Below, in pieces: positions 1 to 64,000 of a stretch of DNA of 64,000 bases. The notes beneath the pieces are model-generated. The model did not search any database, was not told where the DNA came from, and worked only from the letters and a program-made list of their open reading frames with translations. The stretch lies in NCBI RefSeq assembly GCF_900167575.1, contig NZ_FUZP01000001.1, positions 744,001-808,000 of the forward strand, in the 5' to 3' direction. The translations under genes and the position numbers were made by a program. The stretch is from Okibacterium fritillariae. GTDB taxonomy: Bacteria > Actinomycetota > Actinomycetes > Actinomycetales > Microbacteriaceae. Positions within the stretch are counted from its first letter, which is position 1. The number at the start of each line of letters is the position of its first letter.

Positions 1-2
1 CA

Positions 3-1574
3 CAGAAGCCGGGCGCCGAGGCGTCTGCCGAAGCATCCTCGACCGCCTCGTCGGGCGGCATCTCGAAGAAGGGCCTGAGCGCCGGTTCGGTGGGCCTCAT
101 CGGCGCCATCGTCATCGGCATCTCGTGCATCGCGCCCGCCTACACGCTGACGGCGGCCCTCGGTCCCACGGTGTCGGAGGTCGGGGTGCAGGTGCCCGCC
201 ATCATCATCGTGGGCTTCATCCCCATGCTGCTCGTGGCGTTCGGCTATCGCGAGCTCAACCGCGCCATGCCCGACTCGGGCACGTCGTTCACGTGGGCGA
301 CGCGCGCGTTCGGCCCCTGGATCGGCTGGATGGCGGGCTGGGGCCTCATCGCCGCCACCATCCTCGTGCTCTCAAACCTGGCCGGCATCGCCGTGGACTT
401 CTTCTATCTCATGCTGTCGCAGATCTTCAGCAACCCGTCGATCGCCGACCTGACGCTCAACCCGATCATCAACGTCGTCACGTGCCTGGCGTTCATGGCG
501 GGCGCCACGATCATCTCCTATCGCGACATGCAGACCACCCAGAAGCTGCAATACGTGCTCGTGGGCTTCCAGCTCTTCGTGCTGCTGCTCTTCGGCGTGG
601 CCGCCATCGTGCACATGTCCTCGGGCAACGCCTTCGACCTGACTCCCGTCAGCTGGGAGTGGTTCAACCCGTTCGAGGTCGCCTCCTTCGGCGCCTTCGC
701 CGCGGGTCTCTCCCTGTCGATCTTCATCTTCTGGGGCTGGGATGTCACGCTCACCATGTCGGAAGAGACCAAGGGTTCGCGTTCCACGCCCGGCCGCGCC
801 GCGACCCTCACGGTTGTCATCATCGTGATCCTCTACCTGTTCGTCTCGGTCACGTCGATCGGTTTCGCGGGTGTCGGCACGGGGGAGTACGGGCTCGGCA
901 ACGAAGAGATCCAGGGCAATGTGTTCTTCGCGCTGGCGGGGCCCATCCTCGGGCCGTTCGCCGTGCTCGTGTCCATCGCCGTGCTGTCGTCGTCGGCCGC
1001 GTCCCTGCAGTCGACGTTCGTCTCGCCCGCCCGCACGCTGCTCGCCATGGGCCACTACGGGGCCCTTCCCGCGCGCTTCGCCCAGGTGAGCCCGCGGTTC
1101 TTCACGCCCGGTTTCGCCACCATCGTCTCGGCGATCGCGGCATCGGCGTTCTACGCGGTCATGCGATTCATCAGTGAGGATGTCCTGTGGGACACCATCA
1201 CGGCCCTCGGCATGATGATCTGCTTCTACTACGGCATCACGGCGTTCGCGAGCGTCTGGTACTTCCGCAAGCAGCTGTTCAAGTCGGCGCACAACGTGTT
1301 CTTCCAGCTGCTGTTCCCGCTCATCGGCGGGCTCATCCTGACCGTGCTGTTCTTCACGACCGTGATCGACAGCATGAACCCCGAGTACGGCTCGGGCTCG
1401 AACATCGCGGGCGTCGGCCTGGTCTTCATCCTCGGCATGACCGTGCTGGGCCTCGGCGTCATCATCATGATCGTGCAGGCCGTGCGCAACCCGGGCTTCT
1501 TCCGCGGCGAGAGCCTGCGCCGAGGGGCCTCGGATGGCACCGAGGAAGAGGTGGATGCCGCGACCGCCGCTTAG
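3..1574 (+). CDS. APC-family amino acid permease (5' end outside window)
   Basis: A polytopic membrane protein of the amino acid-polyamine-organocation family that would import an amino acid or amine with a cation. The frame is open to the window edge, so the true start lies upstream; 523 residues are visible. The N-terminal Ser/Ala-rich tail ends in SKKGLSAGSVGLIGA and runs into TM1 (GISCIAPAYTLT), the usual APC start. An internal GTG at 90 is not a credible start because it would remove this conserved lead-in. About twelve hydrophobic segments follow, with a charged C-terminal tail (EEEVDAATAA). The substrate cannot be assigned. The next gene is convergent, 72 bases away. Confidence 0.85.
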   Translation, partial: QKPGAEASAEASSTASSGGISKKGLSAGSVGLIGAIVIGISCIAPAYTLTAALGPTVSEVGVQVPAIIIVGFIPMLLVAFGYRELNRAMPDSGTSFTWATRAFGPWIGWMAGWGLIAATILVLSNLAGIAVDFFYLMLSQIFSNPSIADLTLNPIINVVTCLAFMAGATIISYRDMQTTQKLQYVLVGFQLFVLLLFGVAAIVHMSSGNAFDLTPVSWEWFNPFEVASFGAFAAGLSLSIFIFWGWDVTLTMSEETKGSRSTPGRAATLTVVIIVILYLFVSVTSIGFAGVGTGEYGLGNEEIQGNVFFALAGPILGPFAVLVSIAVLSSSAASLQSTFVSPARTLLAMGHYGALPARFAQVSPRFFTPGFATIVSAIAASAFYAVMRFISEDVLWDTITALGMMICFYYGITAFASVWYFRKQLFKSAHNVFFQLLFPLIGGLILTVLFFTTVIDSMNPEYGSGSNIAGVGLVFILGMTVLGLGVIIMIVQAVRNPGFFRGESLRRGASDGTEEEVDAATAA

Positions 1575-1646
1575 GCGCCTCGTCGCCCGGTCGGTTCTCG
1601 GTCGCGCTGGGCGGTGCTTCGGCCGGCCGAACGGTCGCCGGCTGCC

Positions 1647-3068
1647 CTATGCCCGGCTGAACGCCTCGATCGGAGCATCCTTCAACACCGCGCGGGTGGG
1701 CGAGACGCTGGCCACCACGGTCAGCGCGAGCCCGGCCACGACGGCCCCGACGAGGAACAGCGGCGGCACGGTGGGGATGACGAGGCCGATGTCCCGGATC
1801 GACCCGAGGAGCGACTGCGTGCCGATCCATCCGAAGGCGAAGCCCAGGACGAGCCCGGTCACGGTGGCGGCGATGCTCAGCCGCGCGCTCTCGGACACGA
1901 TCGACCACGCGACACCGGCGCGCGTCTGGCCGAGCACCCGCATGAGCGCGATCTCGCGTGAGCGCAGTCGTGTGCTGAGGCTCACGGCGTTGGCGAGGCC
2001 GATCGCCGCAATGACGACCGTGAAGCTGATGAGGGCGAGCACGACGACGAGCACCATGCCGATGATCGAGTAGGCGTCGCCCTCGGATTCCGACCCGGCA
2101 TAGGCGCGTGTGAGGGTGGCCTCGAATGATGCCGAGGCGACGACGAACATAGTCACGACGGCCACGCTGATGGTCACGCCGAGGGCCGCGCGCGAGGTGC
2201 GCAGCGGGTGCCGCTGCAGGCTCTCGGCCGCCATCTTGGCGCCGAACGTGCGCGGCAGCAGCAGGTCGACGAGCCGCAGCACGCGAGGGATGGTCCAGGA
2301 TGCCGAACCGATGAACCCGATCACGGTCACGGTGCCCGCCACAAGGCCGAGGAGCGAGGCCAACGGCGTGATCACGCCGAGTGCGGCCGTGCCGAGCAGC
2401 AGCACGACGCCGATGCCGAGCGTGACGAGTCCGGCCAGCGGCGTGCGCGAGCGTGCCTCGGATTCATCCGCGCCACCGATAGCGGCCACACCGAGCGCCT
2501 GGATGGGTTGCACGTCGATGACGCCGCGCGACCCGCGCCAGGCGGCCCACCAGGTGCACAGGACGATGAGCGCGAGTGGCACGGCGACGGCGGGCGTGAG
2601 GGAATTGCCCGCGGCATCCGCGTCGAGCAGCAACTCCTGGTTGCTGGCCGCGAAACGGTTCGCGGCCACGCTGATGCCGACGCCGACGAGACCCCCGAGC
2701 ACGGCACCCGCGACACCCGTGCCGAGGCCGTCAGCGGCGATGCGACGGCGTTCGGTGCGGGCCGCCGAGCCGAGCAGGCGGCGCAGGGCGATGTCCCGCA
2801 CGCGGCTCGCCGTGACGATGCTGTAGGTGTTCGAGATGACGACCGTCGAGACGACGACCGAGATGACGAGAAACGCGAAGGCCAGAATGGCGAGCACGAC
2901 GATGACGGATGGATTGTCACCGAACACGCTGGCCAGCACCCCGTTGGCGGCCGCCGTCGTGAGGGTGAGCAGCAGCACGGCGTAGCAGGCGCTGAGCGTC
3001 ACCACCGTGAGGCTGACGAGGCGGCCGGGCTGACGCAGGGCGAAGACGAGAGAGCGAACTTTATTCAC
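1647..3068 (-). CDS. FtsX-domain ABC transporter permease without a nearby ATPase
   Basis: A 473-residue permease of the FtsX/MacB superfamily. There is a first membrane segment at about residues 18–42, then three more around 60–85, 115–140 and 160–180, a soluble stretch, and a second FtsX-type block near the C-terminus (GMVLVVVLALISF onwards). RVRDIALRRLLG and RSREIALMRVLGQTR are the duplicated cytoplasmic loops typical of this family. The GTG start lies 6 bases after a TAGCGT -10 element at 3075–3080 (reverse strand), so the mRNA is probably leaderless. Such permeases need an ATPase of the LolD/MacB type; none is adjacent. The substrate is unknown. Confidence 0.8.
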   Translation of the reverse strand: MNKVRSLVFALRQPGRLVSLTVVTLSACYAVLLLTLTTAAANGVLASVFGDNPSVIVVLAILAFAFLVISVVVSTVVISNTYSIVTASRVRDIALRRLLGSAARTERRRIAADGLGTGVAGAVLGGLVGVGISVAANRFAASNQELLLDADAAGNSLTPAVAVPLALIVLCTWWAAWRGSRGVIDVQPIQALGVAAIGGADESEARSRTPLAGLVTLGIGVVLLLGTAALGVITPLASLLGLVAGTVTVIGFIGSASWTIPRVLRLVDLLLPRTFGAKMAAESLQRHPLRTSRAALGVTISVAVVTMFVVASASFEATLTRAYAGSESEGDAYSIIGMVLVVVLALISFTVVIAAIGLANAVSLSTRLRSREIALMRVLGQTRAGVAWSIVSESARLSIAATVTGLVLGFAFGWIGTQSLLGSIRDIGLVIPTVPPLFLVGAVVAGLALTVVASVSPTRAVLKDAPIEAFSRA

Positions 3069-3169
3069 ATCTCAACGCTAGGGATGCCGCATCCGCTCGT
3101 CGTCGGCCGACAGTGCCGGTCGCATCGGCCCCGAGGACCACGCGCTGCGCCGTCGTCGGGAAAAGTGGC

Positions 3170-3658
3170 CTAGCGGAAGTTGACGAACTGCAGGTCGATG
3201 TCGAGGTCGCTCGACTTCAGCATGGCGATCGTGTCTTGCAGGTCGTCGCGGCTCTTCGACTGCACGCGCAGCTCGTCGCCCTGGATCTGCGACTTGACGC
3301 CCTTGGGGGCCTCGTCACGGATGAGCTTGTTGATCTTCTTGGCGTTCTCCTGCGTGATGCCGTCTTTCAACGAGGCCTCGATGCGGAACTCTTTGCCGCT
3401 CGCGAAGGGCTCGCCCGCGTCGAGGCTCTTGAGCGAGATGCCGCGCTTGATGAGCTTGGACTGGTAGACGTCGAGCACGGCCTTGACCCGCTCTTCGCTG
3501 TTGGCCTTCATGAGGATCTTCTCGCCGCTCGGGGCGATCGATGCGCCCGTGCCCTTGAAGTCGTAGCGCTGCTCGATCTCTTTGTGCGCCTGGTGGAGGG
3601 CGTTGTCGGCCTCCATCTTGTCGACCTTGCTGACCACGTCAAAAGAGGAATCTGCCAT
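3170..3658 (-). CDS. yajQ: YajQ family (DUF520) nucleotide-binding protein
   Basis: A small cytoplasmic protein of 162 residues, the normal YajQ length. It begins [21 protein letters not shown] and has the family motifs RYDFKGT and GISLKSLD, with two ferredoxin-like repeats. Some members bind cyclic di-GMP; that role here is inferred from the family only. A TAGGAT -10 (3665–3670, reverse strand) sits 6 bases before the ATG. The six bases are all G, so the gene may be leaderless or read from a G-run ribosome site. Neighbours are a permease and a LacI regulator with no obvious link. Confidence 0.92.
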
Positions 3659-3705
3659 CCCCCCATCCTAGCGAAGGGATGGTGGCGCGCCACAGTCGAG
3701 ATCGG

Positions 3706-4752
3706 CTACGCGGTCGAGGGCTTCGGGGCCGCCGTCGACGAGCGCACGACCAGTTCGAACGGCACGGGCACGCGTTCGGCGCTCGACAGGTCCGCGGCCG
3801 GCTGAGCTGAACCCGGCGCGGGCTCGAGATGTTCCATGAGCAACTCGACGGCCCGCTCGCCCTGACGCTTCGGAAACTGCGCCACGGTCGTCAGCCCGAA
3901 GAAGTCGGCCAGCTGGTGGTCGTCCACGCCCGAGACGCTCACGTCGCCCGGCACGTTGAGGCCCAGGTCGCGCGCGGCCAGGATGCTGCCGATGGCCATC
4001 TCGTCGGATGCCGCCACGATCGCGGTCGGTCGGTCCCGCGGTTGTCCGAGCAGCTGCTTGGCTGCTCGGAACCCGCCCTTCATGGTGAAGTCGGCCGCGC
4101 GGAACAGGGCCGGATCGGGGGTGATCCCGGCATCCCGCAGCGCTTGTTCGTAGCCCTTGCGGCGGTAGGTGGGCACCTTGAAGTCGCGGTCGAACGCGCT
4201 GTCGGCGCCGATGTGCGCGATGCGCGTGTGCCCGAGAGAGAGGAGGTGTTCGGTGGACAGGCTCGTCATGGCGCTGTCGACGACCGTGAGACTCGGCACG
4301 CCGGGCAGCACGCCGCCGACCGACACCAGTGGTTTGCCGAGCGAGTGCAGGCTCGACACCTCGTCGTCGCTCAGCTCGAGGCTGACCGCGATGACCGCGT
4401 CGACACGCCGGCGGAGGAGGAAGTGCTCGAAGACGCTGCGGCGATCGTCGCCGCCACCCGTGAGGTTGTAGAGGGTGAGGTCGTAGCCGCGGCGGAGCAG
4501 GGCCGTCTCGGCGCCCTCGACGACCGAGGAGAAGTACCACTCCGAGAGGAACGGCACCACGATGCCCACGTTGCGGGTGCGGCCAGACGCCAGGCTCGAG
4601 GCATTTGACGAGACGACGTAGTCGAGGTGCTCGGCCGATGCGCTGACTTTGGCACGCGTGGCGTCGGACACGTAGCCGCGGCCGCTGAGGGCCCGCGAGA
4701 CCGTGGCGGTCGAGACGCCGGCATGCTTCGCAACGTCGTCGATGCCGACCAT
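3706..4752 (-). CDS. LacI-family transcriptional regulator
   Basis: A 348-residue repressor. Residues 1–50 are the LacI helix-turn-helix (IDDVAKHAGVSTATVSRALSG, hinge VSSNASSLASG), followed by a periplasmic-binding-protein-like sensor domain (NVGIVVPFLSEWYF, SVSGVDDHQLADFF). The start is set at the ATG before VGIDDVAKH; the frame is open 23 codons further upstream, but that stretch is not LacI-like. It is about 40% similar by eye to the second LacI at 53.4 kb. No carbohydrate gene is adjacent. The alpha-glucosidase gene 3–5 kb away, with two LacI-type operators, is a plausible target. Confidence 0.9.
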   Translation of the reverse strand: MVGIDDVAKHAGVSTATVSRALSGRGYVSDATRAKVSASAEHLDYVVSSNASSLASGRTRNVGIVVPFLSEWYFSSVVEGAETALLRRGYDLTLYNLTGGGDDRRSVFEHFLLRRRVDAVIAVSLELSDDEVSSLHSLGKPLVSVGGVLPGVPSLTVVDSAMTSLSTEHLLSLGHTRIAHIGADSAFDRDFKVPTYRRKGYEQALRDAGITPDPALFRAADFTMKGGFRAAKQLLGQPRDRPTAIVAASDEMAIGSILAARDLGLNVPGDVSVSGVDDHQLADFFGLTTVAQFPKRQGERAVELLMEHLEPAPGSAQPAADLSSAERVPVPFELVVRSSTAAPKPSTA

Positions 4753-4881
4753 GAGCGCCCTTCGAGCCGTCCGGATGTGAACACAGCTTATCGACCGGCC
4801 TCGATTTCTCTGAACGGCCATCTCAGGCTACTATTTTCAAGCGCCTTCGGTTGGCTGTTCAAGTTTGGTCGAGCGCGCTCT

Positions 4882-4966
4882 GGCGAGTTACCCAAGCGGC
4901 CAAAGGGATCTGACTGTAAATCAGACTGCTCAGCATTCGGGGGTTCGAATCCCTCACTCGCCACCA
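4882..4966 (+). tRNA. tRNA-Tyr (GTA anticodon)
   Basis: A complete class II tRNA with a long variable arm. The acceptor arms are GGCGAGT and ACTCGCC (4956–4962), then discriminator A and an encoded CCA (4964–4966). The anticodon loop is CTGTAAA and the T loop is TTCGAAT. The stop codon of the next, opposite-strand gene starts at 4967, directly after the CCA. Confidence 0.97.
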
Positions 4967-5350
4967 TCACGACGAAATCAGCGCATTGATCGCGGCCCGC
5001 AGCCGTGTGCATTCGCCGCGAAGATAGGCCAGCTCGCGTTCGAGCTCTCCTGACGCGGCCGCAGGGCCCGGGCCCACACTGTCGGTGTCAAAGCCTGAAG
5101 AAGCCGGCCCGCCGGCCGTGCCCGTGATTCCGGATGCAGCGCCGTCACGCCCGGCCTCCCGCGCCGCCCGCTGGGCCTCGCGTTTCTCGCGCGTCTTCAG
5201 CCACGCCCGGAGCGACTGCTCGCCCACCCCGAGCGCCAGAGCCGTGGTGCGCACCACGGAGCGGTCGCCCGGGTCGCGTTCCCTCAGCTCGTCGACCATG
5301 GCGAGCGCCTCAGCCTTCAGCTCGACGGAGTATTTGCGTTCGAGAGCCAT
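4967..5350 (-). CDS. Transposase-like helix-turn-helix protein (IS3 OrfA-type), solitary
   Basis: A 127-residue protein. Residues 1–55 (ALERKYSVELKAEALAMV … ALGVGEQSLRAWLK) match the Tnp_1/IS3 OrfA helix-turn-helix, and the C-terminus (ELERELAYLRGECTRLRAAI) is a short leucine-zipper-like coil, as in OrfA proteins. The ATG at 5350 has a good ribosome site (AGAAGGGG); the 25 upstream in-frame codons do not look like protein. The Gly/Ala/Pro-rich linker between the two domains is unusual. No OrfB integrase, terminal repeats or target duplication is visible. The stop codon directly abuts the CCA end of tRNA-Tyr. It could be an element remnant or a domesticated regulator. Confidence 0.7.
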   Translation of the reverse strand: MALERKYSVELKAEALAMVDELRERDPGDRSVVRTTALALGVGEQSLRAWLKTREKREAQRAAREAGRDGAASGITGTAGGPASSGFDTDSVGPGPAAASGELERELAYLRGECTRLRAAINALISS

Positions 5351-5560
5351 CGAATCCCCTTCTGCGTGTTCGCGTGCATGCGATCGGACGCGCCAACGGG
5401 TGGCGCGGGGCGGGGACGGCACCACGGTAACAGGTCGACACGCGGCCGAAACGGCATGGATGCGGGCAGGCCGAACAGGCCGCGATGATCACGGGGGTGT
5501 GCGCCGAAAAGTGGGGCCTGCGGCATCCACCGCGCAGGCGTGTCGCGATAGCGTGGAGGC

Positions 5561-6373
5561 ATGACAGCTGCCGCCGAATTCGTCGCACTCGCCCAGGACA
5601 TCGCCGCCGAGGCATCCGCCCTCGCCTTCAAGCGTCGACACGAGGGGGTCAGCGTCGCGGCGAGCAAATCGTCGCCCGAGGACATCGTGACGGCCGCCGA
5701 TCGCGAGGTCGAGCAGCTCATCAAGGGCCGCCTGGCCGACGCGCGGCCGAACGACGGCTTCCTCGGCGAGGAGACCGGTGAGGCATCCAGCGCGTCGGGG
5801 ATCACGTGGGTGGTCGACCCGATCGACGGCACCGTGAACTACCTCTACGGCATCCCGGCCTACGCCGTGTCGATCGCCGTGGTCGAGGGTGACGCCGATC
5901 CGGCCACCTGGGAGTCGATCGCGGGCGTCGTGGCCAACCCGGCCGCCGACGAGACGTTCGTGGCCACGCGCGGCGGGGGAGCGACCCTCAACGGGCGCTC
6001 GCTGAGCGTGAACCGCAACGTGCCACTCAACCTGGCGCTGACCGGCACGGGGTTCTCCTATGCGGCCGAGCGCCGCGTGGTGCAGGCCGGGGTCGTGCAG
6101 AACCTGCTCGCCGAGGTGCGCGACATCCGCCGCATCGGCTCGGCGGCGCTCGACCTGTGCAACGTCGCGGCCGGGCGCATCGATGCCTACTACGAGCGCG
6201 GGCTCAACCCGTGGGATCTGGGCGCGGGCGCCCTCATCGCCGAAGAGGCGGGCGCGACCGTTGCCGGCTTCGACGGCGCGCGATATGGGCGTGACCTCAC
6301 CATCGCGGCGGCGCCCGAACTCTTCAAAGAACTCGAGATCGCGCTGAAGAGAGCCGGCCTCACGCTCGACTAG
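5561..6373 (+). CDS. Inositol monophosphatase family protein
   Basis: A 270-residue Mg-dependent sugar-phosphate phosphatase. The metal-binding signatures are present: GEETG (E70/E71), DPIDGT at 86–91, and the C-terminal NPWDLGAGALIAEEAGA. EDIVTAADREVE is the usual N-terminal helix. Substrates in this family include inositol-1-phosphate, histidinol phosphate and fructose-1,6-bisphosphate; the sequence does not decide between them. A TAGCGT -10 (5549–5554) lies 6 bases upstream of the ATG, and those bases (GGAGGC) could also act as a ribosome site. Confidence 0.88.
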   Translation: MTAAAEFVALAQDIAAEASALAFKRRHEGVSVAASKSSPEDIVTAADREVEQLIKGRLADARPNDGFLGEETGEASSASGITWVVDPIDGTVNYLYGIPAYAVSIAVVEGDADPATWESIAGVVANPAADETFVATRGGGATLNGRSLSVNRNVPLNLALTGTGFSYAAERRVVQAGVVQNLLAEVRDIRRIGSAALDLCNVAAGRIDAYYERGLNPWDLGAGALIAEEAGATVAGFDGARYGRDLTIAAAPELFKELEIALKRAGLTLD

Positions 6374-6390
6374 TCCCGACGCCTCAACGC

Positions 6391-6433
6391 CGAAACGGCG
6401 GGCCCGGCAACGAATGCCCGGCCCGCCGTTTCG
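6391..6433. terminator. Bidirectional terminator hairpin
   Basis: A perfect 14-bp stem (CGAAACGGCGGGCC paired with GGCCCGCCGTTTCG) lies between the convergent phosphatase gene and rmlB. There is no strong U-run on either side. Confidence 0.75.
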
Positions 6434-6460
6434 CGGTTCGTCAGATGTGCAGCGGCGCTG

Positions 6461-9392
<2,932 letters not shown>

Positions 9393-9398
9393 GGCGGT

Positions 9399-9436
9399 AC
9401 TTTACGGGAGTCGTGGTGTTCCTGGAAACGCTTGCC
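9399..9436 (-). promoter_or_regulatory. Alpha-glucosidase promoter with overlapping LacI-type operator
   Basis: On the reverse strand, TTTCCA and TAAAGT are separated by 18 bases, and the ATG follows 6 bases later. The operator TGGAAACGCTTGCC (forward, 9423–9436) fits the LacI/GalR consensus TGnAAnCGnTTnCA and covers the -35, so binding should repress. Confidence 0.7.
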
Positions 9437-9520
9437 CTCAGAAATGCTGCACTGGTTTATGCCCGCGGCAGTTGACACCCGAAGTGCAGACGCGGGACAT
9501 GTTCTCGCGGCGGCTGAGCC

Positions 9521-9534
9521 TGAAAGCGCTTGCA
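9521..9534. promoter_or_regulatory. Second LacI-type operator
   Basis: TGAAAGCGCTTGCA is a near-perfect palindrome matching TGnAAnCGnTTnCA. It is 98 bases from the promoter-proximal site, a distance that would allow DNA looping. The remainder of the 320-base gap between the alpha-glucosidase gene and tRNA-Thr shows no convincing gene. Confidence 0.65.
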
Positions 9535-9647
9535 GTTCTTGGCGGTGAAACCGGCCCGAAGAGCCCTCATTCGAGACGAGCTCACGCCCTCGGGCGTCAC
9601 CGAGTCCGCCGCTCCTCTTATAGAGTGGACACAGCGGGGAATGGTGG

Positions 9648-9677
9648 TTCGAACCGAGGGTTCGGAGATGCTATTCT
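9648..9677 (+). promoter_or_regulatory. Promoter of the tRNA-Thr/tRNA-Met pair
   Basis: TTCGAA (9648–9653) and TATTCT (9672–9677) are separated by 18 bases, 36 bases upstream of tRNA-Thr. Confidence 0.55.
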
Positions 9678-9712
9678 CTACTGGTGCCAAATTGCGCAAG
9701 CAAAGCGGTCAC

Positions 9713-9784
<72 letters not shown>

Positions 9785-9842
9785 CGATAACTTTCTCGGT
9801 TCGCGCGGCTGTCACGCAGCAACGTGGCGGGGTGGGTTTCGC

Positions 9843-9916
9843 GGCAGGGTAGCTCAGCTGGTCAGAGCGCACGACTCATAATCGTGAGGTCGCGGGTTCA
9901 AGCCCCGCTCCTGCTA
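9843..9916 (+). tRNA. tRNA-Met (CAT anticodon)
   Basis: A 74-nt cloverleaf with acceptor arms GGCAGGG and TCCTGCT (G-U at both ends), anticodon loop CTCATAA, T loop TTCAAGC and discriminator A. The fully paired 1–72 end and the lack of three G-C pairs in the anticodon stem point to the elongator form. A CAT anticodon modified to lysidine (Ile) cannot be excluded. Confidence 0.93.
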
Positions 9917-9927
9917 CCGCTCGATTG

Positions 9928-9955
9928 AACGGCCCTCGATTTCGGGGGCCGTTTT
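9928..9955 (+). terminator. Terminator after tRNA-Met
   Basis: An 8-bp stem AACGGCCC/GGGCCGTT closed by a 10-base loop and followed by TT, 11 bases after the tRNA end. Confidence 0.75.
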
Positions 9956-9990
9956 GCATTCGCTCGCCATATTCCGGCAGGAGAAGTGTC

Positions 9991-10773
9991 ATGAAGCGTT
10001 CGCCCCGCACCTACATCTGGCTCATCGTGACCGGGCTCGTCGCCGGCCTGCTGTCGGGGCTCTTCGGCGTGGGTGGCGGCATCCTCATCGTCCCCGCGCT
10101 CGTGTTCCTGCTCAAGTTCGACCAGCGTCTTGCCGCGGGCACCTCGCTCGGCGCCATCGTGCCCACGTCCATCGTGGGTGTCATCTCCTATGCGGCCAGC
10201 GGTTCGGTCGAATGGATGGCGGCGCTCTATCTCGCGCTCGGTGCGATCGTCGGCGCGCAGATCGGCTCGTGGCTCTTGCACAAGATCCCGAAGCTCGTGC
10301 TGCAGTGGGCGTTCATCGCGTTCCTGGTGGTCGTGATCGTGCAACTCTTCCTCGTGGTGCCGGCCCGGGATGCCGAGATCGACTACACCGTGTGGTCGTC
10401 GATCGGCCTCGTCGTGCTGGGCCTTGTGACCGGCATCCTCTCGGGCCTGCTCGGAATCGGTGGGGGAGTCGTCGTCGTTCCCCTGCTCATCGTGCTGTTC
10501 GGCGCGAGCGACCTGGCGGCCAAGGGCACGTCGCTCCTGATGATGATCCCCACCGGCATCTCGGGCAGCATCGGCAACCTGCGCCGCGGCAATATCGACC
10601 TGGTCGCGGCCGGCGTCGTCGGCCTGGCGGCGTGCACGACCACGGCGCTGGGTGCACTCATCGCCGCCGTCATTCCGCCGTCCCTCGGCACGATCCTGTT
10701 CGCCGTGTTCCTGATCGCGGTCGGCATTCAGCTGACCGTGCGGGCCATCCGGTCGTCGCGGGCCGCCCGGTAG
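9991..10773 (+). CDS. TauE/SafE-family membrane exporter
   Basis: A 260-residue polytopic membrane protein of the TauE/SafE family (DUF81), which moves sulfonates, sulfite or related anions. It has two homologous halves, each starting with the family motif: GLLSGLFGVGGGILIVPAL near residue 15 and GILSGLLGIGGGVVVVPLL near residue 150. The ATG at 9991 has an AGGAG ribosome site; an in-frame ATG upstream would overlap the tRNA terminator. The stop codon overlaps the -10 element of the next gene. Confidence 0.88.
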   Translation: MKRSPRTYIWLIVTGLVAGLLSGLFGVGGGILIVPALVFLLKFDQRLAAGTSLGAIVPTSIVGVISYAASGSVEWMAALYLALGAIVGAQIGSWLLHKIPKLVLQWAFIAFLVVVIVQLFLVVPARDAEIDYTVWSSIGLVVLGLVTGILSGLLGIGGGVVVVPLLIVLFGASDLAAKGTSLLMMIPTGISGSIGNLRRGNIDLVAAGVVGLAACTTTALGALIAAVIPPSLGTILFAVFLIAVGIQLTVRAIRSSRAAR

Positions 10774-10782
10774 GCTGGGCGG

Positions 10783-11229
10783 GTGACTGTGAATCCCGAC
10801 ATCCAGGGGAAAGAGTTCCCCCCGACGGCCCCCTATCTCGTGGGCCGCGAGAAGGTGCGCGAGTTCGCGCGCGCCGTCTTCGCCACCAACCCCATCAACG
10901 TCGACCCCGAGGCCGCCCGTGCCGCTGGGCACGCCGACGTGGTGGCCCCGCCCACCTTCCCGGTGGTCGTGCAGGAGGCCACTCTGGCCCAGCTCCTCGC
11001 CGACGAGACGGCGGGCATCGACTTCAGCCGGGTCGTGCACGGTGAGCAGCGCTTCAGCTACACGCGGCCCATCGTCGCGGGCGACGAGCTCACGGCCACG
11101 CTGACGGTCACGAGCGTCAAGTCGCTCGGCGGCAACTCGATGGTCACGGCCTCATCCGACATCGTCGATGCCGGGGGCGCGCACGTCGTCACGGCCATCT
11201 CCACTCTCGTCGTCAGGGGAGACGCATGA
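10783..11229 (+). CDS. FAS1-like dehydratase, HadA-type subunit
   Basis: A 148-residue hot-dog protein that matches the N-terminal MaoC-like (FAS1-like dehydratase) domain of HadA. EFPPTAPYLVGREKVREFARAV is the typical start, and HGEQRFSYTRPIVAGDEL is the hot-dog core. It should pair with the next gene to form a heterodimeric (R)-3-hydroxyacyl-ACP dehydratase; this subunit lacks the catalytic Asp/His and gives chain length control in the mycobacterial system. The GTG start is 6 bases after TAGGCT (10771–10776), so the mRNA is probably leaderless. It overlaps the next gene by ATGA. Confidence 0.85.
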   Translation: MTVNPDIQGKEFPPTAPYLVGREKVREFARAVFATNPINVDPEAARAAGHADVVAPPTFPVVVQEATLAQLLADETAGIDFSRVVHGEQRFSYTRPIVAGDELTATLTVTSVKSLGGNSMVTASSDIVDAGGAHVVTAISTLVVRGDA

Positions 11230-11669
11230 GCACCACGATCGATTTCGCCACGCTGACCGTCGGAGATGTCGTCGCCGAGCGCGAGTTCGCCCTCACGCGC
11301 GATTCGCTCGTGCGCTACGCCGGCGCGTCCGGCGACTTCAACCCGATCCACTACCGCGACGACATCGCCGCCTCCGTGGGTCTGCCTGGCGTCTTGGCGC
11401 ACGGCATGCTCACCATGGGCTTCGCGGTGCAGCCCGTCGTCGACTGGGTGGGTGACCCTGCCGCCGTCGTCGACTACCAGGTGCGGTTCACGCGTCCCGT
11501 GGTCGTCGATCCTGAGGTCGGCGTCTCGGTCACGGTTGTGGCGAAGGTCGGGCAGCTCGATGCCGAGGCATCCGTGGCGCGCATCGACCTCACGGTGTCG
11601 GTCGACGGATCGACGGTGCTCGGCAAAGCCCAGGCCCGCGTCTCATTCGCGCCCGCCCAGCACGTGTGA
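11226..11669 (+). CDS. MaoC-like dehydratase, HadB-type catalytic subunit
   Basis: A 147-residue hot-dog fold protein with hydratase motif YAGASGDFNPIHYRDD; D37 and H42 are the catalytic pair. GLPGVLAHGMLTMGF is the conserved substrate-gate helix. It starts inside the stop of the preceding subunit (ATGA), as expected for subunits made in equal amounts. The hadA–hadB–murB order is common in Actinobacteria. A role in a fatty-acyl cycle is inferred. The stop codon lies inside a 16-bp tandem repeat. Confidence 0.88.
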   Translation: MSTTIDFATLTVGDVVAEREFALTRDSLVRYAGASGDFNPIHYRDDIAASVGLPGVLAHGMLTMGFAVQPVVDWVGDPAAVVDYQVRFTRPVVVDPEVGVSVTVVAKVGQLDAEASVARIDLTVSVDGSTVLGKAQARVSFAPAQHV

Positions 11670-11704
11670 TTTCAGCACGCTTGATACCCAGCACATTTGA
11701 TACC
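11658..11704. repeat. 16-bp tandem repeat across the hadB-type stop codon
   Basis: Three imperfect units (CAGCACGTGTGATTT, CAGCACGCTTGATACC, CAGCACATTTGATACC) fill almost the whole spacer to murB. The TGA stop at 11667–11669 lies in the first unit. Confidence 0.75.
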
Positions 11705-11724
11705 CGGAACGCGGAGGTGACCCG

Positions 11725-13026
11725 ATGACGGATCGTCCGAGAGGCCGCCACGCGCGTCCGGATACGCAGGTCGACGCCGCTTCGCCGCGCCCGGTCCATC
11801 CATCGACGGCATCGGCTGGTGCCTCAGGTGTCTCTGGTGCCACTGAGTCCCACACGTCAGCGCCCGTCGCAGCTTCGGGCGGCGCCCGCGTCTCGCAGAA
11901 GCCGACCCCGATCGCGGCCTACACGACGTTCCGCGTCGGCGGCCCGGCCGCATCGACCGTCGTCGCCACGACGCGCGACCAGCTCGTCGACGCCGTGCGC
12001 AACACGTGGCGCGCGCACGACGAACCCCTCCTCATCGGCGGCGGCTCGAACTCGCTGGTCTCGGACGACGGTTTCGACGGCACCCTGATCCGCGTCGCGA
12101 CATCCGGAATCGAGCGCGTCAGCGCCGACGTGCCCGAGGGCATCGTGCGGCTGCGCGTCGAAGCGGGCGAATCGTGGGACGGCCTCGTGGCGCACGCGGT
12201 CGAACAGGGCTGGGCGGGCATCGAAGCGCTGAGCGGCATCCCGGGGTCCTGTGGGGCCGCGCCCATCCAGAACATCGGAGCCTACGGGCAAGAGCTCGAA
12301 TCGGTGCTCGTCGCCGTCGACCTGCTCGACCGCGGCACCCTCGAGGTCACGCGCGTCCCCGCCGCCGAACTCGGCCTCGGCTACCGCACGTCCACGCTCA
12401 AGCGGCACTCGGGCGACGAACCCGAGCGCGACGCCGTGGTGCTCGGCATCGAGATCGACCTGCGCGACAATGGCGGCCAGAGTGAGCCCATCGCCTACGC
12501 CCAGCTCGCCTTCTCGCTGGGCGTCGAGCTCGGCGAACGCCTGTCGGTCGCCCAGGTGCGCAAGACCGTGCTGGCCCTGCGTACCTCCAAGGGCATGGTG
12601 TGGGATGCCTCAGACCCCGACACCTGGAGCGCGGGCTCGTTCTTCACCAACCCCGTCGTCGCCGAGTCCTTCGCCCGCACGCTGCCCGAGCGAGCCCCGC
12701 GCTGGCCCGTCGATTCCGACGACGATGCGGTGACGGTCATCCCGCTCGACGAATTCACGGGCCAGATCCAGCGCCCGGCACCCCGGGAAGCGCAGGTGAA
12801 GCTCAGCGCCGCCTGGTTGATCGAGAACGCGGGCGTGCACCGCGGCTTCCAGCTGCCCGGATCGCACGCGGCCATCTCGAGCAAACACACGCTCGCCCTC
12901 ACCAACCGTGGCGGCGCGAGCGCCGACGAGATCGCCGAGCTGGCCCGCTACGTGCAGTCGCGCGTGCAGTCCGAGTTCGGGGTCATCCTGCAGCCCGAAC
13001 CCGTCTTGGTGGGCGTCGAGATCTAG
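11725..13026 (+). CDS. murB: UDP-N-acetylenolpyruvoylglucosamine reductase
   Basis: A 433-residue cytoplasmic flavoenzyme that reduces the enolpyruvyl group to give UDP-MurNAc in peptidoglycan synthesis. The FAD domain is recognisable from AAYTTFRVGGPA and GGGSNSLVSDDGFDG, with GIEALSGIPGSCGAAPIQNIGAYGQE following. The C-terminal part has SAGSFFTNPVV (catalytic Ser) and AAWLIENAGVHRGF. The start has a GGAGGTG ribosome site, but residues 1–55 (Arg/Ala/Ser-rich) are not conserved in MurB. They could be a real tail or a start placed too early. Confidence 0.95.
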   Translation: MTDRPRGRHARPDTQVDAASPRPVHPSTASAGASGVSGATESHTSAPVAASGGARVSQKPTPIAAYTTFRVGGPAASTVVATTRDQLVDAVRNTWRAHDEPLLIGGGSNSLVSDDGFDGTLIRVATSGIERVSADVPEGIVRLRVEAGESWDGLVAHAVEQGWAGIEALSGIPGSCGAAPIQNIGAYGQELESVLVAVDLLDRGTLEVTRVPAAELGLGYRTSTLKRHSGDEPERDAVVLGIEIDLRDNGGQSEPIAYAQLAFSLGVELGERLSVAQVRKTVLALRTSKGMVWDASDPDTWSAGSFFTNPVVAESFARTLPERAPRWPVDSDDDAVTVIPLDEFTGQIQRPAPREAQVKLSAAWLIENAGVHRGFQLPGSHAAISSKHTLALTNRGGASADEIAELARYVQSRVQSEFGVILQPEPVLVGVEI

Positions 13027-13028
13027 CT

Positions 13029-14231
13029 CTACCGCGCGAAGAGCTTCTGCAGGCGCTGGACGCCCTCGAGCAGCTGGTCGTCGCCCAGGGCGTAGCTGAA
13101 GCGCAGATATCCGCTCGGGCCGAACGCCTCACCCGGAACGGCGGCCACCTCGGCCTGTTCGAGCATCAGGTCGGCCAATTCGAGGGATGTCTGGGGCGTC
13201 ACGCCATGCCACTCGCGCCCGAGCAGCTCGGTCACGTCGGGGTAGACGTAGAACGCGCCCGTCGGGGTCGGCGTGCGGAACCCCTCGATCTTGTTGAGCT
13301 CGGCCACGATCACCCGGCGGCGCGCGTCGAAGGCGTCGCGCATGGCGACGACCTCGTCCTGCGGGCCCGTCAGGGCGGCCACGGCTGCACGCTGCGCGAT
13401 GTTGTTCACGTTGCTCGACAGGTGCGACTGCAGGTTCGACGCGGCCTTGATGGCGTCGGCGGGCCCCACCATCCAGCCCACCCGCCATCCGGTCATGGCA
13501 TAGGTCTTGGCCACGCCGTTGACGAGGATGGTCTGATCGGCCAGCCCCGGAACGGCCTCGACGATCGACACGGCGCGCACGCCGTCGTAGGTCAGGTTCT
13601 GGTAGATCTCGTCGCTGATGACCCAGATGCCGTGCTCGAGGGCCCACTCGCCGATGGCACGGGTCTCCTCTTCGCTGTACACCGAGCCCGTGGGGTTCGA
13701 CGGCGACACGAACAGCAGCACCTTGGTGCGCTCGGTGCGCGCGGCCTCGAGCTGCTCGACCGTCACGCGGTACTCCTGCTCGGCACCCGCGAAGACCTCG
13801 ACCGTCACGCCATCCGCCAGCGCGATGGCCTCAGGGTAGGTGGTCCAATAGGGCGTGGGCACGATGACCTCGTCGCCCGGGTTCAGCAGCACCTGGAACG
13901 CCTGGTAGACCGACTGCTTGCCGCCGTTCGTCACGATGACCTGGCTGGCGGATGCCTCGAGCCCCGAGTCGCGCGCCGTCTTCTGCGCGATCGCCTCGCG
14001 CAGATCGGGCAGCCCGGCGGCCGGCGTGTAGCGGTGGTTCTTCGGATCGCGCACGGCCCGCTCGGCGGCTTCGACGATGAAGGCGGGAGTGGGGAAATTG
14101 GGCTCGCCAGCGGCATAGCTGATGACGGGGCGACCTTCGGCCTGCAGGGCCTTCGCCTTCGCGTCTACTTTGAGGGTCGCCGACTCGGCGATCGACGAGA
14201 TTTTCTGGGACAGTCTGAGTTGTTCGGCCAC
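13029..14231 (-). CDS. PLP-dependent aminotransferase (aspartate aminotransferase class I)
   Basis: A fold-type I aminotransferase of 400 residues (402 from the GTG at 14237). It has [39 protein letters not shown], and the Schiff-base Lys in [16 protein letters not shown] (residue 242). Aspartate transamination is likely, though prephenate or alanine are possible in this group. Two GTG codons can start it. The one at 14231 is 6 bases after the -10 TAGAGT (14238–14243), matching the leaderless pattern seen elsewhere, so it is preferred. It converges on murB with only 2 bases between the two stop codons. Confidence 0.9.
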
Positions 14232-14286
14232 GGCCACACTCTATCGGGGAGGCCCGTGCGGGCACCACGATATGTCGACCGGCGAA

Positions 14287-14307
14287 GTAGGTAAGGCTAG
14301 GCTTACC
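14287..14307 (+). promoter_or_regulatory. DtxR/IdeR-type iron box overlapping a leaderless promoter
   Basis: TAGGTAAGGCTAGGCTTACC is a near-palindrome close to the DtxR/IdeR iron-box consensus TTAGGTTAGGCTAACCTAA. The -10 TAGGCT (14298–14303) is inside it and the ATG follows 6 bases later, so iron-loaded repressor would block transcription. Confidence 0.8.
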
Positions 14308-14309
14308 CC

Positions 14310-15122
14310 ATGACTGCTGCCTCCGCGATCGATGCCGAAACGCTGGCCGGGCGCGACCTGACGCTGGGTTATGACGGACGCGTCATCTCGCAGGCGTTGA
14401 GCGTCAGCATCCCGCCGCGGTCGTTCACGGCCATCATCGGCCCGAATGCGTGCGGCAAATCGACCCTGCTGCGCGCGCTCTCGCGTCTGCTCAAGCCGAC
14501 GGCGGGCGACGTGGTGCTCGACGGCAAGGCCATCACCCAATACTCCTCGAAAGAGGTGGCTCGGCGCCTCGGGCTGCTGCCGCAGACGTCGATCGCGCCG
14601 GACGGCATCAGCGTCTCCGATCTCGTCTCGCGCGGCCGTTTTCCCCACCAGACCCTGTTGCGCCAGTGGTCTCCGGATGACGAAGCCGCCGTCCAGCGCG
14701 CCATGACCGCCACCGACATCACGCATCTGGCGAACCGCAGCGTCGACGAACTGTCCGGCGGCCAGCGCCAGCGCGTGTGGCTCGCCATGGTGCTCGCGCA
14801 GCAGACGCCGGTACTGCTGCTCGACGAGCCCACCACCTATCTCGACATCGCCCACCAACTCGATGTGCTCGACCTCTGCCGGTCGCTACATGCGTCGGGG
14901 GACTACACGCTGGTCGCGGTTCTGCACGACCTGAACCTGGCGTTCCGCTATGCCGATCACCTCATCGCCATGAAGGATGGCCGCGTGGTGGCCGAGGGCG
15001 CGCCCGCGGACATCGTCGACGCCGATCTGGTGCTCGACGTGTTCGGGCTGCATGCCCTCGTGATCCCCGACCCCGTGACGGGCGACCCCATGGTCGTGCC
15101 GCTCGAACAGCGCGACCGCTGA
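14310..15122 (+). CDS. Iron-siderophore-type ABC transporter ATP-binding protein
   Basis: A 270-residue ATPase of the FepC/FecE family. Walker A GPNACGKST is at 44–52, the signature LSGGQRQRVWLAMVLAQQ near 149, Walker B VLLLDEPTTYLD, and the switch His in AVLHDLNLAFRYADH. GRFPHQTLL is characteristic of siderophore-type ATPases. The ATG has no leader and follows an iron box directly. No binding protein or permease gene is near, so it must serve transporter parts encoded elsewhere or be a leftover of a lost cluster. The next feature is the secE operon. Confidence 0.9.
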   Translation: MTAASAIDAETLAGRDLTLGYDGRVISQALSVSIPPRSFTAIIGPNACGKSTLLRALSRLLKPTAGDVVLDGKAITQYSSKEVARRLGLLPQTSIAPDGISVSDLVSRGRFPHQTLLRQWSPDDEAAVQRAMTATDITHLANRSVDELSGGQRQRVWLAMVLAQQTPVLLLDEPTTYLDIAHQLDVLDLCRSLHASGDYTLVAVLHDLNLAFRYADHLIAMKDGRVVAEGAPADIVDADLVLDVFGLHALVIPDPVTGDPMVVPLEQRDR

Positions 15123-15173
15123 GGCCCGGCCGGGCAACCGGTCCGGTGACCCGCCCGGTGGGCTCGCCCCAGC

Positions 15174-15202
15174 TTTACTCACGGCCAGCCGTCCCCTACA
15201 CT
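15174..15202 (+). promoter_or_regulatory. Promoter of the tRNA-Trp–secE–nusG region
   Basis: TTTACT (15174–15179) and TACACT (15197–15202) with a 17-base spacer. The transcript would carry about 130 bases before tRNA-Trp; a small hairpin GGCAG/CTGCC lies there. Confidence 0.6.
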
Positions 15203-15341
15203 GGAGGGCGGCAGTTGAATCCTGCCAAGCTTTTCTCTGCCCTTTTTCACAGGAGGTCGGCGGCTGGCGGTGGGGTTCAGATCGAGCGGATTCGCGCAGG
15301 GTTCGCTACGATTGCCAAGGAGTTCCCTCCGGGAGTTCCAT

Positions 15342-15414
15342 AGGGCGGTGGCTCAATTGGTAGAGCAGCGGTCTCCAAAACCGCAGGTTGCAGGTTCAAG
15401 TCCTGTCCGCCCTG
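15342..15414 (+). tRNA. tRNA-Trp (CCA anticodon)
   Basis: A 73-nt cloverleaf: acceptor arms AGGGCGG/CCGCCCT, anticodon loop CTCCAAA, T loop TTCAAGT, discriminator G. It lies 43 bases upstream of secE, the usual position in Actinobacteria and other bacteria. Confidence 0.97.
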
Positions 15415-15457
15415 CGCGTCGGCATGACAGTGTCGGCACACGAAAGGTGTAAACGAG

Positions 15458-15733
15458 ATGGCTCGAAAAGTTATCGACGAACCCAGCGAGGAAATCGTCG
15501 CAACAGCGAAGCGGGAACGCGCCGAAAAGCGTGGACCCTTCGCGGGCATCATCTTGTTCATCAAGCAGGTGATCGGCGAGCTGAAGAAGGTCGTCACCCC
15601 GACTCGTAAAGAGCTGCTGAGCTACACCGGCGTCGTGCTGGTATTCGTCGTGATCATGATGGCCATCGTTTACGGGCTCGACCAGCTGTTCTCCTGGCTG
15701 GTCCTTCTGACCTTCGGCACCCCCGGGGTCTGA
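15458..15733 (+). CDS. secE: Preprotein translocase subunit SecE
   Basis: A 91-residue single-span membrane protein that clamps SecY in the protein-export channel. The amphipathic helix GIILFIKQVIGELKKVVTPTRKEL at about 30–53 is diagnostic, followed by the TM at 54–80 (SYTGVVLVFVVIMMAIVYGLDQ). Length fits the short single-span form of Gram-positive bacteria. It follows tRNA-Trp and precedes nusG, the standard order. Confidence 0.96.
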   Translation: MARKVIDEPSEEIVATAKRERAEKRGPFAGIILFIKQVIGELKKVVTPTRKELLSYTGVVLVFVVIMMAIVYGLDQLFSWLVLLTFGTPGV

Positions 15734-15890
15734 CCGTCTGGAGCCGGGCGGATGATGACATCCGGCCCCCGTTTCTGAACGGCTCGCCCCTCGCAGAGGC
15801 GCGGTTCCAGAACACACAAGCAATGCACACCGAGATGTTGCCGCGGATGACCTCCACGCAATTCCGGGAACAGTAAAGGGAAGAGATTCA

Positions 15891-16982
15891 GTGTCAGAGA
15901 GAAATCGCGACGACGTCGATTGGGCGACCGCTGCCGAGCAGTCGAGCGAAGTCGATGAGGTGCAGGAGGGCGAGACCCTCGCCGCCGCCGAAGACTCCGT
16001 CGACGCTGCCGAGCACGAAGCCATCCACGTCGAAAGCGATGAGGTAGACCTCGACGCCGTTCTCGACGCGCTGGCCGAGGCCAACGACCCCGAGGCCGAC
16101 GCCGTTGTCGACGACGCCCTCGACATCGACGACGCCGACGAGGCAGAGGCTGCCGCCGAGGCCGTCGAAGACGAAGAAGAAGACCCCATCACGCTCACGC
16201 CCGAAAGCCTCAGCGAAGAGCTGTTCTCTTCCGAGAGCGACGACGCCGAGTCGGCTGACGACGCCGAGGCGCAGGTCGCCGACGTCGCCGCAGACAACGG
16301 CTTCGGTGCTGACGAAGACGACGACGAAGATGGCGAAGAGGCCGAGGCCTCCGACGTCGACGTCGATCCCTACGACGCGTTCCGCGCCGAGCTGCGCACG
16401 CTGCCCGGCAAGTGGTTCGTCATCCACTCCTACGCTGGCTTCGAGCGCAAGGTGAAGGCCAACATCGAGCAGCGCAAGGGCTCGCTCGACGTGGCCGACT
16501 TCATCTACCAGGTCGAAGTGCCCATGGAAGATGTCGTCGAGATCAAGAACGGCCAGCGCAAGATGGTCACCCGCGTGCGCATCCCCGGATACGTGCTCGT
16601 GCGCATGGACCTCAACGAAGACAGCTGGTCCGTGGTTCGCCACACGCCCGGCGTCACGGGCTTCGTGGGCAACGCTCACAACCCGACGCCGCTGCGCTTC
16701 GAAGAGTCCTTCAACATGTTGAAGAGCCTCGTCGAGGTCAAGGAGCAGGCACCCGCCAAGGGAGGCGCCCAGAAGGGCGGCCAGACCCAGGCGCGCGCCG
16801 CCGTGGCCGAGGTCGACTTCGAGATCGGCGAGACCATCACGATCAAGGAAGGTTCGTTCGCGGGCCTGCCCGGTTCGATCAGCGAGATCAAGCCCGAGAG
16901 CGGCAAGCTCACGGTCCTCGTGTCGCTGTTCGAGCGCGAGACCCCGGTCGAGCTCAGCTTCGATCAGGTCACCAAGCTGTAG
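15891..16982 (+). CDS. nusG: Transcription termination/antitermination factor NusG with very long acidic N-terminus
   Basis: A 363-residue factor that binds RNA polymerase and couples it with Rho or the ribosome. The NGN domain starts near residue 172 (KWFVIHSYAGFERKVKANIE … RIPGYVLVRM, VVRHTPGVTGFVG), and the KOW domain is at the C-terminus (GETITIKEGSFAGLPGSISEI). Residues 1–170 are almost all Asp, Glu and Ala, so the protein is about twice the length of the E. coli protein. The GTG at 15891 is preceded by AAAGGGAAG, and the acidic region keeps strong coding bias, so the extension looks real. A 157-base spacer separates it from secE. Confidence 0.95.
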   Translation: MSERNRDDVDWATAAEQSSEVDEVQEGETLAAAEDSVDAAEHEAIHVESDEVDLDAVLDALAEANDPEADAVVDDALDIDDADEAEAAAEAVEDEEEDPITLTPESLSEELFSSESDDAESADDAEAQVADVAADNGFGADEDDDEDGEEAEASDVDVDPYDAFRAELRTLPGKWFVIHSYAGFERKVKANIEQRKGSLDVADFIYQVEVPMEDVVEIKNGQRKMVTRVRIPGYVLVRMDLNEDSWSVVRHTPGVTGFVGNAHNPTPLRFEESFNMLKSLVEVKEQAPAKGGAQKGGQTQARAAVAEVDFEIGETITIKEGSFAGLPGSISEIKPESGKLTVLVSLFERETPVELSFDQVTKL

Positions 16983-17097
16983 GTTCGGCTCACGCCGCTC
17001 GCAGCATCCACAGATTTTTTAGACCACCGCGAACCAACCGGCTCGTGGGAGAGCGCCCCCTCGCGGGGAGCTCGAACCTCAGAAAGAAGGAAGAAAC

Positions 17098-17529
17098 ATG
17101 GCACCGAAGAAGAAGGTCACAGGTCTGATCAAGCTTCAGATCAAGGCCGGCGCCGCCAACCCGGCCCCGCCCATCGGCCCGGCCCTGGGTCAGCACGGCG
17201 TGAACATCATGGAGTTCTGCAAGGCTTACAACGCGGCGACCGAGGCCCAGCGCGGCAACGTCATCCCCGTCGAGATCACGGTCTACGAAGACCGCTCGTT
17301 CACGTTCATCCTGAAGACCCCGCCCGCCGCCGAGCTCATCAAGAAGGCTGCCGGCGTCGCCAAGGGTTCCGGCACGCCGCACACCGTCAAGGTTGCCAAG
17401 CTCACCAAGGACCAGGTTCGCGAAATCGCTGAGGCGAAGCTCGTCGACCTGAACGCCAACGACATCGACGCCGCCTCGAAGATCATCGCCGGCACCGCCC
17501 GTTCCATGGGCATCACCGTCGAAGGCTAA
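17098..17529 (+). CDS. rplK: 50S ribosomal protein L11
   Basis: A 143-residue L11 of normal length: N-terminal thiostrepton-contact region ([34 protein letters not shown]) and rRNA-binding C-terminal domain with GTARSMGI. A strong AGAAAGAAGGAAG ribosome site precedes the ATG. It forms the L11 operon with rplA. The 115-base spacer from nusG has GC-rich hairpins that could be an autoregulatory leader, but I cannot assign one. Confidence 0.98.
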
Positions 17530-17637
17530 GCAGTCCACCCTTTTTTCAACATCGTGGCAGCGCTAGCCAGGCGCGACTGCACCAGGAACCCGCGGGTTCC
17601 GGCGTAGGCACACCACATTCTCGAATGGGAGAACAAA

Positions 17638-18330
17638 ATGGCACAGAAGTCTAAGGCCTACCGGGCCGCAGCCGACAAGATCCAGGCTGACAAGTTCTAC
17701 ACGCCCACCGAAGCCGTCGAGCTCGCCAAAGAGACCGGCTCGTCGAAGTTCAACAGCACCGTCGAGGTCGCTCTGAAGCTCGGTGTCGACCCCCGCAAGG
17801 CAGACCAGATGGTTCGTGGAACCGTCATCCTGCCCCACGGCACGGGTAAGACCGCCCGCGTCATCGTCTTCGCGACCGGTCCGGCCGCCGAAGCCGCTCT
17901 CGCAGCCGGTGCCGACGAGGTCGGTGGCGACGAGCTCATCCAGAAGGTGTCCGAGGGTTACACCAACTTCGACTCCGCCGTCTCGACCCCCGAGCTCATG
18001 GGCAAGGTCGGTCGTCTCGGTAAGGTCCTCGGACCCCGTGGCCTCATGCCCAACCCGAAGACCGGCACCGTGACGCCCGACGTCGCCAAGGCCGTTACCG
18101 AGATCAAGGGCGGAAAGATCGAGTTCCGCGTCGACAAGCACTCCAACGTGCACTTCGTCGTCGGCAAGGCCAGCTTCACGCCCGAGCAGCTCGACGAGAA
18201 CATCAACGCCGCCCTCGAAGAGGTCGTCCGCTTGAAGCCGTCGTCCTCCAAGGGTCGCTACATCCAGAAGGGCACGGTGTCGACCACGTTCGGCCCCGGC
18301 ATCCCCCTCGATGTGAACATCCTCGTCTAG
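17638..18330 (+). CDS. rplA: 50S ribosomal protein L1
   Basis: A 230-residue L1 of normal length with the signature [23 protein letters not shown] and the two-domain rRNA-binding fold. In many bacteria L1 represses this operon by binding its mRNA. A foldable spacer of 108 bases precedes it (GTGGCAGCGC/GCGCGACTGCAC region), a possible target site but not a firm one. Confidence 0.98.
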
Positions 18331-18360
18331 GTTTCACCACCTAGCACGACGAATCATCAC

Positions 18361-18390
18361 AAGAATGGCCCGCTTCGGCGGGCCATTCTT
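18361..18390 (+). terminator. Terminator of the rplK–rplA operon
   Basis: A perfect 13-bp stem AAGAATGGCCCGC with a TTCG tetraloop, followed by GCGTT. Confidence 0.88.
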
Positions 18391-18420
18391 GCGTTAAGGG
18401 CGCGCCCCCACGTCGGAACA

Positions 18421-18485
18421 CGGTGGCTCCACGCCAGGGCACCGTGGCGCCACGCCAGGACACGGCGTCGCCGCGCCAGCCGGTC
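18421..18485. repeat. Degenerate 21–22-bp tandem repeat
   Basis: Three similar units share the core CCACGCCAGG or CCGCGCCAGC, each ending near a CAC or GTC. It occupies the spacer between the rplA terminator and the convergent MFS gene. Confidence 0.45.
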
Positions 18486-18503
18486 CCGGGGTGCGGCGAC
18501 GCG

Positions 18504-19838
18504 CTAGCGCGGGCGGGAGGCGGCGCGTGACGCGATGGCTGTAATGCCCGAGGCGGAAGCGACGAAGAGGGCGGCGAGGCCGAGCCATCCCCAGAGGCCG
18601 TGGGTGATAGCGAGGCCGGTCACGATCAGCGGGGCCACCATGGTGCCGAGGGAGTAACCCATCGAGTAGACGCCCTGATAGCTGCCCGCCAGGCGTTGGT
18701 CGGCGAGTTCGAAGGACAGGCCCCACGAGCTGGCGGACGACAGGATCTCGGCGAACGAGTGCAGCACCAGCGCAACGAGCAACACGACGACGGTGGCGAC
18801 GGCGGCGGTGAGCGAGGCCGTGAAGTAGAGCACGCAGGCACCGGCCATGAGGATTCCGGCGACGAACGAGACGCGGCCCGCGTAACGCATGTCGTGGGTG
18901 CCCCGAGACAGAGGGATCTGAAACGCGATCACCAACGCCGTGTTGATGAAGGTGAGGAGGGCGACGACGGCGGGTGGGGCATCCGTGTCTTGGATGATCC
19001 AGAGGGGCACACCGATTTCGAAGACCGCGAACTGGATGGCGAAGATGCCCGACAGGCCCGTGAAGGCGAGGTAGCGCGGGTTGCGCCAGGGGGAGAGGCC
19101 GCTGAGGCGCTCGGCGGTCTCGCCCGCTGAGGGGCGGTGCGCGTCAACGGTGGTGGGCAGTTTGGCGAGGAGGAGGGCGCTGGCGGCCGTGATGGCGCCC
19201 GCACCCAGCATGGTCCAGCGGTAGGCCTCGGGGGTGGAGACCAGCAGGGCGATGCCGCCCGCGCCCGAGCCGACCGCGATGCCGATGTTGGTGACGGTGC
19301 GCAGGATGGCGCGGGCCGAGACTCGCTCGGTGCCGGTAAAGGCGCGGGCGATGATGGCTCCGCGGATGGCGTGCTCGGCGCTCATCATGCCGTCGACGAG
19401 GCAGGCAATGATGAGGGTCGTGACGAAGGAGTCGGCCAGAGTGTAGGCCATGAGCGCCAGGCCCGAGCCCGCCGCCGCGATGATCGACAGGAGGCGGGCG
19501 CTCAGGCGGTCGGCGAGGAAGCCACCGAGGAACGAGGTCGCGACGCCGACGGCACTCGCGGCCGTGAGGACAACCGCGACCTCGGCCGCGTTGAGCCCCA
19601 CGATGAGGCTGAAGTAGAGCACCGTGACGGTGAGGAAGACTCCGCGGCCGAGGGTGTGCACGAATGTGGAGGCGATGAGAACGCGCAACACCGGATTGTG
19701 CAGGGCGGCCGGCAGGCGGCGGCGCAGGCCCGAGAGGCCTCGGGATGACTCGGGGCCCTCGGGTGTGGGGTCGGCGAGAGGTGCGGGATCGAGACGGGGG
19801 ATGCTGCCGGTTTCGGCGGAAGGCGGAATGTTGCTCAC
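18504..19838 (-). CDS. MFS transporter
   Basis: A 444-residue, 12-span major facilitator. The A-type loop signature FLGGFLADRLSARLL follows TM2, and the N-terminal tail (about 45 residues) is Pro/Ser-rich. Sequence character fits a drug or small-molecule exporter, but the substrate is unknown. It diverges from an ArsR-type regulator 56 bases away, which suggests a regulator–exporter pair. Confidence 0.85.
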   Translation of the reverse strand: MSNIPPSAETGSIPRLDPAPLADPTPEGPESSRGLSGLRRRLPAALHNPVLRVLIASTFVHTLGRGVFLTVTVLYFSLIVGLNAAEVAVVLTAASAVGVATSFLGGFLADRLSARLLSIIAAAGSGLALMAYTLADSFVTTLIIACLVDGMMSAEHAIRGAIIARAFTGTERVSARAILRTVTNIGIAVGSGAGGIALLVSTPEAYRWTMLGAGAITAASALLLAKLPTTVDAHRPSAGETAERLSGLSPWRNPRYLAFTGLSGIFAIQFAVFEIGVPLWIIQDTDAPPAVVALLTFINTALVIAFQIPLSRGTHDMRYAGRVSFVAGILMAGACVLYFTASLTAAVATVVVLLVALVLHSFAEILSSASSWGLSFELADQRLAGSYQGVYSMGYSLGTMVAPLIVTGLAITHGLWGWLGLAALFVASASGITAIASRAASRPR

Positions 19839-19878
19839 AGATCAGTTCTCCCACGGGCGGGGTGGCGTCCGGCAGTGA

Positions 19879-19907
19879 TGTAGCGTTGTGCTTCATGTTG
19901 CGCTACA
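19879..19907. promoter_or_regulatory. Inverted repeat at the regulator start codon (putative ArsR-type operator)
   Basis: TGTAGCG (19879–19885) and CGCTACA (19901–19907) are perfect inverted arms around a 15-base centre. They cover the TAGCGT -10 (19881–19886) and the ATG at 19895, so binding would block the regulator's own gene. Confidence 0.65.
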
Positions 19908-20857
19908 CCATGGACGACGTCGAGCTCGCGGGGCTGCGCTTCGGCATCTCGCCGCTCTGCGAACTCGGGCTGTCGCTCAGGGCCCTGAACGAGCCATCCC
20001 GCTACCCGCTGCAACTGCCGTGGCTGCGGCACACGCAGGAGGCCCGGCAGCACGTCGACACCGAGGTGCTGAGCGCGTTGATCGACGAGAGGCAGTGGAC
20101 GCCCGACTTTCTGAACCCGCGGCCCGCCTCGCCACTCACGCGCATCGAGGACGAGTTCGCCCGTCTCGCCGCAATCGACCCGGCCGTGTTCCGGCGGCAA
20201 CTCGAAGCCGTCCACGGCACGGTTCCGCGCGTGTTCGCCGGCGACCCGCACCGGGCGATCGAGCGGATGCTGCGCGGCCTCGAACACTATTGGCAGAGAT
20301 GCTTTCAGCCCTACTGGGGGCGCATGCGCACCATCCTCGAGGCCGACATCGTGTTTCGGGGGCGGCAGATCGCGCAAAACGGTTTGGCCGCCATGCTCAA
20401 CAACCTGGGCGATTCGATGAGCTACGCCGACGGGGTGCTGTCGATCGACGTGATGTCGCCCGGCGATCGCACGTTGCCCACCGCGGGGCTCGGCATCACG
20501 CTCGTGCCCACCATGTTCACGCGGCGCGGGTCGTCACCCGTCGAGGACGACGAGCCGCCCATGGTCATGTATCCGGCACGTGGCCAGGGCGCCATGTGGG
20601 AGGCACAGCCGACGGGCGATGCGGATGCCGTGACCAACGTGCTCGGCCGGGTGCGGGCCGCGCTCCTCACCGCCCTGGCCGAGCCGGCGTCGTCGACCGA
20701 ACTCGGCCTGCGCTTCGGTGTGAGCACGTCGGCCGTGAACCAGCACCTGCGGGCGCTGCGGGCCGTCGGGCTCGTCACCTCGACGCGCTACGGGCACAGC
20801 GTGCTGTACCTGCGCAGCGAGCTCGGGGATCGGCTGCTCAACACGGGGACAGCCTGA
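19895..20857 (+). CDS. ArsR-type helix-turn-helix regulator with DUF5937-like N-terminal domain
   Basis: A 320-residue protein. The first about 240 residues are a conserved domain found in actinobacterial regulators (FGISPLCELGLSLRAL, DIVFRGRQIAQNGLAAMLNNLGDSMSY). Residues 250–320 form a winged helix (AEPASSTELGLRFGVSTSAVNQHLRALRAVGLVTSTRYGHSVLYLRS). The ATG at 19895 is chosen because a TAGCGT -10 is 8 bases before it and the family sequence begins at LRYTMDDVELAGLRFGIS. It probably represses itself and the divergent MFS gene. Confidence 0.82.
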   Translation: MLRYTMDDVELAGLRFGISPLCELGLSLRALNEPSRYPLQLPWLRHTQEARQHVDTEVLSALIDERQWTPDFLNPRPASPLTRIEDEFARLAAIDPAVFRRQLEAVHGTVPRVFAGDPHRAIERMLRGLEHYWQRCFQPYWGRMRTILEADIVFRGRQIAQNGLAAMLNNLGDSMSYADGVLSIDVMSPGDRTLPTAGLGITLVPTMFTRRGSSPVEDDEPPMVMYPARGQGAMWEAQPTGDADAVTNVLGRVRAALLTALAEPASSTELGLRFGVSTSAVNQHLRALRAVGLVTSTRYGHSVLYLRSELGDRLLNTGTA

Positions 20858-20920
20858 CGGCGACCCGCGAAGTGAGCGCCGGCCTCGCGGCGTGACCGCA
20901 TGACGGCGTGACCGCCTGAG

Positions 20921-20944
20921 GGCGCCGGTTATCGCGCCGGCGCC
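20921..20944. terminator. Possible bidirectional terminator
   Basis: An 8-bp stem GGCGCCGG/CCGGCGCC with an 8-base loop, between two convergent genes and overlapping the last base of the reverse-strand stop. Confidence 0.45.
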
Positions 20945-21972
20945 TAGCTGTCGGCGACGTGGAGGACGATCTTGCCGCGTGTGTGACCCGTCTCGAGCGC
21001 GGCGTGCGCCTCGGAGGCCTGCGACAGGTCGAAGACCTGGTCGACGAACACGCGCACGTCACCCGACTCGAGCAGACGCGACACCGTGGACAGGGTGTTG
21101 CCGTCGGGCGCGACCTTGTAGGTGGTGCCGCGCGCCCCCGCCTCGGCGACCTCGTCGAGGAACGTGGGCCAGCTGCCCGTCGGGGCGTTGACGATGAGTC
21201 CGCCGTGCCGCAAGACCTTCAGTGAACGTGAGCCCGTGTCGTCGTGCACATTGCCGACGAGGTCGATCACGACATCCACCTCGGTGAGCACGTCTTCGAA
21301 ACGCTGGGATTCGTAGTCGACGAACTCCTTGGCGCCGAGTTCGTGCAGCCATCCCTCGTTGCGGGCCGAACCCGTGGCGATCACGTGAGCGCCGAAATAG
21401 GCGGCGAACTGCACCGCGAAGTGGCCGACCCCGCCCGAGCCGGCATGGATGAGGATGCGCTGGCCCTCGTGCGCCTTGGCGACCTCGACCACCATGCCCC
21501 AGGCCGTGAGGGCCGCAACAGGGATGCCGGCGGCCTCGACATGCGAGAGCGCCACGGGTTTGCGGGCCAGCGACAGGCTCGGAACCGAGACATACTGCGC
21601 ATAACTGCCCGAGTAGCGGGGAAACGACACCATGCCATAGACCTCGGTGCCCGGATGCAGCGGATGCGCCTCGTAGGGCGATCGCACGACGACACCCGAG
21701 AAGTCCATGCCCAGCACGGCCGGATAGGACTCGATGCCCGCCGCCACGCCGCGGCCGGCCCTCGTCTTCACGTCGAGCGGATTGACGCCCGCGGCGACGA
21801 CGCGCACGATGAACTCGGAGTTCACCTGGCGGGGTGTGTCGACCTCGGCGAGGTGCAGCTGTTCGGTGCCCCCGACGGCGTCGATGACGGCGGCCGTCAT
21901 GCGCTCGGGAACCTCCTCGATCGGTAGTGGTGCGGTGTGAGTCAGCCACGACTCATGCATTGCCTGGCGCAT
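20944..21972 (-). CDS. NADP-dependent oxidoreductase (quinone oxidoreductase/zinc-less MDR)
   Basis: A 342-residue medium-chain dehydrogenase/reductase. The GroES-like half has AGVNPLDVKTRAG and GMDFSGVV; the nucleotide fold has HAGSGGVGHFAVQFAAYFGAHVIAT. There are no zinc-ligand cysteines, so it belongs with NADPH:quinone-reductase-like enzymes. The start is the ATG with an AGAGGGGG ribosome site at 21972; an upstream ATG in frame would add 30 unconserved residues. The substrate is unknown. Confidence 0.85.
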   Translation of the reverse strand: MRQAMHESWLTHTAPLPIEEVPERMTAAVIDAVGGTEQLHLAEVDTPRQVNSEFIVRVVAAGVNPLDVKTRAGRGVAAGIESYPAVLGMDFSGVVVRSPYEAHPLHPGTEVYGMVSFPRYSGSYAQYVSVPSLSLARKPVALSHVEAAGIPVAALTAWGMVVEVAKAHEGQRILIHAGSGGVGHFAVQFAAYFGAHVIATGSARNEGWLHELGAKEFVDYESQRFEDVLTEVDVVIDLVGNVHDDTGSRSLKVLRHGGLIVNAPTGSWPTFLDEVAEAGARGTTYKVAPDGNTLSTVSRLLESGDVRVFVDQVFDLSQASEAHAALETGHTRGKIVLHVADS

Positions 21973-22128
21973 CGTACCCCCTCTGTCGTTGCGGATGGTC
22001 GAGGCACCGTTCGGGTCGTGTGCCGTGCTGGTGTCAGTCTCACGGGGCAATGAGTCACGCATGTTTCGGGGGCGTCACCGCGCTGCTAAGACTGCATCGG
22101 AGACCACCGAGAGGTGTCAGGCAGGGTG

Positions 22129-22719
22129 TCAGGCGGGGCGTGTCGTGCGGCGGTGCAGCTCGTCGATGAGCGCGTTCGCCATGGTGACGAGCGTGTTGAT
22201 CTCGCGTTCGTCGCGGTCGACCCAGCGGCAGAGCGGCTCGTCGTCGAGGGGCACGAAATCGTTGTGTTGTTCCCACACCACGAGCGTGCGTTCGGCGCCC
22301 AGCACGTATTGCTGCCACCAGACCTGGCGCAGGTAGTGGCGCGGGATGCTGCGCCACGACTTGTTCGTCGTCTTGATCTCGCTGAGGATGACGCGCCCGT
22401 CTTCGGTGCTCGCCAGACCATCGGGCGTGGCCAGGTGGCGGCGCTCGTATTCACTGTGGAAGAGCGCCGACGAGGGCTGGATGCCGTGCGTGGCGGCCAC
22501 CCACCGGGCGATCTCGGGTTCGCGCGCCTTGCCGTGGTCGGTGTAGCGGTTGCCGCCGAAGCCCGTGCCCATGAGCTTGGCCGTCGCGGCCGACTGGATG
22601 GATGCCGGGGTGCTGAGTTTTGCGACATCCGTTGCCGTGATTCCGCGCGAGCGTGCCCGCAGCCAGGCGATGCGGTCGTCACCATCGACGACGATGCGGC
22701 CAGCGAGCAGGGGATTCAC
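22129..22719 (-). CDS. YqaJ-family nuclease (phage-recombinase type), solitary
   Basis: A 196-residue protein with the PD-(D/E)XK core of the YqaJ/lambda-exonuclease superfamily: HGKAREPEI with E67/E69, ATPDGLAS with D100, LSEIKTT with E114 and K116, and the RQVWWQQYVLG motif at 131–141. It starts with SRGITATDVAKL, as YqaJ domains do. In phages such nucleases trim DNA ends for a RecT-type annealing protein. No RecT, SSB or phage gene is near, so this is a chromosomal orphan whose role is unknown. Start GTG at 22719. Confidence 0.8.
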   Translation of the reverse strand: MNPLLAGRIVVDGDDRIAWLRARSRGITATDVAKLSTPASIQSAATAKLMGTGFGGNRYTDHGKAREPEIARWVAATHGIQPSSALFHSEYERRHLATPDGLASTEDGRVILSEIKTTNKSWRSIPRHYLRQVWWQQYVLGAERTLVVWEQHNDFVPLDDEPLCRWVDRDEREINTLVTMANALIDELHRRTTRPA

Positions 22720-23016
22720 TTATCTATTGTCCCTCGTCGTGGGCGATGAGACGACCGGGCGCGCGCGGTCCATCGAATCGCGGGGCGAGTTGGCCGGAGA
22801 CAGGCGCGCTTCGACACGCGGTGTGAAGCAAATCCTCATCGATCTGTTCAGCCTGTCGGCGTTCGAGCTGCGGGAACGCGCCGGTAGGTGTCTTCCGCAC
22901 GATCCCGCCTTGGCTTGCGAGCGGATCCGCATGAACCTCACCAACTTCGCTTCTCCTCCGCTTTACGGTCCAGCGGATTAGCAGGATCACTGGCCGGGCT
23001 CGCCCACGATGGATGC

Positions 23017-24372
23017 ATGAGCACAGAGCCGGATGCCCCCACCCCATCGCCGGTCGAGACCGCGCCGACGGTCCCGGTGACGCTGTCCCGCGCATCCAAC
23101 CGCATCGCCGGTCTCGACCTTGCGCGTTTCGTCGCGCTCATAGGCATGATGGCCGCACACGTGTGGATGCTCGATCCCGCCGACGGGTCGAGCACCCTGA
23201 TTCTGGGACTCGTGCAGGGGCGGGCGGCCGCGCTTTTCGCGGTACTCGCGGGCGTAGGAATAGTCCTTTCGTCGAAGCGATACCTTGGTCGAGGGCGTGG
23301 CGAAAGCGCGCGATGCGGCCACCGCGGCCATGCAGCTGCCGCGCGGGCCCTTTTCGTTCGGGGTGCGGCGGTAGCTGTTGTCGGATTGACTCTCGGCCTC
23401 CTTTCCACGCAGGTCGCAATCATCCTTGTGTCCTATGGCGTGTTGTTTTGCGTGATGATTCCGCTGTTGCGCCTCGGTTCTGTAACGCTGGCGGTCATTG
23501 CGGTCCTCGGGGCCATCGTGTCGCCTCTCTTGTCGTTCTGGGCGCGCTCGACGTGGTCGCTCATCGGGCCCTACGGCGGGAATCCGTCCTGGATCGGCTT
23601 GACCGACCCGATGGTGGCAGTCGACGTGCTGCTGACTGGGGTGTATCCGGTGGCGACGTGGTTCGTCTACGTGGTCGCGGGGATGGCCGTGGGGCGGTTG
23701 GTGCTCGATACCAGGGACGCAGATTCGTCGCGCGGTTCGCCGGACATTCGAGCGCTCGCCGGACGACTCTCGATCGCCGGGGCCGGTATGGCCGTCGTCG
23801 CCTGGGCGCTTTCGGCGCTCGCAATGGGGCCGCTTGGCGGAATCGACGCCGTGATCTCAGCTCAGGGCGAACTGCCCTCGAGTGAGACCCGGGAGCAGAT
23901 GGCCGTGATCATGAGCGCGTCCGCGTATGGCGTCGTGCCGCTCGAGAGTCCGTGGCTCCTTGCATCCTCGGTTGCCCACTCCGGTGCGACGCTCGATCTG
24001 TTTCACACGGGTGGGTCGGCGCTGGTCGTCATCGGTATCGGGTTGCTCATCGGAACCAGGCTGCGGCACCGCGGTGTCGCCATGCTGGCACCGGTGCTGG
24101 CGGCGGGTGCCGCCCCTCTGACGATCTATAGCCTGCACGTCGTCGTCCAGAGCCTGACGGTGAACGCGATCTTTGCGGACGGAGTAGCCGACGTGGGTGA
24201 ACGATGGATGGTGTCCAGCCTACCCATATGGTTATTGCACATCGCCGGTGCGCTGTTCGTCGGGCTCTTGCTGTGGGCTTTGCAGCGTCGAGGGCCCCTC
24301 GAGAGTCTTATCTCCTGGCTGGCTCGACTCGCGGGTGGACCTAGGCGCTCGGCCGATCACGGGTCAGAATAG
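23017..24372 (+). CDS. Membrane acyltransferase-like protein (HGSNAT/DUF418 type), copy 1
   Basis: A 451-residue protein with about ten membrane segments. RIAGLDLARFVALIGMMAAHVW near residues 28–50 holds the conserved D and H of the heparan-alpha-glucosaminide N-acetyltransferase/DUF418 group, followed by GRAAALFAVLAGVGI. AAPLTIYSLHVVVQS is in the C-terminal half. It would move acyl groups across the membrane onto a cell-surface glycan; this is inferred. It shares its whole layout with the gene at 25226. Its codon use is less GC-rich than the second copy (for example TTG TTT TGC), suggesting separate origin. ATG at 23017 follows GGATGC. Confidence 0.78.
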   Translation: MSTEPDAPTPSPVETAPTVPVTLSRASNRIAGLDLARFVALIGMMAAHVWMLDPADGSSTLILGLVQGRAAALFAVLAGVGIVLSSKRYLGRGRGESARCGHRGHAAAARALFVRGAAVAVVGLTLGLLSTQVAIILVSYGVLFCVMIPLLRLGSVTLAVIAVLGAIVSPLLSFWARSTWSLIGPYGGNPSWIGLTDPMVAVDVLLTGVYPVATWFVYVVAGMAVGRLVLDTRDADSSRGSPDIRALAGRLSIAGAGMAVVAWALSALAMGPLGGIDAVISAQGELPSSETREQMAVIMSASAYGVVPLESPWLLASSVAHSGATLDLFHTGGSALVVIGIGLLIGTRLRHRGVAMLAPVLAAGAAPLTIYSLHVVVQSLTVNAIFADGVADVGERWMVSSLPIWLLHIAGALFVGLLLWALQRRGPLESLISWLARLAGGPRRSADHGSE

Positions 24373-24377
24373 ATGCC

Positions 24378-25229
24378 ATGCGTATTGCGGTGACCGGTGG
24401 GTCGGGAAAGTTGGGTCGCGCGGTCGTCGCGGCCCTCGTCGAGAGCGGCAACGAGGTCGTCAACCTCGACCAGGCGGGGGAGCGTGGGCCGCTGTTCACG
24501 CGGGTCGACCTGCGCGATTACGGCCAGGTGGTGGATGCGCTCGGGGGCATCGATGACAAAATCGGCGGCTTCGACGCCGTAGTGCATCTCGCGGCCATAC
24601 CCGCGCCCGGGCTGGCGAGCGATGTGGCCACGTTCCACAACAACATGCTGTCCACGTACAACGTGTTCCACGGGGCGATCCGTGCCGGCATCCGCAATGT
24701 CGTGTATGCGTCGAGTGAAACCGTGTTGGGGTTGCCGTTCGACATCCCGCCGCCCTACATCCCCGTCGACGAGGAATATGCGGCGCGGCCCGAGAGCACC
24801 TACTCGCTCGTCAAGCACCTCGAAGAGCAGATGGCCATCGAGCTGACCCGCTGGCATGGCGACCTCAAGATCGTGGGTCTGCGCTTCTCGAACGTGATGG
24901 CGCCCGAGGACTATGCCGAGTTCCCCTCGTTCGACACCGATGCGACCCTGCGCAAGTGGAACCTGTGGGGCTACATCGACGCGCGCGACGGAGCGCAGGC
25001 GATCGAAAAGGCCCTGGCGTGGCAGACGACCGGGTTCGACCGGTTCATCATCGCGGCCGCCGACACCGTGATGTCGCGGCCCAATACCGAGCTCGTCGCC
25101 GAGGTGTTCCCCGGCGTGCCGCTGGCGCGCGACCTCGACGAGCTCGGCGCGAACGACACCCTGCTCTCGATCGACAAGGCCCGCCGTGTGCTGGGCTTCG
25201 ACCCGCAGCACAGCTGGCGAGACGCGTGA
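24378..25229 (+). CDS. NAD-dependent epimerase/dehydratase family protein
   Basis: A 283-residue extended SDR with GGSGKLG (7–13), catalytic S113 in YASSETVLG, and Y142/K146 in STYSLVKHLEE. PVDEEYAARPES fits enzymes that act on sugars or sugar nucleotides, such as uronate dehydrogenases. It sits 5 bases after copy 1 of the acyltransferase and overlaps copy 2 by GTGA, so the three are almost certainly one operon. A CAGAAT -10 is 7 bases before the ATG, so an internal leaderless start is possible. Confidence 0.85.
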   Translation: MRIAVTGGSGKLGRAVVAALVESGNEVVNLDQAGERGPLFTRVDLRDYGQVVDALGGIDDKIGGFDAVVHLAAIPAPGLASDVATFHNNMLSTYNVFHGAIRAGIRNVVYASSETVLGLPFDIPPPYIPVDEEYAARPESTYSLVKHLEEQMAIELTRWHGDLKIVGLRFSNVMAPEDYAEFPSFDTDATLRKWNLWGYIDARDGAQAIEKALAWQTTGFDRFIIAAADTVMSRPNTELVAEVFPGVPLARDLDELGANDTLLSIDKARRVLGFDPQHSWRDA

Positions 25230-26650
25230 CCGATGTGGATGCGGGGGCTCCACCCCGCGCTCGCACCAGGCCGCGCCTGACGCGCTCGCAGCGGCTCGAC
25301 CGGCGGCTGCGCGGCGGACGGTTGATCGGTATCGACCTAGCGCGTTTTCTGGCACTCGCCGGAATGATGGCCGCTCACGTGTGGAACACCGAGTTTCCCG
25401 ACGGCGATGCCACCCTCATCCACATCTTCGTGCAGGGGCGGGCGGCGGCGCTGTTCGCCGTGCTCGCGGGCATCGGGATCGCCCTGTCGACCCGCCGCTA
25501 TCTGACGGGTGAGGTTCCGGCCCGCGATTCCGCCGGCGGACGCGCGAGCGCCCTGTTCGCCGACCCCTCCAACGTCGCGAGTGTGCGGGCGCGTGCGGGC
25601 ACCGGCTTCGGCGCCGCGAGTCGAGCGCTCCTCATGCGCGGCGTCGTGATCGCGCTCATCGGGCTCACACTCGGCCTGCTCGACAGCGGCATCGCAATCA
25701 TCCTCGTCTACTACGGCGTCACGTTCTGGCTCGCCATTCCGTTCCTGCGCCTGCCCGTGCGGGCGCTCTTCGGCATCGCGGCCGTGTGGGCCCTGGTCTG
25801 GCCCGTCGTCTCGTTCGGCCTGCGCACCGCGTGGGGGGTCGAGTCGACCTTCGAGAATCCGTCGTGGCAGAGTGTTACCGACCCCGATCTCGTGAGCGAC
25901 CTCTTCGTCACGGGCGTCTACCCCGTGCTCACCTGGATCGTGTACGTGCTCGTGGGCATGGGCGTCGGCCGGTTGATCACCCGGGCCATGGATGCTTCGG
26001 GCCCGCGTGATGCGGTGGCCCGCGACATCCGACCGCTCATGAGGGTTGCTCTGCGCACGCTCATCGCCGGTGCCGTGCTCGCCGTGGCCGGGTGGGGGCT
26101 CTCGCAGCTCGCGCTCGGGCCGCTCGGGGGCCTCGACGCCATCGCCCGGGGTGACATGTACACGCCCGGCGTCATGGGGCGAATCGAGGCGCAGAGCATG
26201 GCGGAGGGGTCGGGCTTCGGTTTGGTTCCGCTCGACAGCCCGTGGTGGCTCGCGTCGTCGCTCGTGCACTCCGGGGCGACGCTCGACCTGGCGCTCACGA
26301 CCGGCACGTCGCTCATCGCCATTGCGGTGTGCCTGATGATCGGGCTCGTCGTGCGGGGCGCCGGCGCGAAGCTGCTGGCTCCCGTGGCCGCCGCGGGGGC
26401 CGCTCCGCTCACCGTGTACTGCGCCCACATTGTGGCGAAGACCGTGATGGACTCGTCCATTCCCGGGGACCGGTTCTCGGCCGGCGAGGAGTACCTCTGG
26501 CTGGTGTCGAGCCCGCAGCTGTGGCTGATGCACGTGGCCGGGGCGCTCGCGATCGGACTGGTGCTGACGCTTCTGGGGCGATCGGGCCCGCTCGAGACGC
26601 TCGTGCGCTGGCTGAGCCGTCAGGCCGCGCTGCCGCTGAAGCGCGGCTAG
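25226..26650 (+). CDS. Membrane acyltransferase-like protein (HGSNAT/DUF418 type), copy 2
   Basis: A 474-residue paralogue of the gene at 23017. It has RLIGIDLARFLALAGMMAAHVWNTEFPDG, GRAAALFAVLAGIGIALS, and a C-terminal AAGAAPLTVYCAHIVAK. The GTG start at 25226 overlaps the epimerase stop (GTGA), which fixes the start; earlier in-frame codons lie in the epimerase gene. Compared with copy 1 it has a longer charged N-terminus and a cytoplasmic loop insertion (DSAGGRASALFADPSN). Function is as for copy 1. Confidence 0.8.
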   Translation: MTDVDAGAPPRARTRPRLTRSQRLDRRLRGGRLIGIDLARFLALAGMMAAHVWNTEFPDGDATLIHIFVQGRAAALFAVLAGIGIALSTRRYLTGEVPARDSAGGRASALFADPSNVASVRARAGTGFGAASRALLMRGVVIALIGLTLGLLDSGIAIILVYYGVTFWLAIPFLRLPVRALFGIAAVWALVWPVVSFGLRTAWGVESTFENPSWQSVTDPDLVSDLFVTGVYPVLTWIVYVLVGMGVGRLITRAMDASGPRDAVARDIRPLMRVALRTLIAGAVLAVAGWGLSQLALGPLGGLDAIARGDMYTPGVMGRIEAQSMAEGSGFGLVPLDSPWWLASSLVHSGATLDLALTTGTSLIAIAVCLMIGLVVRGAGAKLLAPVAAAGAAPLTVYCAHIVAKTVMDSSIPGDRFSAGEEYLWLVSSPQLWLMHVAGALAIGLVLTLLGRSGPLETLVRWLSRQAALPLKRG

Positions 26651-26688
26651 CCGATACCGGCTGACGACGAGCGTCTGCCGGCGAGCGA

Positions 26689-26751
26689 CTGTCGACGAGT
26701 GGCTGTCGACGAGTGGTCGGCGGCTACCGGCTACCGGCTACCGGCTGCCGA
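26689..26751. repeat. Two short tandem repeats at the marR 3' end
   Basis: CTGTCGACGAGTGG occurs twice in tandem (26689–26716). After 7 bases CTACCGG occurs three times (26724–26744) with a fourth degenerate copy. The reverse-strand TAG stop of the MarR gene (26738–26740) is in the third unit. Confidence 0.75.
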
Positions 26752-27280
26752 CCGCTTCCGACTCCGGTGCCGAATCCACCTCGCGCGCCAGCTCGCGGGA
26801 GGCCGCGGAACCGCCGAGCGGCACCGACTCGTTGAGCATGTGCAGCAGGGTGGCGAGCCGCTCGACGTCGCCGGAATCCCAGCCGCGCAGGCGGTCGTAC
26901 AGCATTTCCTGGTCGTCGAGGCGCACGGCGTCCATGCGTTCGACCGCTATGGCCGTGGGCACGACGTAGCTCGAGCGCCCGTCGAGCGGGTCGGGCTCAC
27001 GCGTGATGAGCCCGACCTGTTCGAGGTATTTGACCGTGCGGCTGATGATGCTCTTATCGGTCATGAGCATCTCGGAGAGGGCGCCCGATTGCAGGCGCCC
27101 CGCCCGGACCACCGTGGAGAGAACCTTGTACCCGACCGGCTGCAGGCCGGGGTAGACCCGCTCCGCACGGTCCCGCATCGACGCCTTCACCCGGTTGATG
27201 AGCAATCCGAACTGCTCCTCCACCCGGGCGATGGACTGGTCGACGGCGGGGTCGTGCGGGGCGTCGGGTGCCTGGTTCAT
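26738..27280 (-). CDS. MarR-family transcriptional regulator
   Basis: A 180-residue dimeric winged-helix repressor. The DNA-binding part is GALSEMLMTDKSIISRTVKYLEQVGLITREPDPLDGRSSYV. It follows the exporter stop by 4 bases with no clear ribosome site, so it is translationally coupled to it. The paired TTGA/TCAA palindromes in the exporter promoter are the expected operators, giving feedback control. The C-terminus is set by a stop within a 7-bp repeat. Confidence 0.9.
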   Translation of the reverse strand: MNQAPDAPHDPAVDQSIARVEEQFGLLINRVKASMRDRAERVYPGLQPVGYKVLSTVVRAGRLQSGALSEMLMTDKSIISRTVKYLEQVGLITREPDPLDGRSSYVVPTAIAVERMDAVRLDDQEMLYDRLRGWDSGDVERLATLLHMLNESVPLGGSAASRELAREVDSAPESEAVGSR

Positions 27281-27284
27281 GGTG

Positions 27285-29015
27285 CTATTCGCCCGAGCGA
27301 CGCGCGCTGTCGTCGGATGCGGTGGCCGAGGCATCCCGCTTCTCGCCGTCGCGGACCACGCCGATCGAACCGGTGGGTGCGCCGTCGATCGAGGCGATGG
27401 CCGTCTCGAACACGCGCTCCTCCGACTCCTGCAGGCGGGTCTCTTCGCGACGCTCGAGGGCCGTCTTCGTGCCGAGGCTGAGGTTCGGCAGGAAGACGAT
27501 CGCGAGGATCGTGACGAGGGCCAGCGGGGCGGCCAGCAGGAAGACGTGAGCCACGCCGTCGCCGTAGGCCGACTCGATGATGGGGCGCACCGAATCGGGC
27601 AGCGTCGACACCTTGGGGATGGTTCCGGAGGCGAGCGCCTCGCCGATCTTGGCGCCCTCGGCGCCGAGCTTCGACAGGGCGGTCTGCAGCTGCGCCGTGC
27701 TGGCCGCGAGCGAGTCGGAGACGCGGGTGGCCAGGATGGCACCCATCACCGAGACGCCGACCGTGCCACCGAGGCTGCGGAAGAAGGCGACGCCGGCGCT
27801 CGAGGCACCCAATTCGTTGGGCTGCACGGCGTTCTGCACGACGAGCACCAGGTTCTGCATGACGGCACCGACGCCGGCGCCGAGGATCAGCATGTACACC
27901 GAGACGAGCACGTAGTTGGTGTCGTAGTGGATGGTGCCCATGAGGCCTAGGCCGATGGCGAGGGCGATCGAGCCGCCGATCATGTACGGCTTCCACACGC
28001 CCGTGCGGCTGATGATGTTTCCGATGATGGTCGACGAGAGCAGCAGGCCGGCGATCATGGGCAGCGTGAGCAGACCCGACTCGGTGGGCGAGGCGCCGCG
28101 AGCGAGCTGCATGTACTGCGCGAGGTAGACCGAGGTGCCGAACATGGCCACACCGACCGAGATCGAGGCGATGACGGCGAGGGTGAAGGTGCGGTTCTTG
28201 AAGAGGCTCATCGGCAGGATGGGCTCCTTGGCGCGCAGCTCGACGATGACGGCGAGCACGAGGGCGACGACGGCGCCTCCGACCATCCAGGCCGTGGTGG
28301 TGCTCCACCAGTCGAACTGGTTTCCGGCCATCGAGACCCAGATCAGCAGCAGCGAGACGCCGCCAGCGATGAGGATGGCACCGAGATAGTCGATCGAGAC
28401 GACGCGCTTGACGACCTTGGGCAGGTGCAGCGTCTTCTGCAACAGGATGATGGCGACGATCGCAACGGGCAGGGCCACGAAGAAGTTCCAGCGCCAGCCG
28501 AAGCCGTCGGTCAGCAGACCACCGATGAGCGGGCCACCGACGGTGCCGACGGCCATGACGCCACCGAAGAGACCCATGTAGCGGCCGCGTTCACGCGGGC
28601 TGATGATGTCGGCCATGATGATCTGGCTGAGGGCGGTGAGGCCACCGGCGCCGAGACCCTGCAGCACGCGGAAGATGATGAGCGTGTTGGTGTCTTGCGA
28701 GAAGCCGGCGAGGGCCGAGCCGATCACGAAGATGACGAGCGAGAGCTGGATGAGCAGCTTGCGGTTGAAGAGGTCGGCGAGCTTGCCCCAGATGGGCGTC
28801 GAGACCGTGGTCGCGAGCAGGGTGCCGGTGACGACCCAGGTGTAGGCGGTCTGGTCACCGTTGAGGTCGGAGACGATGCGGGGAAGCGAGGTCGAGACGA
28901 CGGTGCCGGCGAGGATGGCGACGAACATGCCGAGCAGGAGGCCCGAGAGGGCTTCGAGCACCTGGCGGTGCGTCATCTTCGGGGCGGGCGGCGCCTCGGT
29001 TGATGCGGTGGTCAT
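27285..29015 (-). CDS. DHA2-family MFS multidrug exporter
   Basis: A 576-residue, 14-span proton antiporter of the EmrB/QacA type. It has the family motif C-like stretch GGPLIGGLLTDGFGWRWNFFVALP, loop GKLADLFNRKLLIQLS, and a long hydrophilic C-terminal tail (about 75 residues). The ATG at 29015 has a GGAG site; an upstream in-frame ATG lies inside the operator region. It is the first gene of an exporter–MarR operon, driven by a strong promoter wrapped in operators. Confidence 0.9.
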   Translation of the reverse strand: MTTASTEAPPAPKMTHRQVLEALSGLLLGMFVAILAGTVVSTSLPRIVSDLNGDQTAYTWVVTGTLLATTVSTPIWGKLADLFNRKLLIQLSLVIFVIGSALAGFSQDTNTLIIFRVLQGLGAGGLTALSQIIMADIISPRERGRYMGLFGGVMAVGTVGGPLIGGLLTDGFGWRWNFFVALPVAIVAIILLQKTLHLPKVVKRVVSIDYLGAILIAGGVSLLLIWVSMAGNQFDWWSTTTAWMVGGAVVALVLAVIVELRAKEPILPMSLFKNRTFTLAVIASISVGVAMFGTSVYLAQYMQLARGASPTESGLLTLPMIAGLLLSSTIIGNIISRTGVWKPYMIGGSIALAIGLGLMGTIHYDTNYVLVSVYMLILGAGVGAVMQNLVLVVQNAVQPNELGASSAGVAFFRSLGGTVGVSVMGAILATRVSDSLAASTAQLQTALSKLGAEGAKIGEALASGTIPKVSTLPDSVRPIIESAYGDGVAHVFLLAAPLALVTILAIVFLPNLSLGTKTALERREETRLQESEERVFETAIASIDGAPTGSIGVVRDGEKRDASATASDDSARRSGE

Positions 29016-29071
29016 GAGTGGATGCTCCAGAGGAAACGTGTGTGGTTGCTGGCCCGACGCTGCGCCATGTC

Positions 29072-29115
29072 GTTGATAAAGGTCAACTATAACCATCTAG
29101 TGGACTTTGGTCAAC
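29072..29115 (-). promoter_or_regulatory. Exporter promoter with two MarR-type operators
   Basis: On the reverse strand TTGACC and TATAGT are separated by 17 bases. Two 16-bp palindromic sites surround them: GTTGATAAAGGTCAAC (29072–29087) and GTGGACTTTGGTCAAC (29100–29115), with centres 28 bases apart. The -35 is inside the second site and the -10 touches the first. Confidence 0.8.
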
Positions 29116-29165
29116 TATCCATAAGCAGACGAGTGCCCGGGATATTCCCATGCCCGAAAAGCCGG

Positions 29166-29582
29166 TCAGGCGGCGATGTTGCGCGCGATCCACTCGCCCG
29201 CGTCGCGCGTCGCGAGTTCGCCGGAGAGCAGTACCTCGGCGAACGCGATGGCCGCCTCACTGAGGCGACCGTCGGCGGTGTCGGGGCCGTCGCGCAAGAT
29301 GTGCAGCGTGGCCCAGCGTGTGGCTCGAGAACCGATGCGCGCCACCGTGGCCGCCGTGCCCGTGAAGTGCCGGATCTGCCCGCGGGTGCCGTCGTCGAAC
29401 TCGGGCTTCACGCCCGTGCCCGAGATGGTGTTGCGGCCACCGCGGCCCGCGTCGAGGAACCAGAGCGGGCCGCGCCTGACGCCGGCTCCGCGGCGGCCGA
29501 GTTCGGCCAAGAAACGCCGCGGATCGGGCTCGGAGGCGCCGAGGGTGCGGGCGAGGTCGACCAGTTTGGCTGCGGCATCCAC
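29166..29582 (-). CDS. Uncharacterised protein downstream of the GAF kinase
   Basis: A 138-residue soluble protein that I do not recognise. It begins DAAAKLVDLARTLGASEPDPRRFLAELGRRG and carries a Gly/Arg-rich loop (LDAGRGGRNTISGTGVKPEFDDGTRGQIRHFTGTAATVAR). A C-terminal helix pair ends REWIARNIAA-like (GEWIARNIAA). The GTG at 29582 is the only in-frame start after the kinase stop at 29611; there is a GGTGG motif before it, and this choice is uncertain. The 28-base gap suggests cotranscription with the kinase. Confidence 0.6.
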   Translation of the reverse strand: MDAAAKLVDLARTLGASEPDPRRFLAELGRRGAGVRRGPLWFLDAGRGGRNTISGTGVKPEFDDGTRGQIRHFTGTAATVARIGSRATRWATLHILRDGPDTADGRLSEAAIAFAEVLLSGELATRDAGEWIARNIAA

Positions 29583-29610
29583 CCCGCCACCGTAGTACAG
29601 CCGGATCGGC

Positions 29611-30843
29611 TCAGACTGAGGGCGGCGGCGCGGTTTCGGGGGTGATGGCGTCGGCCGGGCGCGAGGCGATGCCGGGCCGCGGCAGCACGACCCAGACGTT
29701 CGCGCCGCCGAGGGCCGACTCGCCGATGCCGATCGAGCCGCCGTGTGCCTCCACGATGCGCTGACACGTCGAGAGGCCGATGCCGAGGCCGGGCACGTCG
29801 TCCGAGGCGCCGCGATCCATGAGGCCGAAGACGCGTTCGCGATCCTCCGGGGCGACACCCGGGCCATTGTCGTCGACCGACAGTCGCCAGCCGCCGACAA
29901 GTGTTTCGGCAGCGACCACGATGTGAGGCTGGATCCCCGAGGCGCTGGTGAACTTGATGGCGTTGGCCACGAGGTTCTGCACGAGGGCGCGCAAAAGCGT
30001 CGCGTCGCCCGTGAGCCGGATGGCGGCATCCACCTCGATGCGCGCACCCGCCGCGGCGATGGCCGGGGACAGGTCGTCGACAACAGCCCGCACGATGTGC
30101 TGCACGTCGACATCGTCCTGGCGGGGGCGAGCGCCGCCCGCGCGGGCGTAGTCGAGCAGGTCGCCGATCATGGTGCCCATGCGGGTGGCCGCCGATTCGG
30201 CGCGCGCGAGAGACTCGGTGGCCTGCGGGGCATCGGCCATCTCGGGGCTGTCGGCGGCGAGCTCGATGAACCCCGAGACGGCCATGAGCGGGTTCTTCAG
30301 GTCGTGGCTCACCTGAGCGGCGAACCGTTCGAGCTGTTCGTTCGAACGGTTCAACTCGGTGGCGATGCGGCGCAGCTCGAGCACGTCGATCACCTGGTGC
30401 GCGATGAGGTTGAGCGAGTCGCGGCGCTCGGGGGTGAGATCGCCCGTCTGCTCATCGAAGATGCAGATGGTGCCGATGGGCACGCCCTGCGGGGTGATGA
30501 GCGGGCTCGACGCGTAGAAGCGCACGTTGCCGATCACGCCCGTGACGAACGGGTTGGCGGCGAAACGGTCGTCGTCGCGCGCGTCGGGCACCACGACGAG
30601 GCCCGGGTTCTGCAGCACGGCCGCGCACATCGAGTCCTCGCGCGAACAGGTCGACGCCTGCATGCCGATGGCCGCGATCTGGTGCTGCGAGCGATCGTCG
30701 ATGATGTTGATGACGGCGGTCGGCACGCCGCACACGGTGGCGGCGAGCTGCACGAGGCCCAGAAGATCGGGCTCGGGTGGCTGGTCGAGGATCTGATACT
30801 CGGCGATGGCCTGTCGGCGTGTCAGATCTTGCGCCACCGTCAT
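29611..30843 (-). CDS. GAF-domain sensor histidine kinase
   Basis: A 410-residue soluble kinase. A GAF domain spans about residues 20–165 (AVINIIDDRSQHQIAAIGMQ, FYASSPLITPQGVPIGTICIFD). HisKA follows with the phospho-acceptor in SHDLKNPLMAVSGF, then an HATPase domain (NLVANAIKFTSAS, VDDNGPGVAPED, GLGIGLSTCQRIVEAHGG). There is no transmembrane segment, so it should sense an internal signal. No response regulator is beside it. The ATG at 30843 has GGAG 6 bases upstream; an ATG two codons earlier lacks spacing. Confidence 0.88.
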   Translation of the reverse strand: MTVAQDLTRRQAIAEYQILDQPPEPDLLGLVQLAATVCGVPTAVINIIDDRSQHQIAAIGMQASTCSREDSMCAAVLQNPGLVVVPDARDDDRFAANPFVTGVIGNVRFYASSPLITPQGVPIGTICIFDEQTGDLTPERRDSLNLIAHQVIDVLELRRIATELNRSNEQLERFAAQVSHDLKNPLMAVSGFIELAADSPEMADAPQATESLARAESAATRMGTMIGDLLDYARAGGARPRQDDVDVQHIVRAVVDDLSPAIAAAGARIEVDAAIRLTGDATLLRALVQNLVANAIKFTSASGIQPHIVVAAETLVGGWRLSVDDNGPGVAPEDRERVFGLMDRGASDDVPGLGIGLSTCQRIVEAHGGSIGIGESALGGANVWVVLPRPGIASRPADAITPETAPPPSV

Positions 30844-30904
30844 GCTCATCTCCGCATCCGCTCGTCGTCGTGTCGCCCGCGCAACGTCTTCACGATACAG
30901 AACC

Positions 30905-32314
30905 TCAGAGGCACCAGTCGGCGGAGGCGCCCTCGACGACGCCGACGTCCTTCTGTGTGCGCAGGTCGGTGATGAGGGTTTGGGCACCGGGGGCGGTGGC
31001 GGCCTCGGAGGCGGCGGTGTCGGCATCCCCGATGTTGGGGCGCACGTCGATGGCCAGGTACTGCCCGTTGTCGGAGAGGCACAGGGAGCGCACCTCGCCG
31101 CTCGACGCGGGGCGGTCGTAGAGCATGCGCGCGCCGTCGGGAGTGAGGCTGTAGACGGCGTAGCGCAGGTCGGCGAAGGTGGCGGGGTCGCGCACGACGC
31201 GCGACTCGACGAGGCTGGCCGGGCCGCCACCCTCGGGCACCGAGACGACGGCGAGACGGTCGGGTTCGCCCGCGGCATCCGGGTTGGCGATGGCCTCGAG
31301 GGGCGTGGTCTCACCCGTCTGCAGGTTCACGATCGAGCCGCCCGTGGGGTCGGAGACCGCGAACGACAGCGTGCCGGGGATGAACGCGCGGATGTCGGCG
31401 TGCAAACCGAGTGGCAGGGGCGGCTGGGCGCCGGCCGGGTCGATCAGGCTGAGCGCCTGCTTGTCCGATTGCACGATGAGCTGCGACGTGTTGGGCACGA
31501 AACGCCACTCGAGCATGCTTTCGGGGATGCCCTCGGTCGCGCCCAAGACATACTGAGGCTGCGTCAGATCGGTGGTGTCGTAGAGGGTGAGGGTGTCGCT
31601 CGCGCCCGGCGTGCGTTGCACGAAACCGAACAGGTTGGTGGTGGGCGAGGACCGCAGCTGCACGGCGCTCGACCCGGCCGGCAGGCGCACGCGCTCCTCG
31701 TAACCGTCGCGCAGGCGGTGCACGATGAGCGAGCGGATGCCCGAGTCGCTCGTCACGGCGGCGATGACGAGTTGCCCCGTGCTGACGAACTCGTCGATGC
31801 TGTCAGCCTCGAGGATGTCCTCGTGCGAGGCGTCGGTCAGGAGCGTGCGCCGGATGGTGTCGCGGCCGGTACCGGTGCCAGTGCCGTCGCCGGGGGCGCT
31901 TGCGCCGTCGATGAGCGTGAGGATCTCGGAGCCCGGCGTGCTGAAGGAGGTCTCGAACCGGGCGCGACCGAACGTCTGCGAGCCCCCGACATCCGTTGCC
32001 GTGATCGTGTAGTCGGTATCGGAGAGGAGCGGCTCGGGGAAGGTGACGACGAGGGTGCGGTCGTCGAGCGAGGTGGTGAAGGCGGTCTCGGGTTTCACCG
32101 TGATCTTTCCCGCCTCCGCGAGCGGTTGGTTGGCCTGGAACTCGACCGTCTGGCCGCGCGACTGCGTGAGCGTCGTGGCGTCGAAGCGCGCCTGCTCGAG
32201 GGCGGGGGCGAGGCCGAAGTTGGCGAGGGTCAGGCCGCCGAGCAGCAGGGCGAGCACGCTGAAGGTGGCGATGACGAGGCGTCGGTAGCGCTCGGCCGGC
32301 GTCCTAGAAGACAT
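30905..32314 (-). CDS. Membrane-anchored Ig-like/beta-propeller-like protein, uncharacterised
   Basis: A 469-residue protein. A single N-terminal membrane anchor (about residues 13–36, LVIATFSVLALLLGGLTLANFGL) is followed by an Ig-like segment (QTVEFQANQPLAEAGKITVKPE … VVTFPEPLLSDTDYTITATDVGG) and a beta-rich part with WD/propeller-like strands ending GASADWCL. I do not recognise a family. The ATG at 32314 overlaps the end of the TIGR03943 gene by 11 bases, indicating coupling; it is likely an outside partner of that transport-like pair. Confidence 0.72.
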   Translation of the reverse strand: MSSRTPAERYRRLVIATFSVLALLLGGLTLANFGLAPALEQARFDATTLTQSRGQTVEFQANQPLAEAGKITVKPETAFTTSLDDRTLVVTFPEPLLSDTDYTITATDVGGSQTFGRARFETSFSTPGSEILTLIDGASAPGDGTGTGTGRDTIRRTLLTDASHEDILEADSIDEFVSTGQLVIAAVTSDSGIRSLIVHRLRDGYEERVRLPAGSSAVQLRSSPTTNLFGFVQRTPGASDTLTLYDTTDLTQPQYVLGATEGIPESMLEWRFVPNTSQLIVQSDKQALSLIDPAGAQPPLPLGLHADIRAFIPGTLSFAVSDPTGGSIVNLQTGETTPLEAIANPDAAGEPDRLAVVSVPEGGGPASLVESRVVRDPATFADLRYAVYSLTPDGARMLYDRPASSGEVRSLCLSDNGQYLAIDVRPNIGDADTAASEAATAPGAQTLITDLRTQKDVGVVEGASADWCL

Positions 32315-33233
32315 ACGGTTCCGTCGCGTCGTCGGCGGGCTCGACATCGGTCGGCACGACCGAATAGGTCTCGGTGCTGAACGCGCTCGGGTTGGGCACG
32401 ATGCCGCCGCGCACGCGCACCCATTTACCCTCGGTGAGCTCGTTCTGCCAGTTCGGGTGGTAGACCGCGAGGCCCAAGGGACTCGCGTCCACGGCGCAGC
32501 AGGTGATCGAGAAACGCGTCACGAAGAACACGTTGTCGGGGTCGTTGGTGTCGGCGCTCACGAATCCCGTGACATCGACGGGGTTCTCGGCCAGGAACTC
32601 GGCGCTGACGCCCATGTTGAGATAGGTCGTCCACTCTTTCACCGTGAAGGTGGAGGTGTCGATGCTGGCCAGCTGCTCGTCGCTGATGGGGGCGACGGGT
32701 GCGCTGCCGACCGAGCTGTTGACGCTGCGCTGCTCGGCGGCCGAGAGGGAGAGGGGGGCCGGGGGCAGCACCAGCATGGCGAAGATCGCAGCCACGATGA
32801 TGGCGGCGGCGCTCAGCTGCAGGGCCGTGGCCTTGGCGACGCGACGGGCGCGTCCGCTTCGGGCGGCGCCGGCTCGAGCTCCGCGGTCAGCACGACGGGA
32901 GCGTCTCGACGCTGTGCCGGGCGCTCCCGACGACGCCGCGTGTGCTGAGCCATCCGGGGCCGACGTCGTGAGTGAGGGGGACGCGGGATTCTGGCCAAGG
33001 GTGCCGGGTGCAGCATCCTCGTCGTGGGTGTGCTTGTCGCGCCACTGCGGCGCCATGACGAACGACGCGAGCGTGAAGACCAGCCCGATGACCGCCATGA
33101 CGACGGTGAACACGACATAGCGCGGATGGATGTAGAGCTCGAGTTTGCCCGTCAGCCCGAGCCACAGCATGGCGACGATTCCGATGAGAGCGAGCACCGG
33201 TCCGACCCAGCGTCGGAGGAAGTTGTTATGCAA
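32304..33233 (-). CDS. TIGR03943 family (YcgQ-type) membrane protein
   Basis: A 309-residue protein with two N-terminal membrane segments (about 12–30 and 38–60), a Ser/Ala/Arg-rich linker, a third span (about 138–158), and a C-terminal extracellular domain with the family sequence VDVTGFVSAD … FSITCCAVDASPLG (the CC pair may bind metal). The start appears to be TTG at 33233, overlapping the permease stop. The TIGR03943/permease pair is common in Gram-positive bacteria; the substrate is not established. Confidence 0.82.
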   Translation of the reverse strand: MHNNFLRRWVGPVLALIGIVAMLWLGLTGKLELYIHPRYVVFTVVMAVIGLVFTLASFVMAPQWRDKHTHDEDAAPGTLGQNPASPSLTTSAPDGSAHAASSGAPGTASRRSRRADRGARAGAARSGRARRVAKATALQLSAAAIIVAAIFAMLVLPPAPLSLSAAEQRSVNSSVGSAPVAPISDEQLASIDTSTFTVKEWTTYLNMGVSAEFLAENPVDVTGFVSADTNDPDNVFFVTRFSITCCAVDASPLGLAVYHPNWQNELTEGKWVRVRGGIVPNPSAFSTETYSVVPTDVEPADDATEPYVF

Positions 33234-34290
33234 GGAGGTTCACCGCCAGGCCGAGGATGATGGCGCCCGCCGCGACGAGGGCCGTGATGAGGACGAGCGC
33301 GCGCGTCGTATAGGTCGTGCGCATGAGGGTGAGCATCTTGATGTCGATCATGGGCCCGAACACGAGGAACGCGACGATTCCGCCGGGCATGAAGGAGGCG
33401 CCGAACGACAGGATGAAGAAAGCGTCGACGTTGGCGCAGATGGAGATCACGAAGGCCAGCAGCACGAGGGCGATGACCGAGAGCATGGGGTTCGAGCCGA
33501 GCGCCACGAGGAAGTCTCGAGGAATGCCCACCTGGATGGCGCCCGCGATGGCCGAACCGATGAACAGCGCCGGCAGCATGGCCGAGCTTTCCTCGGCGAA
33601 GGCGCGCACGCTGCGGGTGGTGCGGCGGCCCTGATCGTGCCCGTGACCCTGGTTGGCGCACGCGGCCTGGAACCCCGGCGTGATGAGCGAATCGGGCTTC
33701 GGGTGCCGGCTGATCAGCATGCCCACCAGGTTGGCGATCACGAAGCCGCCGATGATGCGCGAGATGAGGATGCCGTCGTTCCACCCGAACGCCTGATAGG
33801 TCGTGACGATCGTGATCGGGTTGAGAATGGGCGCCGCGAGCAGGAACGTGATGGCGTCGGCCGTCGACAGGCCCTTCAGCATGAGACCGCGCGCGAGCGG
33901 CATGTTGCCGCATTCGCAGACGGGAAAGAGAACGCCGAGCAGCGACAGCACCATGCGCCGGAAGAACGGGTTGCGGGGCAGCCGCTTCAGTAGGAAGTTC
34001 TCGGGCAGCCAGATCTGCACGAAGATCGACAGCAGGATGCCGAGGAAGACGAACGGCAGCGACTCGACGACCACGCTGATCGACAGCGTGAAGAAGTCAC
34101 GGAGCGGCTCGCCGATCTCGATGTTGGCCGCCTGTGCGACCACGCGGATGGTGACGAACAGGGCGATGAGCACGATGCCGAGCGTGATCCATCCGCCCCG
34201 GCCATCCGGTTCGCGCCGTCGCCGGATCGCGTCGGCGTCGATATGCTCGTGCCGCACATCGTCGTATTCGTCGATGTCGTATGCCGACAC
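33226..34290 (-). CDS. YraQ/DUF318-type permease, partner of the TIGR03943 protein
   Basis: A 354-residue membrane permease. The signature FPVCECGNMPLARGLMLKGLSTADAITFLLAAPILNPITI is at about residues 113–152, followed by a His-rich loop (GHGHDQG) and SICANVDAFFILSFG. The GTG start at 34290 has a CGGAGGTACGC ribosome site. A short charged cytoplasmic N-terminus precedes the first span. The Cys pair and His-rich loop suggest metal handling, but no firm substrate is known. Confidence 0.85.
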   Translation of the reverse strand: MSAYDIDEYDDVRHEHIDADAIRRRREPDGRGGWITLGIVLIALFVTIRVVAQAANIEIGEPLRDFFTLSISVVVESLPFVFLGILLSIFVQIWLPENFLLKRLPRNPFFRRMVLSLLGVLFPVCECGNMPLARGLMLKGLSTADAITFLLAAPILNPITIVTTYQAFGWNDGILISRIIGGFVIANLVGMLISRHPKPDSLITPGFQAACANQGHGHDQGRRTTRSVRAFAEESSAMLPALFIGSAIAGAIQVGIPRDFLVALGSNPMLSVIALVLLAFVISICANVDAFFILSFGASFMPGGIVAFLVFGPMIDIKMLTLMRTTYTTRALVLITALVAAGAIILGLAVNLLA

Positions 34291-34373
34291 GCGTACCTCC
34301 GGTGATCTGCCCTCGGCGATCTTAGGCAGAAGCGCGGCCGTCTCGCGCGAGGCGGGCCGGGAGTCACCGATTG

Positions 34374-35240
34374 TTAACGCGCGGGCGCATCCTTGTCGTC
34401 GCGGCGATCGCGCAGGCGGCGGGCGATGCCGAAGGGGATCGGCGCGAGCAGCGCCGCGAGGACCGCATAACCGGCCACCCAGGGCGCGATGCGGCGCAGC
34501 TCGGGGAAGAGCGGGTTGGTGTACCACTCGAGCGGGTAGAGCAGGTTGGTCTTTCCCGCCTTCTGCAGGGCGTCGTAGTTGAACGTGACCCACCACTCGC
34601 TGGCGTCGTCGGAGTTCCCGTCGGGGCCATAGGCATATCGGATGTTCTGAATCGTGTCGAGGTCGCTCGTCAGCGTCATCGCGGCGTTGGGCAGCTCGCT
34701 GATCTCGCGCTCGGTGCGGCCGGGGAAGAGGCTCTCGGAGGCGACATAGATCGTATCGACGTCACCGAACGTCTCCGTGAGGGTCTGGTTCGGGCCCTTC
34801 TGGCTGCTGCGCTGGGCGATCCGGGTGAACGAGAGCGTGATCGCGTTGCGATCATTACGACCGAAGGAGTCGTCCGAGAACGGGAACTCGGTCGAGGACG
34901 GTTTCGGCGTCTTCACGTCGAGGATGTCGGCGCGGTAGCCCTTGGACGTGTCCTGGCGCAGGAGGCCGAAGCGTATGCCGCGCTCGGCCGTGAACGTGAT
35001 GGTTCGACCGTCGTCGGTCTTGGCCGTGAACGACTCCGGTAGTTCGTAGGTGGGCCCCTTGTTCGGCACGGCCGGCAAGATGTAACCGACGCCGACGAGT
35101 ACCGACAGCACCGCGAGGGCCGCCAATCCAACCTGGGTCCAGCGCAGGGGCGACAGCTCGATGCGCAGGCGGCGACGCGGTCGGCGAGCGGCGGTCGCGG
35201 CGGTGGGAGAGTCGGCGGCGGGCGTGGTGCTGGTCGTCAT
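34374..35240 (-). CDS. Uncharacterised two-span membrane protein
   Basis: A 288-residue protein with one membrane segment at about 35–56, a 190-residue extracellular part (ITFTAERGIRFGLLRQ, SSTEFPFSDDSF, TIYVASESLFPGRTE) and a second span near 247–270 before a basic tail (RRLRDRRDDKD). I do not recognise a family. It lies 83 bases upstream of the permease and points the same way, so it may be the first gene of the same operon. Confidence 0.65.
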   Translation of the reverse strand: MTTSTTPAADSPTAATAARRPRRRLRIELSPLRWTQVGLAALAVLSVLVGVGYILPAVPNKGPTYELPESFTAKTDDGRTITFTAERGIRFGLLRQDTSKGYRADILDVKTPKPSSTEFPFSDDSFGRNDRNAITLSFTRIAQRSSQKGPNQTLTETFGDVDTIYVASESLFPGRTEREISELPNAAMTLTSDLDTIQNIRYAYGPDGNSDDASEWWVTFNYDALQKAGKTNLLYPLEWYTNPLFPELRRIAPWVAGYAVLAALLAPIPFGIARRLRDRRDDKDAPAR

Positions 35241-35370
35241 GTGTCGAACCTAGCGGAGGGGCGTCGGGCGGGCCACGGGGAGGAGTACCCATGCGGAGGA
35301 CGGTGCCACGAGGTCGCCGGTCGCGGGCAAGCTCGTACGCGCGGCCGCCGAACGGCCCCGGATGCCGGCG

Positions 35371-36123
35371 TCAGCCGCGCTTGGGGTAGGGCTGCGTCCA
35401 GCGGTGCCCGCCCGCTGCGACGGCTCGTTCGGCGCGGGCGCGACGGCGGCGCACCGTTTGCACGACCGCAAGGATGGGCAGGCCGAGTGCGCACACCCAG
35501 AAGAGGATGATGGAGATCACCCACGCGGCGACGGCGATGACGACATCCATTCGGTCTCCGCGCTCGCTCGCCGCGGTGACTGGCTCGAGGCTGCCGAGGC
35601 GGCCGCTGTCCACGACCGTCGGGTCGGCGCCCCGCTCGACCAGGAACGACATCTGCTCGGGAAAGTCTTTCGACGGCGGGAAACCCCAGTTCGTGCCGCC
35701 GCGCGCCGTGAGCTCGATGGGCGTTCCGCCCTCAGCCTCGGCCGGCACCTCGAGTGTGTAGTAGCCCGTCACGTTCGGCATGCCCGAGGTGGTGTCGATC
35801 GAGTCGAGCGTGCCGGTGACGACGATGGTGCGGTCGATGAGGGGTGCCTGCCGGGCGGCTACGTCGATGGACGCGTCCTTGGCGAGGCCGAGCACGAGCA
35901 GCGCGAGAAGGCTCGGGAAGATGCCGAGCCCGAAGATGAGCCACAGCGGCCAGCCGGGAAAGGGCAGGCGACGGGATGCCGCGGGCGCGGCGGGGATGGA
36001 CGGTGTCGGAGTGGCGCGAACAACGGATGGGCGCTCGGGCGCCGGCGGTGTTTGCGGCGCGGGAAGCGGAGAATGCACGGCGCCTCCTGGGGCGGTGAAG
36101 GGGGCCGGGGTCGGCTCGTCCAC
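35371..36123 (-). CDS. Uncharacterised proline-rich two-span membrane protein
   Basis: A 250-residue protein. Residues 1–55 are Pro/Ala-rich, then spans at about 58–80 and 195–220 enclose a 115-residue extracellular domain (IVVTGTLDSIDTTSGMPNVTGYYTLEVPAEAEGG). The start is a GTG at 36123, close behind TTTAGAGT, a likely -10. The C-terminal tail is basic (VRRRRARAERA). It appears to be a surface-exposed protein of unknown role. Confidence 0.65.
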   Translation of the reverse strand: MDEPTPAPFTAPGGAVHSPLPAPQTPPAPERPSVVRATPTPSIPAAPAASRRLPFPGWPLWLIFGLGIFPSLLALLVLGLAKDASIDVAARQAPLIDRTIVVTGTLDSIDTTSGMPNVTGYYTLEVPAEAEGGTPIELTARGGTNWGFPPSKDFPEQMSFLVERGADPTVVDSGRLGSLEPVTAASERGDRMDVVIAVAAWVISIILFWVCALGLPILAVVQTVRRRRARAERAVAAGGHRWTQPYPKRG

Positions 36124-36208
36124 CCCACTCTAAACACGGATGGCTACCGGGCCGCCAGGGGCAGGACTACCCACCGCTCGCGGGGCCGCCCGCCCGGCCA
36201 CACGACGA

Positions 36209-36240
36209 AGGGCGGCACCCCGTCTCCGGAGTACCGCCCT
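36209..36240 (-). terminator. Terminator hairpin downstream of the small DUF4190-like gene
   Basis: AGGGCGGCAC pairs with GTACCGCCCT (one mismatch-like G-U) around a 12-base loop. A 9-bp CTGGTGGTG doublet lies next to it at 36256–36273. Confidence 0.6.
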
Positions 36241-36283
36241 GTTCGTTATCCCGCGCTGGTGGTGCTGGTGGTGCTGTCGCGGT

Positions 36284-36565
36284 TTAGTACTGCTGCAGCA
36301 TGGGCAGCAGAACCGCCATGTTGATGATGAAGGCGATGATGCCGAGGATCGTCAGGATGATGCCGACGATGATGCCGATCTTGGCCCACTTGTTCTCGAA
36401 GCCGGCGCTCTTCGACTGCGAGCGGGCGACGAGGCTCAGGATGAGGCCGACGACCGGCACGACGATGCTGAGGATGAAGCCGACGAGGCCCAACGTCTTG
36501 CCGGGGTAGTCGGCGGGCGTGGCCTGCTGGCCGGGGGCGGGCTGGTACTGGGGAGCGTTTGTCAT
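36284..36565 (-). CDS. DUF4190-like small membrane protein
   Basis: A 93-residue protein with a Pro/Gln-rich start (NAPQYQPAPGQQATPADY) and two hydrophobic helices (about 24–46 and 62–88) joined by RSQSKSAGFENKWAKIG. The layout and glycine pattern fit DUF4190. The ATG has an AAAGGGA site. Function unknown. Confidence 0.75.
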   Translation of the reverse strand: MTNAPQYQPAPGQQATPADYPGKTLGLVGFILSIVVPVVGLILSLVARSQSKSAGFENKWAKIGIIVGIILTILGIIAFIINMAVLLPMLQQY

Positions 36566-36656
36566 GGTGTCCCTTTCAGGGAGGTGGCAGAGCGCCCACG
36601 GTGGGCATCCAACATCGTAGGGGTTCTCAGCATCCGATCGGGTATTTTCCTCGTTT

Positions 36657-37328
<672 letters not shown>

Positions 37329-37384
37329 CGGATGCTCCTGGGGGGTTCGTTTCGGAGAAGTCATAAGAGGGAGGGGCGTGCGGC

Positions 37385-38947
37385 CTAACCGACCGAGCGC
37401 AGGGCCTCGGCGGGGCGCAGGCGTGAGGCGCGCCATCCGCCGATCGCGCCGGCGAGTAGGCCACCGACCACTGCCAGGGCCACGGCGATCACGATGATGA
37501 GGGGCGTGACGGGCGCGTTCAACACGACATCGGTGGTGGATGCCGCGGCCTGGCCGCCGCCGAAACCGCCGGCGGGCAGGTTCGCGGCCGCGTCGCCCGC
37601 GCCCGAACCGCCGCCCGAACCCGCCGCACCGGGTGCGCCACCGGGCATGCCGCCGCCGGCCGACGCGCTGGCCGAAGCCGTGAGCGTGGGGGCGAAGAGG
37701 TTCACGACGACCACGCCGAGGAGTCCGACGGCCACACCGACGGCTCCGCCGATGAGCGACTGCACGACCGATTCACCCGCGACCTGGCCCACGATGCGGC
37801 GGTTGGACCATCCGATGGCCTTGAGCGTGCCGAATTCGCGCGTGCGGCGAGAGACCCCCGAGATGGTGAAGAGGATGGCGATGAGGAACGCCGCGGCCAA
37901 CACGATGATCGACAGCCAGGTGCCGAGGCTCGAGACCAGGCCCGAGGCCGACGACAGGGAGCCCGACACGCTCGAGGCGAGGTCTTCCTGCGTTGAGACC
38001 GTCGCGTCGGGCAGGTCCTTTTCGATCGCGGCCTTCACCGCGGCGATCTCGGTCGACGACGATGCCTGCACCGAGATGGTCGAGATCTGGTCGGTCAGGC
38101 CCGAGATGGCCTGCGCGCGGTCGAGCGGGATGTAGACGTTCGAGGCGGTCTCGGCGTCCGAGCCCGTGGCCCCGACGATGCCCACGACCGTGAACGTGGT
38201 GCCGCCGATGTCGAACGTGTCACCCGTGGCGAGGTCGTTGGCCGTGGCATAGGTCGCGTCGAGCACGGCGTTGTCGGTTCCCGTGTCGGATGCTTCGAGC
38301 CCACGTCCGTCCGTCAGGGTCACGGCCGAGAGGGGGCCGACGGCGTCTGCTGCGGGGTCGAGGCCGAGCACCGTGAACGAGTCCACGTTGAACGAGCTGC
38401 CGCCCGCACCATCCGCGCCGCCCTGCGGGGCCGTGCCCGTGTCGGTGCCTGTGCCTGAGTCGGTGCCCGTTCCCGAGTCGGAGCCGGTCGCGCCGGGCGC
38501 CTGCATCTGCGAGAAGTCGGGCAGCTCGCCGTCGAACGTCGTGTTCGTCAGCGCGAGGGTTCCGGCGGCACCGGAGACCCCCTGCAGGGCGGTGACCTTG
38601 TCGAGGTCCGAGGCGGCGAAGGTGGTGGTGCCGCGGCCGGCCTCGAGGCGGGATGTCGCGACCGTCGTCGATCCGTCGGTGGTGGCCCCCGCATCCGCCC
38701 CGAAGTCGAAGCGCTGGCCGGGCCCGTCGGTGCCGCCCTCGGTCGGGGGAGTCGCGGCCTGGCTCACGGTGATGTCGGTGCCCACGCCGTAGACGGATTG
38801 CAACACCGTCGTCTGAGCGTTCCTCACCCCGGCCGAGACCGAGTTGACGATGATCACGAGCGCGATCGCGAGGGCCATGCCGATGGCGATGATGATGGTC
38901 TGTTTTCTTCTGCCGATCAGCTCGCGCCGAAGATAGGTGCCGAACAT
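37385..38947 (-). CDS. MacB-type ABC transporter permease
   Basis: A 520-residue protein: TM1 at about 18–38 (TIIIAIGMALAIALVIIVNSV), a large extracellular domain, then three FtsX-domain spans around 375–500. The extracellular domain has a Gly/Thr/Asp repeat (DSGTGTDSGTGTDTGT) that is repeated at DNA level as well. An Ala/Gly-rich extracellular loop (SASAGGGMPGGAPGAAGSGGG) lies between the last spans. The ATG at 38947 has an AAGGA site. It diverges from a two-component system across an unusual repeat array. Confidence 0.88.
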   Translation of the reverse strand: MFGTYLRRELIGRRKQTIIIAIGMALAIALVIIVNSVSAGVRNAQTTVLQSVYGVGTDITVSQAATPPTEGGTDGPGQRFDFGADAGATTDGSTTVATSRLEAGRGTTTFAASDLDKVTALQGVSGAAGTLALTNTTFDGELPDFSQMQAPGATGSDSGTGTDSGTGTDTGTAPQGGADGAGGSSFNVDSFTVLGLDPAADAVGPLSAVTLTDGRGLEASDTGTDNAVLDATYATANDLATGDTFDIGGTTFTVVGIVGATGSDAETASNVYIPLDRAQAISGLTDQISTISVQASSSTEIAAVKAAIEKDLPDATVSTQEDLASSVSGSLSSASGLVSSLGTWLSIIVLAAAFLIAILFTISGVSRRTREFGTLKAIGWSNRRIVGQVAGESVVQSLIGGAVGVAVGLLGVVVVNLFAPTLTASASASAGGGMPGGAPGAAGSGGGSGAGDAAANLPAGGFGGGQAAASTTDVVLNAPVTPLIIVIAVALAVVGGLLAGAIGGWRASRLRPAEALRSVG

Positions 38948-39008
38948 GAGGGTTCCTTCTGACGTTAGGGCGGCCGAGGTGCCGCAGTCCAGAAGGTAGG
39001 GAGGCTGC

Positions 39009-39083
39009 CTATGGCCGACCACGCCGATCCCTATGCACTTTCTATGTGGGCGAGCATCCGGTTGGTTCATAGACCGCTCATAG
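39009..39083. promoter_or_regulatory. CTATG direct-repeat array (putative OmpR-type response-regulator site)
   Basis: CTATG occurs at 39009, 39031 and 39042; the last two have an 11-bp period. CATAG, its complement, occurs at 39068 and 39079, again with an 11-bp period. The array lies between the permease gene and the response-regulator gene. Direct repeats with 11-bp spacing are the normal target of OmpR/PhoB-type dimers. Confidence 0.65.
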
Positions 39084-39105
39084 GAACATGTCCATACTGA
39101 GAAAT

Positions 39106-39861
39106 GTGAGTAACACACCCTTCGCTTCGAGCGCCCACCGCACCGCCCTCACCCGCGCCGACGGGTCACCCGTGCGCGTGCTCGTCGTCGACGACGAGGC
39201 CACCCTCACCGATCTGCTCAAGATGGCCCTGCGCTACGAGGGCTGGGAGGTGCGCACCGCCGCCACCGGTCAGGCCGCGCTCGCCGCCGCGCGCGATTTC
39301 CGCCCCGACGCCGTCGTGCTCGACATCATGCTGCCCGACCTCGATGGCCTGCAGATCCTCAGTCGCCTGCGCGCCAACGGCGACGACATGCCCGTGCTCT
39401 TCCTCACGGCCAAGGACTCCCTCGACGACCGCATCGCGGGGCTCACCGCGGGCGGCGACGACTATGTCACCAAGCCGTTCAGCCTCGAGGAACTCGTCGC
39501 GCGCCTGCGCGGCCTGATCCGCCGGTCGACCCTTCTCGCCGTGGACAACGACGGCCCCACCGTGCAGGTCGGCGACCTCACCCTCAACGAGGACAGCCAC
39601 GAGGTCTACCGCGACGGCACCGCCATCGAGCTGACGGCCACCGAGTTCGAGCTGCTGCGCTACCTGATGCGCAACCCGCGCCGCGTGCTCTCGAAGAGCC
39701 AGATCCTCGACCGGGTGTGGAGCTACGACTTCGGCGGCAAGGCCAGCGTCGTCGAGATCTACATCTCCTATCTGCGTAAGAAGATCGACGCCGGGCGCCC
39801 CGCCATGATCCACACCATCCGCGGCGTCGGCTACATGATCAAACCGGCGGATGGCGCGTGA
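39106..39861 (+). CDS. OmpR-type response regulator
   Basis: A 251-residue regulator. The receiver has VLVVDDEATL, phospho-acceptor D73 in VVLDIMLPDLDG, and K in YVTKPFSLEEL. The C-terminal winged helix has LTATEFELLRYLMRNPRRVLSKSQILDRVW and VVEIYISYLRKKID. The start is set at the GTG at 39106, 7 bases after a CATACT -10; an ATG at 39088 would add 6 residues. It overlaps the kinase gene by GTGA. It should control the divergent ABC transporter. Confidence 0.92.
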   Translation: MSNTPFASSAHRTALTRADGSPVRVLVVDDEATLTDLLKMALRYEGWEVRTAATGQAALAAARDFRPDAVVLDIMLPDLDGLQILSRLRANGDDMPVLFLTAKDSLDDRIAGLTAGGDDYVTKPFSLEELVARLRGLIRRSTLLAVDNDGPTVQVGDLTLNEDSHEVYRDGTAIELTATEFELLRYLMRNPRRVLSKSQILDRVWSYDFGGKASVVEIYISYLRKKIDAGRPAMIHTIRGVGYMIKPADGA

Positions 39862-41507
39862 CAACGCCCCCCGCGACGCCCGCGTCGCCGCCCCCGCCTC
39901 GCCCTGACGCGCCCACGACGGCCGATGCGTCTGCGCGACGGGCGCCGTCGGGCGAACCCGGCGAGGCGACGGCTACGCGCCCCGCTTTCTGGCGCCGCGC
40001 ACTCGGCCTGCCCTGGACCCTGCGCCGCCAGCTCACGGTCGCGGTCATCGCGCTGCTCGCCATCGCCAGCTTGATCGTGGGCTTCGCCACCGTGCTCTCG
40101 ACCCAGTCCCTTCTGATCGCGGGCGTCGACAACCAGCTGCGCGAGGTCGTGAGCCGCGGCGGTGCGACATCGTCCGGCTCCGAACCCGGAACGGGCTCGA
40201 CGAACTCCGATACCTACTCCACGCCCCCCGGTTTCATCCAGCGCCCCGGCTATTCGCAGGGTTTCATCGGCGCCATCTACCGCAACGGCTCGCTCATCGA
40301 CGCCGGCTACGTGGCGCACGGCGCGGCCTACACGCTGCCGGCCGCCCAAGGCCGGGCGCTCGCCGCCTATGCCGCCGAGGTCGATGCGGCGTCGACCGGC
40401 ACGCCCGGTTACGACGGCGTCATCCAGATCGAGCGCCCGCGCACCGTCAGCCTCGGCGGCGAGTTCGGCGACTACCGCATGGTCGTGGTGCCCACGCCCT
40501 ACGGCGACTACATCTTCGGCCTGCCCCTCGACGAGGTCGACGCCACGGTCTCGCAACAGGTGCTCATCGTGCTGCTCATCTCCCTCTTCGGCGCCGCGCT
40601 GGCCGGGCTCGTGGCCTGGCTGATCGTGCGCCTGTCGTTGCGCCCGCTCGACCGGGTCGCCGCCACCGCCGCGGCCGTGTCGCAGATGCCGCTCGACCGG
40701 GGCGAGGTCGCGCTGGGCGTGCGCGTGGCCGACGCCGATGCCGACCCCCGCACCGAGGTGGGCCGCGTCGGTTCCTCCATCAACCGGATGCTCGGGCACG
40801 TCGGTTCGGCGCTCACCGCCCGTCAGGCCTCCGAGAGCAAGGTGCGGCAATTCGTGTCGGATGCTTCGCACGAACTCCGCACGCCGCTCGCCTCCATTCG
40901 CGGATACTCCGAGCTCGCCACCCGGCACAGCGACGCCCTGCCCGACGACGTCAACTACTCGCTCGGCCGCATCCAGTCGGAGTCCGGCCGCATGACCACC
41001 ATCGTCGAGGACCTGCTGCTACTTGCCCGCCTCGACGAGGGACGCGAGCTCGACCGTGCACCCGTCGACCTGACCGACCTGCTCATCCACACCGTCAATG
41101 ACGCGCACGCCGCCGCGCCCGACCACGTGTTCGAGCTCGACATCCCCGACGAGCCCATCACCGTGGTTGGGGATGCCCCGCGCCTGCACCAGGTCGTGGC
41201 GAACCTGTTGGGCAACGCGCGCGTGCACACGCCGGCCGGCACGACGGTGACGGCATCGTTGGCGCTCGGCGAGGCATCCACGGCCGTCATCGAGATCTCG
41301 GACGACGGCCCGGGCATCGACCCCGAGCTGACGCCCCGCCTGTTCGAACGCTTCACGCGCGGCGACGACTCCCGCTCGCGTGCCACGGGGTCGACGGGCC
41401 TCGGACTCGCCATCGTGCACGGCGTCGTGCAGGCGCACGGCGGAACGGTGACGGCCGAGAGCCGGCCGGGTCGCACGGTGTTCCGCGTCACGCTGCCGCT
41501 CGCCTGA
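39858..41507 (+). CDS. Two-component sensor histidine kinase
   Basis: A 549-residue membrane kinase. The cytoplasmic N-terminal tail (about 50 residues) is Pro/Ala-rich. Spans at about 58–80 and 234–256 enclose an extracellular sensor of roughly 150 residues. Next come a HAMP region (LRPLDRVAATAAAVSQMPLDRG), HisKA (SDASHELRTPLASIRGY) and HATPase (NLLGNARVHTPAGT, ISDDGPGIDPELTPRLFERFTRGDD, TGLGLAIVHGVVQAHGG). It forms an operon with the response regulator. The signal may relate to the substrate of the divergent ABC transporter. Confidence 0.92.
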   Translation: MTTPPATPASPPPPRPDAPTTADASARRAPSGEPGEATATRPAFWRRALGLPWTLRRQLTVAVIALLAIASLIVGFATVLSTQSLLIAGVDNQLREVVSRGGATSSGSEPGTGSTNSDTYSTPPGFIQRPGYSQGFIGAIYRNGSLIDAGYVAHGAAYTLPAAQGRALAAYAAEVDAASTGTPGYDGVIQIERPRTVSLGGEFGDYRMVVVPTPYGDYIFGLPLDEVDATVSQQVLIVLLISLFGAALAGLVAWLIVRLSLRPLDRVAATAAAVSQMPLDRGEVALGVRVADADADPRTEVGRVGSSINRMLGHVGSALTARQASESKVRQFVSDASHELRTPLASIRGYSELATRHSDALPDDVNYSLGRIQSESGRMTTIVEDLLLLARLDEGRELDRAPVDLTDLLIHTVNDAHAAAPDHVFELDIPDEPITVVGDAPRLHQVVANLLGNARVHTPAGTTVTASLALGEASTAVIEISDDGPGIDPELTPRLFERFTRGDDSRSRATGSTGLGLAIVHGVVQAHGGTVTAESRPGRTVFRVTLPLA

Positions 41508-41617
41508 CGACCTCGTGCGCGACGGCGCGGGGCGGGCGCCAGAGCGTGTCGCGCCGGGCATCCCTCGCCCGACCCGGTTCACCGGCCGGGCTCGCCGAAC
41601 GGATGTCGCGGCCGGAC

Positions 41618-41646
41618 TTGCGCCGCGGCATCCCCTCGCGTACTCT
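41618..41646 (+). promoter_or_regulatory. rplJ–rplL promoter
   Basis: TTGCGC (41618–41623) and TACTCT (41641–41646) separated by 17 bases. Transcription would begin near 41653, at the 5' end of the L10 leader. Confidence 0.7.
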
Positions 41647-41652
41647 GATCCA

Positions 41653-41806
41653 GGACCAAAGACCGCTGGTTATCCGAGTGCAGAAATGCACGACGAACTA
41701 AGGCTCTCTCACGAGAACGCCCGCGCAGGTGATTCGAAGTTTTCGATGGTTCGGGTTTTTCCCGAGATCATCATTCTGCTCCGAGCGCTTGCGCCGGAGC
41801 TTTTTT
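41653..41806 (+). ncRNA. Ribosomal protein L10 leader with attenuator
   Basis: The 5' part contains AAAGACCGCTGGTTATC and the 3' part CCCGCGCAGGTGA, which I recognise as the conserved L10(L12)4-binding elements of rplJ leaders. A hairpin GCTCCGAGCGC/GCGCCGGAGC (41778–41800) with six T (41801–41806) is the attenuator. Excess L10–L12 complex would favour termination. Confidence 0.8.
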
Positions 41807-41894
41807 CATGTGCGGGTGTGACTCCAACAGAGTTGCCGGTGGCCTGGTCACGTAACGCTCACCGCGTTACGGAACTAATACATAAGGAGTGGCC

Positions 41895-42410
41895 ATGGCG
41901 AACAAGGAAGCCTCGGTTGCCGAACTCACGGAGAAATTCCAGAGCTCGACTGCCGTTCTGCTGACCGAGTACCGCGGTCTCACTGTTGCTCAGCTCAAGA
42001 CGCTGCGCAAGTCCATCAGTGAGGACGCAACCTTTGCCGTGGTAAAGAACACGCTGACCAAGATTGCGGCGAACAACGCTGGCATCTCGTCGTTCGACGA
42101 CGAGCTCGCCGGTCCGTCCGCCATCGCATTCGTTCACGGTGACCCGGTCGCCGTTGCGAAGGGTCTGCGCGACTTTGCCAAGGCAAACCCTCTCCTGGTG
42201 GTCAAGGGCGGTTACTTCGACGGTAACCCGCTGTCCGCCGCAGAGGTAGGCAAGCTCGCCGACCTCGAGTCCCGTGAAGTTCTGCTCGGCAAGCTTGCCG
42301 GCGCCTTCAAGGCCTCGCTGTTCGGAGCCGCATATCTGTTCAACGCACCGCTGGCCAAGGCCGTTCGCACGGTCGACGCGCTGCGTGAGAAGCAGGAGTC
42401 CGCGTCCTAG
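41895..42410 (+). CDS. rplJ: 50S ribosomal protein L10
   Basis: A 171-residue L10 of the stalk base. The N-terminal rRNA-binding domain has [37 protein letters not shown] and [15 protein letters not shown]; the C-terminal helix that carries L12 dimers ([34 protein letters not shown]) is intact. The ATG at 41895 with AAGGAG is chosen over the one two codons upstream. Confidence 0.98.
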
Positions 42411-42461
42411 GTTTCGCCTAGACACGCGGTTGAGTACATAAAAGACAAAGGGAGAAATATC

Positions 42462-42845
42462 ATGGCAAAGCTGTCAACTGAAGAGCTGCTCGAGCAGTTC
42501 AAGGGCCTGACCCTCATCGAGCTCTCCGAGTTCGTCAAGGCATTCGAGGAGACCTTCGAGGTCACCGCGGCTGCCCCCGTCGCCGTTGCTGGTCCGGCTG
42601 CTGCCGGTGCCGCTGCTGAAGAGGTCGAAGAGAAGGACTCCTTCGACGTCGTTCTCGAGTCGGTCGGCGACAAGAAGATCCAGGTCATCAAGGTTGTGCG
42701 CGAGCTCACCAGCCTCGGCCTCGGCGAGGCCAAGGCCGTCGTCGACGGAGCCCCCAAGGCTGTCCTCGAAGGCGCGACCAAGGAAGCTGCCGAGAAGGCA
42801 AAGGCTTCGCTCGAAGAGGCCGGCGCAACCGTTACCCTCAAGTAA
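42462..42845 (+). CDS. rplL: 50S ribosomal protein L7/L12
   Basis: A 127-residue stalk protein: N-terminal dimerisation and L10-binding helices, an Ala/Val/Pro hinge ([19 protein letters not shown]), and the factor-binding domain ([44 protein letters not shown]). Strong GGGAG ribosome site. The codon use is the most biased in the window, as expected for a highly expressed gene. Confidence 0.98.
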
Positions 42846-42912
42846 TCAGGGCCCGAGAGGGCCTCTTACTCGGGTTCGGTCGGGTGGCTTCGGACATCCG
42901 CTCGTCTCAGTT

Positions 42913-42948
42913 CGACAGGCGTCATCCCACACGGGGTGGCGCCTGTCG
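42913..42948 (+). terminator. Terminator after rplL
   Basis: CGACAGGCG pairs with CGCCTGTCG, extended by CATCCC/GGGGTG after one mismatch, followed by GCGTTT. Confidence 0.75.
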
Positions 42949-43001
42949 GCGTTTCCGGATGCATGAGCCCGAGGGTTCGCCGACAGAGGAGCGGCATAAT
43001 G

Positions 43002-43024
43002 CATAGCCAAGCTATGTATATAAT
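43002..43024 (+). promoter_or_regulatory. MarR operator and leaderless promoter
   Basis: The palindrome CATAGCCAAGCTATG (43002–43016) ends 2 bases before a perfect TATAAT (43019–43024). The ATG comes 6 bases later. Repressor binding here would cover the spacer of the promoter. Confidence 0.75.
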
Positions 43025-43030
43025 TGAGTA

Positions 43031-43519
43031 ATGCTTACCGTAGATCAGAAGGCAGAGCCGGGAGTCTCCGCCGAACAGCTACCCCTCCTCCTCGGCGATC
43101 TCGTGACCGTCGCCAACCGCCTCACCCGCCTCGCCGCCCAGTCCACCGAGAGCGCAGAATCGCCCGCCGTGTGGCGCACGCTCTCGACGCTCGTCTCGCT
43201 CGGCCCCGTGCGTCTCGGAGAGCTCGCCCGCCAGAGCCGGGTGTCGCAGCCCACGATGACGAAGATCATCCGCAACCTCGACCAGGTCGACTGGGTCAAG
43301 CGCATCGTCGACGTCGATGACGGGCGCGCGTGGCAGATCGCCATCACACCCAAGGGGGAGAAGGCGCTGCACGACTGGCGCGACACCCTCGCCGAAGCGC
43401 TCGTGCCGCACTTCTCCGACCTCGCAGCCGATGAACTCGAGCACCTTATCGAGGCCACGCGCATTCTGCAACAGCGCGTCGCCGTCGGCACGCTCCTCTC
43501 CAAACGGGACGACGCCTGA
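43031..43519 (+). CDS. MarR-family transcriptional regulator
   Basis: A 162-residue winged-helix regulator: VRLGELARQSRVSQPTMTKIIRNLDQVDWVKRIVDVDDGRAWQIAITPKGE is the DNA-binding part with its wing. Leaderless from a TATAAT 6 bases upstream. Its stop overlaps the MFS start (TGATG), so regulator and exporter form one operon under the palindrome at 43002. Confidence 0.9.
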   Translation: MLTVDQKAEPGVSAEQLPLLLGDLVTVANRLTRLAAQSTESAESPAVWRTLSTLVSLGPVRLGELARQSRVSQPTMTKIIRNLDQVDWVKRIVDVDDGRAWQIAITPKGEKALHDWRDTLAEALVPHFSDLAADELEHLIEATRILQQRVAVGTLLSKRDDA

Positions 43520-44751
43520 TGGCGGGCCACCAGAGCGCCGGCCTCGGCGCCGTTCTCAAGCAGCCCCGCTCGGTGTGGGCCGTCGCCTTCGCGAGCGTCA
43601 TCGCGTTCATGGGCATCGGCCTCGTCGACCCCATCCTGCCGGCCATCGCGGCCGACCTCGAGGCCACGCCCACCGAGGCCGAGATGCTGTTCACCAGCTA
43701 TCTCGTCGTCACCGGTGTGGCCATGTTCTTCACCAGCTGGCTGTCGAGCCGCATCGGTGCCAAGCGCACGCTGCTCATCGGTCTCGCGCTCATCGTCGCG
43801 TTCGCGCTGGCGGCCGGGCTGTCGGGCAACGTCGAATCCGTGATCGGCTTCCGCGCCGGCTGGGGTCTCGGCAACGCGCTGTTCATCTCGACCGCGCTGG
43901 CCACGATTGTGGGCGCGGCATCCGGGGGAACGTCGACCGCCATCATCCTCTATGAGGCGGCGCTTGGTCTCGGTATCGCCATCGGGCCGCTGCTCGGTGG
44001 ACTGCTCGGCTCGTGGAGCTGGCGTGGACCGTTCTTCGGCACCGCCGTGCTCATGGCGGTCGGTTTCATCGCCATCGTCGTGTTGCTGGGCAAGGAGGAG
44101 ACGAAGCCCACGCCCATCAAGCTGTCGGCCCCGTTCAAGGCGCTCGGCCGCCCCGCGCTGGCCGTGCTCGCCGCCACCGCGCTGTTCTACAACATCGCGT
44201 TCTTCGTGCTGCTGGCGTACACGCCGTTCCCGCTCGAGCTGCCCGCCCTGCAGCTGGGCTTCGTGTTCTTCGGCTGGGGCATCGGCCTGGCCGTGACGAG
44301 CGTGCTCGTCGCCCCCGTTCTCACCGCCCGGATGCCGCGCACCCGCGTGCTCTGGATGACGCTCATCCTGCTCTCGCTCGACCTCATCGCCGCCGGTCTA
44401 CTCATCGACGTCAAGGCGGGATTGATCGTGTGCGTGATCGTCGGCGGACTCATCCTCGGCATCATGAACACCGTGCTCACCGAATGCGTCATGGAGGCGA
44501 CCGACCTGCCCCGCTCGGTGGCGTCGTCGTCGTACTCGGCCGTGCGGTTCCTCGGCGGAGCCGTCGCGCCGCCCGTCGCCTCCGAGCTGGCCAAGATCTT
44601 CACGCCGTCGGTGCCGTACTACGCCGCCGCCGGCTCGGCCCTCGTGGCCATGCTGATCGTGCTGCTCGGCCGCAAAGCGCTCGCGCGCGTGAACGCGCCC
44701 ATCGAGTCGGAGCTCGAAGAAGCCGAGGCCATCGCCATCGGCGAGAGCTGA
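43519..44751 (+). CDS. MFS transporter (drug-resistance type)
   Basis: A 410-residue, 12-span major facilitator. FMGIGLVDPILPAIAADL is the DHA1-type start, and FTSWLSSRIGAKRTLLIGL the loop after TM2. The C-terminus is acidic (ELEEAEAIAIGES). It is translated from a start overlapping the MarR stop. Export of a toxic compound sensed by the regulator is likely, but the compound is unknown. Confidence 0.9.
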   Translation: MAGHQSAGLGAVLKQPRSVWAVAFASVIAFMGIGLVDPILPAIAADLEATPTEAEMLFTSYLVVTGVAMFFTSWLSSRIGAKRTLLIGLALIVAFALAAGLSGNVESVIGFRAGWGLGNALFISTALATIVGAASGGTSTAIILYEAALGLGIAIGPLLGGLLGSWSWRGPFFGTAVLMAVGFIAIVVLLGKEETKPTPIKLSAPFKALGRPALAVLAATALFYNIAFFVLLAYTPFPLELPALQLGFVFFGWGIGLAVTSVLVAPVLTARMPRTRVLWMTLILLSLDLIAAGLLIDVKAGLIVCVIVGGLILGIMNTVLTECVMEATDLPRSVASSSYSAVRFLGGAVAPPVASELAKIFTPSVPYYAAAGSALVAMLIVLLGRKALARVNAPIESELEEAEAIAIGES

Positions 44752-44767
44752 CGGATTGAGTGACATT

Positions 44768-44803
44768 AATGCGGTGCCATCCCTGCGTGGGTGGCACCGC
44801 ATT
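44768..44803 (+). terminator. Terminator of the MarR–MFS operon
   Basis: A perfect 12-bp stem AATGCGGTGCCA/TGGCACCGCATT with a 12-base loop, followed by TCTC. Confidence 0.8.
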
Positions 44804-44862
44804 TCTCGTCGTTGGACCCGCATGTGGGGCCCTGCCCCGTGCCCCGTCCTCCGAAAGGCGGA

Positions 44863-44891
44863 CTGACAGCATTCGCGGATGCCGATATGTT
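44863..44891 (+). promoter_or_regulatory. Promoter of the secreted four-cysteine peptide gene
   Basis: CTGACA (44863–44868) and TATGTT (44886–44891) separated by 17 bases, 25 bases before the ATG. Confidence 0.5.
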
Positions 44892-44916
44892 GGCTTCGAC
44901 ACAAGGAGCGTTGCAG

Positions 44917-45231
44917 ATGAAACTTTCTCGAAACCTAGCCACTCTTCCGCTTGTTGCCGCACTGACTATGACAGGGTCGAGCGTGGCGTTCGGACAATCG
45001 GCGGCCTCTCTCACGGAAACCAGCATCCCTGCTCGGCCCGCTCTCGCCATGGCCGGGGTCGCCGCCCACGCTGGCCACATCGCGAGGATGCATACGAAGC
45101 GGCAGTGTGACCGGGAGATGACGGCCGGTGCTCGATGGTGTCGAGGCCTGCGTCCCGCGCGGGCGGCCGCCGTATGCCACGCGGCGAACATGGTGCGCTA
45201 CGGCGCGTGTTTGGCTGGCGCGAATGGATGA
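44917..45231 (+). CDS. Secreted basic four-cysteine peptide, uncharacterised
   Basis: A 104-residue precursor. Residues 1–25 form a Sec signal peptide (KLSRNLATLPLVAALTMTG, cleavage near AFG-QS). The mature chain is basic. Its C-terminal 41 residues carry four Cys at 64, 75, 87 and 98, spaced 11, 12 and 11. Eleven residues equal three alpha-helical turns, so two antiparallel helices joined by two disulfides is a natural fold. AAGGAG lies 8 bases upstream. Codon use is less GC-rich than the neighbours. The gene overlaps the next by 8 bases. I recognise no family. Confidence 0.65.
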   Translation: MKLSRNLATLPLVAALTMTGSSVAFGQSAASLTETSIPARPALAMAGVAAHAGHIARMHTKRQCDREMTAGARWCRGLRPARAAAVCHAANMVRYGACLAGANG

Positions 45232-45553
45232 GCGCGGTTCGTCGGTCATTGCACGACGTGAGTTCGCGACCGATAGTAGCGCGTTGACGCTAGAGATCCT
45301 TCGTGGTGACGATGATGCGCCTGCGTTCGCGTATCGGTTCATCGGCGAGGACGGCGGTATCGTCGAGACGCTGACGACTTTCGGCGTCGATGACTTGCAG
45401 GCGTTGCTGTTTTGCGTGACCGCGGCGGGTGACTACCTTCGGCGGTTTGTGCCGTCCGCGTCGTTTGCCGACCTGGGCGTCACCGGGTTGCTGACGACCG
45501 ATCTCTCGGCCTCGACAGAATGGCGCGCCCAGGTTTCGATTCCTACTTCGTGA
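45224..45553 (+). CDS. DUF6968-like acidic protein coupled to the secreted peptide
   Basis: A 109-residue cytoplasmic acidic protein (no signal peptide). The C-terminal part FGVDDLQALLFCVTAAGDYLRR resembles the end of DUF6968 proteins (a 'VQALxxALxxxG' helix); this match is from memory and not tested. The ATG at 45224 lies inside the end of the preceding gene, so translation is coupled. Its charge is opposite to that of the secreted peptide, which would suit an immunity or chaperone partner. Confidence 0.62.
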   Translation: MDERGSSVIARREFATDSSALTLEILRGDDDAPAFAYRFIGEDGGIVETLTTFGVDDLQALLFCVTAAGDYLRRFVPSASFADLGVTGLLTTDLSASTEWRAQVSIPTS

Positions 45554-45577
45554 GATGTGCGCGCCGATGGTTCGACA

Positions 45578-46369
45578 TCAGTCTTTGACGAGGCCGCCGT
45601 CGACGACGAGGTTCTGGCCCGTGACCGAGCGGGAGAGGGGGCTCGCGAAGAAGAGGACGGCGTCGGCGAACTCGTCCGGAGTGACGACGCGGCCGAGCGG
45701 GGTGGCGGCGGCGATGGCGTCGAAGACGGCCTCGGGGGTGGCGGCGCTCGCATCGGTGGTGCGGAGGAGACCGCCCGATGCCATGTTGACGGTGATGCCG
45801 TGCGGGCCGAGATCGGCCGCAAGCGTGCGCGTGAGGGAGAGGATCGCCGCCTTCGCGGCCGTGTAGTCGTGATAGGGCACGACCGGGTTCTGGAACAGGT
45901 TCGTGCCGATGGTGATGATGCGGCCGAAGCCCGCCGCGCGCATTGCGGGCAGGGCAGCCTGCGTCGTGTTGAGGGTGGCTCGGACCGTGCCCTCGAACTG
46001 GGCGGCGAAAGCATCCCAGCCGATGGTGTCGGCCGATGCGCGGGCGTCGCCGTTGAAGGAGAAGTCGGCGAGGGCGTTGTTGACCACGGTGGTGATGGGG
46101 TGGCCGAAGTGGGCGTGCGCTGCTGCGAAGAGCGCGGCCACCTCCTCGGGGGAGGTCACGTCGGCTTGTAGCGCGACGGCACGCGGGATGCTCGAGCCGG
46201 AGTTGAGCGAGCCGGCGTTGAGCGTGTCGGCGAGGGCTTCGGCGCGGGCACGCGAGGAGCGGTAGTTGACGACGACGCGGGCGCCTTCGCGGGCGAACGC
46301 GCGGGCGATGGAGTGGCCGAGGCCGCGACCGGCGCCCGTGACGAGGACGATCTGTTCGGAGAGGAGCAT
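45578..46369 (-). CDS. SDR-family oxidoreductase (3-oxoacyl-ACP reductase-like)
   Basis: A 263-residue classical SDR: TGAGRGLG (11–18), VVNNA (95–99), Y169 and K173 in YHDYTAAKAAI. The usual catalytic Ser position holds Thr (T156 in ITIGTN), as in a known subgroup with NLFQNPVVPYHDYT. A 15-bp tandem duplication inserts five residues near 50–60. It lies 55 bases downstream of thiD on the same strand but has no known thiamine role. Confidence 0.85.
   Translation of the reverse strand: MLLSEQIVLVTGAGRGLGHSIARAFAREGARVVVNYRSSRARAEALADTLNAGSLNSGSSIPRAVALQADVTSPEEVAALFAAAHAHFGHPITTVVNNALADFSFNGDARASADTIGWDAFAAQFEGTVRATLNTTQAALPAMRAAGFGRIITIGTNLFQNPVVPYHDYTAAKAAILSLTRTLAADLGPHGITVNMASGGLLRTTDASAATPEAVFDAIAAATPLGRVVTPDEFADAVLFFASPLSRSVTGQNLVVDGGLVKD
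46194..46223. repeat. 15-bp in-frame tandem duplication inside the SDR gene
   Basis: GAGCCGGAGTTGAGC is followed directly by GAGCCGGCGTTGAGC. It adds five codons in a surface loop after the second beta strand and keeps the frame. Confidence 0.75.
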
Positions 46370-46424
46370 GAGGTTCTTTCGGGTTCGCTAGGACAGGGTG
46401 CGTGTCTGGTGTGGCGGTCAGCCG

Positions 46425-47279
46425 TTAGCGCGCAGCGCGGGAGGACGTCGCTGCGGCATCCGCCCAGAGGGAGTGGAAGTGGCTGATGGGGCCGTTGCCG
46501 CGGCCCACGCGGAGGTCGTCGGCGGAGCGGAGGCTGTCGACCAGCCAGGCCTTCGACGCGACGAGGGCGGCGACCCAGTCATCGGTGCGGGCACGCTGGG
46601 TGGCGAGGGCCGAGGAGAGCGAGCATCCCGTGCCGTGGGTGTTGCGTGTGGCCGCGCGGATGCCGGGAACCTCGGCGAGCCCGCCGGGGATGCGCCCGCG
46701 CGATGCGACGTCGACGAGGGCGTCGGGGCAGTCGTCGCCGGCCAGATGCCCGCCCTTGGCGAGCACGATCGCGCCGGAACTCTCGGAAAGGCGGCGAGCC
46801 TGGTCGAGTGCCTCCGCCCAGGTCGCCGCGGTCGGTTCGCGCACCAGCACGCCCAGTTCGCTGAGGTTCGGGGTGACGAGGTCGCAGCGCTCGATGAGTC
46901 GGCGCACGGCATCCTCGGCGCGGGCATCGAGCAGACGGTCGCCGCTCGTCGCCACCATCACGGGGTCGAGCACGACGAGGGGCGGGCGGATGCGGGCGAG
47001 CCACCCGTCGACCACCGCGACCGTCGTCGCGTCGCCCAACATGCCGATCTTGACCGCGTCGATCTCGACGTCGTCGCTGACCGCGTCGAGCTGTTCGCCG
47101 AGGAACGCCGCGGGCGGGGTGTGGACCGAGCGCACGCCGCAGGTGTTCTGGGCGACGAGCGCCGTGACGACGGCCATGCCGTAGCCGCCGTTGGCCGCGA
47201 TGCTCTTGAGGTCGGCCTGGATGCCGGCGCCACCGGTCGGGTCGGTGCCCGCGATGCTCAGTACGCGAGGGATGCTCAT
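46425..47279 (-). CDS. thiD: Hydroxymethylpyrimidine kinase/phosphomethylpyrimidine kinase
   Basis: A 284-residue ribokinase-fold enzyme that phosphorylates HMP and HMP-P in thiamine synthesis. Motifs: AGTDPTGGAGIQADLKS at the start, DPVMVATSG, and the anion hole NTHGTGCSLSSA. It overlaps thiE by ATGA. It is the last thi gene of the operon. Confidence 0.95.
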   Translation of the reverse strand: MSIPRVLSIAGTDPTGGAGIQADLKSIAANGGYGMAVVTALVAQNTCGVRSVHTPPAAFLGEQLDAVSDDVEIDAVKIGMLGDATTVAVVDGWLARIRPPLVVLDPVMVATSGDRLLDARAEDAVRRLIERCDLVTPNLSELGVLVREPTAATWAEALDQARRLSESSGAIVLAKGGHLAGDDCPDALVDVASRGRIPGGLAEVPGIRAATRNTHGTGCSLSSALATQRARTDDWVAALVASKAWLVDSLRSADDLRVGRGNGPISHFHSLWADAAATSSRAAR

Positions 47280-47932
47280 CGTTCCCACTCCGCTCGAAGC
47301 TCGCGGGCAGAACGCTCTGGGTCGGATGACGCACACAGAGCCGAGACGACCGCGACGCCGTCGGCCCCCGCATCCCGCAACGGGCAGAGGTCGTCGAAGC
47401 CGATGCCGCCGATCGCGACAGCCGGGAAACGGCTCAGGGTGCGGCGCTCGCCGAAACCGTGCACGCCGATGGGCTCGGGGTGGTCGGGCTTCGTGGTGGT
47501 CGCCCTGATGACCCCGATGCCCAGGTAGTCGACGACGCCATCGGGTAACGCGTTCGCGGCCTTGATTTCGACGAGTGAGGATGCGGTGAGCCCGACGATC
47601 GCCGCCTCGCCCACGATCGCGCGCACATCGACGGCGGGCAGGTCGCTCTGGCCCACGTGCACGCCGTGAACCGCGGCACCCCGGGCGCGCGCGGCGAGGA
47701 AGACGTCGACGCGATCGTTCATGAGCACGTGGGCGCGGCTGTCGCACGCCTCGGCGACGGCTAGCAGAAGCTGCAGGGCTTCGGCCGCGCTGCTGTCCTT
47801 CGCGCGCACCTGCACCGTCGTCGCCCCACCTCGGACAGCGGCCTCGGCCGTCGCCGCGACACCACGCTCGCCGCACAGGGCGGTGTCGGTGACGAGGTAG
47901 AGGGAGAGGTCGAGGGCGTGACGCGCGGTCAC
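47276..47932 (-). CDS. thiE: Thiamine phosphate synthase
   Basis: A 218-residue TIM-barrel enzyme that joins HMP-PP and HET-P. Motifs: [40 protein letters not shown] and AIGGIGF for phosphate and substrate binding. The GTG start overlaps the thiM stop (GTGA) and its stop overlaps thiD (ATGA), so the three genes are tightly coupled. Confidence 0.95.
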
Positions 47933-48774
47933 GAACGCACCGCGCGGTCGGCGACGGTTGCGGCGTCGAGGGCGTGGAGAGCGTCGATGAAGGCGACCGC
48001 GAAGGAGCCGGGCCCCGCACCCCGGGTCGCGTCGGCCGCGACTTCGGCAGCGACCGTGTAGTTCGTCACCGCGGCAACGGTGGCCTCGAAGAGGTCGCCG
48101 TCGTGGGCCACGGAGAGGTAGGCGGCGATGGTCGCGCCGAGCGCGCATCCGCCGCCCGTGATGAGCGTGAGCAACTCGGTTCCGTTCGCCAGACGGGCGA
48201 TGCGATCGCCGTCGGTCACGAGGTCGACCGCGCCCGAGACGGCCACGACGCTGCCGTGCGTGCGCGCGAGCATCCGTGCCGCGTCGAGGGCGTCGTCGGT
48301 GCCGGCCACCGAGTCGACGCCGCGACCACCCGCGCCTGCACCCGCCAGGGCCAGGATCTCGGACGGGTTGCCACGAATCACGCTCGGCCGCAGGGCCACG
48401 AGCTCGTGGGCCAGCTCGGTGCGCACGGGCAGCGCTCCGATGGCGACGGGGTCGAGCACCCACGGTGTGCCGGCCGCGGATGCAGCGACCGCGGCCTCGC
48501 GCGCGGCATCCCGTTGCTCGGATGTCGGGGTGCCCAGGTTGATGAGCAGACCCGACGCGATGCGCGCGAAGACGCCGGCTTCCACCGGGATATCGACCAT
48601 GGCGGGGGAGGCGCCCTGGGCGAGCAGCACGTTTGCGGTGACGTTCGTCACGACGTGATTGGTGATGCATTGCACGAGCGGAGCGGCCGAACGCATCCGC
48701 TCGAGGTGCGCGCCCGGCGAGAGCGGGCCGGGGTCGGTGGGCAGGGTCGTGCTGGTGCCTGGGCGAATACTCAT
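47929..48774 (-). CDS. thiM: Hydroxyethylthiazole kinase
   Basis: A 281-residue salvage kinase for the thiazole moiety. Motifs: [48 protein letters not shown] and the active-site [15 protein letters not shown]. First gene behind the TPP riboswitch. With thiE and thiD but no thiC, thiG or thiS here, the operon is suited to salvage of thiamine parts. Confidence 0.95.
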
Positions 48775-48781
48775 CCGCGGA

Positions 48782-48862
48782 CATCCCTTCGCTAGTTCTA
48801 ACTAGATCAGGTTCGACGGGTGTGTTCTCAGCCCGCAATCGTGCGGGCACCCCGTGTCACTG
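48782..48862 (-). promoter_or_regulatory. TPP riboswitch (THI element)
   Basis: On the reverse strand the conserved blocks appear in order: GGGGTGCCC, GGCTGAGA, ACCTGATC and GCGAAGGG. A -10 TATAGT lies just upstream at 48868–48873. The aptamer ends 8 bases before the thiM ATG, so control is probably at translation initiation. Confidence 0.96.
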
Positions 48863-48951
48863 AGACGACTATAGCGGTCTCTTCGGGACCCGCCGCCGCG
48901 GATGGGGGAGAGGCCCTGCCGCGGACGGCGCTCGCGCAGTAGGCTCCGGTC

Positions 48952-50502
48952 ATGGCCGAACTGACGAGGCGCCAGGCGATTCTGCTCGCCGGCGCGACGC
49001 TGATGCTCTCGGGGTGCACATCACCCGCAACGCCCACCGCGAGCCCCACCGCCGCGGGCACGCCGACGGCCGTGAAGACCGCGACGGCGGCCGATTGGCA
49101 GGCGTTCGCCGCGCAGCTGAAGGGCGCGCTCGTGTTGCCCGCGGATGCCGATTACGCGCAGCTCAAGCTGGTCGAGAACCCCCGGTTCGACGACGCCCAG
49201 CCGCTCGCCATTCTCGAGGCATCGAGCGCGGATGACGTGGCGGCCGCGATCACGTTCGCGACCGCGCATGCCGTGCCCCTCGCCATCCGGTCGGGCGGTC
49301 ACAGCTATCCCGGATATTCGGCGGGCGGCGCGAGCGGAACCGATGTGCCGCCGTCGCTCGTGGTCGACGTGCGCCCGCTCAACCAGGTGACGGTCGCAAG
49401 CGACGGGACGGCGACCATCGGGGCAGGTGCGGCGCTCGCATCCGTGTATGCCGCGCTCTCGGCCGAGGGTCGGGCTATCGGGGCCGGGTCGTGTGCCACC
49501 GTGGGTGTCGCCGGGCTCACCCTGGGCGGCGGTGTCGGCGTGCTCACGCGCACCTTCGGCCTGACGTGCGACCAGGTCACGGCCATCGAGATTGTCACGG
49601 CCGACGGAAAAGTCGTCACGGCGTCGGCAACCAACGAACCCGAGCTGTTCTGGGCATTGCGCGGCGGCGGTGGCGGGCACCTGGGCGTGGTGACATCGTT
49701 CACGTTCCAGACGCAGGCGGCCCCGACCGTCACCATGTTCTTCCTGTCCTGGCCGTTCGCGCAGGCGGCGGCCGTGGTCGAGGCGTGGCAGAGCTGGATG
49801 CCCCAGACCGACCCGGGCCTCTGGTCGACGTTGAAGGTGCTGGGAGGGCCCGTGAAGCATCCGACCGGCCCGGCGATCACGATGTCGGGCACCTGGTTGG
49901 GCGCACCGGCGCAGCTCGCGGCTCAGCTCGCGGGGCTCACGAACGCCGTGAAGCCCAGCACCAACACGTCGTCGACGCACGACTACGGGCAGGCCATGGC
50001 GATCTACGCCGGATGCTCGAACATCGCGGTCGCGCAGTGCAACACGGGCCCGGGCGGCAGCCTGAAACGCGAATCGTTCGGGGCGACCTCGCATATCGCG
50101 CAGGCACCGCTCGACGCGGCCGGGATCCAAGCGCTGATTGGCCAGGCCACGGCGGCGGGCCAGGTGGGCGGCATGATCGAGGGCGGCGTGTCGATCGATG
50201 CGCTCGGCGGGCAGGTCGCGAAAGTCGGCGCCAGCGATACCGCGTTCCCGTGGCGGGATGCCCTCGCCACGGTGCAATACACGGCCACGTTCGAGAACGG
50301 CGCCGATCCCGCGCCGTTCGACGCCTATGCGCGTGGGTTCCGGCAGGCCATGCAGCCGCACTGGGGCGACGGCGCTTACGTGAACTATTCGGATGCCTCG
50401 ATCACCGATCCCGACACCGCCTACTTCGGCGCGAACAAGGAGCGGTTGCAGGCGGCGCGCAAGAAATACGACCCGGCGGGCTTGTTCACGCAGCAGCAAT
50501 AG
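48952..50502 (+). CDS. Exported FAD-linked oxidase of the berberine bridge enzyme type
   Basis: A 516-residue secreted flavoenzyme. The signal has a twin-arginine motif (LTRRQAILLAG) and a lipobox (LMLSGC), so it is a Tat-exported lipoprotein, consistent with folding around FAD before export. The FAD domain has RSGGHSYPGYS (His for covalent FAD) and GAGSCATVGVAGLTLGGG (Cys for a second covalent bond). The C-terminal BBE segment has YVNYSD and ANKERLQAARKKYDPAGLF. Sugars or oligosaccharides are likely substrates. TAGGCT (48940–48945) is 6 bases before the ATG. Confidence 0.9.
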   Translation: MAELTRRQAILLAGATLMLSGCTSPATPTASPTAAGTPTAVKTATAADWQAFAAQLKGALVLPADADYAQLKLVENPRFDDAQPLAILEASSADDVAAAITFATAHAVPLAIRSGGHSYPGYSAGGASGTDVPPSLVVDVRPLNQVTVASDGTATIGAGAALASVYAALSAEGRAIGAGSCATVGVAGLTLGGGVGVLTRTFGLTCDQVTAIEIVTADGKVVTASATNEPELFWALRGGGGGHLGVVTSFTFQTQAAPTVTMFFLSWPFAQAAAVVEAWQSWMPQTDPGLWSTLKVLGGPVKHPTGPAITMSGTWLGAPAQLAAQLAGLTNAVKPSTNTSSTHDYGQAMAIYAGCSNIAVAQCNTGPGGSLKRESFGATSHIAQAPLDAAGIQALIGQATAAGQVGGMIEGGVSIDALGGQVAKVGASDTAFPWRDALATVQYTATFENGADPAPFDAYARGFRQAMQPHWGDGAYVNYSDASITDPDTAYFGANKERLQAARKKYDPAGLFTQQQ

Positions 50503-50626
50503 GCGAGCCCTCCTCACAGCGGCCGGTCCGCTCCGCGCACCGAGACACCCGTTGTTCACCCCCAGATGGGGGCCAGTTGGCCGACAGGCCAGCGCCCGGT
50601 CGCCGCGCTCCCCGAGGCTGGCGAGC

Positions 50627-53260
50627 GTGAAAACTTCTCGACTCCTCTCCGCATTCCCCGCGGCGGCGTTGGTCGGATGTCTGGGGGCCGGCCTCATCGC
50701 CGCCGCTCCCGCCTCCGCCGCCCCGACGCCCGCCACCCTCCCCGCCGAAACGACCGCCGCGGCATCCCCCGCCGCAGCCGCCGCAGCCGCGCCCGCCCCC
50801 GGTGCGACCACCGACGCGTCGCGCTTCACGCTGGCCGTTCTGCCCGACACGCAGTTCTACTCGCGCTACTCGGCCGACCAGTTCATCCCGCGCTATGGCC
50901 AGGACCCGTTCCAGGTGCAGACCGACTGGCTCGCGAAGAACGCCGACGCGCTGCAGATCCCGTTCGTCACCCACCTCGGCGACGTCGTCGACCGCGTGGG
51001 CGTGAACAACGAGTGGATCGCCGCCGACAACGCCATGAAGAACCTCGACGAGGCGAAGCTGCCCTACTCGATCCTCGCCGGCAACCACGACGTGCGCGAC
51101 AGCAACGACAACCTCTACGACGACCAGTACGATCTCGCCAACGAGCCGTTCCTGAAATGGTTCGGTCCCAACCGCGCGCAGAACGTGTCGACGTTCCAGG
51201 GCAGTGACCCCACGGGCTTCAACCAGTTCCACATCTTCGAGGCCGACGGCCAGCAGTACATGGTGCTCGCGCTGTCGTGGCGCGCCTCGGATGCGACGCT
51301 CGCGTGGGCCGCCGACGTGATGGCGCAGCATCCCACCGTGCCCGTCATCCTGACCACGCACCAGGTGATCAACATCGAACCCGATGGCGAGACGCCGCGC
51401 GAGACCGACTACGGCCTGCGCCTGTGGGACAAGCTCATCAAGAACCACGACCAGATCTTCCTGACGCTGAACGGCCACTTCCACGGCTCGTCGCGCCTCG
51501 ACAAGACCAACGACTTCGGTCACACGGTCACCTCGGTCGTCATCGACTACCAGATGGCCTATGAGGGCGGCGACGGCTACCTCGGCCTCTACGAGTTCGA
51601 CCTGACGAACGACGTGATCAACGTGCAGACGGCCTCGCCGTGGGTCACCTGGAAACCGCAGGAGACGCTCACGAGCTACGACCAGCCGCTGCTCGAGGGT
51701 TCGCAGCAGCAGTTCAGCCTGCCCATCGACTTCTCCGAGCGCTTCAAGGGCTTCAACCCGACGTTCGCGGCCGGCCCCGCCGACACCCCGTCGCTCGGCC
51801 AGAAGGCGCGCGACATCCTGCTCGACGGTTTCGTCGGACCCGACCCCATCACGACCGAGTTCCCGGGCTCGCCGGCCGACTACCCCGAGGTTCCGGGCAC
51901 GCTCGCGCACTGGCAGTTCAACGGCCTCGACGGCGTCGTGGGCACCGATGTGACGATTCCGGATGTCGCGGGCGACGGGTCGAACGACCTGCACCGCGCC
52001 GACCCCGCCGCCACCAACTCGGTGGGCACCGAGCTGTCGGACGTCACCATCGAATCTGACAACGTGCACGGCTACTCGGCCGACCAGGCGGGTGCGTGCT
52101 TCACGAACTCGTCGGGCAGCCGCTACAGCTACCTCACCACCGACAAGGACGCCCCGGTCAACAACGCCGACCTGTCGAAGGGCTACACGATCGAGACGTT
52201 CGTGAAGATGAGCCCCGAGTGGACGCCGGCCGCCAATGGGTGGTCGAAGTTCCTGACGCACACGGGCAACCGCTCGAAGATCGACGGTTTCGCCAAGACG
52301 CAGTGGGACTGGACGGCTTCGCCCACGGCCCTCGGCATCTCGAACCTGCGCGAATTCCAGTGGACCACTGTTCCGGGTGACCCCACCAAGGGCGACCGCA
52401 CCAACTGGTCGGGCGAGATCATGGTCGACTCCTGGTCGCACGTGGCCGTCGTGAACGACGCACAGAAGGGCACCATCACCATGTACGTCGACGGTGCGCC
52501 CGTGCTGCGTAACGCGGTCGACGCGGCCGGCGTCTCGGCCAACCCCGACATGCCGTGGATCATCGGCTCGGACTGGGTCGACGACGCCGCGCGCAACGGC
52601 TGGAACGGCTGCGTGGGCGAAACCCGCATCATCGACCACGCGACGGGCCCGGCCGACTGGCTGACCTCGCGCGCCGACCTCACCGGATTCGCCGTCACGG
52701 ATGCCCCGAGCGGCACCCTTGCGGCCGGCTCGCGAGTCACCACGCTCTCCGGAACGGGCCTGCCCGGTGCCGAGGTGCGCATCGACGGCGGCGTCACCGA
52801 TGCCCAGCCGATGACCGCTCGCGCCGAGTCGAACGCCCGCGTCCTGGCCCTGGATGCCGCGACCGTCGTGGCAGAGGACGGCACCTGGTCGTACTCGTTC
52901 CCCACGCCGTTGACCGGCTCGGGTTCCTACTCCTACGAGGCCGTGCAGGCACTCGGCACGCGGGCCTCCGACCCCGTGACGGTGGCCTTCGCCATCGCCG
53001 CGGCGCCGGTCGACCCGACGCCGACGCCCGCGCCGACTCCCGGAACGCCCGGCGACCCCTCGGCGACGCCTGCGCCGGTTCCCGGCTCTGACGCGCCCGG
53101 CGGGGCCGTGCCGATCGGTGGCTCGGCGGGATCCGACGGCGACCTCGCCGACACGGGTGCCGCACCCGCCGGTGGACTCATCGCCGCGTCGCTCATCCTG
53201 ATGCTGGGCAGTGCGCTGCTCCTGTCGCAGCGCCGCCGACGCGTGAGCGCCGACAGCTAG
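50627..53260 (+). CDS. Sortase-anchored metallophosphoesterase with LamG-like domain
   Basis: An 877-residue surface protein. It has a signal peptide (about 1–32), an Ala/Pro-rich linker, and a calcineurin-like phosphoesterase domain at about 67–330 (VLPDTQFYS, LGDVVDR, GNHDVRD, TTHQV, NGHFHG). A concanavalin/LamG-like domain follows at about 425–685 (YTIETFVKMSPEW … GEIMVDSWSHVAVVNDAQKGTITMYVDG). An Ig-like repeat and a Pro/Thr-rich wall spacer come next. The end is LADTG at 840–844, a membrane span and RRRR, an LAxTG signal for class E sortases. GTG start with GAGG upstream. Confidence 0.9.
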   Translation: MKTSRLLSAFPAAALVGCLGAGLIAAAPASAAPTPATLPAETTAAASPAAAAAAAPAPGATTDASRFTLAVLPDTQFYSRYSADQFIPRYGQDPFQVQTDWLAKNADALQIPFVTHLGDVVDRVGVNNEWIAADNAMKNLDEAKLPYSILAGNHDVRDSNDNLYDDQYDLANEPFLKWFGPNRAQNVSTFQGSDPTGFNQFHIFEADGQQYMVLALSWRASDATLAWAADVMAQHPTVPVILTTHQVINIEPDGETPRETDYGLRLWDKLIKNHDQIFLTLNGHFHGSSRLDKTNDFGHTVTSVVIDYQMAYEGGDGYLGLYEFDLTNDVINVQTASPWVTWKPQETLTSYDQPLLEGSQQQFSLPIDFSERFKGFNPTFAAGPADTPSLGQKARDILLDGFVGPDPITTEFPGSPADYPEVPGTLAHWQFNGLDGVVGTDVTIPDVAGDGSNDLHRADPAATNSVGTELSDVTIESDNVHGYSADQAGACFTNSSGSRYSYLTTDKDAPVNNADLSKGYTIETFVKMSPEWTPAANGWSKFLTHTGNRSKIDGFAKTQWDWTASPTALGISNLREFQWTTVPGDPTKGDRTNWSGEIMVDSWSHVAVVNDAQKGTITMYVDGAPVLRNAVDAAGVSANPDMPWIIGSDWVDDAARNGWNGCVGETRIIDHATGPADWLTSRADLTGFAVTDAPSGTLAAGSRVTTLSGTGLPGAEVRIDGGVTDAQPMTARAESNARVLALDAATVVAEDGTWSYSFPTPLTGSGSYSYEAVQALGTRASDPVTVAFAIAAAPVDPTPTPAPTPGTPGDPSATPAPVPGSDAPGGAVPIGGSAGSDGDLADTGAAPAGGLIAASLILMLGSALLLSQRRRRVSADS

Positions 53261-53274
53261 CCGACACACCTCGC

Positions 53275-53324
53275 ACGACGCGGGCGCTGCTCCGAGACAT
53301 CCTCGGGGCGGCGCCCGTCGTCGT
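53275..53324 (+). terminator. Terminator after the LAxTG protein gene
   Basis: ACGACGCGGGCGC pairs with GCGCCCGTCGTCGT (one bulge), and CGAG/CTCG continues the stem to a 5-base loop. Confidence 0.65.
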
Positions 53325-53418
53325 TGTGGTGCCGGCCGGCTGCGGTGCTGGCCGGCTGCGATGCCGATCAGATCGTTCGCGGACGCGGGAACGCGCGGGC
53401 GCCCGGGCATGCCCGCGA

Positions 53419-54432
53419 TCAGGCGCCCGCGGGCCGCCCGGTGCTCGATCGCATCACGAGCCGCGTCGGCAGGTCGCGCACGCCCGGTTCGGCCGTCTCG
53501 CCGTCGATGCCCGCGAGAATCATGTCGGCAGCGATCACGCCCTGCTCGCGCGGATGCTGCTCCACGGTCGTGAGCGAGAATAGCTCGGCGTAGTCGTGCC
53601 CGTCGATGCCGATGACCGAGAGATCGGTCGGCACGGCGATACCCATGCGGCGCGCGGCGATGATGGTGCCGATGGCGACCTCGTCGCTGGCGGCGAAGAT
53701 GGCAGTCGGCCGGTTCGTCGGGTCGCTCAGCAGCTGCACGGCGGCGTCGTACCCACCCGGCATGCTGAGTTGCGTGGGCACGAACTGATCGGCTTCGGAG
53801 AGCCCCGCGTCGGCCAACGCGGCGCGATACCCGGCCAGACGCTCGCCGTGCACCGAGAAGTCGAGCTGTTCGGCCAGGCTGCCGCCGATGTGCGCGATGC
53901 GCTGGTGGCCGAGCCGGATCAGGTGCTCGGTGGCGAGGGCCGCGACGCGTTCGTCGTCGATGGCGATCGTGGGGATGCCCTCGAGCGGCCCGCCGATGCC
54001 GACGAGGGGGATGCCGAGGCGGTGCAATCGCTCGAGCTCGTCCCCGGCCGGCTGGATGTTCACGGCGATCACACCGTCGAAGCGTTTGCGCGCCAGGAAG
54101 AAGTCGAAGACGCGGTCGCGCGCCGGGCTGAACGGCTCGAGCGTGTAGAGCGTCATGTCGTAGCCGCGCGCCAGGAGCTGCTGTTCGATGCCCTCGAGGA
54201 TCTGCCCGAAGAACCAGCGGCCGATATAGGGGATGACGACCCCCACGTTCTTCGTATGCCCCGTGACGAGGCTCGCGGCGTTGGGCGAGGCGACATATCC
54301 GATGGTGCTCGCGGCCTGCACGACACGCTGGCGGGTCTCGGGAGAAACGTAGCCTTTTCCTGACAGCGCCCTGGATGCCGTGGCTTTCGACACGCCCGCG
54401 AGTGCGGCGACATCCGCGATTGCACCGGCCAT
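53419..54432 (-). CDS. LacI-family regulator of the sugar ABC operon
   Basis: A 337-residue repressor: HTH IADVAALAGVSKATASRALSGKGYV, hinge ASPNAASLVTG, sensor domain with NVGVVIPYIGRWFFGQ and VIGIDGHDYAELFSLTTVEQHP. The ATG at 54432 has GGAGGCG 4 bases upstream. It is divergent from the sugar importer operon. Its promoter (TTCCAC, 17 bases, TACGCT on the reverse strand, 54491 to 54463) is covered by an operator, so it should repress itself and the importer. Confidence 0.92.
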   Translation of the reverse strand: MAGAIADVAALAGVSKATASRALSGKGYVSPETRQRVVQAASTIGYVASPNAASLVTGHTKNVGVVIPYIGRWFFGQILEGIEQQLLARGYDMTLYTLEPFSPARDRVFDFFLARKRFDGVIAVNIQPAGDELERLHRLGIPLVGIGGPLEGIPTIAIDDERVAALATEHLIRLGHQRIAHIGGSLAEQLDFSVHGERLAGYRAALADAGLSEADQFVPTQLSMPGGYDAAVQLLSDPTNRPTAIFAASDEVAIGTIIAARRMGIAVPTDLSVIGIDGHDYAELFSLTTVEQHPREQGVIAADMILAGIDGETAEPGVRDLPTRLVMRSSTGRPAGA

Positions 54433-54462
54433 GTCGCCTCCCTCCATTGGGTGTCCTGGGTT

Positions 54463-54500
54463 AGCGTAGCGGCAAAATTCGACCCGTGGAACCGGTTACA
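54463..54500 (-). promoter_or_regulatory. Autoregulated promoter of the LacI gene
   Basis: On the reverse strand TTCCAC (54491–54486) and TACGCT (54468–54463) are 17 bases apart. The operator TGGAACCGGTTACA (forward, 54487–54500) covers the -35. Confidence 0.7.
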
Positions 54501-54597
54501 CAAAACTGTGACTTGCGGATGCTGCCCGACCATCGTGTACGCTAGGCGAAGAAATCGTGAGAGCGCGATCATCGCCGTATTCGTTACCAATCTGTGC

Positions 54598-54646
54598 TTG
54601 TAATACCCCCGACGATGCCGTAGCTTGGCGCATGGAACCGGTTCCC
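54598..54646 (+). promoter_or_regulatory. Promoter and operator of the sugar ABC operon
   Basis: TTGTAA (54598–54603) and TAGCTT (54621–54626) are separated by 17 bases. The operator TGGAACCGGTTCCC (54633–54646), with the perfect core GGAACCGGTTCC, covers the transcription start. About 160 bases of untranslated leader follow with no clear gene. Confidence 0.78.
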
Positions 54647-54810
54647 TAACAGGGCCCGACCTGTTCCAGACGGCAGCTACGCACGACGAAATCGCCGACA
54701 TCCTTCCGGGGGTGCGGCACGCAATGATGCGGCTCGTTCCAACGAACTGCGATCGCGGATTTCACCCTGCAGCAATCCCGAATGCACCACACTCAATGAG
54801 GAGATATGAG

Positions 54811-56163
54811 ATGAGTCCCAAGCGCTATCGCCGAGCACTTCTTCCGCTCGCAGCCGCTGGAATCGTCGGCCTGGCCCTCACCGGTTGTACCGGTGACATC
54901 GCAGCTGGCGACAAAGAGAACACCGACTGCTCGGCCTACGACGCCTACGGCACCTTCGAGGGCAGCCCCGAGGTGTCAATCGGCGGCACGATCCAAGACG
55001 CCGAGGCCGACCGCCTCGTCGAATCCTGGAAAGACTTCCAGACCTGCACCGGCATCACGGTCAACTACCAGGGCACCAAAGAGTTCGAATCGCAGATCTC
55101 GGTGCTCGCCGAGGCCGGCAACGCGCCCGACCTGGGCATCATCCCGCAGCCCGGTCTGTTCAACCGCCTCGTCGACGGCGGCTTCCTGAAGCCCGCCACG
55201 AAAGAGGTAGAAGCCAACGTCGACGAGTTCTGGTCTGAAGACTGGAAGGGCTACGGCACCGGCAGCGACGGCACGTTCTACGCCGCGCCCCTCATGGCCA
55301 GCATCAAGGGCTACGTCTGGTACTCCCCGACGGAGTTCAAGGACAAGGGCTACGAGATCCCGAAGACGCTCGACGAGCTCAACACGCTGACGAAGAAGAT
55401 CGCCGACGAGGGCGACCACAAGCCCTGGTGCGTCGGACTCGGTTCCGGTGACGCCACCGGTTGGCCGGGAACGGACTGGATCGAGGACTACGTCCTGCGC
55501 CAGGCCGGCCCCGATACCTACGACAAGTGGGTCAAGCACGAGATCCCCTTCAACGACCCCGCCATCGTCGAGGCCTTCGACTCGGTCGGCGAGATCATCA
55601 AGAACCCCGACTACGTGAACGGTGGCCTCGGCGACGTGGCCTCGGTCATCTCGACCGAGTTCGGCGACGCCGGCCTGCCGATCCTCGACGGAACCTGCTC
55701 GCTGCACCACCAGGCCTCGTTCTACGAGGGCTTCTGGCCCGAAGGCACCAAGGTCTCCTCTGACGGCGACGTCTACGCCTTCCTCCTGCCCGGCACCGAA
55801 GCCAGCGACGACAAGGTCGTCACCGGTGGTGGCGAGTTCGTCGGAGCCTTCAAGGAGAGCAAAGAGATCGACGCCGTGCGCGCCTACCTCTCGAGCGACA
55901 CCTGGGCCAACAACCGCGTGAAGCTCGGCGGTGTCATCAGCGCCAACAAGGGCCTCGACGCCTCGGTCGCCTCGAGCGAGTTGCTGCAGGACAGCGTCAA
56001 GCTCCTCCAGGACGAGAACACCACGTTCCGCTTCGACGGTTCTGACCTGATGCCCGGTGCCGTCGGCACCGACTCCTTCTGGAAGGGCATCGTCGCCTGG
56101 GTCGGTGGCCAGGACACCAAGACCACGGTCGACTTCATCGAAAACAGCTGGCCCTCCAGCTAA
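54811..56163 (+). CDS. Sugar ABC transporter substrate-binding lipoprotein (AglE-like)
   Basis: A 450-residue CUT1-family binding protein. It has a signal peptide with lipobox LALTGC (cleavage before about C31), then the periplasmic-binding fold (VNYQGTKEFESQISVLAEAGNAPDLGIIPQPGLF; YAAPLMASIKGYVWYSP; GGGEFVGAFKES). Its size and the neighbours fit alpha-glucoside binders. The ATG at 54811 has GAGGAG 7 bases upstream; an in-frame ATG 15 bases earlier has none. It is the first gene of the LacI-controlled operon. Confidence 0.9.
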   Translation: MSPKRYRRALLPLAAAGIVGLALTGCTGDIAAGDKENTDCSAYDAYGTFEGSPEVSIGGTIQDAEADRLVESWKDFQTCTGITVNYQGTKEFESQISVLAEAGNAPDLGIIPQPGLFNRLVDGGFLKPATKEVEANVDEFWSEDWKGYGTGSDGTFYAAPLMASIKGYVWYSPTEFKDKGYEIPKTLDELNTLTKKIADEGDHKPWCVGLGSGDATGWPGTDWIEDYVLRQAGPDTYDKWVKHEIPFNDPAIVEAFDSVGEIIKNPDYVNGGLGDVASVISTEFGDAGLPILDGTCSLHHQASFYEGFWPEGTKVSSDGDVYAFLLPGTEASDDKVVTGGGEFVGAFKESKEIDAVRAYLSSDTWANNRVKLGGVISANKGLDASVASSELLQDSVKLLQDENTTFRFDGSDLMPGAVGTDSFWKGIVAWVGGQDTKTTVDFIENSWPSS

Positions 56164-56182
56164 CAACACCCGAACACCCGGG

Positions 56183-56208
56183 GTGGGCTCGCCGAGAGGC
56201 GGGCCCAC
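56183..56208 (+). promoter_or_regulatory. Intercistronic hairpin between binding protein and permease
   Basis: GTGGGCTCGCC pairs with GGCGGGCCCAC (11 bp, one G-U) around a GAGA tetraloop. Such hairpins often keep the binding-protein mRNA more abundant than the permease mRNA by stabilising its 3' end. Confidence 0.65.
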
Positions 56209-56245
56209 TCCGTTCAATTCACCGACGAATGAAGGGTGCTGAGCT

Positions 56246-57214
56246 ATGACCAGTGCTGATCTCATCGGAAAGATCCTCCAAGTGGTGGGTGGCCTCGCCA
56301 TCTTCGCCGCCGTGATCGGTCTTCTCCTGTTCTTCCTCGACCGCGCCCCGAAGCGCGGCCGCGACTACTGGCAGTTGGCCGGATTCCTCCTCCCCACCGC
56401 CGTCCTCATCATCGCCGGACTGATCTACCCCGCGTTCCGCACGAGCCTCCTCGCGTTCCAGAACAACTCGGGCGAGTGGACCCTCGACAACTTCGTCTGG
56501 ATGTTCACGCAGCCCTCGACGCTCGTCACGCTCGGCAACACGGTCATCTGGGTCATCCTGGTGCCGCTGCTCGCGACATCCATCGGTCTGGCCTACGCCT
56601 ACTTCATCGACAAGGCCCGCGGCGAGAAGATCTACAAGGCACTGGTCTTCATGCCCATGGCCATCTCGTTCGTCGGCGCCGGAATCATCTGGCGCTTCGT
56701 CTACGACTACCGCGGCGAAGGCCGCGAACAGATCGGTCTGCTCAACCAGATCGTCGTCTGGTTCGGCGGGGCCCCCGTGCAGTGGCTGCAGTCGTCGCCC
56801 ATCAACACGTTCCTGCTGATCGTCGTCATGATCTGGATCCAAACCGGTTTCGCCATGGTAATCCTGTCGGCAGCCATCAAGGCCGTTCCCGTGGAGCAGC
56901 TCGAGGCCGCGCAGCTCGACGGCACCAACGGATGGCAGCGGTTCCGCAACGTGGTTCTGCCCGGCATCCGCGGCTCGCTCGTCGTCGTCGTGACCACCAT
57001 CTCCATCGCCACCCTGAAGGTCTTCGACATCGTCCGCACGATGACGGGCGGAAACTTCAACACCAGTGTGGTGGCCAACGAGATGTACACCCAGGCGTTC
57101 CGCGCCGGTGAGCAGGGACGTGGCGCCGCACTCGCGCTCATCCTGTTCCTGCTCGTCATGCCGATCGTCATCTACAACGTGCGCACGATGCGGAAGCAGA
57201 GGGAGATCCGATGA
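56246..57214 (+). CDS. Sugar ABC transporter permease (AglF-like)
   Basis: A 322-residue inner-membrane permease with about eight hydrophobic segments, two of them (about 12–35 and 45–65) in an N-terminal extension. The EAA loop is EQLEAAQLDGTNGWQRFRNVVLPGIRG, which contacts the ATPase. WIQTGFAMVILSAAIK precedes it. Its stop overlaps the start of the next permease (ATGA). Confidence 0.92.
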   Translation: MTSADLIGKILQVVGGLAIFAAVIGLLLFFLDRAPKRGRDYWQLAGFLLPTAVLIIAGLIYPAFRTSLLAFQNNSGEWTLDNFVWMFTQPSTLVTLGNTVIWVILVPLLATSIGLAYAYFIDKARGEKIYKALVFMPMAISFVGAGIIWRFVYDYRGEGREQIGLLNQIVVWFGGAPVQWLQSSPINTFLLIVVMIWIQTGFAMVILSAAIKAVPVEQLEAAQLDGTNGWQRFRNVVLPGIRGSLVVVVTTISIATLKVFDIVRTMTGGNFNTSVVANEMYTQAFRAGEQGRGAALALILFLLVMPIVIYNVRTMRKQREIR

Positions 57215-58209
57215 GCGTCACACCGACCCCGATCGAAGTGGCCACCGACGAGAAGACGGCCCGCCGCCTGCGTCGTGGCGAAGAGCTCGAAGAGCAGCCC
57301 ACCAAGGCCGGCCGCGTCAAGAAGCGACTCACGTCGCGCGGCGCCACGGTCGTCGCCCTGATCATCGCGATCGTCTGGACCATCCCCACCTTCGGCCTCT
57401 TCGTCTCGTCGTTCCGACCGGCCGAAGAGATCCAGTCGAACGGCTGGTGGACGATCTTCCAGAACCCGGGCTTCACGTTCGACAACTACTCGGAGGTGCT
57501 GTTCTCGGCCTCGCAGTCGTCGCCGCAGCTGGGCGCCTACTTCGTCAACTCGCTGGCCATCGCCATCCCGGCCACCGTGTTCCCACTCGTGATCGCGTGC
57601 ATGGCGGCCTACGCGTTCGCCTGGATCAAGTTCAAGGGTTCGAACGCGCTGTTCATCCTCGTGTTCGCGCTGCAGATCATCCCCATCCAGATGGCTCTGC
57701 TGCCCCTGCTGCAGATGTTCACCGCGGTGCTGCGGCCCATCCAGGCCGGTTTGCACGACGCGATCCCGATGATCCCCGAGCAGAACTACCTGCCCGTGTG
57801 GGTGGCGCACACGATCTTCGCGCTGCCGCTGGCGATCTTCCTGCTGCACAACTTCATCGCCGAGATCCCGGGCGAGGTCATCGAAGCCGCACGCGTCGAC
57901 GGTGCCACGCACAGCCAGATCTTCTTCCGCATCGTGCTGCCGCTGGCCCTGCCGGCCATCGCGTCGTTCGCGATCTTCCAATTCCTGTGGGTCTGGAACG
58001 ACCTCTTAGTGGCGTTGATCTTCTCGGGAGGCACCCAAGACGTGGCCCCGCTGACGCAACGCCTGGCCGAGCTGTCGGGAACCCGAGGGCAAGACTGGCA
58101 GCGACTCACGGCCGCCGCGTTCGTCTCGCTCGTCGTTCCGCTCATCGTGTTCTTCAGCCTGCAGCGCTACTTCGTGCGCGGTCTGCTGGCCGGATCGACG
58201 AAGGGCTGA
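57211..58209 (+). CDS. Sugar ABC transporter permease (AglG-like)
   Basis: A 332-residue permease with six membrane segments and a charged N-terminal tail (residues 1–45). EAA loop: GEVIEAARVDGATHSQIFFRIVLPLALPAIASF. FLWVWNDLLVALIF is a typical CUT1 segment. It completes the importer. No ATPase gene follows; CUT1 importers in Actinobacteria often share one multi-task ATPase (MsiK) encoded elsewhere. Confidence 0.92.
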   Translation: MSVTPTPIEVATDEKTARRLRRGEELEEQPTKAGRVKKRLTSRGATVVALIIAIVWTIPTFGLFVSSFRPAEEIQSNGWWTIFQNPGFTFDNYSEVLFSASQSSPQLGAYFVNSLAIAIPATVFPLVIACMAAYAFAWIKFKGSNALFILVFALQIIPIQMALLPLLQMFTAVLRPIQAGLHDAIPMIPEQNYLPVWVAHTIFALPLAIFLLHNFIAEIPGEVIEAARVDGATHSQIFFRIVLPLALPAIASFAIFQFLWVWNDLLVALIFSGGTQDVAPLTQRLAELSGTRGQDWQRLTAAAFVSLVVPLIVFFSLQRYFVRGLLAGSTKG

Positions 58210-58228
58210 CCCGAGCTCACCCGCACCA

Positions 58229-58275
58229 CGAACCGCCCCGAACGGATGCCTCAGGCACGCGCTCGGGGCGGTTCG
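58229..58275 (+). terminator. Terminator of the sugar ABC operon
   Basis: A perfect 13-bp stem CGAACCGCCCCGA/TCGGGGCGGTTCG with a 21-base loop, 20 bases after the stop codon. Confidence 0.75.
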
Positions 58276-58422
58276 CCGTTTCCGCGTCGCGTCGTTCGGT
58301 GAGGCGTCACACCGCGGCCGGCGGCGAGGCCCGTTTGAGGCGTCTTATAGCGTGCAAGGGCGCCGGTTGCGAGGGCCCGTCGGCCGGACGAGACCGGTGT
58401 TTTCGCGGCGTAAGGTGAGGGG

Positions 58423-60267
58423 ATGAGTATGCGTGGGGGCCCGGGTGGCAGGCGTGTCGGCGGGGCCGACGAAGAGGCCCAGCGCGCCGCAAACGCCGAG
58501 GCACCCCGCATCCCGAATCTCTTTCGGCGCATCATGGAGCTGTTCGCCCCGCACCGAACCCGCATCACGCTCACGGTCGCGCTCGTGCTCGTCGGTGCGG
58601 CCCTCACGGTGATCCCGCCGCTGCTCGTCGAACAGGCCTTCGACGTGGGGCTGTTCCCGCCCGACGGCGGCCCCAACCTGACAGCGCTTGCCGAAATCGT
58701 CGGCCTCATGATCGTGATCTACATCGTCGCGGCACTCGTGGGCGTCTGGCAGACCTACCTCACGGCCACGGTCGGCAATACGGTCATGGGCGATCTGCGC
58801 GTGACGCTCTTCACCAAACTGCAGTCGATGGAACTCGGGTTCTTCACGCGCACCAAGACCGGCGTCATCCAATCGCGTCTGCAGAACGACGTGGGCGGCG
58901 TGGCCAGCGTGCTCACCAACACCATCCAGAGCGTGCTCGGCAACACCGTCAACGTGATCGCCGCCCTCGTGGCCATGCTCATCATCAATTGGCAGCTCAC
59001 CATCGTGGCACTCGTGCTCATGCCGTTCCTCGTCATCGCGCAGCGCCGGGTGGGGCAGGTGCGCGCTCGCATCGCGACGAAGACGCAGGAATCGCTGAGC
59101 GATATGACGGCCATCACGCAGGAGGCCCTGAGCGTGTCGGGGGTGCTGCTCGCCAAGAGCTTCAACCGCCAGCAGGCCGAGGTCGACCGCTACGACCGCG
59201 AGAACCGCACGCAGATCGGCCTGCAGGTGCAGCAGGCCATGAGCGGGCAGTGGTTCTTCGCGCTCGTGAGCATCTTCCTCTCCTCCATTCCCGCCATCGT
59301 CTATCTGGTGGCCGGATGGCTCGTCACGGGTGGTTCGACCGACATCACGGCGGGCGCCATCGTGGCGTTCACGACCGTGCAGTCGCGACTGCTGTTCCCG
59401 CTCATCGGGCTCATGCGCGTGGCCCTCGACCTGCAGACCTCGGGCGCGCTGTTCGCCCGCATCTTCGAATACCTCGACCTGAAGCCGTCGATCGCCGACA
59501 AGCCCGGGGCGGTCGACCTGCAGGTGGGGCATCCGGCGATCCGCTTCGACGACGTCACGTTCCGCTACCCCGATGCGGGGCCCGAGACGGCGCCCACGCT
59601 CGACCGGGTGTCGTTCAGCATCGAGCCCGGCCAGTTCGCGGCCTTCGTGGGGCCCTCGGGCGCGGGCAAGACGACGATCTCCTACCTCATCCCGCGCTTC
59701 CAAGAGGCGTCGGATGGCCGCATCCTCTTCGGTGACACGGATGTGCGTGACCTGACGCAGCAGTCACTCGTCTCGCGCATCGGCGTCGTCAGCCAGGAGA
59801 CGTATCTCTTCCATGCCTCGATCGCCGACAATCTGCGCTACGCCAAACCGGAGGCCACGCTCGAGGAGCTCGAGGCGGCCACCCGCGCGGCCAACATCTA
59901 TGAGACGATCGCTCGTTTCCCCGACCGGTTCGACACCATCGTCGGGGAGCGCGGCTACCGCCTGTCAGGCGGCGAGAAGCAGCGCATCGCCATCGCGCGC
60001 GTTCTGCTGAAAGACCCCGCGGTGCTCATCCTCGACGAGGCCACGAGCGCGCTCGACTCGATCTCGGAACGCGTCGTGCAGACGGCCCTCGACGCCGCCG
60101 CGCACGGCCGCACCACCGTGTCGATCGCGCACCGCCTCTCGACCATCGTCAACGCCGACGTCATCTTCGTGCTCGACGGCGGTCACATCGTCGAACAGGG
60201 CACGCACGCAGAGCTCATCGCCGCCGGCGGCACCTACGAATCGCTCTATCGTCAACAAATGTCGTGA
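58423..60267 (+). CDS. ABC exporter, fused membrane and ATPase domains
   Basis: A 614-residue half-transporter of the MsbA/LmrA class. Six-span membrane domain at about 45–330, ATPase domain after about 370: Walker A GPSGAGKTTIS, Q-loop VVSQETYLFHASIADNLRYAKPEA, signature LSGGEKQRIAIARVLLKDPAVLILDEATSALD, switch SIAHRLSTI. A Gly-rich tail starts the protein. It would work as a homodimer exporting lipid or drug. TAAGGT is 6 bases before the ATG, with GAGGGG between, so either leaderless or with a very short leader. Confidence 0.92.
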   Translation: MSMRGGPGGRRVGGADEEAQRAANAEAPRIPNLFRRIMELFAPHRTRITLTVALVLVGAALTVIPPLLVEQAFDVGLFPPDGGPNLTALAEIVGLMIVIYIVAALVGVWQTYLTATVGNTVMGDLRVTLFTKLQSMELGFFTRTKTGVIQSRLQNDVGGVASVLTNTIQSVLGNTVNVIAALVAMLIINWQLTIVALVLMPFLVIAQRRVGQVRARIATKTQESLSDMTAITQEALSVSGVLLAKSFNRQQAEVDRYDRENRTQIGLQVQQAMSGQWFFALVSIFLSSIPAIVYLVAGWLVTGGSTDITAGAIVAFTTVQSRLLFPLIGLMRVALDLQTSGALFARIFEYLDLKPSIADKPGAVDLQVGHPAIRFDDVTFRYPDAGPETAPTLDRVSFSIEPGQFAAFVGPSGAGKTTISYLIPRFQEASDGRILFGDTDVRDLTQQSLVSRIGVVSQETYLFHASIADNLRYAKPEATLEELEAATRAANIYETIARFPDRFDTIVGERGYRLSGGEKQRIAIARVLLKDPAVLILDEATSALDSISERVVQTALDAAAHGRTTVSIAHRLSTIVNADVIFVLDGGHIVEQGTHAELIAAGGTYESLYRQQMS

Positions 60268-60319
60268 CGCGGCCCCCGCGCGCTGCCTACACTTGAGACG
60301 ACAGAGGGGGAGTGATCGG

Positions 60320-60964
60320 ATGCGTGCCACACGCCGTTCCGCACGCGCGGTGCTCGCCCTGGGCGTGCTCGCCGTGACCGCCGCCGTCGTGCCGCTCACT
60401 GTCGCCGCCCCGGTCGGTGCCGTCGGAGTCGGTGCTGCCGAAGTCGGTGGTGTCAGTCGCACGGCGGCCGAATCCGGGGCATTCGACACCCGGACGGTTG
60501 CTGCGGGCCCGCTCCGCTCCGCCGCCATCGGCAACGGGTCGATCGGCATACTGCGCATTCCGCGTCTCGGCGGCGACTACGCCCAGGAGATCGGCGAGGG
60601 TGTCAGTGAACGCACCGTCTTGAACACGCGCATCGGCCATTTCCCGGGCACCGCGGCCGCCGGCGAGGTCGGCAACTTCGCGCTGGCAGGGCACCGCACG
60701 TCGCATCACGCGCCGCTGCTGCGCATCAACGAGCTGGTCGTCGGCGACGAGATCCTCGTCGAGACCGCCACGAGCAACATCGTCTACAAGTTCCGCTCAC
60801 TCGAGTACGTCTCGGCCAGCGCCATCGATGTCACCTGGCCGACACCCCGCTCCGAGTCGCCCGCGACCACGGGCACGATCACGTTCGTGGCCTGCAACCC
60901 GCTGCGCTCCACCGCCGAGCGCATCATCGTCTACGGCGTGCTCGACCGGGTGACCCCGAAATAG
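60320..60964 (+). CDS. Class E sortase
   Basis: A 214-residue membrane-anchored transpeptidase. N-terminal anchor at about 8–35, then the sortase barrel: GILRIPRLGGDYAQEIGEGV, catalytic H125 in LAGHRTSHHAPL, C192 in FVACNP, and R201 in STAERIIVYG. Class E enzymes use LAxTG signals; the phosphoesterase at 50.6 kb ends with LADTG and is a likely substrate. The ATG at 60320 has GGGGAG; an upstream in-frame ATG has no conserved sequence after it. Confidence 0.9.
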   Translation: MRATRRSARAVLALGVLAVTAAVVPLTVAAPVGAVGVGAAEVGGVSRTAAESGAFDTRTVAAGPLRSAAIGNGSIGILRIPRLGGDYAQEIGEGVSERTVLNTRIGHFPGTAAAGEVGNFALAGHRTSHHAPLLRINELVVGDEILVETATSNIVYKFRSLEYVSASAIDVTWPTPRSESPATTGTITFVACNPLRSTAERIIVYGVLDRVTPK

Positions 60965-61100
60965 TCGTCCCGCACCCACGCGGTCCACATCGACGCGCCC
61001 CGCGCCGACGCGCCGCGAAACGGATGCGTTTCTTGACGGCATCTGCACCCCGCGAGGAAGCTGGTGCTGCGCGCGAGACTCGCGCCGCAGAGAGGCACGA

Positions 61101-61550
61101 ATGTTGTCCAACGTCTTCATCAATCTGCCCGTGAGCGACCTCACCCGCTCGTCGGGCTTCTGGACCTCCGCCGGGTTCGAGCTCGACCCCAACTTCACCG
61201 ACGAGAACGCCGCCTCCGTCAAGCTGAGCGACAGCATCTACATCATGCTGCTCACGCACGGCATGTGGGCGCGTTTCATGTCGAAGCCCATCGCCGACCC
61301 GAGCAAGACGTCGTCCGTCATCAACGCGCTCGGCGTGGATGAGCCCGCAGAAGTGGACACCGTCGTCGACAAAGCGGTCGCCGCCGGCGCCACCGAGGGC
61401 CAGTCCCAGGACTACGGCTGGATGCGCTCCCGCGCCTTCGCCGACCCCGACGGCCACAATTGGGAGATCACCTGGATGGACCCGCTCGCGCAGACCGGCG
61501 GCTGGGACGCCATCGCCGCCAAATACCCCGACGCCACCCCGCCCGAATAA
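61101..61550 (+). CDS. VOC-family (glyoxalase-like) protein
   Basis: A 149-residue protein with two beta-alpha-beta-beta-beta modules: NVFINLPVSDLTRSSGFWTSAGF and VDTVVDKAVAAGATEG … AFADPDGHNWEITWMD. The lactoylglutathione-lyase-type metal residues are only partly clear (final E in WEITWMD). It is close to actinobacterial YaeR-like extradiol-type proteins. The role is unknown; detoxification or antibiotic binding are possible. Confidence 0.85.
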   Translation: MLSNVFINLPVSDLTRSSGFWTSAGFELDPNFTDENAASVKLSDSIYIMLLTHGMWARFMSKPIADPSKTSSVINALGVDEPAEVDTVVDKAVAAGATEGQSQDYGWMRSRAFADPDGHNWEITWMDPLAQTGGWDAIAAKYPDATPPE

Positions 61551-61586
61551 AGAGAACATCTTCGGGTGGGGCGCGTGGGGCGGGGC

Positions 61587-61781
61587 CTATTTACGCTTGT
61601 TATCACCCCATGGATCGTCCACTCCGACCGCCCGTGCAGCCGCCGGGGTTGCGCTGAGAAATAACGCTGTCAGGAGAAAAGCCACCAGCCAGTCAGCCTG
61701 AGCGGCGAAGCGCGCTGCCAGGACCTGCGCCAGCACGAGAAGAGCGATGTACACGCCCCAGAACAGAAAACGGCGGCTCAT
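61587..61781 (-). CDS. Small two-span membrane protein, putative immunity partner
   Basis: A 64-residue protein: first helix at about 5–24 (FLFWGVYIALLVLAQVLAAR), second at about 31–50 (WLVAFLLTALFLSATPAAAR), then a charged tail (VDDPWGDNKRK). Its ATG lies inside the stop of the preceding secreted-protein gene (ATGA), so the two are made together. Size and topology fit bacteriocin immunity proteins, but I recognise no family and the role is inferred. Confidence 0.65.
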   Translation of the reverse strand: MSRRFLFWGVYIALLVLAQVLAARFAAQADWLVAFLLTALFLSATPAAARAVGVDDPWGDNKRK

Positions 61782-62752
61782 CGAATATTGGCGGATAGGC
61801 AACCGCCGACTGCGCTTGAAACAGTCCCCGCCCAAGAGCCGACGCTGACGTGCCACTTGCCATCTCCCCGCTGTTTGAGGGTTACCGGCGGGGAGGCGGC
61901 GATGCCCGCGCCAGTGCCGATGGCTGCGCCGAGCCCGCACCGACGGAAGGCCGGCTGTGCGATCTTGCCGCGGACTGTTCGTACGATTCGCGCAGCGGCG
62001 ATTGCGGATGCGCGGGCAGCCGCTGCGCTTCGAGTGGCGGCTCGAATCGCTACCTGTCCAATCACTCGACCTCCCGCGATGATCAAAGGAACAAACCAAA
62101 GGGGATCGGCAATAACTGGAAATGCGGTATCGGATCCGGTCTCAATGACCTGAGTCGGAGTATTTCCATCAACGAGATACTTCGTGGGCACGTCCTTGCC
62201 GTCCGAATCCACGGCCCAAGGTCGAGGGACAATGAGGCTCACGGCGCCTGTCCCAGGGTCAGAAGCCTGTGCGCCACCGCCTTCCACAAGGGCGAGCCGA
62301 TGCCCCTCGGGGAGTGTGACATGAAAATCGAATGATGTGGGCGAGGAAGCGTCCGCGATCGCGATGAGCGCGCGTAAACCGTCGCTTAAAGACGCCGACT
62401 CAGGGGATGGAACGGCTTCGAGCGCGAGTTTTCCGCCAGCTGGAAGCTCACTGAAGCGCATATCCGGAGCAAAATGCGATTCGACCGGGGCGTTGGTCGT
62501 TGGGAGCCCAACGAGCACCGGCCCGGAGGGTGACGCCGGGAGCTTGATTTCCGGCTTCTCGGTGGACACGTGGATATCGGTGTCCTCGAAAGCGATATTT
62601 GACGTTGACGTGTCGTCGTAGTCGTCCAACGCCTTCTCTGCCGGGCTGGATGGCAACGTGTCTAAGGAATTCGCAGAAGCGGGATCCCCCAGAGCAAGGA
62701 CGAGCAACGTCGCTGTAATGATCGCAGTGGCGTTCCGATAATTGCGAGACAT
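61778..62752 (-). CDS. Secreted cationic protein with glycine/alanine-rich C-terminus, putative toxin or bacteriocin
   Basis: A 324-residue precursor. Signal peptide at 1–28 (NYRNATAIITATLLVLALGDPASA). A beta-rich middle domain ends with RPWAVDSDGKDVPTKYLVDGN … FPVIADPLW near residue 220; I recall this 'PVIADPxW' end in other actinobacterial secreted proteins with variable C-termini. The last about 105 residues are Ala/Arg/Gly-rich and cationic, with a hydrophobic helix and two Cys (272 and 318). A strong GAGGAGG ribosome site is present. GC content is visibly lower than in neighbours, suggesting transfer. Confidence 0.68.
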   Translation of the reverse strand: MSRNYRNATAIITATLLVLALGDPASANSLDTLPSSPAEKALDDYDDTSTSNIAFEDTDIHVSTEKPEIKLPASPSGPVLVGLPTTNAPVESHFAPDMRFSELPAGGKLALEAVPSPESASLSDGLRALIAIADASSPTSFDFHVTLPEGHRLALVEGGGAQASDPGTGAVSLIVPRPWAVDSDGKDVPTKYLVDGNTPTQVIETGSDTAFPVIADPLWFVPLIIAGGRVIGQVAIRAATRSAAAARASAIAAARIVRTVRGKIAQPAFRRCGLGAAIGTGAGIAASPPVTLKQRGDGKWHVSVGSWAGTVSSAVGGCLSANIR

Positions 62753-62814
62753 CTTTCCTCCTCATTAATGGACTGAGGCCGTTAATGTATCGGAATTCGA
62801 TGTGCGATATTTCG

Positions 62815-63627
62815 CTACGCGCCACCGCGCTTGGCGAGAAGGTCCTCCATGAGGCCGATCTCGGACTCCTGGGAGTTGACGACGCCTCGAGCGAACTTCG
62901 TGACGGCCGTGTTGGTGCTGCGCTCGAGCACCGCGTCGGCCATCTCGATGGCGCCCTTGTGGTGCGCGATCATAAGCGTCAGGAAGATCTTCTCGGCGTC
63001 GGTGCCCGTCGCATCGGTGAGTTGCTGGATCTGCGCGGGGGTGGCGAGGCCGGGCATGGGGGCACCGGGTTCGTGGGCGGCCGCATCGGTCGAGGTGCCG
63101 CCGTGGGCGTGGCTGGCTCCCTCGAGCGTGGGGCGCGTCATCCACGTCATGGATGGCTCACTGGCGGCGGCCGGAAGACCCCAGCTCTGCAGCCATCCGA
63201 GCATCTGGCCCGACTGGTTGGCCTGCGTGAACGCGATGTCATAGGCGAGCGTGCGGATGTCGTCAGAGGTCGAGCGGTCGCGAATGAGGAACGCGAGTTC
63301 GACGCCCTGGTCGTGGTGCAGCTGCATGTCCCGCGAGAATCCGGCTTCGGCCGAGTTTTGGGTGGGCGTCGGGTCGGCGAGGGTCGAGAGGCGGCCCACC
63401 GAGAACGCGACGAGCCCGACGACGACGATGACGAGGATGCTGGCCACCACGAGCATCCAGCGGGGGAGGCGCGGTTTCGGGGCGCGTTGTGCGGCCTCGA
63501 AAGCCTCGAGCTCGGCGTCGGTTGGTTCGGTGTCGGTTGTGCCTCGAGCGTCGGTGCGCCGACGGATGCCCCGGGCCGCGGCGTGCGGCAGCGGGGCATC
63601 CGTTCGTGCGTCGGGGGTGTCGGTCAT
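62815..63627 (-). CDS. DUF305 family membrane-anchored protein
   Basis: A 270-residue protein with a cytoplasmic tail (about 55 residues), one span (about 58–80, WMLVVASILVIVVVGLVAFSVGRL) and an external four-helix DUF305 domain. The domain has two His motifs, MQLHHDQGVELAFL and LMIAHHKGAIEMADAVL, that can bind metal. The His/Ala linker (HAHGGTSTDAAAHEPG) may add ligands. It overlaps the upstream DUF3105 gene by ATGA. Links with copper handling are known for some relatives; here it is inference. Confidence 0.88.
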   Translation of the reverse strand: MTDTPDARTDAPLPHAAARGIRRRTDARGTTDTEPTDAELEAFEAAQRAPKPRLPRWMLVVASILVIVVVGLVAFSVGRLSTLADPTPTQNSAEAGFSRDMQLHHDQGVELAFLIRDRSTSDDIRTLAYDIAFTQANQSGQMLGWLQSWGLPAAASEPSMTWMTRPTLEGASHAHGGTSTDAAAHEPGAPMPGLATPAQIQQLTDATGTDAEKIFLTLMIAHHKGAIEMADAVLERSTNTAVTKFARGVVNSQESEIGLMEDLLAKRGGA

Positions 63628-63998
63628 CAGACCTTGCCGGGGGCGTCGATCCCGCCGGAGCACGGGGCGCCGATCTCGGGAGCGGTGCCGCCCTTCCAGT
63701 AGCCGGTGAAGAACTCGGCGATGCGGGGGTCGTTCACGTCGTCGAGCTTCAGCTGGGCATCCCAGGCGCTCAGCACGAAGTTGCTGTCGAGCCCGTCGAA
63801 GGGCGAGAGCAGAACATAGGATGCCGGCAGCTTCGACTTCAGCGTGGCGAGGTCCTCGTCGGACATCGACGGGTCGTAGGTCACCCAGATGGCGCCGTGT
63901 TCGAGCACGTGCACGGCGTTCTCGTTGGGGACGGGCTGCGTGTAGACGCCGCAGTTCAGCCAGATGGCGTTGTGGTCGCCGCCGGCCGGGGGAGTCTG
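63627..63998 (-). CDS. DUF3105 family protein (5' end outside window)
   Basis: The C-terminal 123 residues of a DUF3105 protein; the frame runs to the window edge. The visible part has the diagnostic TPPAGGDHNAIWLNCGVYTQPVPNENAVHVLEHGAIWVTYDP and ends with CSGGIDAPGKV. Family members usually have an N-terminal membrane anchor. The role is unknown; pairing with DUF305 is common in Actinobacteria and supports a joint task outside the membrane. Confidence 0.88.
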   Translation of the reverse strand, partial: QTPPAGGDHNAIWLNCGVYTQPVPNENAVHVLEHGAIWVTYDPSMSDEDLATLKSKLPASYVLLSPFDGLDSNFVLSAWDAQLKLDDVNDPRIAEFFTGYWKGGTAPEIGAPCSGGIDAPGKV

Positions 63999-64000
63999 CG

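What the first reader, a model, noticed from the sequence alone, without database searches (positions are those of the whole stretch)
61587..62752. Lower-GC secreted cationic protein coupled to a 64-residue membrane protein: candidate bacteriocin/immunity pair
Seen: a signal peptide, a beta-rich domain ending in FPVIADPLW, and a cationic Ala/Gly/Arg-rich C-terminus with two Cys. It overlaps by ATGA with a tiny two-span protein that has a charged tail. Both genes are less GC-rich than the surroundings, and the upstream region is AT-rich with an inverted repeat (ATTAA … TTAAT). Known: class II bacteriocins and secreted toxins are often followed by small membrane immunity proteins. Inference: the conserved middle domain may be a leader for variable toxic C-termini, and the 64-residue protein protects the producer.
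Basis: partly seen in the sequence, partly recalled or inferred. Interest (0 to 1): 0.8.

Follow-up and report, generated by a model that had tools for sequence, protein, structure and literature searches.

The report
Swappable secreted toxin with immunity gene
This gene pair looks like a secreted antibacterial toxin plus its protective membrane protein, one member of a large, apparently undescribed actinobacterial family that keeps the same carrier half and swaps its toxic end together with the protector; the toxic action itself is untested.

Summary
The 324-aa protein (62752-61778, minus strand) has a signal peptide, a conserved acidic domain ending in FPVIADP, and a cationic two-Cys C-terminus. 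It overlaps (ATGA) a 64-aa two-span membrane protein.

A profile of the N-domain finds it in 81 of 400 genomes of the family (Microbacteriaceae). The C-termini are of at least 15 unrelated kinds, including EndoU and DUF4258 nuclease-like domains and DUF2599. Immediately downstream 81% have a small membrane ORF (controls 4%), whereas nuclease-type C-termini have soluble partners. Similar partners always follow the same C-terminus type (88 of 88 pairs).

A same-genus genome lacks exactly this pair at the same site. At another locus the window's own genome keeps only the intact, selected immunity gene of that relative's toxin. The window's C-terminus type recurs once, in Mycetocola, with a homologous membrane partner.

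The best-characterised relative is closticin 574, a Sec-secreted bacteriocin matured at the equivalent of the invariant Asp-Pro. This is therefore a polymorphic-toxin extension of the closticin-574 kind. Toxicity, processing and target are inferred, not shown.

The parts
61778..62752 (-). Toxin (pro-bacteriocin) gene, 324 aa, ATG start, TGA stop
   Evidence: N-domain homologues
62672..62752 (-). Sec signal peptide, residues 1-27 (AxA site before N28)
   Evidence: read from the sequence; 109 of 119 family genes offer a start with a hydrophobic N-terminus
62105..62671 (-). Constant N-domain / pro-domain, residues 28-216, acidic, beta-rich in its second half
   Evidence: alignment A1 with invariant W179 A180 T190 Q201 P212 D216 P217; model; no Pfam or NCBIfam match
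62102..62122 (-). FPVIADP junction, residues 211-217; predicted maturation bond Asp216-Pro217
   Evidence: invariant in A1 and A4; mature closticin-574-like peptide (CLB) starts P-D-W-S-K-I-A-A (PMC10888436, primer translated)
61781..62104 (-). Variable C-terminal part, residues 217-324 (predicted mature toxin, about 108 aa, net charge +13, 2 Cys)
   Evidence: same type only in Mycetocola tolaasinivorans (L091/L132; 50% identity over 213 residues)
61991..62101 (-). WFVP..GGRV hydrophobic/cationic linker and helix, residues 218-254
   Evidence: shared with EndoU, AHH-like and DUF4258 C-termini (cluster 3); linked to soluble partners in 7 of 9 against 4 of 103
61781..61990 (-). Putative toxin domain, residues 255-324, beta-alpha-beta-beta-beta-alpha
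   Evidence: AlphaFold2 (mostly pLDDT above 80-90; 74.8 mean); no PDB fold match
61587..61781 (-). Immunity gene, 64 aa, two membrane spans, charged tail
   Evidence: in-register homology to the Mycetocola partner; orphan immunity gene of another family pair kept in this genome
61550..62820 (.). Accessory cassette: 1271 bp present here, 92 bp of unrelated DNA in the same-genus genome G001, between the two flanking stop codons

Best explanation
The pair is a secreted antibacterial toxin with its immunity protein, a member of a polymorphic family built on the closticin-574 plan. The 324-aa pre-pro-protein leaves by Sec. The acidic N-domain (residues 28-216) is a constant carrier/pro-domain that keeps the cationic C-terminus inactive and/or brings it to the envelope of a related cell. 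The C-terminal part (from Pro217, about 108 aa, two Cys) is released at the invariant Asp-Pro and attacks the target, most likely at the cytoplasmic membrane because the protector is a two-span membrane protein. The 64-aa protein sits in the producer's membrane and blocks the toxin. Shown by sequence comparison: constant N-domain, exchangeable C-terminus, co-varying partner, cassette presence/absence, orphan immunity gene under selection. Inferred by homology: Sec export and release at Asp-Pro. Inferred only: antibacterial activity and membrane target.
For: One N-domain with at least 15 unrelated C-terminal clusters in 119 proteins. 96 of 119 are followed within 60 bp by a small membrane ORF, against 10 of 245 control ORFs in the same loci, p 4e-53. 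Similar partners share the C-terminal type in 88 of 88 pairs at E<1e-5, permutation mean 17, maximum 37 of 2000. Partner compartment fits: EndoU, AHH-like, HNH-like and DUF4258 C-termini have soluble partners, DUF4258 paired with DUF2283; one DUF2599 group has lipoprotein-like partners. Same-genus genome lacks exactly this pair. In the window's genome the relative's toxin is deleted but its 83-aa immunity gene is intact, 77% identical, dN/dS 0.21. Mycetocola has the same C-terminal type with an in-register homologous 69-aa partner: score 26 against shuffle mean -55, 0 of 20000; next best of the membrane partners -4. Phage BN12 'putative closticin' matches the N-domain profile at 6e-36, and closticin 574 is a known Sec pre-pro-bacteriocin (PMC10888436).
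Against: No experiment. The closticin-like CLB of B. altitudinis made in vitro killed neither of two indicators (PMC10888436). The window-type C-terminus is known from two genomes only and has no fold match. dN/dS 0.21 includes the time before the toxin was lost. The window partner carries the membrane signature while its toxin carries the linker otherwise seen with cytosol-acting domains, so the site of action is uncertain. Closticin 574 itself could not be aligned (sequence not held); the link runs through an annotated phage homologue and a published primer.
Confidence: 0.85

Rival explanations
1. The C-terminus acts in the target cytosol rather than on the membrane: the WFVP helix carries the small alpha/beta domain through the membrane, and the two-span partner blocks entry or binds the domain at the inner face.
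For: The linker is otherwise tied to nuclease-type C-termini with soluble partners (7 of 9 against 4 of 103, p 3e-7); the C-terminal domain is predicted as a compact alpha/beta fold, not a simple helical pore.
Against: Window and Mycetocola partners are both membrane proteins; the region GLGAAIGTGAGIAA is glycine-rich, as in pore formers; no nuclease motif or fold match.
Confidence: 0.3
2. The pair is an envelope stress or adhesion module: a secreted surface protein with an accessory membrane protein, not a weapon.
For: The N-domain is distantly similar to N-terminal regions of large RHS/DNRLRE surface proteins.
Against: Nuclease, DUF4258/DUF2283 and TNT-annotated C-termini, exchange of C-termini, co-varying partner, cassette absence and orphan partner genes all fit toxins.
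Confidence: 0.07
3. Some members, this one included, are decayed or domesticated and the window pair is inactive.
For: Single copy; toxin remnants with orphan immunity occur elsewhere in the same genome.
Against: Both window ORFs are intact with a good ribosome site (AGGAGG) and the C-terminus is 50% identical to Mycetocola over 213 residues including both Cys.
Confidence: 0.1

Closest known systems
Closticin 574 (Clostridium tyrobutyricum) and closticin-like bacteriocins
   Same: Signal peptide, long pro-region, C-terminal bacteriocin released from a Sec-secreted pre-pro-protein; homologous pro-domain ending in ADP (phage BN12 putative closticin, profile E 6e-36); mature CLB starts at the Pro of that motif.
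   Different: The window C-terminus is unrelated to closticin; L111 and more weakly L109 resemble the BN12 closticin-type C-terminus. Here the pro-domain carries many toxin kinds, including nucleases.
Polymorphic toxins with lineage-specific N-domains (MafB-N of Neisseria, Microscilla-N, APD1/2; Zhang et al. 2012, PMC3482391)
   Same: Signal peptide, constant N-domain, exchangeable C-terminal toxin, immunity gene next door; shared toxin types (EndoU, AHH-like).
   Different: The N-domain is none of those described there, is Actinomycetota-wide with rare Firmicutes phage members, is compact without repeats, and most C-termini face membrane or lipoprotein-like partners.
Actinobacterial RHS/YD-repeat and DNRLRE surface proteins
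   Same: Distant similarity to the N-domain (YPVxVDP) near their N-termini (E 1e-7 to 1e-18).
   Different: Those are 1200-4300 aa repeat proteins; this family has no repeats.
Class II bacteriocin plus immunity pairs
   Same: Small cationic mature part and a small membrane immunity protein encoded directly downstream.
   Different: Sec signal and a 190-residue pro-domain instead of a double-glycine leader and ABC exporter; larger mature part.

Membership tests
Closticin-574-type Sec pre-pro-bacteriocins | Homologous pro-domain with ADP junction | tested here: met
   Window tblastn to phage BN12 putative closticin 5e-13; profile A1 6e-36
Closticin-574-type Sec pre-pro-bacteriocins | Sec signal peptide | tested here: met
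   By inspection; crude hydrophobicity rule in 109 of 119 relatives
Closticin-574-type Sec pre-pro-bacteriocins | Closticin-like mature domain | tested here: not met
   Only L111, and weakly L109/L065/L102, resemble the BN12 C-terminus; the window does not. Hence same plan, different warhead
Closticin-574-type Sec pre-pro-bacteriocins | Proteolytic release and antibacterial activity | not testable with these tools
   Needs expression and mass spectrometry
Polymorphic toxin systems | Constant N-domain with unrelated, exchangeable C-termini | tested here: met
   33 changes of C-terminal type on the N-domain tree, with 17 the minimum
Polymorphic toxin systems | Adjacent immunity gene specific to the C-terminal type | tested here: met
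Polymorphic toxin systems | Known toxin domains among the C-termini | tested here: met
   EndoU 3e-5, just under its cut-off; DUF4258 2.5e-5, just under its cut-off, with DUF2283 partner 1.6e-10; DUF2599 8.7e-15 (function unknown); annotated TNT protein containing the N-domain
Polymorphic toxin systems | Orphan immunity genes | tested here: met
   One case, in the window's own genome
Class II bacteriocins | Double-glycine leader or small (under about 10 kDa) unmodified peptide | tested here: not met
   Sec signal, 324-aa precursor
LXG/WXG type VII toxins | N-terminal LXG or WXG domain | tested here: not met
   No Pfam or NCBIfam family matches the protein

The most novel reading that the evidence does not exclude
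A single Sec-exported pro-domain, cut at its invariant Asp-Pro bond (perhaps by itself), is a general delivery device with which actinobacteria send both membrane-active peptides and cytosol-acting nucleases into neighbouring Gram-positive cells without any dedicated secretion machine, a monoderm counterpart of colicins.
Probability: 0.35. Interest if true: 0.88.

Novelty: new variant of a known kind. Interest (0 to 1): 0.74.

Why it matters
It joins an odd, isolated bacteriocin (closticin 574) to a polymorphic toxin-immunity family spread over Actinomycetota whose N-domain has no Pfam or NCBIfam model and no PDB relative by sequence. It gives a simple handle ([FY]PVVADP plus the next gene) for naming hundreds of hypothetical proteins and small membrane proteins. 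It makes testable how a Sec-exported nuclease can enter a Gram-positive neighbour. The N-domain and the toxin-immunity pairs could be of use as narrow-spectrum antibacterials.

Tried and rejected
Rfam and metagenome scans were not used. A wider search for the window C-terminus in 396 genomes of the order found only the window, but only about 12 candidates per genome were scored and Mycetocola was not necessarily drawn. Foldseek of the whole model and of the C-terminal domain: no PDB match below 1e-3. The best whole-model hits, with TM-scores of 0.1-0.2, include diphtheria-toxin entries among unrelated folds; these were treated as noise. No shared upstream motif stands out: the ATATCGCA word shared by window and Mycetocola upstream regions occurs in only 2 of 109. 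The inverted repeat is within chance. Propionibacterial PAMP was considered as a precedent, but no held paper was useful. No paper on this family was found with the terms tried. Viral contigs gave no relatives of the BN12 gene.

Full report
1. Observation. The two ORFs are at the stated place on the minus strand: 62752-61778 (324 aa) and 61781-61587 (64 aa), overlapping by ATGA. Signal peptide, beta-rich domain, FPVIADPLW, cationic C-terminus with two Cys, two-span partner and low GC all hold. GC3 is 0.63-0.66 against 0.85-0.93 in neighbouring genes. The inverted repeat upstream exists but is within chance. Neither protein has a meaningful Pfam or NCBIfam match.

2. The N-domain is a family of its own. 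tblastn of the protein hits 17 of 59 relatives, always through the N-domain. A 20-sequence profile (A1) has invariant W179, A180, T190, Q201, P212, D216, P217. It finds 81 of 400 genomes in the taxonomic family and 17 of 396 spread over the phylum. Named relatives also lie in Microbacterium, Agrococcus, Cryobacterium, Arthrobacter, Jonesia, Varibaculum, Modestobacter, Herbidospora, Catellatospora and an Acidimicrobiaceae MAG, in Streptomyces and Rhodococcus plasmids, and in Microbacterium phage Min1 and Paenibacillus phage BN12.

3. The C-terminus is exchangeable. 119 distinct proteins were collected. After the ADP motif the sequences fall into 15 clusters at E<1e-4, and cluster 3 itself unites different domains behind a shared linker. 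Recognised domains: EndoU (E 3e-5, just under its cut-off), DUF2599 (8.7e-15), a weak AHH/DUF2380-like match, and DUF4258 (2.5e-5, just under its cut-off). A Rhodococcus plasmid protein with the N-domain is annotated as TNT-domain. An Arthrobacter member ends in an EWHHIV HNH-like stretch, named from the sequence only (L137); Pfam does not find it. On the N-domain tree, which is poorly resolved, the C-terminal type changes 33 times where 17 is the minimum; supported N-clades hold different C-types.

4. The next gene co-varies. 96 of 119 are followed within 60 bp by a membrane ORF of at most 200 aa, against 10 of 245 control ORFs in the same loci (p 4e-53; simple ORF picking and hydropathy, so approximate). 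Among partners, all 88 similar pairs (E<1e-5) share the C-terminal type, permutation maximum 37 in 2000; shared ancestry inflates this. Partners fit the target compartment: soluble for EndoU, AHH-like, HNH-like and DUF4258 types, DUF2283 for DUF4258 (1.6e-10), lipoprotein-like (lipobox read by eye) for one DUF2599 subgroup, membrane proteins for the rest.

5. The window's own type. Only Mycetocola tolaasinivorans (L091/L132) shares the C-terminus, at 50% identity over 213 residues. Its 69-aa partner aligns with the 64-aa protein without gaps (R3, F7, W8, Y11, P46, A47, R50, W58 identical). The score is 26 against a shuffle mean of -55 (0 of 20000), and the next best of the membrane partners scores -4. 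Ordinary BLAST/phmmer sees this pair only weakly, so homology rests on the register test.

6. Cassette behaviour. In the same-genus genome G001, DNA similarity stops at the glyoxalase stop codon and resumes at the DUF305 stop codon, with 92 unrelated bp instead of 1271. G001 carries another family pair elsewhere. At the matching place the window's genome has lost that toxin but keeps its 83-aa membrane partner: intact, 77% identical, dS 0.56, dN 0.12. A partner kept under selection without its toxin is what immunity predicts.

7. Closest known. Phage BN12's gene is annotated 'putative closticin' and matches the N-domain profile at 6e-36; its C-terminus resembles actinobacterial L111 (E 1.5e-4 in a small set) and more weakly L109. 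Closticin 574 is a 309-aa pre-protein with a 27-aa signal peptide, cut outside the cell to an 82-aa bacteriocin, and a related mature peptide was taken to start P-D-W-S-K-I-A-A (PMC10888436; primer translated). Placed on the family this is the Pro of ADP, so the invariant Asp216-Pro217 is the likely maturation bond (inference). Zhang et al. 2012 (PMC3482391) describe lineage-specific N-domains after signal peptides (MafB-N and others), not this one.

8. Mechanism. Best reading: Sec export, carrier/pro-domain, release at Asp-Pro, attack at the target's cytoplasmic membrane, protection by a membrane partner. The unresolved point is the WFVP linker, which goes with soluble partners in 7 of 9 cases against 4 of 103 without it (p 3e-7); the window type is the exception. 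The C-terminal domain is modelled as a compact alpha/beta fold with no PDB match, so cytosolic action cannot be excluded.

9. Verdict. Observation confirmed; interpretation supported by comparison, not by experiment. New variant of a known kind: the closticin-574 plan turned into a polymorphic toxin family.

Noticed in passing
L175:667-915 (window genome G000, contig C3 about 147166-147414): Orphan 83-aa immunity gene, 77% identical to the partner of a toxin in the same-genus genome, with the toxin gene deleted down to its promoter and start codon.
   Followed up: yes
L179-L196: The N-domain is distantly recognisable at the N-terminal side of very large actinobacterial RHS/YD-repeat and DNRLRE proteins (open frames up to 4300 aa).
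   Followed up: partly
L009, L011, L027, L035-L037, L039, L042, L044, L046, L050 and others: A large C-terminal type with CFNCYFPI...HFDGxGSxITFSWYND and a 4-7 span partner, no Pfam or NCBIfam match: probably an undescribed toxin domain.
   Followed up: partly
L071, L073, L077, L079, L085, L086: DUF2599 C-termini paired with small lipoprotein-like partners, suggesting that DUF2599 is a toxin domain acting outside the cytoplasm.
   Followed up: partly
L199 (Clavibacter capsici plasmid pCM2): A family member annotated DUF4258 with a DUF2283 partner sits on a plasmid next to peptidase and pectate lyase genes.
   Followed up: no
L198 (Microbacterium phage Min1, orf 64-65): A family toxin/partner pair lies close to a predicted holin gene in a phage genome; a similar closticin-like gene with a 3-span partner lies beside holin and amidase genes in Paenibacillus phage BN12 (L197).
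   Followed up: partly
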